DNA of 64,000 bases from positions 496,001-560,000 of the forward strand of contig NZ_PPTR01000001.1 of the NCBI RefSeq assembly GCF_003339845.1. The letters run 5' to 3'. The notes under the pieces were generated by a model. It was not told the DNA's origin and searched no databases. It saw only the letters and a program-made list of their open reading frames with translations. Both the position numbers and the translations under genes were made by a program. This stretch comes from Gordonibacter sp. 28C (GTDB lineage Bacteria > Actinomycetota > Coriobacteriia > Coriobacteriales > Eggerthellaceae). Positions 1 to 64,000 of this stretch are shown here, one piece after another; positions within the stretch are counted from its first letter, which is position 1; each line of letters begins with the position of its first letter.

Positions 1-1
1 G

Positions 2-550
2 CACCGCATGTTGGACGCCGACGTGCTCGTGTGCACGGCCGCGTCCGCCGGAGCCCTGTTTCCCACTACGTACGCGAATCCTGCCGAGATCGGGGCCGAC
101 CGCGTGGCCGACGCCGTGGCGGCGCGGGCCCTCTACGGCGCGCCCGTGGTGGTGGTCGATTTCGGCACGGCCACGAACATCGAGGTCATCGACCGAGAGG
201 GGCGGTTCATCGGCGGCGTCATCGCGCCGGGCGTGGACACGAGCGCCGCGGCGCTGTTCTCGCGCGCCACGCGTTTGGCGGCCATCGATTTGGTGGACCC
301 GCACACGGCCATCGGCCGCAGCACGGAAGAGGCCATCCAGGCCGGCATCGTGTACGGCGAGGCCGACCGGGTGGACGGCTTGGTGCGGCGCATCTTCGCC
401 CAGCTGGGCTACGAAGCCCCCGTGGTGGCCACGGGCGGCCTCGCCCCGCGCGTTGCCGAGCTGTCCGGCACCATCACCGCCATCAATCCCGAGTTGACCC
501 TCGAGGGGCTGCGGCTGATCCACGAGGCGCAGGACGGCGGAGCGGCTTAA
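2..550 (+). CDS. coaX: Type III pantothenate kinase, C-terminal part (5' end outside window)
   Basis: Carries out the first step of coenzyme A synthesis, ATP-dependent phosphorylation of pantothenate, in the cytoplasm. The visible part has the family landmarks: GADRVADAVAA, then VVVDFGTATNIEVI (ASKHA-fold phosphate loop and acidic residue), then GGVIAPGV and a late VVATGGLAP segment. The frame is open back to the window edge without a good start, and type III enzymes are about 255 residues, so roughly 75 N-terminal residues are missing. This is the upstream neighbour of a DUF3825-like gene 28 bases away. Identification is by remembered family motifs and is secure at family level. Confidence 0.92.
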   Translation, partial: HRMLDADVLVCTAASAGALFPTTYANPAEIGADRVADAVAARALYGAPVVVVDFGTATNIEVIDREGRFIGGVIAPGVDTSAAALFSRATRLAAIDLVDPHTAIGRSTEEAIQAGIVYGEADRVDGLVRRIFAQLGYEAPVVATGGLAPRVAELSGTITAINPELTLEGLRLIHEAQDGGAA

Positions 551-578
551 GGCCGCCGTGGAAAGCGAGGAGGCGCGC

Positions 579-1412
579 GTGCAAAACGCCCAGGAAAGCA
601 TCCGGGAAGACGTCCCCGAGGACCTGTTCGAATTCGCCTACTGCCCTAGTTTCTACGTGTCGCCGGCGGGTGGTGCGCGCCTGAGCGACCTCGCCGACCT
701 CGCCGCGTCCGAAAACTGGGGCGAGGGGAACGCCGTCCTCGCCAACTACCTGCGCTACCTGTTCAAGAAGATCGCGTCGGAGTACAACGCGCTCGACGCT
801 GGGACCCCCAGAATAGCGCGCGACCGCATTCTGTATCTTCGCGAGGATTGCGCGTGCATCAACACCGGCTTGTACACCGAGCGCTACGAAGACATCTACT
901 GCCTTTTCGAGCCGAACCAACGGGAGGATCGCCAGCCGTGGTACCAGACGGGGTTTTTCAAGAAGAGCTCGCCGCGACTTGAGGTGGTGGACGCGTTGCC
1001 CGATCGCGCCCGCTTCTTCGACGACCCCGCCGACCTCATTTACGACCACCGGTTGGAGATCCGGCCGAATATCGACCACATTCTGGGCGACGAACGCAAC
1101 CTCGAACGCGTACCCGAGGAGCTGAGGAAGCCTGAATGGCGGCTGCTGCTGCGCCGCGCCTTCGTGGGCGCCGTCGCCGAGGCCGAGCAGCGCGTGGCCG
1201 CGAACTACATGCTGGCGGTTCCCCAGTACTTCAACGGGCGCATTCAGCTGCTCCTGCCGTTGTGCTTGATAGGGGAGGAGCCGGAACTGGCGCTCGCGCT
1301 GCAGCGCGAAGACGGCTACTACTCCGCCCGCACATGCCTGACGCTCGACATGGCGTACAACAACGCCCGCCTCATCGCCCGCCCGGAAGCCTCGTGGGTC
1401 ATGCCCGCGTAG
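579..1412 (+). CDS. DUF3825-like protein
   Basis: Cytoplasmic protein of about 277 residues with no signal peptide or membrane segment. The segment with ENWGEGN, the NYLRYLFKKI stretch and the INTGLYTERYEDIYCLFEPN stretch resembles DUF3825, a family found alone or beside nucleic-acid-binding modules and without a settled function. Start choice: a GTG at 579 follows GAGGAGG at 567-573 with a 5-base gap, which is better supported than the in-frame GTG at 558 that lacks a Shine-Dalgarno sequence. It follows coaX closely and may be cotranscribed with it. No catalytic residues can be assigned, so the call rests on motif resemblance only. Confidence 0.72.
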   Translation: MQNAQESIREDVPEDLFEFAYCPSFYVSPAGGARLSDLADLAASENWGEGNAVLANYLRYLFKKIASEYNALDAGTPRIARDRILYLREDCACINTGLYTERYEDIYCLFEPNQREDRQPWYQTGFFKKSSPRLEVVDALPDRARFFDDPADLIYDHRLEIRPNIDHILGDERNLERVPEELRKPEWRLLLRRAFVGAVAEAEQRVAANYMLAVPQYFNGRIQLLLPLCLIGEEPELALALQREDGYYSARTCLTLDMAYNNARLIARPEASWVMPA

Positions 1413-1466
1413 CGCGGAGCGATAGCCGGCAAAGGTTCGAGGCGCACGGATAACGGGAGCTGGGGG

Positions 1467-1961
1467 TTATAAGATGCCCTGTTCCTCCCAACGTGATCGT
1501 ACGGCTTCTCCTAGAAGTTCCTTGTCGGTTAAGCCGGTCTGCGGTTTTCGATGTTGATCCAGAGCTAGTTCAAGCTGGTTGTGCAGATTTAGCCCGTGCT
1601 CAAGGGCATTTCTTCTGTCTTCGATGGTTGTTTCCGGCTTTTGCTGGAAGCTGTTCGTAGGCGGCTGGGGGGAAGAGCCGGACTCCGTATTATAGCTTGC
1701 GCGAAGCTTCCGTATTTCACGTGAAAGCTCTTCGACGTCGCTTTGAAGCTTTTGTGCCAGCAGCGAGAGCGCGGCAAGCATTCCCGCTGCGTATTCGCTC
1801 GCATAATCCGCATTAGCCGACATGGCGATGTACGCGTATTCCGTCGCTTGCGAGAGTTCGTTTGCGCCCATCTCGACCCTGTCAATAAGGTCGATCAAAT
1901 GGATAGGTACAGATTGGCGATTTTCTGAAGGTATACGTCTCCGTTTCCGCTGGTTTCCCAT
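1467..1961 (-). CDS. Hypothetical protein, helical, in accessory patch
   Basis: I do not recognise this 165-residue protein. It begins with a basic patch (GNQRKRRRIP), continues with a long predicted helical region (residues about 30-90, rich in Ala, Glu, Leu and Ser, with a coiled-coil look) and ends in a polar helical tail. There is no signal peptide. The ATG at 1961 is preceded on the minus strand by AGAGGAAGG, so I prefer it to the longer reading that starts at 2006. It is divergent from the small HTH gene at 2097, and base composition is visibly lower in GC than its neighbours, suggesting acquisition. It could be the partner of the HTH protein (a toxin-antitoxin-like or phage-derived pair), but nothing in the sequence proves that. 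Confidence 0.6.
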   Translation of the reverse strand: MGNQRKRRRIPSENRQSVPIHLIDLIDRVEMGANELSQATEYAYIAMSANADYASEYAAGMLAALSLLAQKLQSDVEELSREIRKLRASYNTESGSSPQPPTNSFQQKPETTIEDRRNALEHGLNLHNQLELALDQHRKPQTGLTDKELLGEAVRSRWEEQGIL

Positions 1962-1997
1962 GCTTGAACCGACCTTCCTCTGAGGCTTCCTCCAGAT

Positions 1998-2026
1998 AGT
2001 ATACACAACTCTAATTGTTTGAACAA
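1998..2026 (-). promoter_or_regulatory. Promoter of the hypothetical gene at 1467-1961
   Basis: On the minus strand TTGTTC (2026-2021) and TATACT (2003-1998) are separated by exactly 17 bases. A small dyad TTGTT-TG-AACAA overlaps the -35 hexamer and could be an operator. Confidence 0.6.
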
Positions 2027-2059
2027 CTACAGTTAGTCATTTCTTCAGATCGAGAGATT

Positions 2060-2090
2060 CCTCTCTTATCATGCATCTTGATAAGAGAGG
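2060..2090 (+). promoter_or_regulatory. Perfect 12-bp inverted repeat at the start of the HTH gene
   Basis: CCTCTCTTATCA (2060-2071), a 7-base loop and TGATAAGAGAGG (2079-2090). The right arm contains the AGAGAGG ribosome-binding site of the ATG at 2097, so folding of the RNA would hide it. As DNA it is also a natural dyad operator for the HTH protein. The left arm includes TATCAT (2067-2072), a possible -10 element. Confidence 0.7.
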
Positions 2091-2096
2091 CGTGCG

Positions 2097-2333
2097 ATGG
2101 ACACGAACGAAGCCATAAGAACCATGATTGACCATTCGGGCTATAGTCAGCGCGCCGTCTCGACCGAACTGGGGCGGTCTGCGAATTGGATAAGCTCAAC
2201 TTTGCAACGACCAGGCAGCTCGGAATGTTCAACAGTGGCTGCAATAGGGCGAATCACCGGATACACGCTTGCTCTTATTCCCGCGAATAGAAAAATCCCG
2301 CCTGATTCACTGGTGATTGATCCTTCTGAATAA
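2097..2333 (+). CDS. Small Cro/CI-type helix-turn-helix regulator
   Basis: A 78-residue DNA-binding protein. Residues about 10-55 (SGYSQRAVSTELGRSANWISS, written here only as the span of the two HTH helices) followed by GRITGYTLALI match the XRE/Cro fold, and the short tail ends with VIDPSE. Nothing but the HTH domain is present. The start ATG is placed 6 bases after AGAGAGG, inside the right arm of a perfect dyad that is its likely autoregulatory site. It is divergent from the hypothetical gene at 1467-1961, and the two probably form a regulated pair. Antitoxin-like or prophage-derived roles are possible and I cannot choose between them. Confidence 0.78.
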   Translation: MDTNEAIRTMIDHSGYSQRAVSTELGRSANWISSTLQRPGSSECSTVAAIGRITGYTLALIPANRKIPPDSLVIDPSE

Positions 2334-2561
2334 GACGGAGCGTGCTGCGAGCATCATCCAAATCATTTATTAAAGCAAACAAAAGAGTTCGCCATTAGGA
2401 CATGATTCATGGCGTTTTGCCAAAACCCACTGTTGCGGCAACGCTCGGCCCTTGGAAGCGTTCCGGCTTAATGGGAGGCGTCGATCGGACCCGTCGGCTT
2501 GCCCGCACGCGGGACGAACCGGTACGCTTTGATGCAGGTTTTGATGGCGGACAGCTGTTTC

Positions 2562-2701
2562 TGCTAAAAAATGACGTTGTGAATGAATTATCGACGTTTT
2601 TATAATATTACTGATAAGGTAATTATATAAAATGCCTGATGAGGTGAACGCCGTTTTTATTATCCTTGGAAAAGATCATGCATAAACGTCCTTTTTTAGC
2701 A
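2562..2701. repeat. Imperfect long inverted repeat
   Basis: TGCTAAAAAATGACGTT (2562-2578) is mirrored by AACGTCCTTTTTTAGCA (2685-2701), 16 of 17 positions complementary, and similarity continues a few bases outward. The enclosed 106 bases are AT-rich. It could be the remnant of a small non-autonomous mobile element. Confidence 0.5.
2607..2623. promoter_or_regulatory. Dyad ATTAC-N7-GTAAT
   Basis: ATTAC (2607-2611) and GTAAT (2619-2623) flank 7 bases, followed by TATATAAA. The form suits a dimeric regulator site. Which regulator binds is unknown. Confidence 0.35.
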
Positions 2702-2888
2702 AAAACCGCCAATCTGCCGAAAAACCAGTGGAAACCGGAAGCGTCTTTCCCGATTGCTGGCATTTGATGGCCCTTGCGGGAAAAGGGGTGGTCGCGGCGG
2801 GCAAAACCAGTAGAATGCAAGCAGACGAGAGAAGGGGGCGGGCAGCGGCCTTTCCCCTTTCGGAAGCCGACGAAAGGAAGGGCCCGAC

Positions 2889-4577
2889 GTGTTGAGCGAC
2901 ATCGAAATTGCCCAGGCGACTACTCCTGAGCCCATCAGCGCCATCGCCGAGAAGGCGGGCGTGCCGGAATCGTATCTGGAGATGTACGGCACCAACAAGG
3001 CGAAGGTGGATTACAACCTGCTCAAGGACGTGGAGCACACGCCCGGCAAGCTCATCCTGGTCACGGCCATCAACCCCACGCCGGCCGGCGAGGGCAAGAC
3101 CACCACGACGGTGGGCCTGGCCGACGCGCTGGCGAAGCAGGGCAAGAACGTGGTGGTGGCGTTGCGCGAGCCGTCGCTCGGCCCCGTGTTCGGCATCAAG
3201 GGCGGTGCGGCCGGCGGCGGCTACGCCCAGGTCATCCCCATGGAGGACATCAACCTGCACTTCACGGGTGACTTCCACGCCATCGGGGCGGCCAACAACC
3301 TGCTGGCGGCGCTGCTGGACGCGCACATCCACAACGGCAACGAGCTGGGTATCGACGTGCGCAAGATCACGTGGAAGCGCGTGGTGGATATGAACGACCG
3401 CCAGCTGCGCAACATCGTGGACGGCTTGGGCGGCAAGGCCCACGGCGTGCCGCGCGAGGACGGCTTCGACATCACGGTGGCCAGCGAGGTCATGGCCATC
3501 TTCTGCCTGGCAACCTCCATCAGCGACCTCAAGGAGCGCCTGGGCCGCATCGTGGTGGGCTACACCTACGATGACCGGCCGGTCACGGCGCACGACCTGC
3601 ACGCCGAAGGTGCCATGACGGCCCTGCTCAAAGACGCGCTCAAGCCGAACCTCGTGCAGACGCTCGAGGGCACGCCGGCGTTCGTGCACGGCGGCCCCTT
3701 CGCCAACATCGCGCACGGCTGCAACTCCATCATGGCCACGCGCATGGCCATGGCGCTGGGCGACTACTGCGTGACGGAGGCCGGCTTCGGCGCCGACCTG
3801 GGCGCGGAGAAGTTCCTGGACATCAAGTGCCGCCTGGCCGGCCTGAAGCCCGACGCGGTGGTCGTGGTGGCCACGGTGCGCGCGCTGAAGAACCACGGCG
3901 GAGTGGCGAAGGCCGACCTCAACGAGGAGAACCTCGAGGCGTTGGAAGCGGGCTTGCCCAACCTGCTGCAGCACGTGGAGAACATCACGCAGGTGTACCA
4001 CCTGCCGTGCGTGGTGGCCATCAACGCGTTCCCCACGGACACGAAGGCCGAGCTCGACCTGGTGGAGGCCAAGTGCCGCGAGTTGGGCGTGAACGTGGCC
4101 CTGTCCGAGGTGTGGGCCAAGGGCGGCGAGGGCGGCCAGGCGCTGGCGACCGAGGTGGTACGCCTGTGCGACGAGGGCGATGCCGAGGGCCGCAACGCGA
4201 GCACGTTCGAGTTCTCCTACGACGACGACCTGACGCTGGCCGAGAAGATCGAGGCTATTGCGAAGCGCATCTACCACGCCGACGGCGTGACGTTTGAGCC
4301 GGCCGCCAAGAAGGAGCTCGCGCAGCTCGAGTCACTCGGCTTCGGCGGCATGCCCGTGTGCATGGCCAAGACCCAGTACTCGTTCAGCGACGACGCGACG
4401 AAGCTGGGCGCGCCGCGCGGCTTCACGGTGACGGTGCGCCAGGTGAAGGTGTCGGCCGGCGCCGGCTTCGTGGTGGCGCTCACCGGCTCCATCATGACCA
4501 TGCCTGGTCTGGGCAAGACCCCCGCCGCGTTCAAGATAGACGTTGACGAGACGGGGAAGATCTCAGGGCTGTTCTAG
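2889..4577 (+). CDS. fhs: Formate--tetrahydrofolate ligase
   Basis: Joins formate to tetrahydrofolate with ATP, giving 10-formyl-THF, the entry step of the methyl branch of the Wood-Ljungdahl pathway and a source of formyl groups. At 562 residues it is full length for the family. The ATP-binding segment PTPAGEGKT lies at residues 63-71, followed by TTTVGL, and [10 protein letters not shown] occurs just after residue 115, both diagnostic. GTG at 2889 follows AAAGGAAG; the TTG at 2892 is an alternative start. A strong terminator follows, so fhs may be its own transcript, yet the next two genes use its product. Composition is like the neighbouring core genes. Confidence 0.97.
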
Positions 4578-4621
4578 GTTCGGTCGGCTTGCCGGTCTCG
4601 GACCGGGACGATCGTTTCATA

Positions 4622-4661
4622 GGCGGTAATGTTCGCAATCACGAACATTACCGCCCTTTTT
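4622..4661 (+). terminator. Rho-independent terminator after fhs
   Basis: A perfect 14-bp stem (arms 4622-4635 and 4642-4655; core GCGGTAATGTTCG) with a 6-base loop, then CTTTTT at 4656-4661. Confidence 0.9.
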
Positions 4662-4937
4662 GTTTGAAATAGGAGACGTTGCCAAGGCGATGCGAGAAAG
4701 GGCGCTCCCTTTCGTTACTCAGCAGAAGCGAGACTTGTGCTGCATAAAACCGTATTGCAAGGTGGTTTTCCGGCAACGTTGGAATAAATGGCACGAGCCC
4801 CCTGGGGATGGGGCTAGCTCAACCCTGTTTTCGACGTCATCGAGTTCGTGCGCGTTTCGCGGGGCGCTTGGCGCTCGCTGCGGCGGTGTCGTATCATGGC
4901 AGGCGACGACTCGGACCGAACCGCGCAGAGAGGAACC

Positions 4938-5552
4938 ATGATGGACACGACTTTCATCGACGAGCTGGCCAGCTCCGCGCCCACGCCGGGCGGCGGCGGG
5001 GCGGCGGCTTACGCGGGGGCGCTGGCCTCGGCGCTCGCCTCCATGGTGGGGAACCTCACGGTGGGGAAGAAGACCTACGCGGCGGTCGAGGGCGAGGTGC
5101 AGGATGCGCTGGCGGCCCTCGCCGAGCTGCGGGGGCGCCTGCTCGACCTCATAGACGAGGATGCGCGCGCGTTCGAGCCCTTGGCGGCGGCCTACCGCAT
5201 GCCGAAGGACGCGCCGGAAGAGCTCGCCGCCAAGCAGGCCGCCGTGCAGGCGGCGCTCGGCGGAGCGTGCGAGGCGCCGCTCGCCATCATGCGCGCCTGC
5301 GCCGACGTGCTCGAGCAGGCCGATTTCCTCGCGCGCAACGGCAGCAGGCTCGCGGTGTCCGATGCGGGGGCGGCGGCGACGCTGGCGTGCTCGGCCATCG
5401 TGGCGGCCAGCCTCAACGTGTACATCAACGTGGCGTCGCTCGAGGACGAGAAACTGGCCGCGCGGTTCCGCGACGAGGCGGACGAGCTCGTCGAGCGGGG
5501 TAATTCCCGCGCCGACGAAACGCTTGAGTACGTCATGGCCCACATAGGGTAA
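4938..5552 (+). CDS. fchA: Cyclodeaminase/cyclohydrolase family protein (methenyl-THF cyclohydrolase)
   Basis: A 204-residue helical cytoplasmic enzyme of the FTCD-C/FchA family, which opens 5,10-methenyl-THF to 10-formyl-THF or releases ammonia from formimino-THF. The N-terminal APTPGGGGAAAYAGALASALASM is typical and is cited only by its PTPGGGG core. The position between fhs and folD favours the cyclohydrolase role. AGAGAGGA at 4927-4934 supports ATG 4938 or the adjacent ATG 4941; a longer frame upstream is not supported. folD also has cyclohydrolase activity, so the function overlaps, as in several acetogens. Confidence 0.88.
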   Translation: MMDTTFIDELASSAPTPGGGGAAAYAGALASALASMVGNLTVGKKTYAAVEGEVQDALAALAELRGRLLDLIDEDARAFEPLAAAYRMPKDAPEELAAKQAAVQAALGGACEAPLAIMRACADVLEQADFLARNGSRLAVSDAGAAATLACSAIVAASLNVYINVASLEDEKLAARFRDEADELVERGNSRADETLEYVMAHIG

Positions 5553-5609
5553 AATCGTCCTTTCGCAAGCAGTCGCCCCGCATGGCGGGGCAGAGCGGGA
5601 AAGGCGCAT

Positions 5610-6482
5610 ATGGCTGAACAATTGAGGGGAAAGCTCGTGGTCGAGCGCATCGCCGCCGACCTCGCCCCGCGCATCGAGGCGCTCGGACGCGCCGATATCG
5701 TGCCCACGCTCGCCATCGTGCGCATGGGCGAGCGCCCCGACGACCTGTCCTACGAGCGCACGGCGAAGAAGCGCGCCGAGTCGCTCGGCATCGCCGTTCG
5801 CTCGGTGGTGCTCGACGAGTTCGCCCCGCAAGAGGCGCTCGAGGCGGCGCTTCACGAGGTGAACCACGATCCCTCCGTCCACGGCTGCCTGCTGTTCCGC
5901 CCGCTGCCGGCGTTCATCGACGACGCGCGCGCCTGCGAGGTGCTCGATCCGCGCAAGGACGTCGACGGCATCACGCTGGCCTCGCTCGCCGCCGTGTTCA
6001 CCGACGGGCACGCGGGCTTCCCGCCGTCCACGGCCGCCGCGTGCATCGAGATGCTCGAGCATTACGGCGTGCCGCTGGAGGGCAGGCACGTGGTGGTGGT
6101 GGGACGCAGCCTGGTGGTGGGCAAGCCGGTGTCCATGATGCTGCTGCGGCGCAACGCCAGCGTCACCGTCTGCCATTCGCGCTCGAACGATCTTGCGGGC
6201 ATCTGCCGCTCGGCCGACATCGTCATCTGCGCCACGGGACGCGCCCGCGCGTTCGACTCCGACTACTTCGCGTCCGGCCAGACGGTGCTCGACGTGGGCA
6301 TCAACTTCGACACGCACGGCAACCTGTGCGGCGACGTGGACTTCGACCGGGTGGAGCCCATCGTGGGCGCCATCACGCCTGTGCCGGGCGGCATCGGCAC
6401 CGTCACCACGTCCATGACCATGGCCCACACCGTGGCGGCCGCCGAACGGGCGCTCGCGGAGCGCGGCGGGGAAGGGCGCTAG
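5610..6482 (+). CDS. folD: Bifunctional methylene-THF dehydrogenase / methenyl-THF cyclohydrolase
   Basis: Interconverts 5,10-methylene-, 5,10-methenyl- and 10-formyl-THF in the cytoplasm. At 290 residues it is full length. Seen: the Y48/K54 pair in the YERTAKK segment (catalytic lysine), PLP at 98-100, DVDG at 117-120, and the nucleotide-binding GRSLVVGKP at 165-173. The start ATG follows GGGAAAGG. It is 57 bases after fchA and one base from the next ferredoxin gene, so folate enzymes and formate dehydrogenase proteins appear to be one transcription unit. Confidence 0.96.
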   Translation: MAEQLRGKLVVERIAADLAPRIEALGRADIVPTLAIVRMGERPDDLSYERTAKKRAESLGIAVRSVVLDEFAPQEALEAALHEVNHDPSVHGCLLFRPLPAFIDDARACEVLDPRKDVDGITLASLAAVFTDGHAGFPPSTAAACIEMLEHYGVPLEGRHVVVVGRSLVVGKPVSMMLLRRNASVTVCHSRSNDLAGICRSADIVICATGRARAFDSDYFASGQTVLDVGINFDTHGNLCGDVDFDRVEPIVGAITPVPGGIGTVTTSMTMAHTVAAAERALAERGGEGR

Positions 6483-6483
6483 C

Positions 6484-7242
6484 GTGCGCGGAGCCTATCC
6501 GACAAGCCGCAAGCTGGTCATCGCCGACCCCGGCACGTGCATCGGCTGCAAAACCTGCATGGCCGCGTGCCTCATGCGCCACGACGCGCCGGGCGACGTG
6601 CCCGTGCCGCGCCTCACGCTCGTCACCACGCGCACGATATCCGCGCCGGTGGGCTGCCACCACTGCGCCGAGGCCCCTTGCGCCGACGCGTGCCCCACGG
6701 GGTGTCTCTACACCGACGACGAGCATGTGGGCGTGCATCCGGAAAAGTGCATCGGCTGCCGCAACTGCGTCTTGGCCTGCCCTTACGGCGCGGTGGACAT
6801 CGTCACCCGCCCCGCGCCCCCCGAGCCGGAAGCCGACGAATGTCATCCTGAGCGAGCGCGGCGAGTCGAAGGATCCCGCGCGGCGACAGCAGGAAGCGCT
6901 ACGGCTGACGCAGCCCGAGATCCTTCGACTCCGGCGCTTCGCGCCTCCGCTCAGGATGACAATCGGCAACCTGCTACAGCCAAAGCCCCCAAACCCAGCG
7001 CGCGCGACCGCGCGAAGGCGAAGAAGCGCCGCCGCAAGCTGTCGACGGTCATCAAGTGCGACCTGTGCGTCGACCATGCGGACGGCCCGGCGTGCGTGGC
7101 GGCCTGCCCCACGAAGGCCCTGCGCCTCATCGACCCGCAGATGCTGGAGCGCGGCAAGCAGGCCAAGCGGAAAGCCGCCGCCCGCGCGGCGGCGGCCTAC
7201 AGCACCATCGAGCTCAACGCAGACCTAGACGAGGGGGAGTAG
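6484..7242 (+). CDS. Four-cluster [4Fe-4S] ferredoxin subunit (HycB/HydN type) with a repeat-derived insertion
   Basis: Electron-transfer subunit expected to partner the formate dehydrogenase encoded next. Four cysteine sets are visible: CIGCKTCMAAC, CHHCAEAPCADACP, CIGCRNCVLACP and, after an insertion, CDLCVDHADGPACVAACP. The insertion, residues about 120-160, is encoded by a 121-base palindromic repeat (6841-6961) that stays in frame between clusters 3 and 4. GTG at 6484 almost abuts the folD stop, and the fdhF-like gene follows after 4 bases. HycB-like subunits are about 170-220 residues; the extra length here is the insertion and linker. Confidence 0.88.
   Translation: MRGAYPTSRKLVIADPGTCIGCKTCMAACLMRHDAPGDVPVPRLTLVTTRTISAPVGCHHCAEAPCADACPTGCLYTDDEHVGVHPEKCIGCRNCVLACPYGAVDIVTRPAPPEPEADECHPERARRVEGSRAATAGSATADAARDPSTPALRASAQDDNRQPATAKAPKPSARDRAKAKKRRRKLSTVIKCDLCVDHADGPACVAACPTKALRLIDPQMLERGKQAKRKAAARAAAAYSTIELNADLDEGE
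6841..6961. repeat. Palindromic repeat family 1, full copy, inside a ferredoxin gene
   Basis: Arms TGTCATCCTGAGCG (6841-6854) and CGCTCAGGATGACA (6948-6961) are perfect complements; the inner parts TCGAAGGATC and GATCCTTCGA are also complementary. Related copies lie at 9463-9521 and 37729-37845. Confidence 0.9.
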
Positions 7243-7246
7243 CCTC

Positions 7247-9640
7247 ATGGAGAAGCATATGGCGGTGTGCCCGTACTGCGGCGCCGGTTGCAAGATGAAC
7301 CTGGTGGTGGAAAACGGCCTGGTCATCGAGGCAGAAGGTCTGGACGGCATCACGAACGAGGGCGAGCTGTGCCTGAAGGGCCTCTACGGCTACGACTTCA
7401 TCAACGACACGCGCATCCTCACCCCGCGCATCTACCACCCCATGATCCGCCGCGAGAAGGGCGCGCCGCTCGAGCGCGTGAGCTGGGACGAGGCGCTCGA
7501 CTTCACAGCCTCGCGCCTGCGCGCCATCATCGAGGAGAGCGGGTCGGAGGCCGTCATGCTCACCGGCTCCTCGCGCGGCGCCGGCAACGAGGCGAACTAC
7601 GTCATGCAGAAGTTCACGCGCGCGTGCCTGGGCACGAACAACATCGACAACTGCGCGCGCACCTGCCATGCGGCCAGCGTCATCGGACTCATGGAATGCG
7701 TGGGGTCGGGCGCCATGAGCGTGAGCATCCCCGTGCTGGAGCGCACGGACTGCATCCTGCTCATCGGCTACAACCCGGCGGCCAGCCACCCCATCGTGGC
7801 GCGCCGCATCGTGAAGGCGAAGGAGCGCGGCGCCGATCTCATCGTGTGCGACCCGCGCGTCATCGAGTCCGCTCGCATCGCCGACCTCTACCTGCCGCTG
7901 GAGAACGGCTCGAACCTGGCACTCGTGAACGCGCTGGCCTACACCATCATCGACGAGGACCTGGCCGATTGGGATTTCATCGACAACCATACCGAGGGCT
8001 TCGACGCGTGGTGGGAAGTGGTGCAGGAGTACGCGCCCGAGGACGTGGCCGACGTCACGGGCCTCGCGCCCGAGCTCGTCCGCCACGCCGCCCGCCGCTA
8101 TGCCAAGGCCCCCTCGGCCGTGGTGGGCTGGGGGATGGGCGTGACCCAGCACGCGCAGGGCGTGCAGACCGTGCGCGCCATCGCGGCGCTCGCGCTCATC
8201 ACGGGGCACATCGGCCGCCCGAACAGCGGCCTCGCTCCCGTGCGCGGGCAGAACAACGTGCAGGGCTCGTGCGACATGGGCATGTGGCCGAGCCTCTATC
8301 CCGGCTACCAGCGCGTGGACGACCCGGCCGTGCGCGCGAAGTTCGCCGCCGCATGGGGCGTTCCCGAGGAGCGCCTGTCGCTCCAGGAGGGATGGAAGCT
8401 CACCGACCTGCCGCACGGCGTGGCCGAGGGGAAGATCCGCGCGTTTTACAACTTCGGCGAGGACCCGCTGCAAACCGAGCCGGACACGGCGCAGATGCGG
8501 AAAACGCTGGAAGGGCTCGACCTGCTCATCAGCCAGGATATCTTCATGACGCAGACCACCGCGCTGGCCGACGTCGTGCTGCCCGCCACGTCGTGGGGCG
8601 AGCACGACGCCGTGTACACCGCGTCCGACCGCTCGTTCCAACTCACCACCGCCGCGCTGCTGCCTAAGGGCGAGTGCCGCCACGACTGGGAGATATTCGC
8701 CGACCTGTCCACGCGCATGGGCTATCCCATGCATTACGAGAACACGCGCGAGATATGGGATGAGGTGCGCTCGCTCTGCCCACAGTTCGCCGGTGCTTCC
8801 TACGAGAAGATGGCGGGGTTAGGCTACGCGCAGTGGCCCATATACGCGGATGCGGCTGACGACCCCGACAACCACGGCACGTCCGAGCTGTACGCCGGCG
8901 GCGCGTTCACCACGCCCGACGGCAAGGGGCATCTGCAGGCGGCGCACTGGCGCCCGCCCACCGAAGAGCCCGACGAGCGCTACCCGCTCGTGCTGTGCAC
9001 GGTGCGCGAGGTGGGGCACTACTCCTGCCGCTCGATGACCGGCAACTGCAAGGCGCTGGCCGCGCTGGCCGACGAGCCCGGCTACGTGAGCATGAGCCCG
9101 GCCGACGCCGAGGCGCGCGGCATCGAGGAGGAAGAGCTGGTGCAGGTGACGTCGCGCCGCGGGAAGATCGTCGCGCGCGCGGCCATCGACGAGCGCATCA
9201 ACGGCGGCGCCGTGTACATGACCTACCAGTGGTGGGTGGGCAAGTGCAACGAGCTCACGCTGCACGCGGTGGACGGCGAGTCGGGCACGCCCGAGGACAA
9301 GTACAGCGCCTGCCAGGTGGAGGCCATCGCCGACCAACGCGGAGCCGAGGAGCGCCTTGCGGAAGCGTACGCCGAGCTCAAGGCTCGCCTGGCCGCCGAA
9401 GCCGACCGACAGAACCCGCCGGAGAATGCGGAACCGGCAGCGGACGCGGCCGACCCCAACTCTGTCATCCTGAGCGAAGGCGGCGCAGCCGCCGTAGTCG
9501 AAGGATCCCGCGCGGCGACAGCGAACAACTCCTCGGACCCCGCCAGCTCCTCCCCTCCGCCCAGCGCGTTCGCCCCGCACGAGGCCGAAGTCGCGGGCCG
9601 CGCGCTCTACGCGGACGGCGAAGAGGAGACGCTCGTATGA
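7247..9640 (+). CDS. fdhF: FdhF-like molybdopterin formate dehydrogenase, cysteine form
   Basis: Catalytic subunit, expected to interconvert formate and CO2 with a bis-MGD molybdenum or tungsten centre. At 797 residues it is longer than E. coli FdhF (about 715). The N-terminal [4Fe-4S] motif is CPYCGAGC (Cys8, 11, 15) with Cys42. NCARTCH places Cys140 exactly where E. coli FdhF has selenocysteine (codon TGC at 7664-7666), so this is the Cys variant. HDAVYTASDR and GHYSCRSMTGN segments agree with the family. There is no Tat signal, so it is cytoplasmic. The C-terminal tail from about residue 735 is low-complexity and partly encoded by a palindromic repeat. ATGA overlap with the next gene couples their translation. 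Confidence 0.9.
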   Translation: MEKHMAVCPYCGAGCKMNLVVENGLVIEAEGLDGITNEGELCLKGLYGYDFINDTRILTPRIYHPMIRREKGAPLERVSWDEALDFTASRLRAIIEESGSEAVMLTGSSRGAGNEANYVMQKFTRACLGTNNIDNCARTCHAASVIGLMECVGSGAMSVSIPVLERTDCILLIGYNPAASHPIVARRIVKAKERGADLIVCDPRVIESARIADLYLPLENGSNLALVNALAYTIIDEDLADWDFIDNHTEGFDAWWEVVQEYAPEDVADVTGLAPELVRHAARRYAKAPSAVVGWGMGVTQHAQGVQTVRAIAALALITGHIGRPNSGLAPVRGQNNVQGSCDMGMWPSLYPGYQRVDDPAVRAKFAAAWGVPEERLSLQEGWKLTDLPHGVAEGKIRAFYNFGEDPLQTEPDTAQMRKTLEGLDLLISQDIFMTQTTALADVVLPATSWGEHDAVYTASDRSFQLTTAALLPKGECRHDWEIFADLSTRMGYPMHYENTREIWDEVRSLCPQFAGASYEKMAGLGYAQWPIYADAADDPDNHGTSELYAGGAFTTPDGKGHLQAAHWRPPTEEPDERYPLVLCTVREVGHYSCRSMTGNCKALAALADEPGYVSMSPADAEARGIEEEELVQVTSRRGKIVARAAIDERINGGAVYMTYQWWVGKCNELTLHAVDGESGTPEDKYSACQVEAIADQRGAEERLAEAYAELKARLAAEADRQNPPENAEPAADAADPNSVILSEGGAAAVVEGSRAATANNSSDPASSSPPPSAFAPHEAEVAGRALYADGEEETLV
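9463..9521. repeat. Palindromic repeat family 1, half copy, inside the fdhF-like gene
   Basis: Begins TGTCATCCTGAGCG and shares the 25-base segment that starts TCGAAGGATCCCGCG with the copy at 6841-6961. The matching right arm is absent. It encodes roughly residues 739-759. Confidence 0.85.
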
Positions 9641-10278
9641 ACCGCTTCGTCGTGTCCGATCCGTCGCGCTGCATCGGCTGCGGCGCGTGTCGGGTGACGT
9701 GCAGCGAGGCGCATCGCAAGCGCGCGCTGCGCCCGGCGTCGCGCATCTCGCTCGTGAAGACGCGCGACGTTTCAGCGGCCGTGACCTGCCACCAGTGCGA
9801 GGGCGCGCCGTGCCTGTCGGTGTGTCCCGAAGGGGCCATCTACCAGGAAGGCGATCGCCTGCAGGTGGACGAGGCGCGCTGCACGGGCTGCCTGCTGTGC
9901 GCGCTCGTGTGCCCGTTCGGCGCCGTCTACCCCTCGTCGCCTTCGACGGCGCACGTGAAGGCGGCGCCGTACAGCCGCGCGTCGTCGGCGCGCTCCGCGG
10001 GCTTGCTGCGCCAGAAGGAAACGGGAGCGTACACGAGCGTGGTGGTGTGCGACCTGTGCGCGAAGGCGCCCGACGGCCCCCGCTGCATCGCCGCCTGCCC
10101 CACGAAGGCGTTGTCGCTGATGGACGAGGGGGCGCTCAGCCATCTGGCGCGCGAACGCCGCATCGACGCCATCGAGAAGACGAACGTCGCCATGCAGGGC
10201 ACCGCCCAGCTGGCTGAGCTGCTCGCGGCCGAAGCCGCGTTCGAGGCGGCCGACGTCGACGAGGAGGCGCGCCCATGA
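9637..10278 (+). CDS. Four-cluster [4Fe-4S] ferredoxin subunit (HycB type)
   Basis: A 213-residue electron-transfer protein with CIGCGACRVTC, CHQCEGAPCLSVCP, CTGCLLCALVCP and CDLCAKAPDGPRCIAACP, i.e. four [4Fe-4S] sites. The C-terminal 50 residues form an Ala/Glu-rich helix. It starts at an ATG overlapping the fdhF-like stop and overlaps the next gene by ATGA, so its stoichiometry is probably tied to both. It resembles the ferredoxin at 6484 without the insertion. In hydrogen-dependent CO2 reductase such subunits link FdhF to a hydrogenase; no hydrogenase is encoded here, so the electron partner is unknown. Confidence 0.88.
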   Translation: MNRFVVSDPSRCIGCGACRVTCSEAHRKRALRPASRISLVKTRDVSAAVTCHQCEGAPCLSVCPEGAIYQEGDRLQVDEARCTGCLLCALVCPFGAVYPSSPSTAHVKAAPYSRASSARSAGLLRQKETGAYTSVVVCDLCAKAPDGPRCIAACPTKALSLMDEGALSHLARERRIDAIEKTNVAMQGTAQLAELLAAEAAFEAADVDEEARP

Positions 10279-10847
10279 GTCCCGTCAAACCGCGCGTGCC
10301 GAACTCCATCTCGCACGGCCAACCGCGCACGCCGGTGCGCTCGCAGGGCGCGGTCGGCGGAAGCGGCGCGGATCGGGTTTCCGCCGACCAGGGCAAGCCG
10401 CATCACGATTTCGGCCGCTGCATCGCCTGCGCCGCCTGCGCTGCGGCGTGCGACACCACCGCCATCCGCATCTTCGTCGACGAGGACGAGGGCATGCTCG
10501 TGTGGACGCTCGACCTGTACGACTGCACCTGGTGCGGCCGCTGCGCCGCCGCCTGTCCCACGGGCGCTATGGGTCTGGTGGCCGGCGGCGCCGGGGGCGC
10601 AGCGGCGTTCGCCGACGACCCCGAGCCTCCGAAACGCTGCCTGTTCGCCCTGCGCGAGTGCGCCTCGTGCGGCCGCTACTACGCCACGAACAAGGAGGTG
10701 GAGTACGCCAGCTCCCTGCTCGAGCAGGAGGAAGGCAACGCCGACGCCGCCCGCGCCCTCGCCCTCACCGGCGTTTGCCCCGATTGCAAGCGCCTCCACG
10801 ACGCCAAGGCCGCGGGCCGGCGAGCCGGCATGAAGCGCAAACCGTAA
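10275..10847 (+). CDS. HycF/HyfH-like 4Fe-4S protein
   Basis: A 190-residue iron-sulfur protein. CIACAACAAAC (residues about 49-59) and CTWCGRCAAACP (about 83-94) are two [4Fe-4S] sites. A later CASCGRYY and a final CPDCKR form the C-terminal cysteine pairs typical of HycF/HyfH-type subunits of formate hydrogenlyase. The first 45 residues are polar and low in structure. It is the last gene of the formate cluster, overlapping its predecessor by ATGA. HycF normally connects a membrane hydrogenase module, which is not in this window; that module may be elsewhere or replaced by another acceptor. Confidence 0.8.
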   Translation: MSPVKPRVPNSISHGQPRTPVRSQGAVGGSGADRVSADQGKPHHDFGRCIACAACAAACDTTAIRIFVDEDEGMLVWTLDLYDCTWCGRCAAACPTGAMGLVAGGAGGAAAFADDPEPPKRCLFALRECASCGRYYATNKEVEYASSLLEQEEGNADAARALALTGVCPDCKRLHDAKAAGRRAGMKRKP

Positions 10848-10860
10848 CCGCCGGTTGCCC

Positions 10861-11937
10861 TTACGAAAGCACCTCCAGCTCGTGCGGGTGCTCGTTCAGC
10901 ACCTCGCAGCCGTCTTCGGTGACGATGACCAGGTCCTCTATGCGCACGCCGAACTCTCCGGGCAGGTAGATGCCGGGCTCGATGGAGAAGCACATGCCCG
11001 CCTCCACCGGCGCGTCATGCGCCGCCGAGACGTCGCCGGGTTCGTGCACGTCCAGCCCGATCTGGTGTCCCAGCCGGTGCGTGAAGTACGGGCCGTAGCC
11101 CGCCTCTTCGATGACGTTGCGGGCCGCCGCGTCGATGTCGCAGAAGCGCACGCCGGGCGCCACCAGCCTCTGCGCCGCCTCGTTGGCGCGGCGCACCGTT
11201 TCGTACACCTCGCGCTGCTTGGGCGTCGGCTCGCCGAAGAAGAACGTGCGCGTCATGTCGGCGCAGTACTCGTCCTGACGGCAGCCCACGTCGAACAGCA
11301 CCACGTCGCCGGCGGCCAGGCGCGTGCCGTCGGGTTCGTGGTGCGGGTCGGCCGCGTTCTTCCCGAAGCTGACGATGGGCGCGAACGAGTGCCCCTGCGC
11401 ACCCAGCTCCCGGTAGATGCCCTCCAGCTGGCCGGCCACTTCGGCCTCGGTCACTCCCTCGTGCACGAGCTCCTTGAAGCGCGCCATGCCCGCGTCGTTC
11501 GTGCGCGAGGCGGCGCGCATGAGGTCGCGCTCCGCGGCGCTCTTGATGGCTCGCGCGTCGTCCACCGCGTCGGATGCCAGCACGAAGCCGCTCGCCGCGC
11601 CGCGCTCCATGAGCGGGATGAGGAAGCGGGCCGCCAGGTTCTTGTCGCAGCCCAGCGGCCGCGCGGGGTCGAACAGCTCGCCCGCGAGCGCCAGCGGGTC
11701 GTCGGTGTCCTTGAAGGCGCGCACGTCGCAGGGGATGCCGTCGGGTGCGCCGAACAGCTCGTTCAGCAGCAGCACCGGCTTGCGGCCCACGGAAAGCGCA
11801 AGGCCCAGGAAGCGCTCGCCCGGCTCGACGTACGCGCCGGTCAGGTACTGGATGGATCGCGGATCGCATGCGAGCATCTGCGAAAGGCCGCGTCGCTCGA
11901 GATTCCGCACGACGGCTTCGATGCGTTCTTCGTACAT
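10861..11937 (-). CDS. M24 family Xaa-Pro peptidase
   Basis: Cytoplasmic metallopeptidase of the pita-bread fold, 358 residues, that removes residues next to proline. The N-terminal creatinase-like domain spans about 1-125. The metal ligands read in order: Asp in FDVGC, Asp in CADMTRTF, His in THRLGHQIGLDVHE, Glu in SIEPGIY and Glu in RIEDLV, all present, so it should be active. ATG 11937 has AGGAGG 8 bases upstream; the reading from 11985 is not needed. It is convergent with the formate cluster, with 13 bases between stops. PepQ-type dipeptidase or aminopeptidase P cannot be separated by eye. Confidence 0.9.
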   Translation of the reverse strand: MYEERIEAVVRNLERRGLSQMLACDPRSIQYLTGAYVEPGERFLGLALSVGRKPVLLLNELFGAPDGIPCDVRAFKDTDDPLALAGELFDPARPLGCDKNLAARFLIPLMERGAASGFVLASDAVDDARAIKSAAERDLMRAASRTNDAGMARFKELVHEGVTEAEVAGQLEGIYRELGAQGHSFAPIVSFGKNAADPHHEPDGTRLAAGDVVLFDVGCRQDEYCADMTRTFFFGEPTPKQREVYETVRRANEAAQRLVAPGVRFCDIDAAARNVIEEAGYGPYFTHRLGHQIGLDVHEPGDVSAAHDAPVEAGMCFSIEPGIYLPGEFGVRIEDLVIVTEDGCEVLNEHPHELEVLS

Positions 11938-12356
11938 GGGGTGCCTCCTGTCGTGTTCTGGTTGCTTGTTGCGATGATAGTGCAAAAGACGCGTTCCGCG
12001 ATGGGCATTTCGCCGCTTTGCATGAAACTACGGTTGGCGAGTGGGTTTCGCATGCGGAATGTGGGCAAGGCAGCCAGGTCTCATGAGATACCATCAGCAG
12101 AGTCATGGACAAAAACAGAGCTATGGCCTGTGCGAAATGAGATTCCAGATCTGGAAATCCAGCCACCTGGCCTTTCTTCTCGAACTAGTGCATCAGGGGC
12201 CTTGGTCGAAGCGCGTTTTTTGCCATGCGACGAAAATTTGTCCACGTCGGCAGCGGCGAGGCGCCCTTGCAGGGGCGGCGGCTGGCGCGATGAAGGATTC
12301 CCGTTTCCCTGCGCATGCCGTGGCCTGCGCGGATGCGTTGGCGTATCATATGCGTT
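11938..12356. other. Intergenic region between the M24 peptidase and tsaE
   Basis: About 420 bases with no gene I can support; open frames here lack ribosome-binding sites and domains. The right end holds TATCAT (12344-12349) just before tsaE. Confidence 0.5.
12344..12349 (+). promoter_or_regulatory. -10 element of a probably leaderless tsaE transcript
   Basis: TATCAT ends 7 bases before the ATG at 12357, so transcription would begin at or next to the start codon. No Shine-Dalgarno sequence is visible. Confidence 0.5.
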
Positions 12357-12872
12357 ATGGCTACCGGACTTACCTACACGCGCAAAACCACCTCCCCGGA
12401 GGCGACGAAGCAGCTGGCTTCCACGCTGGCGCCCTATCTGCACGAGGGCGACGTCATCGTGCTCTCGGGCGACCTCGGCGCGGGCAAGACGCAGTTCGTG
12501 CAGGGGGTGGCGGCGGGTCTTGGCGTGCGCGACCAGGTGACCAGCCCCACGTTCAACATCCTGCTGGAATACCCGGGCGGTGCGCTTCCCCTGTACCACT
12601 TCGACCTGTACCGGCTGGAGGATCCCGACGAGCTGGAGGACATCGGCTATTTCGAGACCATCGACGGCGACGGCGCCTCGTTCGTGGAATGGGGGGAGAA
12701 ATTCCCCTCGTCTTTGCCGTACGGCTATCTGGAAATCTCGATCACTGTGGACGACGACGGCAACCGGCAGGTGCTCGCGCAGTCGTTCGGCGACCGCGCG
12801 CGGCAGCTCCTGTTCGTATGGGCGAAGGATTCCAAGTCGCGCCTCATGAAGGCAGCGGGGTGCAACGGGTGA
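12357..12872 (+). CDS. tsaE: tRNA threonylcarbamoyladenosine biosynthesis ATPase TsaE
   Basis: ATPase that drives the TsaB-TsaD complex in making t6A at position 37 of ANN-decoding tRNAs. At 171 residues it is typical. The P-loop is [10 protein letters not shown] (residues about 37-46), followed by [15 protein letters not shown] and FVEWGEKF, the known order of the family. ATG 12357 is chosen because the upstream in-frame codons lie across the -10 element. The stop overlaps the GTG of the TsaB-RimI-TsaD fusion (GTGA), so the whole t6A pathway module is translated as a unit. Confidence 0.95.
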
Positions 12873-15472
12873 GCGAGGAACGGTTCCGTCCGGAGCGCGC
12901 GGCCGATGCCGCCGCTGCGGGCGTTCAAGATGCGCCGCGCTATGCGCTCGCGTTCGACACGGCCAACGAGGTCATCGCCATCGGTTTGGGCGCGCTGCAT
13001 GCCGAAAGCCGGGCGGTCGAGGTCGCGGCCTCGGTGGAGGCGTCGGCGCATCGAGCCTCGAACACCCAGCTTCTACCGCGCATCGACGCGCTGCTCGCCG
13101 AGCGGGGCGTGACGCGCGACGAGCTGGCGTGCGTCGTCGTGGGGCGCGGGCCGGGGTCGTTCACGGGCGTGCGCATCGCCATGGCCACGGCCAAAGGCGT
13201 CGCATCGGCGCTGGGCGTGGGGCTGGTGGGCGTGTCGTCGCTCGACGCCGTTGCCTGGAACGCCCGGTTCGCGGGCGTGCGGGGGTCTCTGGCCGTGGTG
13301 GCCGACGCCATGCGCAAAGAGGTGTACCCGGTGCGCTACCTTCTTTCGGACGAAGGCGCGCGGCGGCTCGAGGCGGACCGCGTGCTGAAGGCGGAAGAAG
13401 CGGCCGGGGAATTGGCCGGGAGGGACGACCTGTCCGAGTCGGCTGGGCAGGGCTCAGTCGCTCAGACAGTCCTCGCTTCGCTGCGGAACTCGCTTGGTGA
13501 GCCCTGCCCAGCCGACCCTGTCGATGAGGGCTCTCGAGCTTATTCCCCGGCGCTGTTGCTGGCGGGGGACGGGTTGGCGAAGTACGCCGATTTGTTCTCG
13601 TCGGCGGGCGAGGCGCTGCCGGAGGAGCTGTGGGCGCCCACGGGGCGCGGGCTGCTGCTTGCGCTGCAGGCTGCTTGGCGCGCGGGGGAGGCCGATCCCT
13701 TCGATGCGGCTCGACACAACCCCGCGTTCGCGCTCCCCGTGTACACGCGCCTGTCGGATGCCGAGGAGAACGAGCGCATCCGCTTGGCGAAGAACGATCC
13801 GAAGAACCTCGCCACCGGCGTGCAGGACGTGGCTTTGCGCCGCGACCAGCGCGCGAGCATGCACGACACCGCCATTCTGAACGCGCGCCCCGCCGCAGAC
13901 GGCATCACGTACAAACCGCTCGACGCCGCGCACGCGGCCGACGTGGCCGCACTGGAATCGCAGGTCATGGGCAGCGACGCCTGGAACGTGAACCTGGTGG
14001 CCGACGAACTGCCCCGCGGCGATCGTGTGTGGTGGGCGGCGTACGAACGCGATAGGCTTGTCGGCTACGCCGGCGGGTGGGTCGTGGACGGGCAGGTGCA
14101 GATTCTCAAGGTGGGCGTCGACCCGTCGCAGCGCCGACGCGGCATCGCGCGCGAGCTGCTGGCGCGCGTGGCGGCCGATGCGCGCGATTTGGGCGCCGCC
14201 ATGTGCTCGCTCGAGGTGCGCGCGGGCAACGCCGGCGCGCAGGCGTTCTACGAGGCGCTCGGTTTCCGCGCGCTGGGCACGCGCCCGCGCTACTATTCCG
14301 ACGGCGAGGACGCCCTTATCCTCGAGGGCCCGCTGCCTCTGGCTTCGCATGATGTGGCGGGCATGGAGTTGCAGGTCGATGCGGCTCGTGCGGAGGCGGC
14401 CGAGCGCGCGCAGGCTCCGAGCCCCGCCGTCGCGCGACCGCTCGTCTTGGCCATCGAATCGTCGTGCGACGAGACGGCCGCCGCCATCGTGGACGGAGAG
14501 GGCAACCTCGTGGCCGACATCGTGGCCTCGCAGGTGGACTTCCACGCGCGCTTCGGCGGCGTGGTGCCCGAGATCGCCAGCCGCAAGCACATCGAGGCCG
14601 TCTGCGGCGTATGCGACGAGTGCCTTGACGTGGCGGCCGCCCACTTGGGGCTCGAACGTCTGACGTGGGCCGACCTCGACGCCGTGGCCGTCACCTATGC
14701 GCCCGGCCTCATGGGCGCGCTCGTGGTGGGCGTGGCGTTCGCCAAGGGAGCGGCGTGGGGCGCCGGCAAGCCGTTCATCGGCGTGAACCACCTCGAAGGG
14801 CATCTGTACGCGAACAAGATCGGCGCGCCCGACTTCGAGCCGCCCGCCGTGGTGTCGCTCGTGTCGGGCGGCAACACCATGCTCGTGCACATGAAGGACT
14901 GGGGCGAATACGTTACGCTCGGCACCACCATCGACGACGCGGTGGGGGAGGCGTTCGACAAGGTGGCAAAAGCGCTCGGCCTGGGCTATCCCGGCGGGCC
15001 CGTCATCTCGAAGCAAGCCGCCCTGGGCGACCCGAAGGCCATCGCGTTCCCGCGCGCCATGATGCACTCGGGCGATCTGCGCTTCTCGCTTTCGGGACTG
15101 AAGACGGCGGTCGTCACCTACATCAACAACGAGCGCGCCGCTGGGCGCGAGCTCAACATCCCCGACATCGCCGCCAGCTTCCAGCAGGCGGTGGTGGACG
15201 TGCAGGTGAAGAAGGCCGAGGCCGCCCTCAAACAGACGGGCGCGCCCACGTTCTGCCTCGGCGGCGGCGTGGCCGCGAATCCCGTGCTGCGCGACGCCTA
15301 CCGGACCCTGTGCGAGCGACTGGGCGTGCGCCTCACGCTTCCGCCCATGAGCGCCTGCGGCGACAACGCCGGCATGATCGCCCTCGTGGCCCTCGACCGC
15401 TACCGTGCCGGCAGGTTCTTTCCCTTGGACGCCGATGCGCAAGCGCATGCGAACTTGGACGAGCCCTACTAA
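12869..15472 (+). CDS. tsaB-rimI-tsaD: TsaB-RimI-TsaD three-domain fusion
   Basis: One uninterrupted 867-residue protein. Residues about 25-325 are TsaB (ALAFDTANEV, GRGPGSFTGVRI), the partner of TsaD. About 331-500 are a GNAT acetyltransferase of the RimI type (VDPSQRRRGIARELL, acetyl-CoA loop), expected to acetylate ribosomal protein S18. About 524-867 are TsaD (IESSCDETAAA, metal ligands H641 and H645 in HLEGH, SGGNT, GGGVAANP), which transfers the threonylcarbamoyl group to A37. No stop separates the domains; an in-frame ATG at 13859 before RimI might give a shorter product. GTG 12869 overlaps the tsaE stop; GTG 12860 is an alternative. Residues about 190-216 derive from a palindromic repeat. 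Confidence 0.93.
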   Translation: MSEERFRPERAADAAAAGVQDAPRYALAFDTANEVIAIGLGALHAESRAVEVAASVEASAHRASNTQLLPRIDALLAERGVTRDELACVVVGRGPGSFTGVRIAMATAKGVASALGVGLVGVSSLDAVAWNARFAGVRGSLAVVADAMRKEVYPVRYLLSDEGARRLEADRVLKAEEAAGELAGRDDLSESAGQGSVAQTVLASLRNSLGEPCPADPVDEGSRAYSPALLLAGDGLAKYADLFSSAGEALPEELWAPTGRGLLLALQAAWRAGEADPFDAARHNPAFALPVYTRLSDAEENERIRLAKNDPKNLATGVQDVALRRDQRASMHDTAILNARPAADGITYKPLDAAHAADVAALESQVMGSDAWNVNLVADELPRGDRVWWAAYERDRLVGYAGGWVVDGQVQILKVGVDPSQRRRGIARELLARVAADARDLGAAMCSLEVRAGNAGAQAFYEALGFRALGTRPRYYSDGEDALILEGPLPLASHDVAGMELQVDAARAEAAERAQAPSPAVARPLVLAIESSCDETAAAIVDGEGNLVADIVASQVDFHARFGGVVPEIASRKHIEAVCGVCDECLDVAAAHLGLERLTWADLDAVAVTYAPGLMGALVVGVAFAKGAAWGAGKPFIGVNHLEGHLYANKIGAPDFEPPAVVSLVSGGNTMLVHMKDWGEYVTLGTTIDDAVGEAFDKVAKALGLGYPGGPVISKQAALGDPKAIAFPRAMMHSGDLRFSLSGLKTAVVTYINNERAAGRELNIPDIAASFQQAVVDVQVKKAEAALKQTGAPTFCLGGGVAANPVLRDAYRTLCERLGVRLTLPPMSACGDNAGMIALVALDRYRAGRFFPLDADAQAHANLDEPY
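13438..13516. repeat. Palindromic repeat family 3, inside the TsaB domain
   Basis: 19-bp perfect arms (13438-13456 and 13498-13516; inner end GGGCTCA/TGAGCCC) enclose a core with CAGACAGTCCT and GCGGAACTCGC. The same core with different arms occurs at 28755-28873. Confidence 0.88.
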
Positions 15473-15501
15473 TTCATATAGAACATCAGTTCGTTTTATG
15501 A

Positions 15502-15507
15502 TATACT
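15502..15507 (+). promoter_or_regulatory. Possible -10 element upstream of the BRO-N remnant
   Basis: TATACT in an AT-rich patch 80 bases before ATG 15588. No good -35 hexamer is seen. Confidence 0.35.
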
Positions 15508-15587
15508 GAAGTCATCGATAATCGTATGGCGTTGTGCTCGACCAAGCACCCTCCCGTCCAAAACGCCGAGGACCGAAGGAGGGAATC

Positions 15588-15976
15588 ATGGTCGATTCTT
15601 CCGTGAAGCTGTTCAAGAGCCAAGAGATACGTTCCGCATGGAACGAGGACGAGCAGGAGTGGTATTTCTCAGTCGTCGACGTGGTTGGTGCCTAGACGGA
15701 AAGCAAGGATCCCGCCGCCTATTGGCGCAAGCTCAAGCAGCGCTTGCTTGAAGAGGGAAATCAAACCGTGACAAATTGTCACGGTTTGAAAATGAAGGCT
15801 TCCGATGGAAAAATGCGCATGACGGACGTGGCAACTACTGAGCAAATCCTGCGCATCGTCCAGTCTACCCCCTCCAAGAAAGCCGAACCGTTCAAGCTGT
15901 GGCTTGCTCAAGTGGGCTCCGAGCGCATCGACGAGATCGTCGATCCCGAGCTCACGCTCGACCGCGCTCTTGAAAC
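15588..15976 (+). pseudogene. BRO-N domain (phage antirepressor-like) gene, nonsense mutation and 3' truncation
   Basis: ATG 15588 follows GAAGGAGGG. The frame reads VKLFKSQEIRSAWNEDE then WYFSVVDVVGA and meets TAG at 15693-15695 (codon 36). The same frame resumes with TESKDPAAYWRKLKQRL and continues through NCHGLKMKASDGK, MTDVATTEQILRIVQS and AEPFKLWLAQVG to RALETYR, the recognisable order of the BRO-N/antirepressor family. Just after RALETYR the frame runs into the antisense of the MFS gene at 15977, so the C-terminus is lost. The family is phage- or plasmid-associated. Only one base change separates TAG from a leucine codon (TTG). Confidence 0.85.
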
Positions 15977-17284
15977 CTATCGCGGGCGCGCGGGCTTCGG
16001 ATACGAGAACCAGGCCACGACCCAGGAGACCAGGATGCAACCCATCACGCAGCAGATGGTGACGGGAAAGCCTGCCGCATCGTTGACCACGCCCCATATG
16101 GCGGAGCCTATGCCGATGCCTATGTCGCTCGCCAGCAGGTACAGCGCGTTCGCGGCGCCCCAACGCTCGGGCGGCGTGTTCTTGACGGCCACTGACTGGT
16201 TGAGCGGCATGCTCACGCCCAGGCACGCGCCGTACAGGATGCCGGCCGCGTAATACGCGATCTCGCTCGCGCCGGCGGCGAAAAGCAGCGCAAAGCCGGC
16301 GAGCCCGCATGCGGTGGAGGCGGTGAACACCTTGATGGGCGCCACGCGGTCCATGAACGACTTCGACTTGAGGCGCACGGCTATCATGCTGAGAGCCGAA
16401 AGCGTGTAGAACAGGCCGGGATTGCCCACGCCGAGCGTCGTGCCGTACAGCCCAGCGAAGAAGATGCCGAACCCGAACGCGGGGCTCAGCACAAGCATCG
16501 GCAGCGCGCCGGGAAGGGCGCTCGGCTCGAATATGCGCCGCAAGCCGCGCTCGCCGCTTTCCTCCGGCTTCGCGTCCGCGGCCCTGCGCTCGCGCTCTTC
16601 GAAGAGGCGCCGGTACGCCGCGGTGGCGGGCAGACGCGAGGGATTGCGCTCGTAACGGCAGAACGCGGTGAGCACCACGCAGAGCGCGGCGATGCCCGCC
16701 AGGCCGAGATAGAGGTTGGCGGCGGGGTCGGTGTTCACCAGCAGCAATGCCAAGGCGGGGCCCACCGACATGGCTAGCGCCTGCCCCAACCCGTAATAGC
16801 CGATGCCCTCGCCCAAGCGGGATCGCGGCAGCACGTCGGCGGCTGCGGTGGCCGACGCCGTCGTGGCTGCGGAGAAGCCCACGCCCTGCACGATGCGGCA
16901 GACCACGAAAACGGTGTCGTTCGCGCTGAGGGCCGGAAGCAACGTGCCGACCAGCAGCAGCACCGCCCCGACCGCCATCACGCGCAGGCGTCCGGCGCGA
17001 TCCACGAGCGGCCCGCACACGATGCGCGCCACGGCGGCCGAGGCGGAGAACACGGCGGCGAGCGCGCCGGCGAAGGCGGCGCTGTTTCCCATGCGTGCGA
17101 GGAACACCGAGGTCCCCGAATTGAGGCCCTGTCCCACCATGAAGCAGCACAGGGTTGCCGCCACGATGGCCACGAACAAGGGCGACCAAAGGCGCTCGCG
17201 CCCGCCCGTGCGGGCTTCGGCGCGCGCTGCGGTTGCGGGGGCCTCGTTAGATTCTTCGTCGATATGCGCTGCGTCAGATGCCAT
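15977..17284 (-). CDS. Major facilitator superfamily transporter
   Basis: Inner-membrane secondary transporter of 435 residues with about 12 hydrophobic segments after a 30-residue charged N-terminus (EARTGGRERLW). The A-like loop DRAGRLR after TM2 and a long charged cytoplasmic loop (RRLFEERERRAADA) between TM6 and TM7 fit the MFS fold. No substrate-defining motif is recognised; efflux-type MFS proteins look like this. Its stop is exactly where the BRO-N homology ends on the other strand, which suggests a past rearrangement that left the transporter intact. It is 65 bases downstream of ubiE/menG on the same strand. Confidence 0.88.
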   Translation of the reverse strand: MASDAAHIDEESNEAPATAARAEARTGGRERLWSPLFVAIVAATLCCFMVGQGLNSGTSVFLARMGNSAAFAGALAAVFSASAAVARIVCGPLVDRAGRLRVMAVGAVLLLVGTLLPALSANDTVFVVCRIVQGVGFSAATTASATAAADVLPRSRLGEGIGYYGLGQALAMSVGPALALLLVNTDPAANLYLGLAGIAALCVVLTAFCRYERNPSRLPATAAYRRLFEERERRAADAKPEESGERGLRRIFEPSALPGALPMLVLSPAFGFGIFFAGLYGTTLGVGNPGLFYTLSALSMIAVRLKSKSFMDRVAPIKVFTASTACGLAGFALLFAAGASEIAYYAAGILYGACLGVSMPLNQSVAVKNTPPERWGAANALYLLASDIGIGIGSAIWGVVNDAAGFPVTICCVMGCILVSWVVAWFSYPKPARPR

Positions 17285-17349
17285 GCTTCCATCTTACGCC
17301 GTCAACCGGTCGATGCATCGTACCGATTGTTTGATTTTCTCGTAGGCGT

Positions 17350-18093
17350 CTACGCAGGTTTCTTCGCCACATGCACGGCCGCGATGCCGCCGGTGTAGTT
17401 CTTCCACGTCACGTCGCAAAATCCCGCGTCCTCCATCAGCGAGGCCAGTCCCTGCTGGTCGGGAAATGCGCGTATGGAGCGCGCCAGGTACACGAACCCG
17501 TCGCGATCGCCCGTGATGAGGCCGCCCCAGAACGGTATGAGGTGCTTCAGGTAGAACGTGTACAGCGCGCGCCACACGCGGTTCGGCGGGGTGGAGAACT
17601 CCAGGCACACCAGCGAGCCGCCCGGCTTCAGCACGCGGAACATCTCGGCGAGCGCCCGGGGCCGGTCGGGCATGTTGCGTATGCCGTAGGCCATGGTGAC
17701 GGCGTCGTAGCTCGCATCGGCGTAGGGGATGTCCTGGGCGTCCACCACCTCGAAGTCGACGGGCACCCCCTCGGCCGCCCCCTCGTCGCGGTGCATGCGC
17801 GCCACGTCGAGCATCTCGGGCACCAGGTCGGTGCACTGGATATGGGCCGGGTGCTTCGCCCGGGCCACGGAGAACGTCACGTCGCCCGTTCCGCCCGCGA
17901 TGTCCAGCACGTCGTCGCCGGACCCGATGGGAGCCTGCTTCATCATGCCGGCCAGCCACACCTTGTACGCGCCGAAGCTCGACACGGCGTTGAACCGCTC
18001 GTACTTCTTCGCAATGGACGAGAATATGTCTTTTACCCGCTCGGAGGATATCTCCGCGGGTGCTTCCTTGCCGGTGGCGGTGTCGATGCTCAC
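17350..18093 (-). CDS. ubiE: Demethylmenaquinone methyltransferase (UbiE/MenG)
   Basis: SAM-dependent methylation of demethylmenaquinone, last step of menaquinone synthesis, which fits a quinone-based anaerobic respiration using the flavoproteins in this window. Reading from GTG 18093 gives 247 residues, close to the usual 230-250. Seen: FSSIAKKYERFN (family N-terminus), VLDIAGGTGDVTF (SAM motif I), DAVTMAYGIRNMPD and RVLKPGG. A longer frame to 18180 adds a stretch without family similarity. A minus-strand TATACT near 18127 may be the -10 element. Confidence 0.93.
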   Translation of the reverse strand: MSIDTATGKEAPAEISSERVKDIFSSIAKKYERFNAVSSFGAYKVWLAGMMKQAPIGSGDDVLDIAGGTGDVTFSVARAKHPAHIQCTDLVPEMLDVARMHRDEGAAEGVPVDFEVVDAQDIPYADASYDAVTMAYGIRNMPDRPRALAEMFRVLKPGGSLVCLEFSTPPNRVWRALYTFYLKHLIPFWGGLITGDRDGFVYLARSIRAFPDQQGLASLMEDAGFCDVTWKNYTGGIAAVHVAKKPA

Positions 18094-18257
18094 AGATGCT
18101 GCTCCAAAACTGAAGGTTGCCGTGCGAATAAAAGCCCAGTATACGTCACGCCGCAATCCTCGGCTCGCGTTTTCGGCCAAGAAGCACGAAGGAGCCGGAA
18201 ATACGTGCGCGAACGCTTTTTAAGTCGAACGAGCGTGGCTTTCGCGCGCATGCCTGC

Positions 18258-18267
18258 GGGGGGGGGG
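18258..18267. repeat. Run of ten G upstream of ubiE
   Basis: Homopolymer (C10 on the ubiE sense strand) in the gap between ubiE and the ATPase gene. Such runs slip during replication and are also frequent sequencing errors. Confidence 0.8.
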
Positions 18268-18276
18268 TATTCGCCC

Positions 18277-19395
18277 CTAGAAGTCGGATATGATTTCGCT
18301 GGTCTTTCGCAAGTGATCAGCCAGATAAGGGACGGCGAAACGCACAATCCCCCGCCTGGCCGGTTCGATGATGCCGCTATCGATGAGTCGCTTGCGGTAC
18401 TTCTGCGCATAGTCGTGCGTGACGCCCATGCGCTTGGCCACGTCTGCGATGCGGCTTTCGTACGGGTCTTCGGACATGGCGCTGAGAAAGCAGACATCCT
18501 TGTCCGACAGGGCGGCAAGCGTGGTCCCGCATACATCGTTTTCGAAGCTGTTTCGCGCGCTTTCAAGCGCGCTTTCAAGCGCGTCTTCGTCCACGGTGCC
18601 GTCCTCTGCCGAATACAGCACCATATTGTGCCCCACGAGCTGAAGAAGATACGGCGATCCGCAGGTCGCTTTCACCGCTTTGCGTCTAAGGTCGGAAGAA
18701 ACGTGCAGGCCAAGCCGCTCGAACGCTTTCATGAAGAACGCGTCGGTTTCAGCCGGTGCCAAGGGCTCCAACGACATTTTGCTCGCACGGTTCAGAAACG
18801 TGAGAACGCGGTCGTTCAGCGTAGCCGAAACCGCTCCTGGCAATCCGGCCATGACAAGCGCGATATCCGCCTGCTTGCCGACAAGCTCCTGATAAGCTGC
18901 AACGAGCTGGCGAACCCGAGGATCGTTTCCCTGTATTTCGTCAATAAGCACGAGAACGCCTTTTCCCTGCTGCGCCAGTGCGTCGCAGAGGTGGGAAAGC
19001 TTGTAGTGGAAGCTCTTCGATTCCTGGGTGCTTCTGCTGAATTGGAGCCCCGCCGAAAAACCTAAAGCCCCAATGTTCCCACCCGTGAGGTGCGCTGTCT
19101 TCTCCTTGATGTAACGCTCGCCGTCGTCCTGTATTTTCTCGACGATTCGGTCGAGCATGTCTTCGATTGCGATGGTGGGGCTTGCCACCACGAACCCTTT
19201 GGCTCGAGCGCGATCCGCGAGCTCCCAAAGAAGGACCGTCTTCCCCGATCCTCTTTGCCCTAACAGAAGCGTTGCCCTGCTCCGGCTGCCGGGTGGCTCT
19301 TCGAGCCCGGCGAGCATGGCGGAAACAACGTCGCTTCTGCCAACGAGGCAGCTCGGGCGGTTGCCGAATGCCGGAGAGAATACCGTGTCTTTCAT
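18277..19395 (-). CDS. AAA/STAND-type ATPase with C-terminal winged helix
   Basis: A 372-residue cytoplasmic P-loop protein. Walker A is GQRGSGKT (residues about 46-53), Walker B is LVLIDEIQ (about 148-155), and MAGLPG resembles sensor 1. The C-terminal 80 residues (SDKDVCFLSAM through DYAQKYRKRLIDSGII) look like a winged helix. This arrangement matches the archaeal-ATPase/ORC-like ATP-binding family often called by domain only. ATG 19395 is preceded by AGGAAAGG. No neighbour indicates its job; DNA-linked or signalling roles are possible. A 12-base tandem repeat near 18553-18590 encodes ESALESA. Confidence 0.75.
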   Translation of the reverse strand: MKDTVFSPAFGNRPSCLVGRSDVVSAMLAGLEEPPGSRSRATLLLGQRGSGKTVLLWELADRARAKGFVVASPTIAIEDMLDRIVEKIQDDGERYIKEKTAHLTGGNIGALGFSAGLQFSRSTQESKSFHYKLSHLCDALAQQGKGVLVLIDEIQGNDPRVRQLVAAYQELVGKQADIALVMAGLPGAVSATLNDRVLTFLNRASKMSLEPLAPAETDAFFMKAFERLGLHVSSDLRRKAVKATCGSPYLLQLVGHNMVLYSAEDGTVDEDALESALESARNSFENDVCGTTLAALSDKDVCFLSAMSEDPYESRIADVAKRMGVTHDYAQKYRKRLIDSGIIEPARRGIVRFAVPYLADHLRKTSEIISDF

Positions 19396-19658
19396 ACAGG
19401 GCCCTTTCCTTTTTTTCCTATTCTTTCTCTTTTTTCCTCTATTGTCAACGGGCGCATGCGAATCCTTGTCTTGCACGGCTTTGGAGCAATGGCCACGGTG
19501 AACTGCGGGAAGGCCGCCCGTGCGCGCCGTCTCGTTCTTGGCGGGCGCTCTGCTCCAGGTGGATTTTCGTCAACGCGGGGCAGAAGATCGTGGCAAACCG
19601 CCGAAGAAGCCTTACCATGGTGTCGACACATTTCTTCATACACGTAGAGGAGACCTCC

Positions 19659-21002
19659 ATGCTTTCCGAGCGCATGCTTTCGCGCCTGATCCACTCCATG
19701 ACCAAACGGGAGCTGACCCTGAAGCCCACCGACGAGACGATGATGCCCCCGGCGGAACCTGGGCAGAAATACATGCTCTACCTGCACGTACCTTTTTGCG
19801 AGCGCCTGTGCCCGTACTGCAGCTTCAACCGCTACCCGTTCCGCGAGGACGTCGCCAAGCCCTATTTCGCGAACATGCGCAAAGAGATGATGATGCTGAA
19901 AGACCTGGGCTACGACTTCGAGAGCATCTACGTGGGCGGCGGCACGCCCACCGTCATGATCGACGAGTTGTGCGAGACGCTCGACATGGCCCGCGACAAC
20001 TTCGACATTCGGGAAGTGGCGTCCGAGACCAACCCGAACCACCTGACGCAACCGTGGCTCGACAAGCTGCACGGCCGCGTGCAGCGCCTGAGCGTGGGCG
20101 TGCAGAGCTTCGACAACGACCTGCTCAAACAGATGGACCGCTACGAGAAGTACGGCAGCGGCGAGGAGATCCTCGAGCGCATCGCCGAGGCCGAGCCGTA
20201 CTTCGACTCGCTGAACGTGGACATGATCTTCAACTTCCCCTCGCAGACCGAGGACGTGCTCATGGCCGACTTGGAGAAGATCGCGCTGTGCGGTTGCCGC
20301 CAGACCACGTTCTCGCCGCTGTACGTGTCGTCCGCCACGACGCGCAAGATGGCCGCCACGCTGGGCAAGGTGGACTACGACCGCGAGTACCGCTACTACC
20401 AGATCCTCGACGGGGTGCTGGCCGGCGGCGACGATCCGCTGTTCGAGCGCACCACGCTGTGGACGTTCACGCGCGAAGGCCAGCAGGAGGGCGCCTCGCT
20501 TTGCGGCTTCGAGAACTCAAAGCCGCAGATCGAAGAGTACCAGGTGAACTACGACGAGTACCCGGCCATCGGCAGCGGCTCCATCACGCACCTGAACGGC
20601 TGCTTGTACGTGAACAACTTCAGCATCAAGGATTACAACGCCGCCATCGAGAGCGGGCGCATGTCCATCATGGGCAAGACGGTGATGAGCGAGCGCGACC
20701 TCATGCGCTACCGCTTCCTGCTCGACCTGTACAAGCTGCGCCTGGACAAGCGGGCCTTCGAGCGCGATTTCGGCTGCAGCGTGGAGACCGGTCTTCCCTT
20801 GGAGATGGCCTTCATGCGCCTGAACAGGGCGTTCGCAACTGACAACGAGGAAGAGCTCACGCTCACGCCGAAGGGCCGCTACCTCACCGTCGTCATGTAC
20901 CGCCAGTTCCTCAGCGGCATGAACAACCTGCGCGACCAAGCGCGGGCCGCTCTCACGGGGGCGGAGCGCGAGCTGCTCTTCGGCGACGGGTGTCCGGCGT
21001 AG
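19659..21002 (+). CDS. Radical SAM protein of the HemN/coproporphyrinogen III oxidase-like family
   Basis: A 447-residue cytoplasmic enzyme. CERLCPYC (residues about 47-54) is the CxxxCxxC iron-sulfur motif of radical SAM enzymes, preceded by LYLHVPFC as in HemN relatives. VGGGTPTVM and QRLSVGVQSFD are typical of the HemN branch, and residues 330-447 form a C-terminal HemN-like helical domain. ATG 19659 has TAGAGGAGA upstream. The branch includes true coproporphyrinogen dehydrogenases, HemW chaperones and heme-degrading enzymes; without neighbours in a heme pathway I cannot choose, and the call stays at family level. Confidence 0.85.
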   Translation: MLSERMLSRLIHSMTKRELTLKPTDETMMPPAEPGQKYMLYLHVPFCERLCPYCSFNRYPFREDVAKPYFANMRKEMMMLKDLGYDFESIYVGGGTPTVMIDELCETLDMARDNFDIREVASETNPNHLTQPWLDKLHGRVQRLSVGVQSFDNDLLKQMDRYEKYGSGEEILERIAEAEPYFDSLNVDMIFNFPSQTEDVLMADLEKIALCGCRQTTFSPLYVSSATTRKMAATLGKVDYDREYRYYQILDGVLAGGDDPLFERTTLWTFTREGQQEGASLCGFENSKPQIEEYQVNYDEYPAIGSGSITHLNGCLYVNNFSIKDYNAAIESGRMSIMGKTVMSERDLMRYRFLLDLYKLRLDKRAFERDFGCSVETGLPLEMAFMRLNRAFATDNEEELTLTPKGRYLTVVMYRQFLSGMNNLRDQARAALTGAERELLFGDGCPA

Positions 21003-21242
21003 GCACGGCCGCCGAGCCCGCCGAGCCTCCCTTCGCCTCCCGCATGGGCGCGGCCATCCAACCCGCTGCCGCGCCCGTCGCGCCCCCTTTGCCTCCCCGT
21101 GCGCCGCGCCCTCCTAAACCGGCGGTGAACTCGCACGCCCGTCCTTCCCTCACGCCGATTGCCCTGTGTGCTTTCGCCGGAGAGGGGGCCGGGAATGCTA
21201 TGATACGCAGCACACGATTAATCGGGAGATAGGCGGGCCATC
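21003..21242. other. Intergenic region before the amidohydrolase
   Basis: Proline-coding open frames occur but lack support. TATGAT near 21199 is a plausible -10 element for the gene at 21243, with GGGAGATAGG as its ribosome-binding site. Confidence 0.4.
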
Positions 21243-22598
21243 ATGCTGTTGTGCGCACAATACATTCTTCCCATCACCTCCGAACCGTTCCAGGGCGGCG
21301 CCGTGCTCGTGCGCGACGGCCGCATCCGCGATATCGGCACCGTCGATATGCTGAAGCTTCGCTACCCCGACGAGGAGATCGTCGACTACGGCCTGGCCGC
21401 GCTCATGCCCGGCTTGGTCGACCTTCACACCCACTTGGAGAACTCCGTCATGCGCGGCATCGTGCACGACGTGCCCTACACCACGTGGATCACGTCCATG
21501 TTGGAGAAGAGCGCGAGGATGGACGTGGGCGATTGGTACGACTCCGCCATCCTGGGCGGCCTCGAGGCGCTTTCGAGCGGCATCACCTGCGTAGCCGACA
21601 TCACCACCACGGGCGCGGCCTGCACGGCCACGCAGAAGCTGGGCATGCGCTCGGTCATCTACCGCGAGGTGGGCGCCATGGACAAGCGGCGCGTCGACTA
21701 CGCCATGCGCGTGGCCGAGAACGACATCATGCATTGGCGCGAGGAGGTCGACTCGTCCCGCATCACCATCGGCATGGCGCCGGCCGCCATGTACGCGTGC
21801 CACCCCTCCGTGTTCGGCAAGGTGTCCGAGTTCGCCCGCCGCGAGAACGCGCCGGTGGCCATGCACATGGCCGGCAACCGCGAGGAGTACAATTTCATCA
21901 AGTACGGCTCGTCGCCGTTCTCGGTTCACACCATGGACCAGAAGCGCGGCTACGTGGAGATCCCGCCGTGGCTGCCCACAGGCACGACGCCCGTGCGCTA
22001 CGCCCTGAACTGGGGGGCGTTCGAGTCGGACAACGTGCTGGCCATCCACTGCGTGCACGTGGACGACGAGGACGTGAAGAAGCTCAAGGAATACGACGTG
22101 GCCGTGGCCGTGTGCCCGCGCTGCAACGCCCAGCTGGGCATGGGCGTGGCGCCGCTCACGGAGTTCTTGCGCGCCGGCCTGCGCACCGGCATCGGCACCG
22201 ACTCTCCGGCCGCCACCGACTCCACCGACCTGCTCGCCGAGATGCGCATCGGCATGTTGGTGCAACGCGCCGTGAACGTGGGCCAGTTCCTGGATTCGGC
22301 CACCATGCTGGAGATGGCCACCATCGGCGGCGCCCGCGCGCTCAAGCTGGACGACAAGATAGGCTCGCTCGACATCGGCAAGCGCGCCGACATCGTGGCC
22401 GTGGACCTGTCCGGCTCGCACCAGACGCCCACGACCGACCCCGTGTCGGCCGTGGTGAACACGTGCAGCGGGGCCGACGTGCTCATGACCATGGTGGACG
22501 GCGTGACGCTGTACGAGAAGAGCAGATGGCACGTGGACGTGGAAGTGGCGAAGAACATCGCCCGCGTCATCGAAATCCGAGGAAAACTGAGGATGTAG
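21243..22598 (+). CDS. Metal-dependent amidohydrolase, atrazine chlorohydrolase/MtaD-SsnA-like
   Basis: A 451-residue cytoplasmic TIM-barrel hydrolase, probably a deaminase of nucleoside-like or heterocyclic substrates. Seen: the first metal pair in LVDLHTHLENS, a later HMAGNREEY (third His), AIHCVHVDDED (fourth His) and IGTDSPAATDS (metal-binding Asp), then IGSLDIGKRADIVAVDL closing the small beta domain. The order matches 5-methylthioadenosine/S-adenosylhomocysteine deaminases and chlorohydrolases; the substrate cannot be read. It is followed after 4 bases by a small membrane protein that is probably in the same transcript. Confidence 0.88.
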   Translation: MLLCAQYILPITSEPFQGGAVLVRDGRIRDIGTVDMLKLRYPDEEIVDYGLAALMPGLVDLHTHLENSVMRGIVHDVPYTTWITSMLEKSARMDVGDWYDSAILGGLEALSSGITCVADITTTGAACTATQKLGMRSVIYREVGAMDKRRVDYAMRVAENDIMHWREEVDSSRITIGMAPAAMYACHPSVFGKVSEFARRENAPVAMHMAGNREEYNFIKYGSSPFSVHTMDQKRGYVEIPPWLPTGTTPVRYALNWGAFESDNVLAIHCVHVDDEDVKKLKEYDVAVAVCPRCNAQLGMGVAPLTEFLRAGLRTGIGTDSPAATDSTDLLAEMRIGMLVQRAVNVGQFLDSATMLEMATIGGARALKLDDKIGSLDIGKRADIVAVDLSGSHQTPTTDPVSAVVNTCSGADVLMTMVDGVTLYEKSRWHVDVEVAKNIARVIEIRGKLRM

Positions 22599-22602
22599 GG
22601 CA

Positions 22603-22803
22603 ATGGCTAAGCAGCAAAAGTCGGTGGCAAAGCAGAAGAGCGAGCGCATAAAAGCGGCCCAGGAACGCGAGGCCCGCGCGAAAGAGCAGCGCGAGCGCGC
22701 CGCGAGGACGAAGCGGATATTCACGGTGGTCATCTGCGTCATACTCGTGCTGGCTCTGGGCATTCCCACGATGGCCCTCATGGTGATGGGCGGCGGATCG
22801 TAG
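22603..22803 (+). CDS. Small single-pass membrane protein
   Basis: 66 residues: a highly charged Lys/Arg/Glu helix (1-36), then one membrane segment (about 38-60, IFTVVICVILVLALGIP) and a short Gly-rich tail. There is no signal cleavage site, so it is likely anchored with the charged helix in the cytoplasm. It starts 4 bases after the amidohydrolase stop with only a weak ribosome-binding site, suggesting coupling. I do not recognise a family. Confidence 0.65.
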   Translation: MAKQQKSVAKQKSERIKAAQEREARAKEQRERAARTKRIFTVVICVILVLALGIPTMALMVMGGGS

Positions 22804-22856
22804 GGCGCGGATGCTCCGTCCATTGCGCCGGCTTGAGAAAATCTCGCCGGTTTGTT

Positions 22857-22963
22857 CGTAGGGGCGCTCTCCAGAGCGCCCGCTCGCGCGGAGCGCGAGA
22901 ACGCGAGTATCGGCTGCTTTTCCGGCTTCGCCGGAACGGGCGCTCTGGAGAGCCCTTCCTACG
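22857..22963. repeat. Palindromic repeat family 2, inverted pair
   Basis: Two roughly 46-base units in opposite orientation. Each has a GTAGG-type end, a hairpin (GGGCGCTCT/AGAGCGCCC) and a second smaller hairpin (TTCCGGC/GCCGGAA in the right unit). Other copies are at 25301-25404 and 35917-35960. Confidence 0.88.
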
Positions 22964-23032
22964 AAGGGCGTGCGCGCCTGCTCGGAGCGCCGTTCAATCC
23001 CTTGTTTTTTCTGTAGAGCGCTCGCGGCTGCC

Positions 23033-23061
23033 TTGCCCGAACGCGTTTGTGCTACTATGAA
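23033..23061 (+). promoter_or_regulatory. Promoter of tatB-tatC
   Basis: TTGCCC (23033-23038), 17 bases, TATGAA (23056-23061), about 60 bases before the tatB start. Confidence 0.6.
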
Positions 23062-23119
23062 TCGTTGCCGCGCGGGGCGCGGCTGACACGTTGAGAGACA
23101 CCGCGCAAAGGGGTTTGCT

Positions 23120-23953
23120 TTGTTTGGTATAGGTCCATTTGAGTTTTTCCTCATCCTGCTGTTCGGGTTCCTCATCTTCGGACCCGACAAGCTGCCGGCC
23201 ATGGCGAAGACGCTGGGCAAGGCCATCGCGAAATTCAGGAGCGCTCAAGAGGAGATGAACAAGGTCATCAAGACGGAAGTCTACGACCCGAACTCCGACG
23301 AGCCGTTCAAGAACCCGCTGGACGCCCTGTCAAAGGTGGGCGACACGGCGAAGAACGCCGTGAAGGACGACGGGAAGCAGGAGAGCTTCTCGGAGCGCAA
23401 AGCCCGCTACGACAAGGAGCGCGCCGCCAAGAAGGCCGAAGAGGCCAAACTGGGCGCCGCTGCCGCGACCACGGCCGTCGCCGGTGCCGCGGCGGCGACC
23501 GCGGCGAAGCCGGCAGCCGCGACCGCGAAGGACGATGCGACGAAGCCGGCCGATCAGGCTCCGGCGAAGGCGAAGCCCTCGGCCGACGAGCTGTACGGCA
23601 CGAAGCCCGTGGCCAAGAAGGCCGCTGCGGCCAAGACGACGGCCGCCGCGACGGCTTCCAAGGCAGGGACCGATCCCGCAACGGCGAACGCCTCCGCGGA
23701 TGAGGCCGCGACCGCGAAACCGGTGGCGACCAAGACTGCGGCTGCGAAACCCGCCGCTTCAAAAACCGCGGCCGCGAAGCCGGCTGCCGCCAAAGCCTCT
23801 GCTGCGAAACCCGCCGCCAAGACGGATGCCGAAAAGGCCGCCGCCCGTTCGGCCGCGGCGAAGAAGGCCGCCGCGACGCGCGCCGCCAAGAAGAAGGCCG
23901 CCGAAGAGGCGGCCAAGATCGCGCCCACGACGACGAACGAGAAGGGGGAATAG
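23120..23953 (+). CDS. tatB: Twin-arginine translocase subunit TatA/TatB
   Basis: Membrane subunit of the Tat pathway, which exports folded, cofactor-bearing proteins such as the flavoproteins encoded at 27226, 28989 and 60604. The N-terminus FGIGPFEFFLILLFGFLIFG, then PDKLP, is the Tat membrane helix and hinge; the Glu at position 8 favours TatB over TatA. The start is TTG 23120 with AAAGGGG upstream. At 277 residues it is far longer than usual (about 90-170) because of an Ala/Lys/Thr-rich tail (residues about 95-277) with repeated AAKPA units. tatC follows after 3 bases. Confidence 0.9.
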   Translation: MFGIGPFEFFLILLFGFLIFGPDKLPAMAKTLGKAIAKFRSAQEEMNKVIKTEVYDPNSDEPFKNPLDALSKVGDTAKNAVKDDGKQESFSERKARYDKERAAKKAEEAKLGAAAATTAVAGAAAATAAKPAAATAKDDATKPADQAPAKAKPSADELYGTKPVAKKAAAAKTTAAATASKAGTDPATANASADEAATAKPVATKTAAAKPAASKTAAAKPAAAKASAAKPAAKTDAEKAAARSAAAKKAAATRAAKKKAAEEAAKIAPTTTNEKGE

Positions 23954-23956
23954 CTC

Positions 23957-24796
23957 ATGCCTATCGGACCGGCACGTATGCCCCTGTTCGATCACCTGGG
24001 CGAGCTGCGCATGCGCCTCGTTCGCATCGTGGTGTGCCTTGCCATCGCCGTGGTGGTGTTCTACATGGCCACGCCCACGATCAGCCAGTTTCTGCTCCAG
24101 CCCATCGCTCCATATCTGCCGGAAGGCGTTGATGGCTTGTTGGCAGGTACGATCGTACTCGATCCATTCGAGGCGTTTGCCACGCGCTTCAAGATATCCA
24201 TTTGGACCTCTGTTGTCGCCTGCTCTCCAATCATCCTGTGGCAGATCCTCGCATTCTTCTTGCCGGCGCTCAAGCCCAAAGAGCGCAAGTGGTTCGTTCC
24301 CACGTTCTGCTCCGCCGTTGCCCTGTTTGTTTTCGGCACGGTATTTTGCTATCTGGTCATCCTCAGCCCGGCGTTCCAGTGGCTGACGGAGCAGGCGGCA
24401 GGTTTGGGCGAAGTGGTGCCGAGGGCATCGTCCTATATCGACATGATCATCAAGTTCGAGATAGGCTTCGGTTTCGCCTTCGAACTCCCCCTGATCGTGT
24501 TCTACCTGGTTATCTTCGACATTATTCCCTACAAGAAGCTGCGAGGAGCGTGGCGCACGGTTTACGTCGCGCTCATGGTCATCTCGGCCATGGTGACGCC
24601 CGACGCCTCGCCCGTCACCATGCTGCTCATGTTTGCCGCTTTGGTGGTGCTGTACGAGGGCAGCCTTCTCATCTCGCGCATCGTGCTGGGCAAGCGCATC
24701 AAGAAGCAGAACGCGGACCTCGAACGCGAAGAGGCCGAGGAAAAAGAGTACGAGAAGGAACGCGCGATAAAGAAGGCGAAAAAGGCTAAAGAGTAG
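23957..24796 (+). CDS. tatC: Twin-arginine translocase subunit TatC
   Basis: Multi-pass membrane receptor for RR signal peptides. 279 residues with six expected membrane segments. Seen: MPLFDHLGELRMRL (cytoplasmic N-terminus that contacts the RR motif), DPFEAFATRFK, an FFLPALKPKERKW loop, FEIGFGFAFELPL with the conserved Glu, and SAMVTPDASPVTM near the end. The C-terminal 45 residues are a charged helix (Glu/Lys). Transcribed with tatB; a terminator follows the stop. Slightly lower GC and more T-rich than neighbours over its first half. Confidence 0.95.
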   Translation: MPIGPARMPLFDHLGELRMRLVRIVVCLAIAVVVFYMATPTISQFLLQPIAPYLPEGVDGLLAGTIVLDPFEAFATRFKISIWTSVVACSPIILWQILAFFLPALKPKERKWFVPTFCSAVALFVFGTVFCYLVILSPAFQWLTEQAAGLGEVVPRASSYIDMIIKFEIGFGFAFELPLIVFYLVIFDIIPYKKLRGAWRTVYVALMVISAMVTPDASPVTMLLMFAALVVLYEGSLLISRIVLGKRIKKQNADLEREEAEEKEYEKERAIKKAKKAKE

Positions 24797-24812
24797 CCGA
24801 GCCGATCACCGG

Positions 24813-24839
24813 GGTCCGCCGAATCGGCGGGCCCTTTTT
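24813..24839 (+). terminator. Terminator after tatC
   Basis: GGTCCGCCG (24813-24821), loop AAT, CGGCGGGCC (24825-24833) with one G-T pair, then CTTTTT. Confidence 0.85.
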
Positions 24840-24854
24840 CGTTGAAGGAGCATC

Positions 24855-25247
24855 ATGCATGAATTGGGCATCATGACAGGCGTTTTGGACGCCGTTGAAA
24901 CGTCCGCCAAGCAGGCCGGCGCCGACAAGGTGCTCAAGGTGAGCCTGTCGGTGGGCGAGATGACCGAGGCCATCGAGGACGCGCTGCGCTTCGCCTTCGA
25001 GGCGCTGACGGAGCAAGGGGAGTACGCGCTGTGCGCAGGCGCCGAGCTGGACATCACCATGGTGCGCCCGCGGAGCCGCTGCCTGGAATGCGGTGCGGAG
25101 TACGAGCACGATCGCTTCCACATGCTCTGCCCCGAATGCGAGAGCTTCGCCACCGAGCTCATAGCCGGCCGCGAGATGCAGATCGACTCGATCGAGGTGG
25201 ATATTCCCGACGACGAGGAAGAGCAAGAAGCGCAGCCGGATGAGTAG
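24855..25247 (+). CDS. hypA: Hydrogenase maturation nickel metallochaperone HypA
   Basis: Delivers nickel to [NiFe] hydrogenase with HypB. 130 residues. N-terminal MHELGI provides the nickel ligand His2. The zinc site is CLEC (76, 79) and CPEC (92, 95). The C-terminal tail is acidic (PDDEEEQEAQ), which may add metal affinity. ATG 24855 follows GAAGGAG. hypB lies 190 bases downstream, with a palindromic repeat pair between the two genes. No hydrogenase structural gene or hypC-F is in the window, so the client lies elsewhere. Confidence 0.94.
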   Translation: MHELGIMTGVLDAVETSAKQAGADKVLKVSLSVGEMTEAIEDALRFAFEALTEQGEYALCAGAELDITMVRPRSRCLECGAEYEHDRFHMLCPECESFATELIAGREMQIDSIEVDIPDDEEEQEAQPDE

Positions 25248-25300
25248 ACGCTACCGGCCGGGGCTAGCGCCGCTGGTCGGACAGACGCCGCTGGCCGACC

Positions 25301-25404
25301 GTAGGGGCGATCTCCTGATCGCCCGCTCGCGCGAAGCGCGAAAATCAACCGGGAGCTGCGTTTTCCGCCTGCGGCGGAACGGGCGATCAGAAGATCGCCC
25401 CTAC
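25301..25404. repeat. Palindromic repeat family 2, inverted pair between hypA and hypB
   Basis: Outer arms begin GTAGGGGCGATCT and end AGATCGCCCCTAC; each half contains an inner GGGCGATC hairpin and a smaller hairpin. It would be transcribed between the two genes. Confidence 0.9.
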
Positions 25405-25436
25405 GGAAAGACGTGCGAGCAGGAAGGACCAGCATT

Positions 25437-26087
25437 ATGCAGATAGACATGAAGCAACCCATCCTCGACAAGAACGACCAGCTGGCATCGGAGCTGCGCG
25501 CGCGGTTCGCGGAGAACCGCGTGTTCGTGCTCGACCTTCTGGCCAGCCCCGGGTCGGGCAAGACGTCCACCATCCTGGCCACCATCGACGCGCTGCGCGA
25601 CGAGTTCAACATCGCCGTCATCGAGGGCGACATCGCCAGCAACGTGGACGCCGAGAAGATAAAGGCCCAGGGCATTCCCGCCGTGCAGATCAACACCGGC
25701 GGCGCATGCCATCTGGAAAGCGCCATGCTCAAGCGCGCCGTGGACGTGCTGGATTTGGAGCGTCTCGACCTCATCATCGTGGAGAACGTGGGCAACCTCG
25801 TGTGCCCCACCGACTTCGATTTGGGCGAGAACGCCAAGGTCATGATACTGTCTGTGCCCGAGGGCGACGACAAGCCGCTCAAGTACCCTGGCGTGTTCCA
25901 AGTGGCCGAGGCCGTGGTGCTGAACAAGGTGGACACCATGCCCGTGTTCAACTTCGACCGCGAGGCGTTCGAGTCGGCCGTTCACCAGCTGAACCCCCAA
26001 GCGCCCATCTTCCCCATCGCCGCCACGAAGGGCGACGGCGTGGAGGCGTGGGCCGAGTGGCTGGCCGACCGGATTCGGGCTTTGTAG
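25437..26087 (+). CDS. hypB: Hydrogenase nickel incorporation GTPase HypB
   Basis: GTPase that, with HypA, loads nickel into [NiFe] hydrogenase. 216 residues. Walker A SPGSGKTS at 37-44, EGDIASNVDAEKI after residue 62, the metal-binding Cys91-His92 in GGACHLE, VENVGNLVCP (switch region) and the guanine motif NKVD. The N-terminal Cys-rich or His-rich nickel-storage extension found in some HypB proteins is absent. ATG 25437 has AGGAAGGA upstream; the longer frame from 25413 starts inside the repeat. Followed by a GC-rich hairpin at 26120-26149. Confidence 0.94.
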   Translation: MQIDMKQPILDKNDQLASELRARFAENRVFVLDLLASPGSGKTSTILATIDALRDEFNIAVIEGDIASNVDAEKIKAQGIPAVQINTGGACHLESAMLKRAVDVLDLERLDLIIVENVGNLVCPTDFDLGENAKVMILSVPEGDDKPLKYPGVFQVAEAVVLNKVDTMPVFNFDREAFESAVHQLNPQAPIFPIAATKGDGVEAWAEWLADRIRAL

Positions 26088-26119
26088 AAGCCGCACCGAC
26101 CACGGTTGGCCGCGAATCT

Positions 26120-26149
26120 GCCGGTTGCCCGCAGGGGCAGGCAACCGGC
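26120..26149. repeat. Hairpin between hypB and nadE
   Basis: GCCGGTTGCC (26120-26129) pairs with GGCAACCGGC (26140-26149). No T run follows, so termination is uncertain. A related sequence occurs just after nadE near 27058-27073. Confidence 0.5.
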
Positions 26150-26235
26150 CTCGCTTCGATAGGGGCGTTAATCGCGGCGAAACAATGGGCGTTCATACTG
26201 GGCGCAACGGTTGGCGCGAGCGAAAGGGCTGGCAG

Positions 26236-27054
26236 ATGCAAACAAACGAGCGATACCGCCTCTGCGTTGAGGCGCTGCGGGACTATGCGGGAAACGCCGG
26301 GTTCTCCGACGTGGTCATCGGCCTTTCGGGCGGCATGGACTCCAGCATCGTGGCCGTGATGAGCGTGGACGCGTTCGGCGCCGACCATGTGCACGGCGTG
26401 CTGCTTCCCGGCCCCTATTCCAGCGACCACTCCTTCGACGACGCGCGCGAGCTGGCGGGCAACCTGGGCGTCGAGACGAGCGTCGTGTCCATCTGCGAGC
26501 CGTACGAGGCGTTCGAGCGCGTGCTCGCGCGTGCGTGCGGCGGCGAGCTCGCGGGGCTGGCGGCCGAGAACACGCAGGCGCGCTGCCGCATGGTGTGCCT
26601 CATGGCGCTGTCGAACGAGCACGGTTGGATGCTGGTGAACACCGGCAACAAGAGCGAGGCCATGATGGGGTACTCCACGCTCTACGGCGACACGGCCGGC
26701 GCCTTCGCCCCCATCGGCGGGTTGTACAAGACCGACGTGTACGACGTGGCGCGCTGGCGCAACGAGCAGGCCGTATCGGCCGGTGCCGTGCCGCCCGTGC
26801 CCGAGCGCGTGTTCACGAAACCTCCCAGCGCCGAGCTCTCGCCCGACCAGGAGGACGAGAAGAGCATGGGTATCGACTACCCCACGTTGGACGCGCTGCT
26901 GCGCGCCCATATCGAGCGCGGCCTGGACGCTCGAGAGCTCGTATCCGAGGGCTTCGACGCCGCCACGGTCGAGCGCGTGCTGTCCACCGTGCAGGCCACC
27001 GCCTTCAAGCGTGCGATGGAGCCCCCGTTCCCCGACGCCGCGTTCTACGCGTAG
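26236..27054 (+). CDS. nadE: NAD+ synthetase (ammonia-type core)
   Basis: Converts nicotinate adenine dinucleotide to NAD+ using ATP. 272 residues, the single-domain form without a glutaminase domain. SGGMDSS (31-37) is the pyrophosphatase loop; NTGNKSEAMMGYSTLYGD is the classic NadE signature (given here as its core TGNKSE and YGD); GGLYKTDVY and KPPSAEL follow in the expected order. ATG 26236 follows GAAAGGGCTGG; a longer frame from 26125 has no better site. It stands alone between the hyp genes and a flavoprotein gene. Confidence 0.94.
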   Translation: MQTNERYRLCVEALRDYAGNAGFSDVVIGLSGGMDSSIVAVMSVDAFGADHVHGVLLPGPYSSDHSFDDARELAGNLGVETSVVSICEPYEAFERVLARACGGELAGLAAENTQARCRMVCLMALSNEHGWMLVNTGNKSEAMMGYSTLYGDTAGAFAPIGGLYKTDVYDVARWRNEQAVSAGAVPPVPERVFTKPPSAELSPDQEDEKSMGIDYPTLDALLRAHIERGLDARELVSEGFDAATVERVLSTVQATAFKRAMEPPFPDAAFYA

Positions 27055-27225
27055 CGGCTTGCCCCTGCGGTCAACCGACGAAGGCCACGGCAAAAGCCGA
27101 CCGCTCATCCAACTATGCGAAGATTGCGTGACGCGACCGCGCGCCCTGCGGCGCGGGGCCTTGCGGTCACTATACTCGGCGCATCACGTAAACGCCATGC
27201 GAGTGCGCAAAGGAGCGGCCGTCTC

Positions 27226-28737
27226 ATGGAACGCCGGGCATTCTTCAAGCTGATAGGCGCGGGCGCCGTCATCGCGGCCGGCGGCACCATCGCGGCTTGC
27301 TCGTCGAGCGGCGGCATGTCGTCGCCGTTGGCTCCCGCCGCCGCGACGGACGCCGGGCCGCATGTGGCCGACGACCCCGACGTCGGCTTCGCGTCCGAGG
27401 TGGACGTGCTCGTGGTGGGCAGCGGCATAGCGGGGCTCTCCGCGGCCATGGCCCCGCTGGAAGCTCATCGTTCGGTCATGATCGCGGAGAAGCTGGAGCT
27501 GCTGGGCGGTGAGAGCTATTCCGCCACCGGCGTCATGCACGTTTCGGGCAGCGCGCTGCAGAAGCAGGCGGGCATCGCCACCACGGCCGAGCAGGCGTGG
27601 GACGAGCGCAAGCAGGAGTACGCCGACGCCGGCGTCACCGATCTCGACTTCGCCAAGCGGCTGTTCGTGACCACGCCGGAGTGGGTGGACCGCCTGGTGG
27701 ACGAGTACGGCGCGCAGTTCGAGAACCCGTCCGACTACGTGAAGGCGGGCTCCTCGGAGGGCGTGCTGCTGCCGAAGCGCGGCTTGGGCGACATGGAGAG
27801 CGTCATGACGCCGCTGCGCGACGGGCTCTCCGCGAAAGGCGCCGCGTTCTCCACGGGGCTGCGCGCCTCGGCCTTCGTGGTCGACGAGTCCGGCGCGGTG
27901 TGCGGCGTGCGCTTCCGCGACGTGAAGACGAACGCCGTCACCGACGTGCGCGCCCGCGTCGTGGTGGTGGCCACCGGCGGGTTCGCCAGCAGCCAGCCGC
28001 TCGTGCACGCCAACGTGCCGTCGCAGGAGCGCATCGGCTGCTACACCACGGCTTCCATGGGCGAGGGCCAGCTGCTGTGCGCGTATCTGGGAGGCCAGCT
28101 GGCCGACATGAACAAGGCGGCGCCCCTCACGAGCGACCTTCCTCAGGCCGCGGCATGGGGGTTGTTCGGCCCCGTGCTCATCGTGGACGCGCTCGGCCGT
28201 CGCTTCGCGCGCGAGGACGATCTGAACGCGGCGGCCGACGCCTGCGTGGCCGACGATCGGGGATACTGGTGGACGGTGTTCGGCAAGGGGCTGTCCAGCG
28301 GGGCCCAGGCGCGCAGCATCGCGCAGGTCACCACGAAGAACGCCAAGCGCATGGTGGGGCCGTTCGACGACGTGGAGGCCCTGGTCGGCGGAATGGGCCT
28401 GCCTGCCGACGCGCTCAAGGCCACGTTCGACGGCTACGGTGCTCTCGTGGACGCCGGCAAGGACGCCGATTTCGGCCGCACGGCGTTCCTCCAGAAGATC
28501 GAGCCGCCGTTCTACGCGCTCAAGCAGTTCCCCGTGCGCTACAAGACGCGCGGAGGCGTGCGGACCGACGCCGACGGACGACTGCTCAACGCCACGGGGT
28601 CGGCCATCGCCAACGTGTACTGCTGCGGGTCGGTGGCGGCGGGCAGCGTGGAGGGGCTGGCCACGAACGGGGCGTTCGGCCTCATCGTGGGGCGCGCCGT
28701 GGCGAAGGCGCTCGACGAGCGGGATGCGGAGAAATAG
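27226..28737 (+). CDS. Exported FAD-binding flavoprotein, fumarate reductase-like (lipoprotein, Tat-type signal)
   Basis: 503 residues. The N-terminus has twin arginines (ERRAFFK) and a lipobox ending at Cys25 (TIAAC), so it should be Tat-exported and lipid-anchored. VDVLVVGSGIAGLSAA (about 63-78) binds the FAD ADP part; VVVATGGFAS and a C-terminal NVYCCGSVAAG complete the FAD fold; the RRFAREDD segment sits in the substrate-reductase domain. No heme motif or Fe-S site is seen, so it must receive electrons from a separate donor. The acceptor (fumarate or another enoate or similar compound) cannot be read. ATG 27226 has AAAGGAG; TATACT lies near 27172. It resembles the gene at 28989, to which it is convergent. 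Confidence 0.86.
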   Translation: MERRAFFKLIGAGAVIAAGGTIAACSSSGGMSSPLAPAAATDAGPHVADDPDVGFASEVDVLVVGSGIAGLSAAMAPLEAHRSVMIAEKLELLGGESYSATGVMHVSGSALQKQAGIATTAEQAWDERKQEYADAGVTDLDFAKRLFVTTPEWVDRLVDEYGAQFENPSDYVKAGSSEGVLLPKRGLGDMESVMTPLRDGLSAKGAAFSTGLRASAFVVDESGAVCGVRFRDVKTNAVTDVRARVVVVATGGFASSQPLVHANVPSQERIGCYTTASMGEGQLLCAYLGGQLADMNKAAPLTSDLPQAAAWGLFGPVLIVDALGRRFAREDDLNAAADACVADDRGYWWTVFGKGLSSGAQARSIAQVTTKNAKRMVGPFDDVEALVGGMGLPADALKATFDGYGALVDAGKDADFGRTAFLQKIEPPFYALKQFPVRYKTRGGVRTDADGRLLNATGSAIANVYCCGSVAAGSVEGLATNGAFGLIVGRAVAKALDERDAEK

Positions 28738-28754
28738 CTTTCGACCTGCGGGGC

Positions 28755-28873
28755 GGTCGCGACTGCGGCGGAGAGGCCCGCTGCTCGGACAGTCCTGAGC
28801 TCGCGCGAACAGCCCGTTGGGCTGTTCGGCTCGTGCGGAACTCGCATCGGGCCTCTCCGCCGCAGTCGCGACC
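28755..28873. repeat. Palindromic repeat family 3, intergenic copy
   Basis: Arms of 26 bases (28755-28780 and 28848-28873), perfectly complementary, begin GGTCGCGACTGCGG. The core has CGGACAGTCCT, a nested hairpin (CGAACAGCCC/GGGCTGTTCG) and GCGGAACTCGC. Confidence 0.9.
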
Positions 28874-28927
28874 TTGCCGTTGACGAAGGCGATCTAGGGA
28901 AGTCCCGCTCGGTCGGCTGGAAGATGG

Positions 28928-28959
28928 ACGGGGCCCCGGCAGAAACGCCAGGGCCCCGT
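28928..28959 (-). terminator. Hairpin after the flavoprotein at 28989
   Basis: ACGGGGCCC and GGGCCCCGT arms with a 14-base loop, between the two convergent flavoprotein genes. The T tract is weak. Confidence 0.5.
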
Positions 28960-28988
28960 TGAGGAGGGGGGAAGGAGGGGCTCTCGCG

Positions 28989-30488
28989 TTACGCCTTCAG
29001 CGCCTCCACCACGGCTTTGCCGGAGATGAGGCCGCTGGCGGCGTTGGGGCTGAGGTCGCTGCCGCTGTCGGCCACGGTGGAGCCGCAGCAGTACACGTTG
29101 GGGATGGGGGTGCCGTCCTTGTCCGTGAGCTGGCTGTCGGTGGTGATCTTCATGCCGCCGTGCGTCTTGTAGCGGTAGGGGAAGTGCTTCATGGCGTAGT
29201 ACGGCGCGGCCAGCGACTGCAGGAACAGCTTCTTGCCGAACTCCTTGTCCTCGCCGGCGGCCACCTGCGCGTCGTAGCTCTCGAACGTGGCCTTGAGCGC
29301 GTCGGCCGGCACGTCCATGGCGGCGGCCAGGTCGTCAAGCGTGTCGCACGGGCCCACGAGGCGGTCGGCGTTGTTCTTCATGTTCAGCTCGACGTTCCAC
29401 GCCTGGCTGCCCGTGATGAGCTGGTTGTCGAAGATGGTCCACCAGTACCCGAAACCGCCCTTGTGGCACGCGTCGGGGGAGTCGTGGCTCTGGTCTTCCT
29501 TGATGAAGCGCTTGCCCTGGGGCGTGACCTGCACGTTCGGACCGAAGTAGCCCCACACGGTGACCTGCGCCAAGTCGCTCATGAGGTTGGCTTCCATGTC
29601 CATGTGCATGTACGAGCCGCCCAGCGCCTTGCACATCTGATGGCCCTCGCCCATGGAGTACACGGTGAGCGGCCCCAGGCGCGCCTGGCTGGGCACGAAG
29701 GTGGACACCATCTCCTGGTTGCAGGAGAAGCCGCCCGTGGCCACGATGATCTTGCTGGCCTTCACGTCCACGTTCCGGTCGTTCTTCTCGTCGTGGAAGC
29801 GCACGCCCACGGGGGTGCCGTCTTTGTCGACGATGAAGTTCGTGGCGCGCAGGTTCAGCTTGTACGTGGCGCCCTTCGCCTCCAGGCCCTTTTGCAGCGG
29901 CGTGAGCACGGTGGTCATGTCGCCGATGCCGTGCTCGGGCAGCAGCATGGACGTGGGCGCGCCCGTGTCCTTGTAGGCCTCGAGGGGCTGGAACACCCCG
30001 CCGTAGTCGGCCGCCACGCGGTCGGCCCACTCCGTTTGGTACACGTACACGTTGTGCTTGTAGTCCATGTCGTCGGTTTCGCCCTTTTTCTCGAGCACCG
30101 GCAGGTAGGCCTGCCACTTCTCCTCGGGGTCGCCCGGTATGCCGGCGTCCTTCTGCATCTTGGAGCCCGAGACGTTCATGACGCCGCAGGCGATGAAGCT
30201 CTCGCCGCCCACGCGGTCGAGCTTGTCGGCGAGCATGACCTTGTGGCCGGCTTCCACCGGGTCCATGGCCGCCGACATGCCGGCGATGCCCGTGCCCAGG
30301 ATGAGCACGTCGGTTTCCTCGGTGAAGCTCACCGGCGACGTTCCCACCACGGAGTCGCCCTCGCTCGAGCTGCCCGCGCTGCCGCCCCCGGTGGGCGCGC
30401 AGCCGGCCAATGCTCCGCCGGCCACGAGCACGGCGCCCGACGCCACGGCCGCCTTCAGGAAATTACGGCGATTCATGCTGGTTTCCAT
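28989..30488 (-). CDS. Exported FAD-binding flavoprotein, fumarate reductase-like (lipoprotein, Tat-type signal)
   Basis: 499 residues. MNRRNFLK is a clear twin-arginine motif, and ALAGC places the lipid-modified Cys at residue 30. TDVLILGTGIAGMSAA (about 59-74) is the FAD motif; IIVATGGFSC and NVYCCGSTVAD close the FAD domain; GKRFIKEDQ lies in the capping/reductase domain. No heme or Fe-S motif is present. ATG 30488 follows GGGAGGAC; Met5 is an alternative. It is divergent from a membrane LuxR gene 216 bases away, which is the likely regulator. Similarity to the protein at 27226 runs over the whole length, indicating duplication. Confidence 0.87.
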   Translation of the reverse strand: METSMNRRNFLKAAVASGAVLVAGGALAGCAPTGGGSAGSSSEGDSVVGTSPVSFTEETDVLILGTGIAGMSAAMDPVEAGHKVMLADKLDRVGGESFIACGVMNVSGSKMQKDAGIPGDPEEKWQAYLPVLEKKGETDDMDYKHNVYVYQTEWADRVAADYGGVFQPLEAYKDTGAPTSMLLPEHGIGDMTTVLTPLQKGLEAKGATYKLNLRATNFIVDKDGTPVGVRFHDEKNDRNVDVKASKIIVATGGFSCNQEMVSTFVPSQARLGPLTVYSMGEGHQMCKALGGSYMHMDMEANLMSDLAQVTVWGYFGPNVQVTPQGKRFIKEDQSHDSPDACHKGGFGYWWTIFDNQLITGSQAWNVELNMKNNADRLVGPCDTLDDLAAAMDVPADALKATFESYDAQVAAGEDKEFGKKLFLQSLAAPYYAMKHFPYRYKTHGGMKITTDSQLTDKDGTPIPNVYCCGSTVADSGSDLSPNAASGLISGKAVVEALKA

Positions 30489-30692
30489 AGTTGTCCTCCC
30501 TGTTTCCCTCTGCCTCGCCCGCCTCGCGCCGGCCGTGTGCCGCGCGCGGTGCGGGACCCCTTTTCGCCGCCCTCGCGACGATGCCCTCACTTTATGGCCG
30601 CGCGCCTCGTCCGTCACCGTCCGTTTCGGACTATATTGACCTTCCCGCCTATATCCTGCGTTTTCGCCCCGTCCTCGCGCGGGCGTTTCCGG

Positions 30693-30698
30693 TATTAT
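30693..30698 (+). promoter_or_regulatory. -10 element of a probably leaderless LuxR transcript
   Basis: TATTAT ends 6 bases before ATG 30705, with no Shine-Dalgarno sequence between. Confidence 0.5.
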
Positions 30699-30704
30699 GG
30701 GCGC

Positions 30705-32609
30705 ATGATGAAAGCGGGGAGGGGAAAGCGCGCCGCTGGGCGCGCGTCGAACGCTGAGGGGCCGGGACGCGCAGCGCCGGCGGCGTCCTCGCGCACCGTC
30801 GACCCGCGGCTGTTCTCGCTCGCCGTCGTGGCGGGCTACGGGTTGTTCCGCGGCGTGAACGCCAACTCCTACCTCTCGGCGTTCGCCTCGGTGGAGGCGC
30901 CTTTTCTGTTCGTGCCCGACCTGTTCTTCAACGTGGTGGTGGCGTGCTCCGTCGTCGTGTGCTCCGTCGCCGTCATCGCGCTGGTGCTGCGCGGGCGGCT
31001 GGGCCCGCTGTCCATGCCCTACGTGGCGCCCACGGTGCTGCTGCTGGCGGCTAACCTGTGCGCGCTGTTCGGCGCGTTCTCGTGGATGCCGTCCGATATG
31101 GCGCTCATCGTGCCGGGCGTGCTGTTCGGGGTGGCGTCGGTCATGCTGTCGCTCGTGTGGGTGGAGGTGCTGGCCTGCCAGGAGCCGCGCGCCATCGTCA
31201 CGCAGATCGCGCTCAGCATGCTGGTGAACATGGTGACGTCGTGGGTGCTCTCGGGCTTGGGCGGCGGCGCGCGCATGGTTGCGAGCTGCGCGATGCTGGC
31301 CGTCATGGCGCTGTGCGCCCGCTACGTGCGGGGCGCCCTGCGCGCGGGCGGCACGCATGCGGCGGGTTCGCGGGGGGACGGCCTTGCGCCCGCGCGCAGG
31401 GCGGCGTCGGCGGCGGAAGGGGGCGCGCCCGCGCATGCAAAGGCGCGTGCGTCCGCGAAGGCTCCGGCGTTCGAGGAAGCCGCGTCCGCGGAGGCCGCGG
31501 CGGCTGATGGATCTGCTCCGATCGCGACTTCGGCCGTAGGAGGCCCTTCGCGGAAAACGAAGCCCGTCTCGCGCGGAACGTATCGCGACGCGTTCCTGGA
31601 GCTGGGCGACTCGCTGGTGGCGTTCTGCGTCATGGAGGCCGTCATCGGTCTGCTCAACAGCTTCATGCTGGCCGGATCGATCGAATTCGCGGGGTCGGGC
31701 ACCGTGTCGGCGGCCGGCATGCTCGTGGGCATTCTGGCGTTCTGCATCGTGGTGTTCGTGGTTCAGCGCATCCCCCGCGTGTCCACGGCGTTTCGCGTGC
31801 TCATGCCCGTCATCGCCTCGCTTCTGGTGTTCCTGCCGTTTCTGGGCGAGCAGTTCAACCTCTTTTTCAGCACCGTGCTTTTGGGCGGTTACTACTTCAT
31901 CGCCCTGCTCATCACCTACGTGGTGGCCGAGACCGCGCACGTGCGAAACCTCTCGCCCTACGTGCTCATGGGCGCGGCCGCATGCCTCGCGCGCATATGC
32001 CTGGCCGCGGCGCTGCTGGGCGGCTACGCCATCGGCTCGCTGCCGGGCGGCCTGTTCGGCGAGAGCGAGCACATCATGCGCTACCTGGTGGTCATCATGG
32101 CCGTTATCTACGCGCTGTCGTTGGCGGCCGTGCTGGTGTCGCGCGACCGGCGCCGTCGGCGCCGGGGCGGGCCGGGTGCGGTCGGGGCGGGCAACGGTTC
32201 GAGCGGCGGAAAAGGTGGCGGAGCGGACGGAAGGGAGAACGGTTACGCGGGCGGTTACGCGGGCGACGGTTCGGACGGCGTGTCGGCCGAGGGTGCCGAC
32301 GCCGGCGTGCCGGCCGCCGCGACGGCTGCGGCCGCCGCACGGGCAGAGGGGGACGCGGCGTTCGACGCCCGGTGCGCCGCCGTGGCCGCCGAGGGCGGCC
32401 TGACCGAGCGCGAGGCGGAGATCATGCGCTATCTGGCGCGCGGCCGAACGAACGCGCACATAGCCGGCGTGCTGTACGTGAGCGAGAACACCGTGCGCAG
32501 CCACGTGCGCAATATCTACTCCAAGCTGGAGATCCACACCCGCCAGCAGCTCATCGACCTCGTGGAGGACGATGCGGCGCAGGCGGCCCGAAACACGGGG
32601 CCTTCGTAA
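30705..32609 (+). CDS. Membrane-spanning LuxR-family transcriptional regulator
   Basis: 634 residues. About ten or more hydrophobic segments (roughly 35-210 and 295-490) are split by an Ala/Lys-rich cytoplasmic loop (about 215-285). A Gly-rich linker (about 500-545) leads to a LuxR helix-turn-helix at 565-625 (LTEREAEIMRYLARGRTN, VSENTVRSHVRNIYSKL). This architecture, a sensor-like membrane domain joined to a LuxR HTH with no receiver, is common in Eggerthella-type genomes next to flavoprotein reductases. Here it is divergent from the flavoprotein at 28989. It presumably senses a ligand in or across the membrane and acts on the shared 216-base region. Confidence 0.88.
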   Translation: MMKAGRGKRAAGRASNAEGPGRAAPAASSRTVDPRLFSLAVVAGYGLFRGVNANSYLSAFASVEAPFLFVPDLFFNVVVACSVVVCSVAVIALVLRGRLGPLSMPYVAPTVLLLAANLCALFGAFSWMPSDMALIVPGVLFGVASVMLSLVWVEVLACQEPRAIVTQIALSMLVNMVTSWVLSGLGGGARMVASCAMLAVMALCARYVRGALRAGGTHAAGSRGDGLAPARRAASAAEGGAPAHAKARASAKAPAFEEAASAEAAAADGSAPIATSAVGGPSRKTKPVSRGTYRDAFLELGDSLVAFCVMEAVIGLLNSFMLAGSIEFAGSGTVSAAGMLVGILAFCIVVFVVQRIPRVSTAFRVLMPVIASLLVFLPFLGEQFNLFFSTVLLGGYYFIALLITYVVAETAHVRNLSPYVLMGAAACLARICLAAALLGGYAIGSLPGGLFGESEHIMRYLVVIMAVIYALSLAAVLVSRDRRRRRRGGPGAVGAGNGSSGGKGGGADGRENGYAGGYAGDGSDGVSAEGADAGVPAAATAAAAARAEGDAAFDARCAAVAAEGGLTEREAEIMRYLARGRTNAHIAGVLYVSENTVRSHVRNIYSKLEIHTRQQLIDLVEDDAAQAARNTGPS

Positions 32610-32967
32610 GAGCGGGCGGCTGGACAATCTTGCGTTGATCGTTGGTTTGACTGCGTCCTTGGTGGACGGCGCGCTTCGATGCCGGTCGAGAGGTCTACCT
32701 ATGCTAGGCCGTCGTCAACGCGATCTGGGCCGATCCCCGTTGCGTGGGCCGGTCGGCATCCTTGAAAAGACCGCTTTTTCGCATGGGGTCTGGGCTCGGG
32801 TCTGCCTTCGGGCTGTGGGCGCGGATGGCCGCCTCGACGCTGCACGGCTGTTGGAGCATGCGCGTGACCGTGCCTCAGGCGCTCTCCTGCGTGCGGGCAT
32901 GCATGTGCTGGACGTATCGGGTCGCGCCAGCACCCTCGGTCTTGGTTCGACGTCAACATGCCGCATC

Positions 32968-33120
32968 TTGGCAGAAAAACCGAGTTCAGGGAATGACTGG
33001 ACCCACGATGACCGACTTCGCCGGATTCTCGAAGGTAAACCCCCAGGTCGCGGTTTTCGATCGCCACAGCGGAGCGTCTTTGCTTCGCCGTTGATTCCCT
33101 GAACTCGGTTTTTCTGCCAA
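32968..33120. repeat. MITE-like element with 27-bp perfect terminal inverted repeats
   Basis: Left arm 32968-32994 starts TTGGCAGAAAAACCGAG; right arm 33094-33120 is its exact complement; 99 bases lie between. No coding potential is seen inside. Confidence 0.85.
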
Positions 33121-33327
33121 AATTCCTCTTCTTGCCACCGAGATGAAGCCGCATGGTGTCGCGTGGCGTTCGGCAGCGGTCTGGCATCGTGCGGGCCCGA
33201 GCTGGCTTGCGTCGACGATGGTTCGACATGGCGAAGGGGAGAGCGGGCGATCGAGTCGAAAAAGGCTCGCGGCAACCCGTTTCCCAATTACCACGGTTGA
33301 TGTATGGCGCGCACCCGGCGCGTCGCG

Positions 33328-33333
33328 TACCAT
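33328..33333 (+). promoter_or_regulatory. -10 element of a probably leaderless kinase transcript
   Basis: TACCAT ends 7 bases before ATG 33341. Confidence 0.4.
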
Positions 33334-33340
33334 GGCAGGC

Positions 33341-34567
33341 ATGGAAAACTTTCTCGTGAACAACCGCCCGATGGCACCCAAGGACTGGGCGATCGACGTC
33401 GCCGTGGCCTTGGCGGCGTTCCTGTTCGGCTGCGGCCAGCTCATGCTCACGGCCTCGTCCATCGTCATCCCGGACATGGCGCTGCGCCAGTACCTGGGCG
33501 TGGTGAACGTGGTGCCCACCGCGTCGGTGTTCGCGGCGCTGGCGTTGACCACGCTGCCGCTCGTAGTGCGACGGCGGTTCCCCTGGCCCGTGTTCCTGTT
33601 CGTGTTCGTGACGTTTCTGGGGCTGCAAAGCGCGTTCAGCGGCTTCTCGCTCACCGTGGTGGGGCCCGTGGTCGCGCTCTACACCATCGCCAGCGAGCGC
33701 GGCCGCGCCGAGGCGGTGGCCGCCGCCGTGTTGGCCGTGGCGGGCGTGCTGTTCGCCGACGCTCCCTCGCGCACGGCGAGCCTGGCCTTCTTCACGCGCT
33801 TCCAGAACATTGCTCTTTTGGTAGCTGCGGCCTTCGCGGGTTACGCCTATCGCACCCACCGGGCCTACGTGGCGGAAACCGAGCGGCGCGCGCTGGAGGC
33901 CGAGCGCTCGCGCGAGGAGGAGGCGGCGCGGCGCGTGGAGGAGGAGCGCGTGCGCATCGCCCGCGAGGTGCACGACATCACGGCGCACTCGCTTTCCGCC
34001 GTGAGCATCCAGGCGGCTGCAGCCGAGCGCCTGGTCGACCGCGACCCCGAGGCGGCGAAGCAGGCCATAGCCGCAGCGCGCACGACGGCGAAGGACGCGC
34101 TCGAGGAGATACGCGGCATGATAGGCGTGCTGCGCCACGGCGACGACGCGGCCGAGACGGAGCCCACGGCCGGCACCGAGCGTTTGGACGACCTCGTGGC
34201 CTACCTTGAGCGCGCCGGGGTGGGCGTGTCGCTGGACACGGCGGCCTACGACCGGGCCGACGTGCCCGCGTTCGTGGACGTGGCCCTGTACGGCATCGCG
34301 CGCGAGGCGGTGACGAACATCGTGCGCCACGCGCAGGCCCGCACGGCCGTCGTCCGCCTTTCCACGGGGCCGACGGGCGCGTGCTTGACGGTGGAAGACG
34401 ACGGCTGCGGGGCGGCGTCGGAGGGCGACGGGGGAAGGCACGGCATCGCGGGCATGGCCGAGCGCGTGGGCCTGCTGGGCGGCACGTTCTCCGCCGGGCC
34501 GCGCATGAACGGCGGGTTCCGCGTGGAGGCGCGCATCCCCTTGACCGTGGATAAGGAGGCCTCATGA
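33341..34567 (+). CDS. Sensor histidine kinase, NarL/DesK class (HisKA_3)
   Basis: 408 residues. Four or five membrane segments (about 15-165) without a large extracellular domain, a coiled-coil linker rich in Glu/Arg, the phosphoacceptor site REVHDITAHSLS (His about residue 213), and an ATPase domain with EAVTNIVRHA, VEDDGCG and GIAGMAERV. ATG 33341 is used; ATG 33332 in the same frame overlaps the -10 element. It overlaps the response regulator by ATGA, so the pair is coupled. The signal is unknown; kinases with this short membrane sensor often read membrane or envelope state. Confidence 0.92.
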   Translation: MENFLVNNRPMAPKDWAIDVAVALAAFLFGCGQLMLTASSIVIPDMALRQYLGVVNVVPTASVFAALALTTLPLVVRRRFPWPVFLFVFVTFLGLQSAFSGFSLTVVGPVVALYTIASERGRAEAVAAAVLAVAGVLFADAPSRTASLAFFTRFQNIALLVAAAFAGYAYRTHRAYVAETERRALEAERSREEEAARRVEEERVRIAREVHDITAHSLSAVSIQAAAAERLVDRDPEAAKQAIAAARTTAKDALEEIRGMIGVLRHGDDAAETEPTAGTERLDDLVAYLERAGVGVSLDTAAYDRADVPAFVDVALYGIAREAVTNIVRHAQARTAVVRLSTGPTGACLTVEDDGCGAASEGDGGRHGIAGMAERVGLLGGTFSAGPRMNGGFRVEARIPLTVDKEAS

Positions 34568-35316
34568 TCGAGCGGCATATGCGCGAGGCGAGGGAAGCGG
34601 CGGGCGGCGAGCGCGCCGCCAAGCTTGCGAACGAGCGGCCCCTGCGCCTGCTGGTGGCCGACGACCAGGATCTCGTGCGCAGCGGTTTCAGGCTCATCCT
34701 GTCCTCCTACGACGGGTTCTCCATCGTCGGCGAGGCGCGCGACGGCGAAGAGGCCGTGGAGCTCGCCCGCCGCCTTGTGCCCGACGTGGTGCTCATGGAC
34801 ATCCGCATGCCCCGGATGAACGGCATCGAGGCTACCCGCGCCATCACGGGCGATCCGGCGCTCGCCGACGTGCGCGTGCTCATCCTCACCACGTTCGACA
34901 TCGACGAGTACGTCTACGACGCTCTCGCGGCCGGGGCGGGCGGCTTCCTGCTCAAGGACGCCGAGCCCGACGACATCGCCTCCGCCGTGCGGGTGGTGGC
35001 CGCCGGCGACGCGCTCATCCAACCCTCGGTGATGAGGCGGCTCGTGGAGACGTTCGTGCGCACGCGCCCCGCGACGGCCGCGACGGGCTTCGGCGGGCGC
35101 GGGGCCTTTTCCGCCCTCACCGAGCGCGAGCGCGAGATCCTCGTGCTGGTGGCGCGCGGCATGACGAACGACGAGATAGGCGGCGAACTGTTCATTTCCC
35201 CGGCCACGGTGAAAACCCACCTCGCGCGCATCATGGCGAAGCTGGACGCGCACGATCGCGCCCAGCTCGTGGTGCTCGCCTACGAGGGCGGTCTGGTGAA
35301 GCCGGGCGCGCGGTAG
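34564..35316 (+). CDS. Response regulator, NarL/LuxR family
   Basis: 250 residues. The receiver domain (about 27-145) has the acidic pair in LVADDQD, the phosphorylated Asp in VVLMDIRMP, the Thr in ILTTFD and the Lys in FLLKDAEP. The LuxR HTH (about 180-245) has LTEREREILVLVARGMTN and SPATVKTHLARIMAKL. A 25-residue polar N-terminal extension precedes the receiver; Met6 or a later start may be used. It is coupled to the kinase by overlap. Targets are not apparent; groESL downstream has its own promoter and CIRCE site. Confidence 0.94.
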   Translation: MIERHMREAREAAGGERAAKLANERPLRLLVADDQDLVRSGFRLILSSYDGFSIVGEARDGEEAVELARRLVPDVVLMDIRMPRMNGIEATRAITGDPALADVRVLILTTFDIDEYVYDALAAGAGGFLLKDAEPDDIASAVRVVAAGDALIQPSVMRRLVETFVRTRPATAATGFGGRGAFSALTEREREILVLVARGMTNDEIGGELFISPATVKTHLARIMAKLDAHDRAQLVVLAYEGGLVKPGAR

Positions 35317-35444
35317 GATGACTCGCTGATCAAATTTTTGTGCATAAGCACAAAAAGGGGAACGGCCGCTCGAACGAATTGTGACGATCCTTTGGCGATT
35401 GCGCAAAATCTCAGTCAGATGCGCTTAGATTTTCTCAATTTCGC

Positions 35445-35472
35445 TTGCATTCGGTGACAGGGCTGCTATGAT
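35445..35472 (+). promoter_or_regulatory. groESL promoter
   Basis: TTGCAT (35445-35450), 16 bases, TATGAT (35467-35472). The predicted start lies just before the CIRCE dyad. Confidence 0.75.
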
Positions 35473-35482
35473 AACGCAGTGT

Positions 35483-35510
35483 TTAGCACTCGTTACCCTA
35501 TGAGTGCTAG
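35483..35510. promoter_or_regulatory. CIRCE-type operator (HrcA), 10-base spacer
   Basis: TTAGCACTC (35483-35491) and GAGTGCTAG (35502-35510). The usual spacer is 9 bases; here it is 10. It covers the predicted transcription start of groES, as in HrcA-repressed operons. Confidence 0.85.
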
Positions 35511-35588
35511 CAGTCACCACGATTGAGTGGTTAAATAAACGTGTTCAACCAGTTTCGGACATGAGACGGACGAAAGGAAGGCAACGTT

Positions 35589-35876
35589 ATGAACTTGAAA
35601 CCATTGGGTGATCGCGTCATCATCAAGCAGGATGAGGCTGAGGAGACGACGGCATCCGGTCTGTATCTCGCCACCGAAGCGAAGGAAAAGCCCCAGACGG
35701 GCACCGTGTTGGCCGTGGGCGAGGGCAAGATGGACAAGGACGGCAAGTTCCTTCCCATGCCGGTCAAGGAAGGCGACAAGGTCCTCTACGGCAAGTACGG
35801 CGGAACCGAGGTCACGGTGGACGGCGAGGACGTCATGATCCTGCGCGCCGACGATCTGTACGCGGTGTTCGCGTAA
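35589..35876 (+). CDS. groES: Co-chaperonin GroES
   Basis: 95-residue lid of the GroEL chamber. NLKPLGDRVIIK at the start, the mobile-loop region EEETTASGLYLA (about 17-28), VLAVGEGK and VLYGKYGGTEV are all present, and the length is standard. ATG 35589 follows GAAAGGAAGG. It is first in the groES-groEL unit; 127 bases separate it from groEL, containing one palindromic repeat unit. Regulated by CIRCE. Confidence 0.98.
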   Translation: MNLKPLGDRVIIKQDEAEETTASGLYLATEAKEKPQTGTVLAVGEGKMDKDGKFLPMPVKEGDKVLYGKYGGTEVTVDGEDVMILRADDLYAVFA

Positions 35877-35916
35877 GCATTTGCTCGGGTGGGCCTGCGA
35901 TCTCGCGGGTCGAACC

Positions 35917-35960
35917 GAAGGGGCGATCTCCAGATCGCCCGTTCCGGCGAAGCCGGAAAA
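35917..35960. repeat. Palindromic repeat family 2, single unit, between groES and groEL
   Basis: GGGCGATCT-cc-AGATCGCCC hairpin, then TTCCGGC-gaa-GCCGGAA hairpin and AAA. This matches one half of the inverted pairs at 22857 and 25301. Confidence 0.88.
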
Positions 35961-35988
35961 CCCAACGAAGGTACCAAGACGCAGTTGA

Positions 35989-37641
<1,653 letters not shown>

Positions 37642-37673
37642 GCCCGCGGGCCTGCATCGCAACCTAACTCGGA

Positions 37674-37705
37674 AAGAGGGGGCGGCCGATCGGCCGCCCC
37701 CTCTT
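37674..37705 (+). terminator. Palindromic terminator after groEL
   Basis: A 32-base perfect palindrome; each half is AAGAGGGGGCGGCCGA or its complement, ending TCTTGT. The T run is short. Confidence 0.7.
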
Positions 37706-37728
37706 GTCGTTCTGAACGGAGGCCGATG

Positions 37729-37845
37729 CCCCTGTCATCCTGAGCGGAGGCCGAAGGCCGGAGTCGAAGGATCTTCGGCAAGGGTAGCCGCGCGGCCGAA
37801 GATCCTTCGACTCCGCGCTGCGCGCTCCGCTCAGGATGACAGGGG
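37729..37845. repeat. Palindromic repeat family 1, full copy downstream of groEL
   Basis: 21-base perfect arms (37729-37749, 37825-37845) starting CCCCTGTCATCCTGAG, with an inner complementary pair GTCGAAGGATCTTCGGC/GCCGAAGATCCTTCGAC. Confidence 0.92.
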
Positions 37846-37986
37846 CAAGCCGCGCCTGCACGCCCGCTCGAAGGGGCAAAAGGCTCGTTGCCTTGCCTTT
37901 GACCCCGGCTTTTGCAACGGCTGATCGTTTTTCGTGCGGTACAATGAACCGAGTTTCCAGTATGCACATGCGGAAGGATCGTATCG

Positions 37987-39992
37987 ATGAAGGCAACGTG
38001 CCCTCGCCTCCGACGCCGGTTCGCCGCGGCCATCGCGGCCGTTGCCCTGGCGCTTGCCGCCATGATGACCGGCTGCACTCCCACGCCCGACGACGCCTCG
38101 CCCGAGGGCGACGGCAAAACCGTCGTGTCGCTTCTGTACGCGGGCGGCCTAGACAATGTGAAGGAGCTCGTCGAGTCGACGTACGACGACATAGAAATCG
38201 ATTTCCAGGCCTCCACGCGCACCGAGTACACCAGCACCACCGAGCGGCAGCTGCTCAACGGCCAGGGCAAGGACATCCTGTTCGCGAACCAGCCCTCGGG
38301 CATCGTGGCCGAGTATGCGGCCGACCTGAGCGCCTACGACTTCTCCACGCGCTACCAGGCGTCCATCATGTCGTCGATCAAGTCGGACGGGCGCGCGCTG
38401 TTCCTTCCCCTGCCAAGCAACTACCGCGGCATCGTGGTGAACGAGACGCTGCTCGAGCAGGCGGGCGCCGGACGGCCCCAGACCATCCAAGAGCTGTTGG
38501 ACGGTCTGCGCGCGGCGCAAGAGCTGGGCTTGGGCGCGGCGGAGGGCGGTGCGGTTATCGGCATCGACCAGTCCGACGCGTCCAACCTCGGACACCTGCT
38601 GGCCGGTGCGACTGTGCCCGGCTTCCTCGGCACCGTGGAGGGCGAGTCGTGGTTCCTCTCGTTCCAAGAGGGAGGGGCCGGTTTCGGCGACGAATGGCTG
38701 CCGGCGCTCGGGGTTTTCTCCGCGCTGGCGGACGAAGGGCTGCTGGACGTGTCGCGCATCGACGGGTCGCGCAACGTTGTGCGCCAAGACGACCTGGTGG
38801 CACGGATGGCCGCAGGCGAGCTCGCGGCGGCCTTCGGCACGCTCGAGCTTTTGGGCGAGATAGAGGAAGCGTCTGAGGGCTACGACTTTGATCTTCTGCC
38901 GTATCCGGGCGATGAGCCGGACGAGCGCGGCTGGGCAGCCACCTATCCTTTGTCCTATATGGCCCTCAACAAAGAGCTCGAGGAGCCGGGCAACGAGGCG
39001 CGGCTCGATGCCTGCCTGCGCGTGCTCGACCTGCTGTCGACCCCTGAAGGCCAGCGCGCGCTCATGCGCGACACGAGCACGGTCGGATCCTACCTCAACA
39101 ACTTCGACAGCGGAGTCGATCTCGATGGCACGGGCGTCGAAGAGGCGCTTGGCGACGGGTACCTGTACTTCGACCGCTTCGATGCCGACATGGCAGCTCA
39201 GATGGGCGCGCAGGTGCTCGACGTCATGAAGGGCTCCGCCACGGTGGAGGAGGCCCTGGTCGAGCTCAACCGCTTCTGCGAGGAGGGCCCCCAGAGCGCG
39301 GCGGAGTCGCACGTGCTCGTGGGATCGGTTGCCGGGGACGTGCTCGTGAGCGACTTCGACGTGCGCCGCCGGGAGACGGCGCTCGGCAACCTCGTGGCCG
39401 ACGCCGTGGCCGAGGCCAGCGGCGCGCCCATCGCCCTTGTGAACAGCGGCGGCATCCGAGAAAGCCTGTATCAGGGCGACGTGTACTCCGACGACGTCGC
39501 GCGCACCGTGCCTATCGCCAACGAGATCGTGGTGGTTGAGATGTCGGGACGCACGCTGCTCGACACGTTGAGCAACAGCGTGTCGGCCCTGTACTACAAA
39601 GGCTTCCCCACGGGAAGGTTCCTGCAGGTGAGCGGCCTGCAGATGGAGGTGCGCGTTGACGCTTCCGCCGAGAAGGACGACGCGCCCGCCCGCGCCGAGG
39701 TCGTCTCCGTCCGCCTTGCCGACGGCTCTCCCGTGGAGGAGGACGGCCGCTACACCGTCGCCGTGAACGCCTACCTGTGCGGATCGGCCGGATACGCCGA
39801 CGGCGCGGGCGACGGCTACGCCATGTTGAACCTGTACAGCCCGGACACCGCGCCGCTGGCCGAGGACGTGAGGCTGGTCGACGAGACGGGCATGACCTAC
39901 GCCGACGCCCTGACCGCCTACTTCGAGCGCCATAGGGACGTCAACGTCTCCCCCTCCGTGGAGGGCCGCATCGTCATGGAAGGAGCCCCCTC

Positions 39993-39996
<4 letters not shown>
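37987..39996 (+). CDS. Lipoprotein: solute-binding domain fused to a 5'-nucleotidase C-terminal domain
   Basis: 669 residues, exported and lipid-anchored: signal ending MMTGC with Cys30. Residues about 45-430 resemble an extracellular solute-binding protein family 1 domain (TVVSLLYAGGLDN, ILFANQPSGIVAEYA, LPLPSNYRGIVVNETLLEQAG). Residues about 445-640 match the 5'-nucleotidase C-terminal domain (ETALGNLVADAVAEASGAPI, VNSGGIRE, TVPIANEIVVVEMSG, NAYLCGSAGYADG). The metallophosphatase domain normally preceding the latter is absent, so it probably binds rather than hydrolyses. Its stop overlaps the GTG of the hybrid kinase, which suggests a sensory partner role and not transport; no permease is adjacent. 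TACAAT at 37940 and GGAAGGA precede ATG 37987. Confidence 0.85.
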
Positions 39997-42140
<2,144 letters not shown>

Positions 42141-42190
42141 AGGGAGGGCGGCGCTCTGATGCAAGCCTGCGGTGAAGCGGGGCGTCGCTA

Positions 42191-43144
42191 TCAAAGGGGC
42201 ATGCTCTGCTCTGCGTTCGCCGACGCGAGGAGGGGATGCTCGCTTATCCATTCCTTTACCATGGACACGAACGCCTTCTCGTCTTCCGAAGGGCTTCGGT
42301 CGATCCTGCGGTTGTAGTAAAGATGCCCGAGGCTGGCGAACCCGTCGATGCGGTAGTAGGCCAGCTGGTCCTTGGGCTGCGAGAGCGTGAAGGTGTTGGG
42401 AGCAATGGAGACGCCCAGACCTCGGCGGATCATCTCCCAGGTCATCTCGTTGCTGCAGCTGTGCATAAGCACGTCGAGCCTCGCGCCCGCCGTGTCCATC
42501 ATGGTGCGGATGGCCCAAGCATGCTTCAGCTGGCGAGGGGGCATGATGAAGGGCAGGTTCGCTATGGCCGAGGGTTCGACGACGGGGAGGCCTCCGTCGC
42601 GGGCCTTCTTCGCAGGCAGGTTCCATGTTGAGGGCGCAGCGAGCAACATGAGCTCATCGCAGAGCGCCTCTCCTCGGCAAAGCGACGGCTCGGGCCTGAC
42701 GGGCGTGAGGATCGCGCAGTCTATTTCCGAGGCTGCCAGCAGATGGTTGTGGGTTTCGGGAACGCCTGCGTCGTGGAGGGAAACGACGCACCCTTTCCTT
42801 TCCCGGTAGAACCGCGCGACGATGTCGGGCAGCATGCTGTTCGCCCGGGGAATCGAGGTGCCGATCTGCAGGCGGCGGACTGCGTTGCTCGCCACGGCGG
42901 AAACCTCGCGCCTCATTTCGTGCTCTGCTTCGACTGCCTTTCGTGCCCACTCCAGGTATATCTGACAGGCGTGCGTGGGAGCCAGCGGCGTATGCGAGCG
43001 ATCGAAGAGCGTGACGCCCAGCTGGCCCTCCAGCTGCTTGAGCCGCTGCGAGAGGGCCGGCTGCGATAGGTGCATGCGCTGCGCCGCCTTGCTGATGGAT
43101 CCTTCGTCTGCGATTGCTATCAGGTAAGGTGCGTTGTCGTCCAT
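42191..43144 (-). CDS. LysR-family transcriptional regulator
   Basis: 317 residues. The N-terminal winged HTH (about 1-62) reads GSISKAAQRMHLSQPALSQRLKQLEGQLGVTLFDR in family order (cited by QPALSQ and FDR); the effector domain (about 90-300) follows with no missing parts. It is divergent from the FecBCD-like transporter operon with 165 bases between starts. That gap holds an ATAA-N7-TTAT site of the LysR type and a second, larger inverted repeat. By family habit it should control itself and the divergent operon, with a co-inducer linked to that operon's substrate. Confidence 0.92.
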   Translation of the reverse strand: MDDNAPYLIAIADEGSISKAAQRMHLSQPALSQRLKQLEGQLGVTLFDRSHTPLAPTHACQIYLEWARKAVEAEHEMRREVSAVASNAVRRLQIGTSIPRANSMLPDIVARFYRERKGCVVSLHDAGVPETHNHLLAASEIDCAILTPVRPEPSLCRGEALCDELMLLAAPSTWNLPAKKARDGGLPVVEPSAIANLPFIMPPRQLKHAWAIRTMMDTAGARLDVLMHSCSNEMTWEMIRRGLGVSIAPNTFTLSQPKDQLAYYRIDGFASLGHLYYNRRIDRSPSEDEKAFVSMVKEWISEHPLLASANAEQSMPL

Positions 43145-43205
43145 GGGAGCCCCTTCGTTCCTTGACTCTCCCGATAAGAGATCTGAATCGAAATAGCGGG
43201 AAAGC

Positions 43206-43222
43206 TATAAGCGCTAATTATA
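43206..43222. promoter_or_regulatory. LysR-type box
   Basis: TATAA-N7-TTATA (43206-43210, 43218-43222), containing the T-N11-A form, between the divergent lysR and permease genes. Confidence 0.6.
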
Positions 43223-43286
43223 CTTCAGATAAGCAATTCGTATTTCCAAATATTCTTAATTGAAGCTAATCTAAAAAAGATATAAA
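43223..43286 (+). promoter_or_regulatory. Operator-like dyad and promoter of the transporter operon
   Basis: CTTCAGATAAG (43223-43233) is mirrored by CTTAATTGAAG (43255-43265), 9 of 11 positions, centres 32 bases apart (about three helical turns). TTGAAG (43260-43265) and TATAAA (43281-43286), 15 bases apart, may be the promoter, so the dyad would cover the -35 region. Confidence 0.5.
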
Positions 43287-43309
43287 TACGGTCGGTGCCG
43301 TCCTGAAGG

Positions 43310-44383
43310 ATGGCGGGGCGTGGTTGGCGGATGCCGCGGGAGAAACGGGGCGCAAGGGTGCGGATGGCGTTTTGGAAAAGGCACTACGTTCTAACCCTGT
43401 CGCTTCTGCTCGTCGCCGTGTTCCTCGTCTCGCTCTTCGTGGGACGCTACGGCATGTCGCCTGCGGAGATAGGGTCGCTCGTGCTCGAAAAGCTCGGAGT
43501 GGGCGATTTCGCCAACGCGAACGCCGCGCATACGGCGTTCTTCGTCATCCGCGTCCCGCGCAACGTCGGAGCCGTTCTGGTGGGAGCGGGCTTGGCCTGT
43601 GCCGGCGCAGTGTTCCAAGGCGTGTTCAAGAACCCCATGAGCTCGCCCGACATCCTCGGTGCGGCCACGGGCGCGGGCTTCGGGGCGGCGTGCGGCATCC
43701 TGCTCTCGCTTTCCGCGGTGGCCGTGCAGCTGTTTTCCTTCGCGGGAGGGCTTGCGGCCGTGCTGCTGACGTGCGGTATCGCCCGCAGCATCGAGGGGAA
43801 GGGTGCGACGCCCGTCACGCTCGTGCTCACCGGTATCGTGGTATCGGGCATATTCCAAGCCGGCATCTCCTTGACCAAATACGTGGCCGACCCCAACAGC
43901 ACGCTTCCCTCCATAACGCTGTGGCTCATGGGCACGTTCTCGAGCCTCACGTGGGCCGACGTCGGCCAGCTGGCGACGCTCCTCACGGTTTCGGTGTTGC
44001 CGATGTTCCTGTTCCGATGGCGTCTGTCGGTTCTGGCCATGGGCGACGAGGAGGCTAAGACGCTCGGCGTGAACGTGCCGTTGGTCAGGATGGTGCTCAT
44101 CGTGTGCGCCACGCTAGTCACGTCGACGGCGGTGGCGTACTGCGGCGTCATCGGGTGGATCGGCCTGGTGGTGCCCCATATGGCGCGCAGCATCGTCGGG
44201 GCCGACTGCACGAGGCTGATACCCGCGTCCCTGCTGTTAGGCGGCAGCTTCTCGCTTGCCGTCGACATCGTCGCGCGCAGCCTGCTGCCCATCGAGCTTC
44301 CGCTCGGCATACTCACGGCGCTTATCGGCGCGCCGTTCTTTCTATTCCTGCTCAAACGCAGCCGCGGGGGGTGGAGCCGATGA
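43310..44383 (+). CDS. FecCD-type ABC transporter permease
   Basis: Inner-membrane permease of the BtuC/FecD/FhuB superfamily, importing metal chelates such as siderophores, heme or cobalamin. 357 residues with about ten membrane segments. LRVPRN-like RVPRNVGAVLVGAGLACAGA and the motif FKNPMSSPDILGAATGAGFG (cited by NPMSSPDILG) are diagnostic, as is GWIGLVVPHMAR with the adjoining loop that contacts the ATPase. Starts at 43310, 43331 and 43364 are all possible; the first membrane segment begins after residue 25 of the longest form. It overlaps the ATPase gene by ATGA. Confidence 0.9.
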   Translation: MAGRGWRMPREKRGARVRMAFWKRHYVLTLSLLLVAVFLVSLFVGRYGMSPAEIGSLVLEKLGVGDFANANAAHTAFFVIRVPRNVGAVLVGAGLACAGAVFQGVFKNPMSSPDILGAATGAGFGAACGILLSLSAVAVQLFSFAGGLAAVLLTCGIARSIEGKGATPVTLVLTGIVVSGIFQAGISLTKYVADPNSTLPSITLWLMGTFSSLTWADVGQLATLLTVSVLPMFLFRWRLSVLAMGDEEAKTLGVNVPLVRMVLIVCATLVTSTAVAYCGVIGWIGLVVPHMARSIVGADCTRLIPASLLLGGSFSLAVDIVARSLLPIELPLGILTALIGAPFFLFLLKRSRGGWSR

Positions 44384-45162
44384 TCGCGGTGCGCGATTTG
44401 CGATGCGGATACGACGGCCGGGCCGTTGTGGAGAATGTGAGCTTCGAGGTGGAACGCGGCCAGGTGCTCGTTTTGCTCGGGCCGAACGGCGTGGGCAAAA
44501 CCACGCTGTTCAAGACCGTGCTGGGCCTGCTTCCCCGCCTGGGTGGAGAGGTGCTGCTCGACGGTGCGCCGCTCGATGCGAAGCCGGGCAGCGACGATCT
44601 GAAGCGCATCGCCTACGTTCCCCAGGCGCATGTCCCCGCTTTCGCGTTCACCGTGGCGGAGGTGGTGGTCATGGGCCGCACGCCGCGCATCAAGGCGTTC
44701 GCCGCGCCATCCGAGCGCGATCGGGCCTTCGCGCGGAAAACGCTGGTCGAATTGGGGCTGGAGCACCTCGCCGAGCGCCCGTACACCGAGGTGAGCGGCG
44801 GAGAGAGACAGATGATCCTCATCGCCCGCGCGCTGGTCCAAGAGCCCGACGTGCTCATCATGGACGAGCCCGCGGCTAGTTTGGATTTCGGCAATCAAGC
44901 CATTCTGCTGCGCATGGTGCGCGATTTGTCGCGTTCCCGAGGGCTTTCCGTGCTGATGACCTCGCATAATCCCGATCACGCGCTGCTCGTCGCCGACAAG
45001 GTGCTGCTGCTGAGCAAGGGCGGCGGCTGTCGCTGCGGGCGGGTGGAGGACGTGTTGGACGACGAGAGCCTGACGGACGCCTACGGAACGCCCATCGACA
45101 TCATCGAGAAAGCGGCCGGGCCGAACGGCGCGGCGCTGCGCAGCTGCGTGCTGCGGCTTTAG
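44380..45162 (+). CDS. FecE/BtuD-type ABC transporter ATPase
   Basis: 260-residue cytoplasmic ATPase of the metal-chelate uptake class. Walker A LLGPNGVGKTT (about 32-42), Q-loop in YVPQAH, signature VSGGERQM, Walker B VLIMDEPAASLD and H-loop in MTSHNPDH, all intact. The C-terminal 50 residues include CRCGRVEDVLDDE. ATG 44380 overlaps the permease stop. With the permease and the lipoprotein at 46989 it makes a full importer; the order permease-ATPase-two other NTPases-binding protein is unusual. Confidence 0.94.
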   Translation: MIAVRDLRCGYDGRAVVENVSFEVERGQVLVLLGPNGVGKTTLFKTVLGLLPRLGGEVLLDGAPLDAKPGSDDLKRIAYVPQAHVPAFAFTVAEVVVMGRTPRIKAFAAPSERDRAFARKTLVELGLEHLAERPYTEVSGGERQMILIARALVQEPDVLIMDEPAASLDFGNQAILLRMVRDLSRSRGLSVLMTSHNPDHALLVADKVLLLSKGGGCRCGRVEDVLDDESLTDAYGTPIDIIEKAAGPNGAALRSCVLRL

Positions 45163-45171
45163 GAGGACAGG

Positions 45172-45873
45172 GTGAAGCTGGTAACGTTTTCGGGGCCGCC
45201 TTCGAGCGGCAAGACGTCGGTTATCTTGAAGTTAGCGTCGCTGTTCGAGGGCCGCTACCGTTTGGGAGCGGTCAAGTTCGATTGCCTGACGAGCTGCGAC
45301 GGGGCCCTGTACGAGCAGGCGGGCATTCCGGTGGAAACGGGCGTGAGCGGCGTGCTGTGCCCCGACCATTACTTCGCCAGCAACATCGGGGCCTGCCTCG
45401 CATGGGGGGAACGCCAGGGGCTCGATCTGCTGGTGAGCGAGAGCGCCGGCCTGTGCAACCGCTGCTCGCCCCATTTGCGCGACGTGGCCGCAGTCTGCGT
45501 CATCGACATCCTTTCGGGTATCGAGGCCCCGCGCAAGATCGGTCCGATGCTCAAGTTGGCCGATTTCGTCGTCATCACGAAAAGCGACCTCGTCTCTCAG
45601 GCGGAGCGCGAGGTGTTCGCCCTGCATACCGTGCGGGCTAACCCTCGGGCGCGCATCCTGTTCGTGAACGGCTTGACGGGGCAGGGCTCCCGCGTTCTGG
45701 CCCAAGCGTTGGAGGAAGCCCTCGACGCGCAGGGAGACCAGGTCGAGCGTCTGCGGTTCACCATGCCCGGCGCCGTGTGCTCGTACTGCTTCGGCGAGAT
45801 GAAGATCGGCGACAAGTACGCCACCGGCAACATCAAGTACATGACGTTTTCCGACGGAGGGGAGCGACGATGA
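45172..45873 (+). CDS. Cysteine-rich UreG/HypB-like GTPase
   Basis: 233-residue SIMIBI-class P-loop NTPase: Walker A FSGPPSSGKTS (residues 6-16), a SESAGLC switch resembling UreG, and TKSD (137-140) as the guanine-recognition motif. Nine cysteines include CLTSC (38-42), CNRC (95-98) and CSYC (203-206), suggesting metal or Fe-S binding. Relatives load nickel, cobalt or other metals into enzymes. GTG 45172 follows AGGAGG directly after the importer ATPase, and the stop overlaps the next gene. Its place between an importer and an ABC-like ATPase points to handling of the imported metal or cofactor; that is inference. Confidence 0.78.
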   Translation: MKLVTFSGPPSSGKTSVILKLASLFEGRYRLGAVKFDCLTSCDGALYEQAGIPVETGVSGVLCPDHYFASNIGACLAWGERQGLDLLVSESAGLCNRCSPHLRDVAAVCVIDILSGIEAPRKIGPMLKLADFVVITKSDLVSQAEREVFALHTVRANPRARILFVNGLTGQGSRVLAQALEEALDAQGDQVERLRFTMPGAVCSYCFGEMKIGDKYATGNIKYMTFSDGGERR

Positions 45874-46892
45874 CGGATATCCTCGACCTCCTTTATGTGC
45901 GGCTCGCAGACGAGCATCCCGTGTGCGTCCGGTTCTTCGACGAGCTGGGCATCGCACCTCCCGCCGCGCACGAAACGCCGCGCCATCTGTTCGCCTCGCT
46001 CGACGAGTTCGAGCTTTCGGATTGCGGCATGAGCGCCGCAGCGCTCGAAGAGAGCCTGCTCTCGTACGTGCGGCGCATGGAGTCGTTGTCGGCTGCAGCC
46101 GGCCCGCCGGTGAGCGAACTGCGTATACGAGGCGGCGTGGACAAGGACGGCCGCGCGGAATCGCTCGACCTCGTGATGCGTGCGGGCGAGGTGGCCTGCA
46201 TCGTGGGCCCCACCGGCTCGGGCAAAAGCAGGCTGCTCGAGGACATCGAGTACCTCGCGCAGGGGGACACGCCCACGAAACGACGTGTGCTCGTCGATGG
46301 GACCGTTCCCGACGACGCCGTGCGCCATGCCGTCGAGAGCAAGATCGTCGCGCAGCTCTCTCAAAGCATGGTGTTCGTCATGGACCTGCCCGCGCGCTCG
46401 TTTTTACGGCTGCATGCCGAGAGCCGGATGATGCCCGAGGGACGCATCGACGAAACAGTCGAGCGGGCCATCTCCTGCGCAAACGACCTGGCCGGCGAGC
46501 CCTTCGAGCCCGACGCGTCGCTCACGGTCCTGTCGGGCGGGCAGTCGCGCGCGCTCATGATAGCGGACCTCGCCTTCATCAGCACGTCTCCCATCGTTCT
46601 GATCGACGAGATAGAGAACGCGGGTGTCGATCGCAAGCGTGCACTCGATCTGCTGATCCGCAACGACAAGATCGTGTTCGTGGCCACGCACGATCCGCTG
46701 ACCGCCCTCATGGGAGACAAACGCCTCGTCGTGGGCAACGGAGGCGTGCGCCGCGTCATCGAGCCGAACGAGGCCGAGCGCTGCAACCGGGACGTGCTCT
46801 GCACGGTCGACGAGCGGCTGATGGAGCTGCGGCGCTTGGTGAGGGCCGGCGAGCGCATTGACTTCGACGTGAGTTCGTTCATGAGTCCGTAA
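45870..46892 (+). CDS. ABC-like soluble ATPase with N-terminal helical domain
   Basis: 340 residues. The first 75 residues form a helical domain (LLYVRLADEHPVCVRFFDELGI), faintly like DUF1858-type domains. Then Walker A GPTGSGKS (113-120), ABC signature LSGGQS (221-226), Walker B IVLIDE (242-247) and H-loop ATHD (272-275). The spacing and the VMDLPARSF region differ from transporter ATPases, and no second permease exists, so it may act on a protein or cofactor and not in transport. ATG 45870 overlaps the GTPase stop (ATGA), suggesting they work in a fixed ratio. Function unassigned. Confidence 0.75.
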   Translation: MTDILDLLYVRLADEHPVCVRFFDELGIAPPAAHETPRHLFASLDEFELSDCGMSAAALEESLLSYVRRMESLSAAAGPPVSELRIRGGVDKDGRAESLDLVMRAGEVACIVGPTGSGKSRLLEDIEYLAQGDTPTKRRVLVDGTVPDDAVRHAVESKIVAQLSQSMVFVMDLPARSFLRLHAESRMMPEGRIDETVERAISCANDLAGEPFEPDASLTVLSGGQSRALMIADLAFISTSPIVLIDEIENAGVDRKRALDLLIRNDKIVFVATHDPLTALMGDKRLVVGNGGVRRVIEPNEAERCNRDVLCTVDERLMELRRLVRAGERIDFDVSSFMSP

Positions 46893-46988
46893 GGGCCGGG
46901 CACCCTTCGGGGCCGTTCGGATAGAAGGCATATCGCGCGCGCCCGACAGAGTGCGCGCTGTGCAGGCAATCGTGTAAAAGGAGGCACT

Positions 46989-48107
46989 ATGGAATCTGGA
47001 ACGATGCGGAAACCGACGAAGCGGGCGCTTTTGGCCCTCGCGGCGTCGCTGGCTTTGGCGTTCTCGCTGATGCTTGCGGCGTGCGGCAGCCCTTCGGCGC
47101 AAAACGACAAGCAAACCGAGCCGGCGGCCCAGGAGCCCGCCGAGCAGACGATCACCGACATGGCCGGGCGTGAGGTGACGATACCGGCGCACCCGACGAA
47201 GATCATGGGGGCGGCCAACCCCGACGGCATCATGCTGTACAGCATCGACCCCGAGCTGCTGACGGGCTGGACGTTCGACCTGAGCGCCGACGCGAAGCAG
47301 TACCTCGACGCGACGGCCGCAAGCCTTCCGAAGATAACGAGCGTGAGCAAATGGGAGGATCCCAACAAAGAGGAAATCCTCAGCATGGATCCCGACTTCA
47401 TCTTCGTCACCGTCGACCTGAGCAACACCGACATGGCGCTCTACGACGACCTGACGGCCCAAACGGGCGTCCCCGTGGTGGTGGGCGACGCCGAGCTCGC
47501 CAACTTGGACGACACATACCGGTTTTTGGGAACGATTCTCGACCAGAAGGAGCAGTGCGACAAGCTGGCCGGCTACGTGAGCGACACGTTCTCCGACGTC
47601 GACGCGGTCATGGCCAAGGTGCCGGAGGCCAGCAGGGCGCGCGTGCTCTACTCCACGGGCGACGACGGCACGCAAACGTGCGGGGACAGCAACTGGAACG
47701 GGCAGTTCGTCACGCCGGCCGGCGGGGTGAACGTGTGCGACACCGACCAGACGAGCGGGTTTGCGAACGTGTCGATGGAGCAGGTGCTGACATGGCAGCC
47801 CGACGTGATCGTGTCCACGGCCAAGGGCGATCTGGCCTCCCTCTACGGCGGCGAGGCATGGGCCGACGTCAAAGCGGTTCAAAACGGCGAAATATACGCC
47901 GCTCCCCAAGCCCCGTTCAGCTGGGTGGACAAGCCGACCGGGGTCAACCGCATCATCGGCGTGAAGTGGACCAACAGCATCCTGTATCCCGACAAGGCCG
48001 CCTACGACCTGAAGGCGGACGTGAAGGAGTTCTACCAGCTGTTCTACCATTGCGATCTTTCCGACGCCCAGGTGTCCGACCTGCTGGACACGAAGGTATC
48101 CCGGTAA
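46989..48107 (+). CDS. FecB/BtuF-like metal-chelate-binding lipoprotein
   Basis: 372 residues, exported: hydrophobic signal ending LMLAAC with Cys32. TITDMAGREVTIPAHPTKIM is the usual opening of class III binding proteins (cited by DMAGREVTIP), followed by two lobes joined by a long helix (EEILSMDPDFIFV; VSMEQVLTWQPDVIV). It delivers substrate to the permease at 43310. Sequence cannot tell iron-siderophore, heme, corrinoid or nickel chelate; CGDSNWNG and CDTDQTSG are two cysteine-containing surface stretches. A gap of 96 bases from the previous gene contains AAAGGAGG before the start. Confidence 0.9.
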   Translation: MESGTMRKPTKRALLALAASLALAFSLMLAACGSPSAQNDKQTEPAAQEPAEQTITDMAGREVTIPAHPTKIMGAANPDGIMLYSIDPELLTGWTFDLSADAKQYLDATAASLPKITSVSKWEDPNKEEILSMDPDFIFVTVDLSNTDMALYDDLTAQTGVPVVVGDAELANLDDTYRFLGTILDQKEQCDKLAGYVSDTFSDVDAVMAKVPEASRARVLYSTGDDGTQTCGDSNWNGQFVTPAGGVNVCDTDQTSGFANVSMEQVLTWQPDVIVSTAKGDLASLYGGEAWADVKAVQNGEIYAAPQAPFSWVDKPTGVNRIIGVKWTNSILYPDKAAYDLKADVKEFYQLFYHCDLSDAQVSDLLDTKVSR

Positions 48108-48119
48108 CCGGAGCCGGCG

Positions 48120-49169
48120 ATGCGACGTTACGTGAAAAAATACGACCTGTCCGATGCGGACCGAGCCAAGCTCGACTACGTTCTGAGCGTGCACGGCCCT
48201 GGAATGAAGGAGGTCTCTCTCGCCTCCAATGCGTTCGTCGCGCGTTACAACAAGACCCATGACCGCCCGCTCAAGGGCGGGCATGGGTCCTTGGCGCATC
48301 CCGACCCGAATTACGCGGACCTGAGCTTGGTCGAGGATCCCGCCAAGCTGCCCGACGTCGTGGGCGGCATGGGGTTCGGAGAGTTCTTCGGCAGGGCCTT
48401 CATCGACCGTCATGTGCTCGGGGGCCGGTTCCGGCCCGTGCCGTACCCCGCTCCGCCCATTCCCTTGTTCGACGGCGTCGACCTTGTCGACCGCACGGGC
48501 AGTTACCATATATACGGCGGCAGCGCCTTCGACTTCTTGGTCGACGAGAGGAAGCTGGAGGGAAGGCCCGTGCCGCGACGATGGGAGGACCTGTTGGACC
48601 CGCGCTACCGGGGCATGGTCGTGTGCGGGTTCAACATCGACGACATCAACGAGGTGTTCCTGCTGTATTTCTACCAGCGCTATGGGCTCGACGGGGTCGC
48701 CGCGTTCGCCGACAACCTGGCCGCGCCCATCGACACGCTCGACATCATGCGCACGTCTCTGCGGCAACGCAACTGCCATGCCGTGTACCTGCTGCCGCAC
48801 TTCTTCTCGACGGCCGCTCCGCACGAAGAGCATCTGCTGCGCGTTTGGCCCGATGACGGAGCGTTGCTCGCGCCCTATTTCTTTCTTGTCCAGCGCGATG
48901 GGGGCGAGCGCGCGGACGCCATCGTCGATTTCTTCTTCGGCGAAGGGCTTGCGCGCGCCCTCACAAGCAAGGAGATGTTCCACGTCTACTCGTCGGGTTT
49001 GGGCAACGAGTACGAGCATCGACGGTTCAAGTGGCTCGGATGGGACTGGCTGCTTGAGCGCGACATCGTCGAAACCATGCGCGCCATCGATGCCGTCGCG
49101 GTGCCCCGCGTGCTGAAGAGGCATCCGGAACTCGAGAAGGACATCGGCCGGGCCCTCTGGAACGGCTGA
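48120..49169 (+). CDS. Solute-binding-protein-like protein without signal peptide
   Basis: 349 residues, no signal or membrane segment, so cytoplasmic. RRWEDLLDPRYRGMVVCG and the later ALTSKEMFHVYSSG resemble periplasmic iron(III)-type binding proteins (cited by WEDLLDPRYRG), yet there is no export signal. The N-terminus (KKYDLSDADRAKLDYVL) is charged. It is 12 bases after the binding lipoprotein. A cytoplasmic binding-protein fold beside a GTPase and an ATPase could receive the imported cargo. A very strong hairpin (48254-48289) lies inside the gene at codons about 45-57. Ends the cluster; a GC-rich hairpin follows. Confidence 0.75.
   Translation: MRRYVKKYDLSDADRAKLDYVLSVHGPGMKEVSLASNAFVARYNKTHDRPLKGGHGSLAHPDPNYADLSLVEDPAKLPDVVGGMGFGEFFGRAFIDRHVLGGRFRPVPYPAPPIPLFDGVDLVDRTGSYHIYGGSAFDFLVDERKLEGRPVPRRWEDLLDPRYRGMVVCGFNIDDINEVFLLYFYQRYGLDGVAAFADNLAAPIDTLDIMRTSLRQRNCHAVYLLPHFFSTAAPHEEHLLRVWPDDGALLAPYFFLVQRDGGERADAIVDFFFGEGLARALTSKEMFHVYSSGLGNEYEHRRFKWLGWDWLLERDIVETMRAIDAVAVPRVLKRHPELEKDIGRALWNG
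48254..48289. repeat. Strong hairpin within the coding sequence
   Basis: GACCCATG-a-CCGCCC, loop GCTCAA, GGGCGG-g-CATGGGTC: 14 of 15 positions paired. It codes in frame. Confidence 0.85.
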
Positions 49170-49284
49170 GGGCGAGGCGGTTTTGTTCTTCCAGCCTCAC
49201 TTCTTGTCGGAGAGGCGTTTCCTCACTGTTGCCGAATCTTAAGGAACGATGGGCTTCGGCAACCATCCCGCCCCTAGCTAGTCG

Positions 49285-49314
49285 AAGCGGGGTCGCCGTG
49301 GGGCGACCCCGCTT
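49285..49314. terminator. Hairpin between convergent genes
   Basis: AAGCGGGGTCGCC and GGCGACCCCGCTT, 13-bp perfect stem, 4-base loop, between the transporter cluster and the DUF2510 gene. No T run, so termination is probable only by position. Confidence 0.55.
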
Positions 49315-49377
49315 ACTATACGCGCCAGCACGAACACGAAGGCGCGGGCGCGCGAGCTGGCGCAACGCCTTTGCGCT

Positions 49378-49806
49378 TTATGCGTCTTTCTTCGAGATGA
49401 GCAGCAGGATTCCGCCCACGATGGTCACGAACAAAAGCGTGCACACGCCGAAAGCCGTGGTGTTGGGCTTGGTTCCCTTGTAGATGCCCCAGCAACGAAC
49501 GGTCATGGGGATCATCCATGCGAGCGGAATGATCAGCCAGCACGTCGTCACGGTGGAGACGATGCAGAAGATGAAGGCGATCAGCCTCAAGGTGGCGTCG
49601 TTCCCGCTGTCCATGACCTGAGCTTGCGGGTAGTAGGTCTGGCTGGCTGCGGGCTGCGCGTAGCCCGGGTTGCCGTAGCCGGGGGCCTGACCGGCTTGAG
49701 GCTGCACGTCGGTGAAGTCGTCGGTCCACTGCATGCCGTTCCAGTATCGAAGCTTCGCGGGATTTCCCGCCGGATCCGGATACCATCCGGCTTGTTGATT
49801 CGTCAT
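49378..49806 (-). CDS. DUF2510 membrane protein
   Basis: 142 residues. AGWYPDPAGNPAKLRYWNGMQWTDDF (residues 6-31, cited by GWYPDP and RYWNG) is the DUF2510 module of actinobacterial membrane proteins. A Gln/Pro/Tyr linker (33-65) leads to two membrane segments (about 72-96 and 117-137). Function unknown. On the minus strand TATACT (49851-49846) and a dyad GGGTA-N4-TACCC (49827-49840) precede the start. Confidence 0.88.
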   Translation of the reverse strand: MTNQQAGWYPDPAGNPAKLRYWNGMQWTDDFTDVQPQAGQAPGYGNPGYAQPAASQTYYPQAQVMDSGNDATLRLIAFIFCIVSTVTTCWLIIPLAWMIPMTVRCWGIYKGTKPNTTAFGVCTLLFVTIVGGILLLISKKDA

Positions 49807-49826
49807 GCCGCCTCCGTATGCGATTG

Positions 49827-49851
49827 GGGTATTGGTACCCGGCCAGTATAA
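49827..49851 (-). promoter_or_regulatory. Promoter and dyad of the DUF2510 gene
   Basis: Minus-strand -10 TATACT (49851-49846) with the dyad GGGTA-TTGG-TACCC (49827-49840) at the expected transcription start. Confidence 0.5.
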
Positions 49852-49926
49852 CCGAAAACCTAAAACGGCACGTTTTTGTTTGGCGGTTTGACCGGCTCGC
49901 CCTCTCTCGAACCGGTTCTTTGCACG

Positions 49927-50409
49927 TTAGAGGGTTGGCGGATGGGCCAGCTCCCGTATCGTCACGAACACGCCCACCAGCACCATGACGATGGAGAGCC
50001 CCTCCATGAAGCCGCCCAAGAAATCCATCGTATCGCTGATGGAGGGAACGACGAGGGTCCTGCCCATGGAGATGAGCGCGATGCCCAGCACGATGACGAG
50101 TATGCCCATGATCAGGCGCTTCTCATGCTGCACTTGCTCCACGGTCGCCAGGGCCCGACGCAGGGCGTCGTCGGAGGCGCGACGTTCCTGCTCCTGCTCG
50201 ATGGCCCTGCCGCTTAGCAGCTCGTTAAACGTGATGCCCAAGGCGTCGCACAGGGGTTCCATAAGCGAGCAGTCGGGCATGCAGCGGCCCGTTTCCCATT
50301 TCGACACCGCCTTGCCGGAAACGCCCAGCTCGTTGGCCAGCTGCTCCTGCGTCACGCCGCGCTCCTTGCGCTTGGCCGCGATGAACCGGCCCGTCGTTCG
50401 TGCATCCAT
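49927..50409 (-). CDS. XRE-family regulator with two membrane segments
   Basis: 160 residues. N-terminal HTH (about 6-60): AAKRKERGVTQEQLANELGVSGKAVSKWETG in the order of Cro/CI proteins (cited by VTQEQLA and VSKWETG). Then a charged helix and two hydrophobic segments (about 98-120 and 133-152). Membrane-tethered XRE proteins of this layout are common in Gram-positive gut bacteria; ligands are unknown. ATG 50409 has AAAGGAG; the longer frame to 50463 crosses the promoter. It is divergent from the efflux permease at 50580. Confidence 0.87.
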   Translation of the reverse strand: MDARTTGRFIAAKRKERGVTQEQLANELGVSGKAVSKWETGRCMPDCSLMEPLCDALGITFNELLSGRAIEQEQERRASDDALRRALATVEQVQHEKRLIMGILVIVLGIALISMGRTLVVPSISDTMDFLGGFMEGLSIVMVLVGVFVTIRELAHPPTL

Positions 50410-50433
50410 GAGAATGCTCCTTTCGTCTGGACG

Positions 50434-50476
50434 ATCATACGTAATCGGGCGGGGATCTTCCACCTACCACAGGTAG
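50434..50476 (-). promoter_or_regulatory. Promoter and dyad of the XRE gene
   Basis: Minus-strand -10 TATGAT (50439-50434); CTACC-ACA-GGTAG (50464-50476) lies over the -35 region and a further GGTAG follows. A likely autoregulatory site. Confidence 0.5.
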
Positions 50477-50565
50477 AAAACGGTAGAGGGGCGGGCGGCC
50501 GCAGGGCAGACGTTGGGAAAAGGTGACCGTTTAACGACGCGGTGACCACGGGCGTTGCGTTGCAC

Positions 50566-50571
50566 TACAAT
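50566..50571 (+). promoter_or_regulatory. -10 element of a probably leaderless permease transcript
   Basis: TACAAT ends 8 bases before ATG 50580. Confidence 0.4.
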
Positions 50572-50579
50572 ACCAACCC

Positions 50580-51461
50580 ATGGAAGCATTCTTCGACATA
50601 GCGGCGGACGTGCTGGTGGACGCCACCAAGGACACGCTCTACCTCATCCCGTTTCTGTTCGTCACCTATCTGGTCATGGAATGGCTCGAGCACAAGACGG
50701 GCGACAAGGCCGAGGCAGCCATTCAGCGCGCGGGCGCGGCCGGCCCGTTCATCGGCGCCATCGTGGGCGTGGTGCCGCAGTGCGGGTTCTCGGCGGCTGC
50801 GGCCACGCTCTGGGCCGGACGCGTCATCACTCTGGGCACGCTGTTCGCGGTGTTCTTGTCCACGTCGGACGAGATGCTGCCCATCTTCATCGCCGAGCAG
50901 GTGCCCGTCGACGTCATCCTGAAGATACTCGGGGCCAAGATCATCATCGGCATGGTGATGGGCTTCGTCGTGGACGCGGCCTTGCGCGTCGCGCGCCGCA
51001 TCGACTCGCCGCTGCACATCCACGACCTGTGCGAGCACGACCACTGCCACTGCCACGACGGCGAGGGCGGCATCCTGAAAAGCGCCGTCAAGCACACGCT
51101 GCAGGTCACGGTGTTCGTGTTCGTCATCACGCTCGTGCTGAACGCCGTGCTGGCCGTGGTGGGCGAGGAGGCGCTCGGCGAGTTCCTCACCGCGAACCCG
51201 GCGCTCTCGGTGTTGGGTTCGGCGCTGGTCGGCCTCGTGCCGAACTGCGCGGCCAGCGTCGTCATCGCCCAGCTGTACGTGGACGGCATCCTGGGCTCGG
51301 GCGCCATGCTAGCCGGCCTGCTCGTGTCGGCCGGCGTGGGCCTGCTCGTGCTCTTCCGTGCGAACCGACATCCGGGCCAGAACGTGCTGGTGGTGGTACT
51401 GCTGTACGCAACGGGCGTGACGTGGGGCTTCATCGCGAATGCGCTGGGGATAGTGTTTTAG
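50580..51461 (+). CDS. Putative metal/metalloid efflux permease (arsenic efflux / manganese transporter-like)
   Basis: 293 residues, about eight membrane segments in two halves. Each half has a pore-like motif, VVPQCGFSAAA (first) and LVPNCAASVVIA (second), a mirrored pair typical of this permease family, related to ArsP/SO_0444-type transporters annotated as arsenic or manganese efflux. FLSTSDEMLPI is also characteristic. The loop between halves is rich in His and Cys (HIHDLCEHDHCHCHDG, residues about 143-158), a likely cytoplasmic metal-binding site. The substrate is not provable by eye. Confidence 0.82.
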   Translation: MEAFFDIAADVLVDATKDTLYLIPFLFVTYLVMEWLEHKTGDKAEAAIQRAGAAGPFIGAIVGVVPQCGFSAAAATLWAGRVITLGTLFAVFLSTSDEMLPIFIAEQVPVDVILKILGAKIIIGMVMGFVVDAALRVARRIDSPLHIHDLCEHDHCHCHDGEGGILKSAVKHTLQVTVFVFVITLVLNAVLAVVGEEALGEFLTANPALSVLGSALVGLVPNCAASVVIAQLYVDGILGSGAMLAGLLVSAGVGLLVLFRANRHPGQNVLVVVLLYATGVTWGFIANALGIVF

Positions 51462-51484
51462 GCGGACGGAGTAGGGCGAGAGGT

Positions 51485-51586
51485 AACATAACGCCCCTTT
51501 TCGTGTAAGCATTTGACCTGGTGATATCGACCATAATACCAGGTCATTATAGGAAAAGTGAAAAGCACGAAAAGGGCCGCGATGTT
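51485..51586. repeat. Nested palindromic element
   Basis: Outer arms AACAT-N5-CCCTTTTCGTG (51485-51505) and CACGAAAAGGG-N5-ATGTT (51566-51586); inner arms GACCTGGT (51515-51522) and ACCAGGTC (51538-51545). Confidence 0.85.
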
Positions 51587-51682
51587 GCGTTCTCGAGTCG
51601 GAAGTTGCCGTGGGCGGGCTCCTCGCCTGTCCCGCGGTTTTGCGATAGCATAGGGAAAGACCGTCGAGGATAGGAGATTCTT

Positions 51683-52285
51683 ATGGCGAAGCTGGAAGCC
51701 GGCATCACGCGCGACGACGCGTTCGCGCTGCTGCAGGATCACAACAAGGACCCGTTCCATATCGAGCACGCCGAAACGGTGGAGCAGACCATGCGCTACT
51801 TCGCGCGCGAATACGACCCGGAGAACGAGGAGTTCTGGGGCATCGTTGGCCTGCTGCACGATCTGGATTGGGAAGAGCACGACGACGAGCCCGAGCTGCA
51901 CACCATCTATGCGGCGAAGGACATCGAGGCCGCCGGCGGCTCGCCCGAGCTCATCCGCGCCATCCAGAGCCACACGTCGGACTTCAACCCCGAGCTGCCC
52001 AAGCCCGAGCTGCAGATGGAGAAGATCCTGTTCGCCACCGAGGAGCTCACGGGCCTCATCGGCGCCGCCATCGTCATGCGCCCCAGCAAGAGCGTCATGG
52101 ACTTCGAGGTGAAGTCGCTCAAGAAGAAGTTCAAGGACAAGCGCTTCGCCGCCGGCGTCAGCCGCGACGTCATCCGCTCGGGCGCCGAGATGCTGGGCTG
52201 GGAGCTGGACGAGCTGTTCGCCCGCACCATCGAGGCCATGCAGTCCTTCGCTCCGGACAAAGACACGTTCGTTCCCGCCGAATAG
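51683..52285 (+). CDS. HD-domain hydrolase
   Basis: 200-residue cytoplasmic protein. His26/His29 in DPFHIEHAE and His59-Asp60 in GLLHDLDWEEH give the HD metal site; IQSHTSDF supplies a later His. Similar small HD proteins include predicted phosphohydrolases, but the substrate is unknown. ATG 51683 follows GGATAGGAG. It stands between a nested palindrome and a convergent MFS gene. Confidence 0.87.
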   Translation: MAKLEAGITRDDAFALLQDHNKDPFHIEHAETVEQTMRYFAREYDPENEEFWGIVGLLHDLDWEEHDDEPELHTIYAAKDIEAAGGSPELIRAIQSHTSDFNPELPKPELQMEKILFATEELTGLIGAAIVMRPSKSVMDFEVKSLKKKFKDKRFAAGVSRDVIRSGAEMLGWELDELFARTIEAMQSFAPDKDTFVPAE

Positions 52286-52325
52286 TCCGCGCCGGGAGCG
52301 GTCTCGCTCCAATCGACGAACCTCC

Positions 52326-52357
52326 TCGTAGGAGCGGGCTGCTGCCCGCTCCTACGA
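52326..52357. repeat. Palindrome at the end of the MFS gene
   Basis: TCGTAGGAGCGGGC, loop TGCT, GCCCGCTCCTACGA; 14-bp perfect stem overlapping the MFS stop codon. GTAGG ends resemble repeat family 2. It may end transcription from both sides. Confidence 0.7.
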
Positions 52358-53620
52358 TTCGTCCTGGGCGCGCAGCGTTTGCCGCATGCGCCCCTTGCGG
52401 CGGCTGACAACCAGGTAGATCGCCAGCGCCAGAATGGCCACGGTGGACATGGCCTCGAACAGCCCTCGATACCCGAACACGGGTTGCACCAGCCCCAGCA
52501 GGAGCGGCCCCACGCCCACGCCCACGTCCAGCAGGATGTAGAACGTGGAGTTCGCCAGGCTCAGCCGGTCGTCGGGGGCGATGCGCACGGCCAGCGCCAG
52601 TCCGCTCGCCTGCACGGTGCCCACGCCGAAGCCCAGAAGCGCCGCTGCCACGAGCATGGCCGCAGGCCGATGGACGGTGGCCAAAAGCCCCATTCCCACG
52701 ATGAACGCGATGAAGGCCGGCACCATGACCACGCGGTCGCCTTTGCGGTCGAACAGCTTGCCCGTGAAGGGTCTCGTGACGAACGTGGCCACGGCGTACA
52801 CCACGAAGAAGAAGCTGGCCGGCGCCTCAAGACCGCTCTCCGCGGCGAACGGCGTGAGGAACGCGAGCAGGCTGGAATAGCAGAAGAACAAAAGCGCGCA
52901 CACGCCGCCGATGGGAAGCACGCTGGATTCGAGGTAGTTCGCCATGTTGAAGCGCGGCACGCGGAAGCCGCCCGCGCGTTCGTCGCGCTCTTCCCGCGCG
53001 ATCTCGTCGGCCGCCTCGTCTATCTGGGCGTCGCTTTCCTGCGCGGCTTCGGGAACCTTCAGCTGGGCGGCGGCCAGCAAGGACAGCGCCGCAACGGCCG
53101 CCGTGGTGGCGAACAGAACGAAGAAGCCGGCGTTCTGCGTGAGGAACATGCCCAGAAACGGGCCGATGGCGGCGCCCAGCGTGACGGAAAGCATGTAGTA
53201 GCCCACGCCCTCGCCCTTGCGGCTGTCGGGCACGAGCGCCGTCACGATGGTGCCGATGGTGGTGGAGCACATGCCGTAGGCGAAGCCGTGCAGCAGGCGG
53301 ATGAGGAACAGCGGCGCGAAGCCCAGCCCGACCAGGTAGAGCGCCGAGAACGCCACCTCGCCGATCGCGCCGAGCACGAGCAGCCGTTTGCGGCCCACCT
53401 TGTCCATGATGCGCCCGCTTACCAGGCGCGCCGCGAGCGCGCCGATGATGAAGATGCTCGCGGCGAGCCCTGCCGTGGCAGCGGGGGCGTCGTAGGTCTT
53501 CATGGCGTAGTCGGCCACCACGACCATGAGGCCGTAGTAGTTCACCATGAGCAGGAAGTTCACGGCGGTGCCGAGCGTGAAGTCCTTCGTCCAGAGTTTC
53601 GCCTGTGCCGCCTTGGACAT
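52352..53620 (-). CDS. Major facilitator superfamily transporter
   Basis: 422 residues with about 12 membrane segments. The loop after TM2 is GRIMDKVGRKRLLVLG, the MFS signature (cited by DKVGRKR), repeated in the second half as GKLFDRKGDRVV. A charged central loop (DEAADEIAREERDE) joins the halves. ATG 53620 is one base after the stop codon of the universal stress protein gene, with AGGAGG inside that gene, so the two are translationally linked. Substrate unknown; efflux of small molecules is the commonest role. Confidence 0.9.
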   Translation of the reverse strand: MSKAAQAKLWTKDFTLGTAVNFLLMVNYYGLMVVVADYAMKTYDAPAATAGLAASIFIIGALAARLVSGRIMDKVGRKRLLVLGAIGEVAFSALYLVGLGFAPLFLIRLLHGFAYGMCSTTIGTIVTALVPDSRKGEGVGYYMLSVTLGAAIGPFLGMFLTQNAGFFVLFATTAAVAALSLLAAAQLKVPEAAQESDAQIDEAADEIAREERDERAGGFRVPRFNMANYLESSVLPIGGVCALLFFCYSSLLAFLTPFAAESGLEAPASFFFVVYAVATFVTRPFTGKLFDRKGDRVVMVPAFIAFIVGMGLLATVHRPAAMLVAAALLGFGVGTVQASGLALAVRIAPDDRLSLANSTFYILLDVGVGVGPLLLGLVQPVFGYRGLFEAMSTVAILALAIYLVVSRRKGRMRQTLRAQDES

Positions 53621-53621
53621 G

Positions 53622-54080
53622 TTAACGGGCCTCCTGGTCGATCGCCGCGTTCGCGCGCCCCGCGTCGGGCGCGTCCTTCGCAATGAGCACGGCCACGGGA
53701 GACCCTTGCACCACGGCGTAGCTCACGCTGCCCAGGTACCCTTTCACGCCGCCTTTGCCGCGGCTGCCCATGACGATGAGGTCGCAGCCCTCGTCCTCGG
53801 CGCACTTCAGCAGCAGGTCGGCGGGCGAGGTGCCCTTCAGCAGGTGCGCGTGGGCCTTGTTCGGCACGCGCTCGGCCAACTGCTGCAGGCCGGCGTGCAC
53901 GCGGTTCGCCTCCTCGATGAGCGGGCCCTCGGCACCCGTTCCCATGGCGACCAACTTCAAGACGTGGACGAACACGAGCTCCACGTGCTCGTCTTGCGCG
54001 CCGATGGACTGCGCGAGGTCGAGGGCTTTCGCGGAGGGGGCGGATCCGTCGTAGGCGACGAGGACTTTCGAGCACCACAT
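53622..54080 (-). CDS. Universal stress protein
   Basis: 152-residue UspA-family protein. KVLVAYDGSAPSAKAL at the start and IVMGSRGKGGVKGYLGSVS near the end form the ATP-binding G-x2-G-x9-G motif (cited by MGSRGKGG and LGSVS). ATG 54080 has GAAAGG upstream; a longer frame to 54215 is not needed. First gene of a two-gene unit with the MFS transporter. Confidence 0.92.
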   Translation of the reverse strand: MWCSKVLVAYDGSAPSAKALDLAQSIGAQDEHVELVFVHVLKLVAMGTGAEGPLIEEANRVHAGLQQLAERVPNKAHAHLLKGTSPADLLLKCAEDEGCDLIVMGSRGKGGVKGYLGSVSYAVVQGSPVAVLIAKDAPDAGRANAAIDQEAR

Positions 54081-54350
54081 AGATACCACGGCCTTTCGAT
54101 GGGCGGGTTGAGGGACGGCCGCGCAGGGCCGTTGAGAAGAGCCGGCGGGGGACTGCGCGTACCTTGACGATTGTAGTACGACCTGCGCGACGGGGGCGTT
54201 ACGGCTTCGTTTCAACCGAAAAGCGCCGCAGTAGCGTCAGCATAAGACGAGGGGACAGCGATATTCGAGGAGGTGCGCAGGCGTTGCCAACATTTTCATT
54301 GACCGCCCTTGCCGCCCCGGCTAAAATGGGTACTTGCGCATTGCGGACGT

Positions 54351-54426
54351 GGGCCGTTAGCTCAGCTGGTAGAGCAGGGGACTTTTAATCCCAAGGTCGC
54401 GGGTTCGACTCCCTCACGGCCCACCA
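54351..54426 (+). tRNA. tRNA-Lys (TTT anticodon), CCA encoded
   Basis: Cloverleaf with a 7-bp acceptor (GGGCCGT/ACGGCCC), loop CTTTTAA giving anticodon TTT, and TTCGACT in the T loop; CCA is at 54424-54426. Two non-pairs are seen: G27-A43 and C50-U64. TAAAAT near 54322 may be the -10 element. Confidence 0.95.
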
Positions 54427-54491
54427 TTTCAATGTCCGTGCGCACGGCGCCCATTTGGGCGCGCCGCGCTGCAAGCGCCTCCGTTTGAAAC

Positions 54492-54565
54492 TGGGCCATC
54501 GTCCAACGGCAGGACTCTGGTTTTTGGTACCAGCTATCCAGGTTCGAATCCTGGTGGCCCAGCCA
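54492..54565 (+). tRNA. tRNA-Gln (TTG anticodon), CCA encoded
   Basis: Acceptor TGGGCCA/TGGCCCA, anticodon stem CTGGT/ACCAG with loop TTTTGGT (anticodon TTG), T loop TTCGAAT, discriminator G, and CCA at 54563-54565. Confidence 0.96.
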
Positions 54566-54731
54566 GTTTTGGACGCTGCTCGACCAAAGCCGACAAGGCG
54601 GCTGCGCTTCGCGCGAATACCTGGCGGTCCCGTTTCTCCGGCGAGGACCGCGCGGCATCGAACCGCACGCCTGGCAAGCAGGTGACTTCGAACCAGCGGG
54701 TTTGTTGGTGTTGTGCGCCCGTTTATTTTTC

Positions 54732-54761
54732 TTGCCCCAATCTCCCATCTTTTGGTATCAT
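54732..54761 (+). promoter_or_regulatory. Promoter of the infA-rplQ block
   Basis: TTGCCC (54732-54737), 18 bases, TATCAT (54756-54761), 43 bases before the infA start. Confidence 0.65.
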
Positions 54762-54803
54762 CTATGGTTGCTGTTTAGTGACGATTTGCTTGAAGGAGCA
54801 CTT

Positions 54804-55022
54804 TTGACCAAAGAAGATGTTATCGAGCTCGAGGGGACCGTCCTCGAAGCGTTGCCGAACGCTATGTTTAGGGTGGAGCTCGAAAACGGCCACAAGATAT
54901 TGGCCCATATTTCCGGCAAGATGCGTATGCACTACATCAAGATCCTCCCGGGGGACAAGGTGACGGTGGAGCTTTCCGTCTACGACCTGAACCGCGGGCG
55001 CATCACCTACCGCTTCAAGTAA
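54804..55022 (+). CDS. infA: Translation initiation factor IF-1
   Basis: 72-residue OB-fold factor that binds the 30S A site. [37 protein letters not shown] and ITYRFK are the family sequence (cited by [10 protein letters not shown] and HISGKMR). The start is TTG 54804 with GAAGGAG 5 bases upstream, giving exactly the standard length; the longer frame from 54702 runs through the promoter. First gene of the ribosomal/rpoA block. Confidence 0.97.
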
Positions 55023-55204
55023 GCACGCGAATTTGCGCGACCTGTGAACCAGGTGTGCGCATTTTGTGTGCCAGCGGCGCGATTTGCGCCGTGCCAACGG
55101 CTCCACTAGCAAGTCCACGCACGAAACGACAAGCAAGAAAACAACCGCCTGCGGCTGGGCGTATGTATAGACCTGAGCAACACATAAACCGAAAGGAAAT
55201 GATT

Positions 55205-55318
55205 ATGAAGGTACGTCCTTCGGTCAAGAAAATGTGCGACAAATGCAAGATCATCCGACGCCACGGCAAGGTGCTCGTCATCTGCGAGAACCCGCGCCAC
55301 AAGCAGCGTCAGGGCTAG
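55205..55318 (+). CDS. rpmJ: Ribosomal protein L36 (bL36)
   Basis: 37 residues. [21 protein letters not shown], then [13 protein letters not shown]: the zinc-binding Cys-Cys-Cys-His form (CDKC, C, H). ATG 55205 follows AAAGGAAA. Another in-frame ATG lies at 55199. Confidence 0.98.
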
Positions 55319-55336
55319 GAAAGAGGAGAATCATCT

Positions 55337-55705
55337 ATGGCTCGTCTTGTTGGTGTCGACCTTCCTCGCGACAAGCGCGTTGAAATCGGCTTGACCTACA
55401 TCTACGGCATCGGTCTGACCACCTCCAAAAAGATCCTCGCCGACACCGGCGTCGATCCCGACGTCCGCGTCAAGGACCTCACGGAGGACGATCTGACGAA
55501 GCTGCGCGACTACATCCAGGAGAACATCAAGGTGGAGGGCGACCTGCACCGCGAGGTTTCCCAGAACGTGAAGCGCCTCATGGAGATCGGTTGCTATCGC
55601 GGCCTGCGTCATCGTCGCGGCCTGCCCGTTCGCGGCCAGCGCACGCACACGAACGCACGCACCCGAAAAGGGCCTCGTAAGCAAATCGGCGGAAAGAAGA
55701 AGTGA
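55337..55705 (+). CDS. rpsM: Ribosomal protein S13 (uS13)
   Basis: 122-residue 30S head protein. [25 protein letters not shown] at the N-terminus and [26 protein letters not shown] at the C-terminus (cited by LPRDKRVEI and [13 protein letters not shown]). RBS AAAGAGGAG. In the standard order rpmJ-rpsM-rpsK. Confidence 0.98.
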
Positions 55706-55715
55706 GGTAGCTTAA

Positions 55716-56114
55716 GTGGCAGCAAAGAAAAACGTGCGCACGCGCATCAAGCGTTCCGAGCGTAAGAACATCGCCGTGGGCGCCGCGCACATCAAGTCTA
55801 CGTTCAACAACACCATTGTGAGCATCACCGATCCCCAGGGCAATGTGATCTCCTGGCAGTCTGCCGGCACGGTCGGCTTCAAGGGCTCTCGCAAGTCCAC
55901 GCCGTTCGCCGCGCAGATGGCCGCCGAGGCCGCCGCGAAAACGGCCATGGAGCACGGGCTGCGCAAGGTGGCGGTGTTCGTCAAGGGCCCGGGTTCGGGT
56001 CGCGAGACGGCCATCCGCTCGCTGCAGGCCGCCGGTCTGGAAGTTTCCAGCATTCAGGATTGCACACCCATTCCGCACAACGGTTGCCGTCCGCGCAAGC
56101 GTCGTCGCGTGTAA
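55716..56114 (+). CDS. rpsK: Ribosomal protein S11 (uS11)
   Basis: 132-residue 30S platform protein. [10 protein letters not shown]-like segment [29 protein letters not shown] and the C-terminal [18 protein letters not shown] are diagnostic. GTG 55716 follows GAGGTAGC; a modest Shine-Dalgarno sequence. Confidence 0.98.
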
Positions 56115-56133
56115 CTGAAAGGATCGAAGTATT

Positions 56134-56760
56134 ATGGCTCGTTATACTGGAGCGGACTGCCGTTTGTGCCGTCGTGAAGGTGCGAAGCTCTTCCTGAAGG
56201 GCGATCGCTGCTACACGGACAAGTGCGCAATCGAGCGCCGCAACTACGCGCCGGGCGAAGCCGGCAAGAAGCGCGTGAAAGAGAGCGAATACCGTCTGCA
56301 GCTGCGTGAGAAGCAGAAGACCAAGCGCATCTACGGCATTCTCGAGAAGCAGTTCCATCACTACTACGAAATCGCCGGCCGCCAGCAGGGCGTCACGGGC
56401 GAGAACCTGCTGCGCATCCTCGAGAGCCGTCTGGACAACGTCGTGTACCGTCTCGGCTTCGCGAAGTCTCGCGCCGAGGCTCGTCAGCAGGTGCGTCACG
56501 GCCACATCACCGTGAACGGCCGCCGCGTGGACATCCCGTCCTTCCGCGTGCGTCCCGGCGACCTGGTCGCCGTGGCCCCCAAGGCCAAGGACCTGCTGGT
56601 CATCAAGAGCGCGCTCATCTCCAACGAGCGCGTACAGGTGCCGGCGTGGCTCGAGGTCGATATCGAGAAACTGCAGGGCAGCGTGCTTGCTCTTCCGCAA
56701 CGCGATCAAATCGATTTGGACATTCGCGAACAGCTCATCGTCGAACTTTACTCGAAATAA
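56134..56760 (+). CDS. rpsD: Ribosomal protein S4 (uS4)
   Basis: 208-residue 30S assembly protein. [22 protein letters not shown] at the start, then an S4 RNA-binding domain ([22 protein letters not shown], cited by [11 protein letters not shown]) at about 95-160. Two N-terminal cysteine pairs ([14 protein letters not shown]) indicate the zinc-containing form. RBS GAAAGGA. Confidence 0.98.
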
Positions 56761-56789
56761 TCGCGGCATAGTAAGGAGGCTTACACAAC

Positions 56790-57740
56790 ATGACAGAGTT
56801 CATGAGGCCTACGGTAACAACGGAAGAAGTCAACGACACTGTCGCGCGTTTCGTCGTGGAACCGCTCGAGCGTGGCTACGGCTACACGCTGGGCAACTGC
56901 ATGCGCCGCGTGCTGCTCTCGTCGCTTGACGGTGCGAAAGCAACCGCCATCCAGATCGAGGGCGTGCAACATGAGTTCACCACGGCCGAAGGTGTCATCG
57001 AGGACATCACCGACATCGTGCTGAACGTGAAGGGCCTCGTGTTCTCCGCGCTCAACGAGGACATCGAGGAGGCCACGGCTCACGTGTCCGCCGAGGGTCC
57101 TTGCACGGTGACGGGCGCCGATCTGGACATCCCGACCGAGTTCACGCTGGTGAACCCGGAGCACGTCATCGCCACGGTCGCCGACGGCGGCCAGCTGGAC
57201 ATGACGATCCGCATCGGGGTGGGTCGCGGCTACGTGTCCGCGGAGCGCAACAAGCGCACCGAGGACCCCATCGGCGTCATCCACGTTGACTCGTTGTTCT
57301 CGCCGGTCCGCCGGTGCACGCTCAACGTCACCGACACCCGTGTGGGTCAGCGCACCGACTACGACAAGCTCGTGCTGGAGGTTGAGACCGACGGCTCCAT
57401 CGCGCCTTCCGAGGCCGTGTGCCGTGCCGCCAACATCATCAACCAGTACATGGGGGCGTTCCTGGGCCTGTCCGACATCGTGGACGAGGAGGAAGGCGAG
57501 GTTCCCTCCATCTTCGCTCCCGAGGGGCAGGAGTCCAATGCCGAGCTGGACAAGCAGATCGAGGACTTGGACCTTTCCGTCCGCTCCTACAACTGCCTGA
57601 AGCGCGCCGGCATCCATTCGGTCCGCCAGCTTGTCGAGTTCTCCGAAAACGACTTGCTGAACATTAGGAACTTTGGTGCGAAGTCCATCGAGGAAGTGAA
57701 GGACAAGCTCATTTCCATGGACCTCAATTTGAAGCTTTAG
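56790..57740 (+). CDS. rpoA: RNA polymerase alpha subunit
   Basis: 316 residues: the dimerising N-terminal domain (about 1-230; VEPLERGYGYTLGNCMRRVLL) and the DNA/activator-binding C-terminal domain (about 250-316; SYNCLKRAGIHSV, NIRNFGAKSIEEVK). Normal length. RBS AAGGAGG. Followed 13 bases later by rplQ. Confidence 0.98.
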   Translation: MTEFMRPTVTTEEVNDTVARFVVEPLERGYGYTLGNCMRRVLLSSLDGAKATAIQIEGVQHEFTTAEGVIEDITDIVLNVKGLVFSALNEDIEEATAHVSAEGPCTVTGADLDIPTEFTLVNPEHVIATVADGGQLDMTIRIGVGRGYVSAERNKRTEDPIGVIHVDSLFSPVRRCTLNVTDTRVGQRTDYDKLVLEVETDGSIAPSEAVCRAANIINQYMGAFLGLSDIVDEEEGEVPSIFAPEGQESNAELDKQIEDLDLSVRSYNCLKRAGIHSVRQLVEFSENDLLNIRNFGAKSIEEVKDKLISMDLNLKL

Positions 57741-57753
57741 GAGATACGAGATC

Positions 57754-58389
57754 ATGAGACACTACAAGAAGGGGCGCAAGCTGGGCACCGACACCAGCCA
57801 CACCAAGGCAATGAAGAAGAGCCTGGTGTGCGCGCTGCTGGCGAACGACCGCATCAAGACCATCGAGTCGCGCGCCAAGGAGATCCGCCCCGACGTTGAC
57901 AAGATCATCACGTGGGCGAAGCGCGGCGACCTGCATTCCCGTCGTCTCGCCATCGCGGCGCTGGGCGACAAGGAGCTCGTGCGCGAGGTGTTCGAGAAGG
58001 TCGAGCAGGGCATGTTCCAGGATCGCCAGGGCGGCTACACCCGCATCATGAAGCTGGGTCCCCGCAAGGGCGACGACGCCCCCATGGTTATTATGGAGAT
58101 GGTGACCGAGCCCGTGAAGGCGAAGAAGGAAGAGGCCAAGCCCGCTGCCAAGAAGGCCGCGAAGAAGGCCGCTCCGAAGAAGGTCGAGAAGACCGAGGAG
58201 CCCGAGGCCCAGGCCGAGGAGAAGGCTCCCGAGGCTGTGGAGGCTCCCGCCGAGGAAGCCAAGGCCGAAGCCGTTGAGGCCAAGGTCGAGGAGACTGCCG
58301 TCGAGGCCGCCGACAAAGCCGAGGAAGCTGCCGCCGAGAACGCGGAAGCCGCCGAGGCCGAGGCTGTGGAGAAGGAGAAGGCCGAATAG
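57754..58389 (+). CDS. rplQ: Ribosomal protein L17 (bL17) with long acidic/alanine-rich tail
   Basis: 211 residues, of which about 1-120 are the L17 domain (MRHYKKGRKLGTDTSHTKAM, RPDVDKIITWAKRGDLHSRR, YTRIMKLGPRKGDDAPM; cited by HYKKGRKLG and MKLGPRKGD). The remaining 90 residues are Ala/Glu/Lys-rich (EEKAPEAVEAPAEE), a tail known in some actinobacterial L17 proteins. RBS GGAGATACG is modest. A terminator follows. Confidence 0.96.
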   Translation: MRHYKKGRKLGTDTSHTKAMKKSLVCALLANDRIKTIESRAKEIRPDVDKIITWAKRGDLHSRRLAIAALGDKELVREVFEKVEQGMFQDRQGGYTRIMKLGPRKGDDAPMVIMEMVTEPVKAKKEEAKPAAKKAAKKAAPKKVEKTEEPEAQAEEKAPEAVEAPAEEAKAEAVEAKVEETAVEAADKAEEAAAENAEAAEAEAVEKEKAE

Positions 58390-58422
58390 CCTTCTGCCGC
58401 CCCGCGCCTACGCACTGCACTG

Positions 58423-58450
58423 AACGGGAACCTTCGGGTTCCCGTTTTTT
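58423..58450 (+). terminator. Terminator of the infA-rplQ block
   Basis: AACGGGAACC, tetraloop TTCG, GGTTCCCGTT and a T6 run: a classic intrinsic terminator. Confidence 0.97.
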
Positions 58451-58457
58451 AATGCCC

Positions 58458-58510
58458 AAAAAGGGGACGGTCCTCTTTTTGTCCTAAAGGGGGACAGTCC
58501 CCTTTTAGGA
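58458..58510. repeat. Two tandem GGGGAC-type hairpins
   Basis: Hairpin 1 (58458-58480): AAAAAGGGGAC / GTCCTCTTTTT. Hairpin 2 (58482-58510): TCCTAAAGGGGGAC / GTCCCCTTTTAGGA. Each has one mismatch. This GGGGAC motif is a widespread type of bacterial intergenic palindrome. Nothing else is seen up to 58730. Confidence 0.75.
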
Positions 58511-58730
58511 CATTTGCTTGTCGAGCGCGCGGAGGGTTGCGGGCGGCTTGCCCGGGCGTGCGGTCGCCTTCGTGCGCAAGCGGATGGGGATTCGGCGTTT
58601 GATCGGGTGATATGCAATCGTTGCGCGACCGTCAGCGGGCGGAAACCGGCTTGGCGGAAGCGAAGCTTACAATGGGTTCGGTCGAAAGCATTTCCCAGCA
58701 AACGGGAGTTCAAGCGAAAGGAGCCGGACC

Positions 58731-58982
58731 ATGGCTGAAACCACGACGAAGGAAGACGTCCGCATCGACGCGGACGAGGCGGCCGAGCTGAACCGCGAGG
58801 CGGCGGACGAGCTCGAGCGCATCGAGCGCGATGTGAAGCGCGAGGCCGAGGAGTACGTCGAGGCCGTCGACGGCGACGGTTGCGAGAAAGAGTCCGTGGA
58901 GGCCGCCGCCACCGCGTTCGACTTCGAGAAGGCGGAAGGCGACACCGAGCGGATAGCAACCGACTCGTCGGAGCGCCTGTAA
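58731..58982 (+). CDS. Small acidic hypothetical protein
   Basis: 83 residues, highly Glu/Asp-rich and predicted mostly helical (ADEAAELNREAADELERIERD). No cysteine-based or enzymatic motif except a single GDGCEK. ATG 58731 follows GAAAGGAG. I do not recognise a family; composition suggests a soluble, possibly partner-binding protein. Lies between rplQ and a LEA-like protein. Confidence 0.6.
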   Translation: MAETTTKEDVRIDADEAAELNREAADELERIERDVKREAEEYVEAVDGDGCEKESVEAAATAFDFEKAEGDTERIATDSSERL

Positions 58983-59141
58983 GGAGCTTGACGTGCGGTT
59001 AGGGTCCCCTTCGCCGCATCAGACGGCGCATCGATCCTCCGTGGGCGAACCGTTGCAGCCCCGTTTTCGCGCGGAAGCCGGCAGCCCGCGCCGCATCCCT
59101 AGAATGAGAGCGAATCCGTAATCCCTTTGAAAGGAGCAGGC

Positions 59142-59507
59142 ATGGTTGATCAGGCTTACAAGACGGGCGATGCGTCCGTCGATATGAAGAACGGTGCGAA
59201 GGACATGGCTCACGATGTGAAGAACAACGTGAAGGACGCGTTCCACGAGGCGAAGGCGGGCGTCAACGAGCGCCGCGCCGAGGACGCCGCCGCCGACCGC
59301 GAGCACCAGGTGGCCCAGCAGACGGGCAGCACCGATGCCGCCATGCGCGCCCAGCAGCACGAGGACCGCAAGGACCAGAAGTCCGAGGGCTTCATGGATT
59401 CCGTCAAGGAGTCGCTCGGCAAGGCCGGCGAGGCCATCAAGGAGGCCGCGACCGACGCGAAGGACAACATCAAGCAAGGCGCCGAGAACATCAAGGAAGG
59501 CAGGTAG
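59142..59507 (+). CDS. LEA/CsbD-like amphipathic stress-type protein
   Basis: 121 residues, entirely hydrophilic and helical, with 11-residue-like repeats of KD, AK and Glu/Lys pairs (DVKNNVKDAFHEAKAG; AIKEAATDAKDNIKQGAENIKEG, cited by KEAATDAKDNIK). This pattern resembles late-embryogenesis-abundant or CsbD-like proteins linked to desiccation and stress. ATG 59142 follows AAAGGAG, and a terminator follows the stop. Function inferred from composition only. Confidence 0.65.
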   Translation: MVDQAYKTGDASVDMKNGAKDMAHDVKNNVKDAFHEAKAGVNERRAEDAAADREHQVAQQTGSTDAAMRAQQHEDRKDQKSEGFMDSVKESLGKAGEAIKEAATDAKDNIKQGAENIKEGR

Positions 59508-59564
59508 CTCCCGGCAGCCGGGGAGTGCGAATCCGGCTGCTTGCGATCCTTGTCACCCTGTTCG

Positions 59565-59594
59565 AAAGCCCGCAGCGTCGTGCTGCGGGCTTTT
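59565..59594 (+). terminator. Terminator before ecfT
   Basis: AAAGCCCGCAGC and GCTGCGGGCTTT with a 5-base loop, ending TTTT. Confidence 0.88.
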
Positions 59595-59598
59595 CCGT

Positions 59599-59604
59599 TA
59601 TACT
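59599..59604 (+). promoter_or_regulatory. -10 element of a probably leaderless ecfT transcript
   Basis: TATACT ends 6 bases before ATG 59611; it follows directly after the terminator. Confidence 0.45.
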
Positions 59605-59610
59605 GCCAGC

Positions 59611-60465
59611 ATGCGAATCGACGTCAGCTCCTATATCCCCGGATCATCGCCCGTTCACGCGTGCGACGCGCGCGTGAAGATCGTGCTGCTCGCCGCGTAC
59701 TCGGTCGCGCTGTTCCTCGTGGACACGTGGACGGGGCTCGCGCTGTGCGCCCTCTTGTTCGTCGCGGTGGCGGCTTCGTCGGGCGTGCCCGTCCGTCGGT
59801 TCTTCGCGCTTCTCGTTCCCGTGTACGTTATCGCGGGGTTCGCGGTGCTGTTCAACGGCTTCGCGTTCGACGTGTCGCAGGCCGTTCCGGGCACGGTGCC
59901 CACCGTTCTGGGTGGCGCTTCTGCGGGGATGCTCGCCTCCTCGCCCCCCGTGGCCCTCATCGGGTCGTTCGGCTTCGTCCCCGCCGGATTTGCCCGCGGG
60001 TGCTTCTTCGCGGCGCGCATCGTGCTGTTGGTGGTGGCCAGCCTGGTGGTCACGTACACGACCACCTCCACGGCGCTCACCGACGCGCTCGCCGACTTCC
60101 TGCGGCCGCTGCGCCGCCTGCGCGTGCCCGTAGACGACATCGCCATGGTGTTCTCGCTGGCGCTGCGGTTCATTCCTGTCACGGCCGAGGAGTTCGGCCG
60201 CGTGCACGATGCCCAGCAGGCGCGCGGCGCGGCGTTCGCCGAGGGCACTTTGTGGCAGCGTCTGCGCGCATGGCAGACCGTGCTCATACCGCTGTTCGTG
60301 GGTCTGTTCCGTCGTGCCGACGCGCTGGCCGCCGCCATGGACGCCCGCTGCTACGGAGCCGGGGCGGCCCGGACATCCTTGCGAGACCGCCGCTTCACTG
60401 CGAAAGGCGCCGGCGTGCTCGCCGTGGGGATCGCGGCATGCGCGGCCCTCGCCTGGTTCCTGTAG
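59611..60465 (+). CDS. ecfT: ECF transporter transmembrane component EcfT
   Basis: 284 residues with five or six membrane segments. YIPGSSPVHACDARVKI at the start and the two Ala-Arg-containing coupling motifs, DAQQARGA and MDARCYG, that contact the EcfA ATPases are present. It serves as the shared energy-coupling scaffold for vitamin or metal S components. In Firmicutes ecfA1-ecfA2-ecfT follow rplQ; here only ecfT remains near, with the ATPases not in the window. ATG 59611 is the family start. Confidence 0.88.
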   Translation: MRIDVSSYIPGSSPVHACDARVKIVLLAAYSVALFLVDTWTGLALCALLFVAVAASSGVPVRRFFALLVPVYVIAGFAVLFNGFAFDVSQAVPGTVPTVLGGASAGMLASSPPVALIGSFGFVPAGFARGCFFAARIVLLVVASLVVTYTTTSTALTDALADFLRPLRRLRVPVDDIAMVFSLALRFIPVTAEEFGRVHDAQQARGAAFAEGTLWQRLRAWQTVLIPLFVGLFRRADALAAAMDARCYGAGAARTSLRDRRFTAKGAGVLAVGIAACAALAWFL

Positions 60466-60497
60466 CACCGCAACCCAAGCAGGCGCGCCTGCGCGCG

Positions 60498-60535
60498 AAA
60501 AAGCCCGGACGCAGGGAGGGAGTGAGCGTCCGGGC
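60498..60535 (-). terminator. Terminator of the flavoprotein gene at 60604
   Basis: GCCCGGACGC (60503-60512) and GCGTCCGGGC (60526-60535), with AAAAA at 60498-60502 that is a U run on the minus strand. Confidence 0.8.
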
Positions 60536-60566
60536 CGAAGGGCGCCGCAGGGACGGGCGCCGCGAG

Positions 60567-60593
60567 GCGGCCGTCCGCTTGGCGGACGGCCGC
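60567..60593. repeat. Strong hairpin next to the flavoprotein 3' end
   Basis: GCGGCCGTCCGC, loop TTG, GCGGACGGCCGC; 12-bp perfect stem immediately after the gene on the minus strand. Confidence 0.65.
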
Positions 60594-60603
60594 AGGTTGA
60601 GCG

Positions 60604-62340
60604 CTACTTCTCCGCGCCGGCCAGGTAGCGGCCGGTCACGTAGCCGAACGTGAGGCACGTGCCGCCCAGGTTGTGACCGGGGAAGTGCGTGGAGTAGCAG
60701 TTGTTGTACATGTCGCCCACCGTGGAGCCCAGGCAGTACAGACCCCCGATGACCTCGTCGTCGGCGTTCATGACCTGCAGGTGCTCGTTGCAGCGGATGC
60801 CGCCGGTGGTGGAGAGGAACCACGGCGTGCACTCGATGCCGTAGAACGGGCCCTTCTTGATGGGCAGCAGCAGCTCCTTGCGCTTTCCGAACTCCTCGTC
60901 GACGCCGGTCTCGCAGTAGCCGTTGTAGGCGGCGATGGTCTTGAGCGCCTCGTCCTTTGGCAGGCCGAGTTTCTCCACGAGCTCTTCCACGGTGTCGGCC
61001 TTGATCATCTTCACCGGGATGTCGCCCGAGCCGTTCATGTTGATGGTGCCGGGGCCGTCGACGACCGTCTGCCAGTAGGCGCGCACGTCGTCGGGCGTGT
61101 CGAACACCTTCGGGCCGTCCACGTAGCGGTGGTTCTGCCACTGCGGCTCGTTGGCGTAGTCGTCGTCCCAGATGGCGAACGCGTGGTTGCCCTTCTGGTG
61201 CATGAGGGCCAGCCCGCCGTGAGAGATGACGTTGTCCTCGTTGTCGTAGCGGCGGCCGTCCTCGTTCACCATGAGGCCCTGGAACGCGCGCACCTGGCGC
61301 GTGATGGAGCGCCACTGGAAGCAGAAGATCATGGGCGCGGGGGTCTCGCTCTTGTCCACCGCGGCGCCGGCCCAGTACGCCATCTTGTGGCCCGAGCCGT
61401 TCCATATGCCGCCGAACTCGGTTTGGTGCGCCGCCCAGGGGATGAACTTCTCCAGCATGTCTTTGTCCTGGCCGAAGTCGCCTGTGGCGATGACCACGCC
61501 GTTCTTGCCGTTGAAGCGCACGTAGCCGTCCTTGCCCTTCGCCACGACGCCCACGACCTTGTCGCCGTCCTTCGCGAGCTGCTGCGCCTCGGTTTCGTAG
61601 CGGATGTCCACGCCGGCTTTCTCGCAGTACAGCGCCATGTTCGCGCACACGTCCTGCTGCGGGTTGTCGTCGGGGCCCTTGCCGTTCGGGCCGTCGAGGA
61701 ACTCGTGCGTGCCGGGGAACTCGCCGTTGATGTTCTCGGGGTCCTCGTACCAGTGCTCCATGACGGGCGTGAGGTCGTCGCCGCCCACGGAGCTGGCCGC
61801 GGTCATGCGGTCGATGAGCCAGTCCATGGCCTCGCCCGAGCGGTTGAAGTGCAGCATCCACTTGCGGCCGTCGACGCGGTAGGAATGGTAGCCCATCATG
61901 CGCTTGTAGCGCTGCGCCACCTCGTCCACGGAGCACTCGTAGCCCTTCTCCTTCGTGAGCTTCGAGTTCATGGCGTAGATGGATCCGCCGCGGCCGATGA
62001 CGTGGTCCATGCGCTCCAGCATGACGACGTTCGCGCCTTCCTCCGCCGCCGCGAGCGCGCAGCACAGGCCCGAGAACCCGGCACCTATCACCACGACGTC
62101 GGCGTCCACCGTTTCCTTGATGTCGCCCTCGGCGATGGGGTCGGGCGCGGTCTCGAAGTCGTAGGCGCCGCCGCTTTTGCTGCTGGAGGCAGACGAGCCC
62201 GCCTTGCCCTCCTTCGGTTGCGCCGCGCAGCCGGCGAGCGCTCCCACGCCCGTGACGGCGGCCGCACCCACGGCGCCGGTGGCGAACGCTCCCTTGAGGA
62301 AGCTGCGTCGATCCATGCTCAGGCGTTTCTCGTTTTCCAT
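60604..62340 (-). CDS. Exported FAD-binding flavoprotein, fumarate/urocanate reductase-like (lipoprotein, Tat-type signal)
   Basis: 578 residues. MDRRSFLK is a twin-arginine motif; ALAGC gives the lipid-modified Cys38. ADVVVIGAGFSGLCCA (about 83-98) is the FAD motif; GVVIATGDFGQ and GLYCLGSTVGDMYNN close the FAD domain. It lacks heme and Fe-S motifs. More distant from the two proteins at 27226 and 28989 than they are from each other. ATG 62340 follows GGAGGGAAGGGG. It is divergent from a second membrane LuxR gene at 62541 with 200 bases between, its likely regulator. Substrate unknown. Confidence 0.86.
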   Translation of the reverse strand: MENEKRLSMDRRSFLKGAFATGAVGAAAVTGVGALAGCAAQPKEGKAGSSASSSKSGGAYDFETAPDPIAEGDIKETVDADVVVIGAGFSGLCCALAAAEEGANVVMLERMDHVIGRGGSIYAMNSKLTKEKGYECSVDEVAQRYKRMMGYHSYRVDGRKWMLHFNRSGEAMDWLIDRMTAASSVGGDDLTPVMEHWYEDPENINGEFPGTHEFLDGPNGKGPDDNPQQDVCANMALYCEKAGVDIRYETEAQQLAKDGDKVVGVVAKGKDGYVRFNGKNGVVIATGDFGQDKDMLEKFIPWAAHQTEFGGIWNGSGHKMAYWAGAAVDKSETPAPMIFCFQWRSITRQVRAFQGLMVNEDGRRYDNEDNVISHGGLALMHQKGNHAFAIWDDDYANEPQWQNHRYVDGPKVFDTPDDVRAYWQTVVDGPGTINMNGSGDIPVKMIKADTVEELVEKLGLPKDEALKTIAAYNGYCETGVDEEFGKRKELLLPIKKGPFYGIECTPWFLSTTGGIRCNEHLQVMNADDEVIGGLYCLGSTVGDMYNNCYSTHFPGHNLGGTCLTFGYVTGRYLAGAEK

Positions 62341-62540
62341 GGGATACCCCTTCCCTCCTGTGCGGAACCCCTCGGTTCCGCCTGGTGCCCGGTGCCCTCC
62401 GCACCGCGGCGTTGCCCGCACTCTAGCATGCGCGGTCGGCATCCCTCTTCGCCCATCGCAGGGAAAAAGCCGAATCGCGCGTTTTCACCCTACGGGGTGA
62501 GGCGCGACGCGGTATGCTTATGCGCGGGAAGGGGAGGGCC

Positions 62541-64000
62541 CATGAAGGAAAGCCACGTTCGTCATCTGTTCAACGAGCCGGGCGACCGCCAGCGCGTGCG
62601 CGCGGGGCTCGGCCATGCTGCGGCGGGGCACGTCCGCATCGCGCTGTCCATGGCATGTTACATGGTATGGCTGATCGCCTGCTGCACGGGGCCGGCCGTC
62701 GAGCTGGGGGCGGCGGTGCCGGGTCGGGGCGCCGCCACGCTGTTCGTGCCGGCGTGGATGGGGCCGCTCGCGTGCATGGCGGCAGCGAGCGCGGTCATAG
62801 CCGTGTGGTTCAAGAAAACGCGGAAGGTGCCCAGCGCGCCTTCGTGGATCGTTGCGCTGGCCTCGCTCATGACGTTGGCCTCGGCCCTGCATTTGGTATG
62901 GGCGCTCGACACCGGGCTGCCGCCGGCGGCAAGAGGCGCGCTCTACCTGCTGTCGAGCTTGGTCATGGGAGTGGGTTGCGCGCTGTTTCGCGTGGAGGTC
63001 GATCGCGTGTTCGGCTGGATCGGCACGCAGCAGACGCTGTACCAGGGCATGATGGCCACGGTGGCTGCCGCCGCGGTGCTCGTGGCGCTGGCGATGGCGG
63101 GCCAGGCGGCCGAGGCGGGCGACGCGCCCTTGCTCACGGTGTCGCTCGTTTTGCCGTTCGCCGCCGCCATGCTGTTGCGCGCGGTGGTGGGCGGTTTTCC
63201 GAAGGCGCGCTACTTCGGGCACGGGCGCGACGTGCCGTTGCCGTTCCCTGCGAAGTTCGTGGCCACGTCGTGCGTGCAGGGCGCGGCGGCCGGCGTGCTG
63301 TTCGCGGGGGTGTTCGTGCTGGGCGGTGCGGGTGCGGGAAGCGCGGTTGGCGATGCCGCAGCGTGGTCGGCCTCGTTTGGGAACACCCTTCTGCGCTCGG
63401 CTGGGCAGCTCGCGGCCGTGGGACTGCTGTTCGCCACGTTGGTGTTTCTGAGGCTCGACTTCAATCGGTTGGTGTACAAGGTGGCGTTCCCGTTCGTGGC
63501 CGCCGGCTTCGTGCTGCTCGCGCTGCTGCCCGATGCGGTGGTGGCGGGCGATGCGGTGCTGGCGGCCGGTTTCTGCTACCTCGACCTGGTGCTGTGGAGC
63601 TTGGGCGCTTGCCTGATGAAGAACATGGGGATGCCCGCCACCTGGATCGCCAGCTGCCCGGGCGCGGCGTTGTTCTTCGGGGTGGTGGCGGGAGGCGGCG
63701 TCGCCCTGGCCTTCTTGAACGGCGAGCCGTCGCCCGACGGTCCGTTGCTCGCCAGCTGCGTGGCGTGTTTCGTGCTGGCGACCGCCCTGTTCCTGTCGAG
63801 CGGGAGCAACCTCAAGTACGGTTGGGGCACCGTGCGCCCCGGCGAAAGCAGCCTGGCTGCGGGCGATTTGGCGGGCGTGGTGAAGTTCGTGGCCACGGAA
63901 CGCGAGGTCACGCAGCGCGAGAGCGAGGTCATGCTGCTGCTGGCGCAGGGCAAGTCGCGCCGTGCCGTATGCGAGGCGCTGTCCGTGTCGCCCGACACGG
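62541..64000 (+). CDS. Membrane-spanning LuxR-family regulator (3' end outside window)
   Basis: 486 codons are visible and open at the window edge. ATG 62541 follows GGAAGGGGAGG. About 12 hydrophobic segments span residues 30-430, with charged loops (FKKTRKVPS; RYFGHGRDVP). The C-terminal segment that begins EVTQRESEVMLLLAQGKSRRAV is the LuxR HTH, cut in its second helix. Same architecture as the gene at 30705 but with a shorter linker. It is divergent from the flavoprotein at 60604, which it probably controls. Confidence 0.88.

Follow-up and report, generated by a model that had tools for sequence, protein, structure and literature searches.

REP-like repeats are usually regarded as extragenic and lineage-bound. 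In Di Nocera et al. 2013 (PMC3733652), CGTC/TGTC REPs have a stem of 8-9 bp, a loop of 4-5 nt and a three-base tail that is mostly CCA, TGTC being a variant of the CGTC tag. They are found close to where genes end, whether the neighbouring genes converge or run in one direction; CGTC repeats are reported from five phyla, Actinobacteria being unmentioned in that text. The same source describes Rickettsia palindromic elements (RPE) as palindromes that have entered many unrelated proteins without shifting the frame, and counts RPE-4 and RPE-6 among the CGTC repeats. According to two further reports, Coxiella QMITE1 and QMITE2 are dispersed palindromic elements of 150-400 bp overlapping genes, QMITE2 containing a GTAG-type REP targeted by IS1111 (PMC5896051), and REPs serve as insertion sequence targets, a specific IS entering the repeat (Tobes and Pareja 2006, PMC1525189).

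The Gordonibacter repeat described here is built like a TGTC/CGTC-tagged REP, except that its stem is interrupted. It shares with the CGTC/TGTC REPs an unpaired tag, an AT-starting stem, inverted dimers, a gene-end location, some coding copies and the lack of a dedicated transposase, while its 5-bp outer stem, internal loop and apical hairpin set it apart. Like RPE, it forms in-frame palindromes in several unrelated genes; it differs from them in sequence and host, and further in that sister species offer empty sites, that solved homologous structures locate the inserts to linkers and that a single near-identical unit recurs in many phyla. With its high-copy hairpin units, found singly or in pairs and mostly between genes, it recalls the GTAG-type REPs/RAYT (PMC3733652), but the GTAG tag is missing and copy number does not track Y1_Tnp genes. 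As with the QMITE2 REP and IS1111, the repeat is in genome G066 the target of an IS110-family element; it is, however, smaller than QMITE1/QMITE2 and lacks the GTAG-type REP of QMITE2. Relative to the REP targets of Tobes and Pareja, the behaviour is the same and both repeat and IS are different. In the open-access literature searched, we found no match to the repeat DNA strings or the encoded peptides and nothing on REP/RAYT across phyla including Firmicutes; among the matches listed, nothing on point concerned palindromic repeats of Gordonibacter or Eggerthella.

Architecture of the repeat and its copies in the window

The window, by which we mean the whole 64-kb stretch of DNA analysed, contains five matches to TGTCATCCTGAGCG with at most two mismatches, compared with a mean of 0.63 and a maximum of 3 in shuffled sequences. 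Searches of RNA families across the window returned two tRNAs only, and the repeat matches no known RNA family. Each unit starts with TGTC and ATCCT, continues with an apical hairpin that varies in sequence through mutually compensating changes, and closes with AGGAT and C; among the copies viewed, the bases that follow AGGAT are CTT, CCC or others. In the predicted fold of a single unit, TGTC is left unpaired, ATCCT and AGGAT form the 5-bp outer stem with complementary AT at positions 1 and 2, and an internal loop separates this stem from an apical hairpin whose 2-6 bp enclose a loop of about 3. The apical mini-hairpin drifts in sequence and keeps its pairing: 170/210, 111/125 and 97/100 cells are paired for three spacer lengths, in each case exceeding all 500 shuffles.

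Two facing units make up the full element, a hairpin of about 100-130 nt. Such inverted dimers have inverted ends of 14-18 nt, a feature expected of a MITE derived from an ordinary insertion sequence whose ends start with TGTCATCCTGAGCG. This origin is very unlikely, given that a unit very often stands alone and is then complete in itself, that no clean target-site duplication was readable in the site pairs aligned, and that an IS110 element enters the arm, which is not the end of that element.

Table 1. Repeat copies and host or neighbouring genes (positions in the window).
Feature	Position	Strand	Basis or remarks
HycB/HydN-like ferredoxin gene	6484..7242	+	ORF, Fer4 domains; HDCR HycB3 E 1.6e-34
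Full inverted pair in ferredoxin	6841..6961, 121 nt	+	in frame CHPER...VEGS...DPST...SAQDD; protein residues 120-160
Left unit of ferredoxin pair	6841..6875	+	TGTC tag, outer stem, mini-hairpin, outer stem
Right unit of ferredoxin pair, inverted	6919..6961	-	sequence and arm complementarity
fdhF-like formate dehydrogenase alpha subunit gene	7247..9640	+	TIGR01591 814 bits (cut-off 666); FDH-H 1aa6 E 5e-279
Single unit in FdhF C-terminal tail	9463..9507, 45 nt	+	frame VILSE; residues 739-754
groEL-like gene	36004..37641	+	gene call; Cpn60_TCP1 E 6.6e-72
Intergenic full inverted pair	37733..37841	+	starts 91 bases past groEL stop

An earlier note on this DNA had described a 121-base palindrome in the ferredoxin gene, a 59-base half copy in the fdhF-like gene and a full copy after groEL, both coding copies being in frame and lying in a linker and a tail. 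The palindrome and the groEL-side copy are present as described (Table 1), with predicted RNA folds of -75.3 kcal/mol (z -6.4) and -87.9 kcal/mol (z -12.5), respectively, and both coding copies do keep the frame. The ferredoxin palindrome has outer arms of 18 nt (94% complementary) and inner arms of 28 nt (86%). It sits between cysteine motifs 3 and 4, which are separated by 72 residues in the Gordonibacter ferredoxin and by 20 in HDCR HycB3. An AlphaFold model of the ferredoxin from its single sequence reached a mean pLDDT of 47.6 and was set aside. The FdhF copy, which folds as tag, stem and apical hairpin, lies beyond the alignment with E. coli FDH-H (ends at 717) and beyond the Fdh-alpha model (ends at 691). 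Here the location stands and the length does not: the unit itself is shorter, and the figure of 59 arose because inner-arm-like sequence runs on from it to 9521. The two coding copies do have a long run of identical bases in common, the longest being 26 nt, not 25.

In-frame inserts and their history in orthologues

Mapping with the arm, as the earlier note had proposed, yielded 136 exact copies (68 + 68) in the Gordonibacter genome and none with the reversed control. Most repeat copies are intergenic. Among 68 clusters, a subset of the genome made up of those among the matches listed and their close neighbours in the same stretches, 18 fall in genes against 57 expected, with genes called by a script based on codon usage, for which 10 window genes served as the training set. 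Twelve of the 68 are interior to genes and in frame (12 sites in 11 genes), their hosts including NadK, Mfd, PurL, HypF (two sites), Lhr, PhnJ and fumarase; in another genome, G020, none of 24 sampled clusters was interior to a gene. The coding inserts occupy linkers, loops or tails with intact domains on both sides, and solved homologues confirm placement in an interdomain linker or loop for HypF, NadK and Mfd. Fifteen of the 18 coding copies are read in the hydrophilic CHPER frame and two in the VILS frame. An insert of the same kind is found in at least nine unrelated proteins, and the formate dehydrogenase complex is not a special target of the repeat. The coding inserts probably do no more than lengthen their host proteins.

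Orthologues tell different histories for the two neighbouring inserts. The earlier note held that the same peptide in distant genera would mark ancestral protein sequence. None of the 11 readable ferredoxin orthologues carries the palindrome, which favours insertion, whereas for FdhF the note's refuting observation was made in part: 5 of 12 orthologues, one in the sister species and the rest in four genomes that represent two other genera, have the unit or a decayed form of it; six of the 12 are without the unit, and it is decayed in others. The FdhF copy thus appears ancestral to part of the family. Within the operon, the best explanation is that the FdhF insert is old and inherited by part of the family and that the ferredoxin insert is young and lineage-specific. 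In genome G053, an exact right arm lies at the homologous place in the ferredoxin linker and could reflect an older insertion there. That both peptides are ancestral protein sequence resembling the repeat by chance is barely conceivable: the FdhF tails of three genera do have a VILSEGG/EGGEAAGVEGS-like peptide in common in an unchanged frame, and ferredoxin linkers of several genera have xDDK in common, but the DNA of the FdhF tail insert is still plainly recognisable as the repeat, the identity extends to the 136 genomic copies, orthologues without the insert exist for both proteins and the same peptide recurs in unrelated ones.

In-frame insertion of a mobile-type dispersed repeat therefore has good support, which cannot be said of the exaptation into a protein complex that the earlier note had also claimed. 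Exaptation would have the inserted peptides retained for a function in formate dehydrogenase such as cluster spacing or subunit docking. Two adjacent subunits of one operon both carry the repeat, and the FdhF tail peptide persists across the three genera, but we consider this explanation highly improbable, since inserts of the same kind occur in the unrelated proteins noted above with no sign of functional gain, the ferredoxin insert is missing from the sister species and half of the FdhF orthologues are without the unit. Two neighbouring hits require no special cause: by our own arithmetic, if 11-20 of roughly 3,300 genes are hit, two adjacent hit genes are expected by chance with a probability of about 3-12%.

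Spread of the repeat and the search for a mobiliser

Between two sister species, PurL offers reciprocal filled and empty sites, and sites filled in some genomes and empty in others were also found in the ferredoxin, NadK, Mfd and one ABC-transporter tail of genome G066; two sites occupied in G066 only (2414704 and 2134428) gave alignments without a clean junction. Within one genus, arm counts jump from 0 to 100-200, with 150-200 arms versus none in the pairs G028/G030 and G078/G077. The counts are 180 in G066, 150 in G028 and 100 in G124. Together with the sites that only one of two sisters has filled, these patchy bursts argue against a mostly relic family whose copies spread and change mainly by recombining with, or converting, one another, transposition being rare or past. 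We regard that alternative as rather unlikely, while noting that the two sister species share most of the examined sites but differ in the sequence inside, that tandem partial arms are common and that no mobiliser tracks copy number.

Among the matches listed, bacteria of many phyla have the repeat motif in multiple copies. Copy numbers were obtained for 18 genomes chosen for a known match, so that the information lies in these numbers and the presence of the motif in 18/18 is uninformative. The cross-phylum records are mostly MAGs and include the isolates Bifidobacterium pluvialisilvae, Fodinibius halophilus and Acidobacteriaceae KBS 146; the phylum of each host is the one to which we presume it belongs.

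Across 24 genomes searched for Y1_Tnp, no mobiliser was found whose presence tracks copy number. Y1_Tnp occurs in 10 of them, and the search found none in G066, G028 and G124, three of the highest-copy genomes; a Y1 transposase (RAYT) was accordingly rejected as mobiliser. The sole Y1_Tnp gene of the Gordonibacter genome adjoins another palindrome, and a search near it for the arm with up to two mismatches gave nothing beyond one chance-level match. The IS110-family element was likewise rejected, since it inserts into the repeat instead: in G066, all four copies examined sit inside a repeat arm, and in all four the cut falls between TGTCATCC and TGAGCG.

Taken as a whole, the account we consider probable is that of a high-copy REP-like palindrome of TGTC/CGTC plan that is copied in trans and survives in permissive linkers as a neutral passenger. 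Units would be copied by some factor, probably acting on single-stranded hairpins, and insertions into coding sequence would mostly be lost. The survivors would be those in permissive linkers, mostly in the frame encoding a hydrophilic and probably disordered peptide. The ferredoxin and FdhF copies would most likely be neutral passengers, making a linker and a tail longer without adapting the complex.

Implications for repeat copying and protein linkers

A near-identical unit that is multi-copy across many phyla runs contrary to the lineage-bound view of REP-like repeats, and within one genome about a dozen conserved enzymes have taken this repeat into their coding sequence, in what solved structures identify as linkers or loops. 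Two questions are thereby made testable: what copies CGTC/TGTC repeats, for which there is no known transposase, and how bacterial proteins acquire linker length. Genomes of one genus with 150-200 arms or none provide natural experiments on repeat copying. Tentatively, and at somewhat less than even chances, we suggest that TGTCATCCTGAGCG-hairpin-GTCGAAGGATC moves between bacteria of many phyla and bursts within them although no transposase can be recognised as its own, and that in this gut-bacterial family it may also supply interdomain linkers continually, those of the housekeeping enzymes NadK, Mfd, HypF and FdhF being filled repeatedly in different species, mostly in the one frame whose peptide is soluble and harmless.

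Repeat copies in the window and the plan of the unit

The window, positions 496001-560000 of contig C1 of Gordonibacter sp. 28C (G000), carries three copies of one REP-like palindromic repeat, as a single unit or as two inverted units (a pair). Re-examination of the sequence bore out the coordinates and reading frames assigned to them in an earlier note, which had also counted 25 identical bases common to the two coding copies; the longest common run is 26.

Positions of the repeat copies (window) and of IS110-family copies at the repeat arm (sister species G066, contig C1)
Feature	Position	Context or locus
Full inverted pair	6841-6961	inside ferredoxin gene
Single unit	9463-9507	inside fdhF, next to ferredoxin gene
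Full inverted pair	37733-37841	after groEL
IS110 copy	G066:C1 near 43000	L286
IS110 copy	G066:C1 near 186900	L293
IS110 copy	G066:C1 near 546800	L299
IS110 copy	G066:C1 near 2306700	L090

Genes for formate-THF ligase, cyclodeaminase and FolD lie in the same cluster as both host genes. One host gene encodes a HycB/HydN-like ferredoxin, whose best solved relative is HDCR HycB3 (7qv7, E 1.6e-34), and the other encodes the large subunit, a formate dehydrogenase alpha (TIGR01591 above cut-off; FDH-H 1aa6, E 5e-279). The FdhF query found more than 100 matches in each of the whole genomes of Gordonibacter sp. 28C (G000) and G066, an unusually large set consisting mostly of distant molybdopterin oxidoreductases.

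The unit comprises, in order, TGTC, ATCCT, an internal loop, an apical mini-hairpin, the second loop side, AGGAT and C; the predicted fold of the unit at 9463 matches this plan, with TGTC unpaired. Across the six apical positions of 35 distinct 22-nt spacers, 170 of 210 cells are paired, whereas 500 column shuffles averaged 118 and never exceeded 132; the corresponding figures are 111/125 for 20-nt spacers (shuffle maximum 88) and 97/100 for 18-nt spacers (84); the cross-phylum set alone gave 42/55 (36), 26/28 (25), 47/48 (38) and 18/18 (17), the shuffles being a guide and no probability because the spacers may be kin by descent. Two facing units form a hairpin of ~100-130 nt, and the outer side frequently carries tandem partial arms. 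A small palindrome, TTCGACAGTCCACTGGACTGTCGAA, is nested in several copies adjoining the outer arm (G000:C1 near 48130, 343340 and 463000; G066 near 2505100 and 2134430).

The CGTC/TGTC superfamily described by Di Nocera et al. (PMC3733652) resembles this repeat in its tag, AT-first stem, inverted dimers, location near gene ends, some coding copies and lack of a transposase, but its stem and loop lengths differ, so that the G000 repeat is treated here as a variant of the plan and no member. The text of that paper contains no mention of Actinobacteria and itself cautions that bulged forms may have been overlooked.

Placement in and between genes

Genes were called by codon usage in the G000 stretches around listed copies, which form 68 clusters of neighbouring copies. 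Intergenic clusters numbered 45: 30 between same-direction genes, 9 between convergent and 3 between divergent ones, and 3 at the end of a stretch; a further 12 lay inside a gene, 5 overlapped a gene end and 6 were at an N-terminus with uncertain start. With 84% of the stretches called as coding, 57 of 68 clusters were expected in genes against 18 observed. Of the 42 intergenic clusters that were typed, 3 fall in divergent gaps, although such gaps account for 28% of the intergenic length. In genome G020, none of 24 sampled clusters was interior (2 N-terminal, 1 overlap) versus 12/68 in G000 (Fisher p 0.03), indicating that the habit of sitting inside genes is not uniform.

Interior sites in G000 fall in the ferredoxin, FdhF, PurL, HypF (two), PhnJ, Mfd, NadK, a radical-SAM protein, an indolepyruvate-ferredoxin-oxidoreductase-like protein, Lhr helicase and fumarase, names finer than Pfam matches being our own reading. 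These inserts are located between domains or at protein ends: the first HypF insert, residues 421-493, corresponds to three residues in the solved homologue, that of NadK is flanked by matched stretches, and that of Mfd precedes the RID domain. At 18 coding sites the frame was the one encoding the peptide CHPER in 15, VILS in 2 and reverse in 1 (15/17, two-sided p 0.0023).

Filled and empty sites

PurL has a unit at residue 879 in G000 and none there in G066; the unit in PurL of G066 occupies a different site, left empty in G000. An ABC-transporter tail carries a unit in G066, absent in G000, with the stop and overlapping next start preserved. In NadK, the repeat is present in 3 of 11 genomes from five genera, the region ranging from 42 to 87 residues; in Mfd, the pair occurs in G000 alone among 12. 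The Mfd linker also has a second, in-frame palindrome (peptide VPIGDSPQLGH) in G000 and G066, with an altered form in G020 and G055; this palindrome, around GTCCCAATTGGGGAC, adjoins the only Y1_Tnp gene of G000 (L031; read from translated flanks). Linkers such as these are permissive places, filled by different repeats.

The ferredoxin linker has 86 residues in G000 versus 25-51 in 11 readable orthologues from six genera, the twelfth (G067) being left out for N runs at the locus; G066 is among the short forms, with flanks 96-97% identical to G000. A clean insertion story is complicated by G053, whose linker contains, at the homologous position, an exact right arm that encodes SAQDDK, and by the KDDK or PDDK of other linkers; chance, a hot spot or an earlier insertion could account for this. 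Among 12 FdhF orthologues, the unit is present in G066, varied or decayed at the same place and frame in G020, G053, G052 and G055, absent in six and unreadable in one, so the FdhF copy either predates the genus or was renewed.

Spread and movement of the repeat

G000 contains 68 + 68 exact copies of the arm TGTCATCCTGAGCG in its whole genome and none of the reversed control. At least one exact arm occurs in 33 of 138 genomes of the family and in 19 of 396 of the phylum sample. Counts jump between relatives: 136, 180 and 81 in G000, G066 and G065 of the genus vs 1 each in G067 and G068; 150, 9 and 0 in sister genomes G028, G029 and G030; 207 in G078 vs 0 in G077 and G079. G020 has 358 and G124 has 100.

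A scan of the species-genome collection found both unit halves in at least 118 stretches, against ~0.2 expected by chance in 257 Gb (arithmetic, equal base frequencies). By record titles, the 80 matches listed include Acidobacteria, Clostridia, Fibrobacter, Planctomycetes, Patescibacteria groups, Bacteroidetes, Spirochaetes, Cyanobacteria, Alpha-, Beta-, Gamma- and Deltaproteobacteria, Gemmatimonadetes, Verrucomicrobia, Kiritimatiellia, Armatimonadetes, Eremiobacterota, Actinomycetota and others. Among 18 cross-phylum genomes, selected because a match was already known, exact arms were most numerous in Bifidobacterium pluvialisilvae (280) and fewest in Kaiparowitsia and Fodinibius (1-2), with counts of 203 in a gammaproteobacterial MAG, 139 in a planctomycete MAG, 84 in Acidobacteriaceae KBS 146 and 71 in a Treponemataceae MAG; the control was 0 in 18/18.

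Most likely, the repeat would be copied via single-stranded hairpins by an enzyme acting in trans; the main rival is that recombination between existing copies spreads it. A Y1 transposase was rejected as the mover, as copy number does not follow Y1 genes. For the IS110-family element of G066 (transposase of 378 aa, five copies), the repeat serves as a landing site: insertion is at TGTCATCC|TGAGCG inside the arm in 4/4 copies examined, the fifth, near 3856900, standing outside this count. REPs are established targets of insertion sequences (PMC1525189).

In-frame palindromes in many Rickettsia proteins are already known, and flexible linkers have been proposed as their neutral insertion sites (PMC3733652). 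Relative to that paper, the present analysis adds the unit, its spread, and the empty sites and solved homologues that reveal the linkers.
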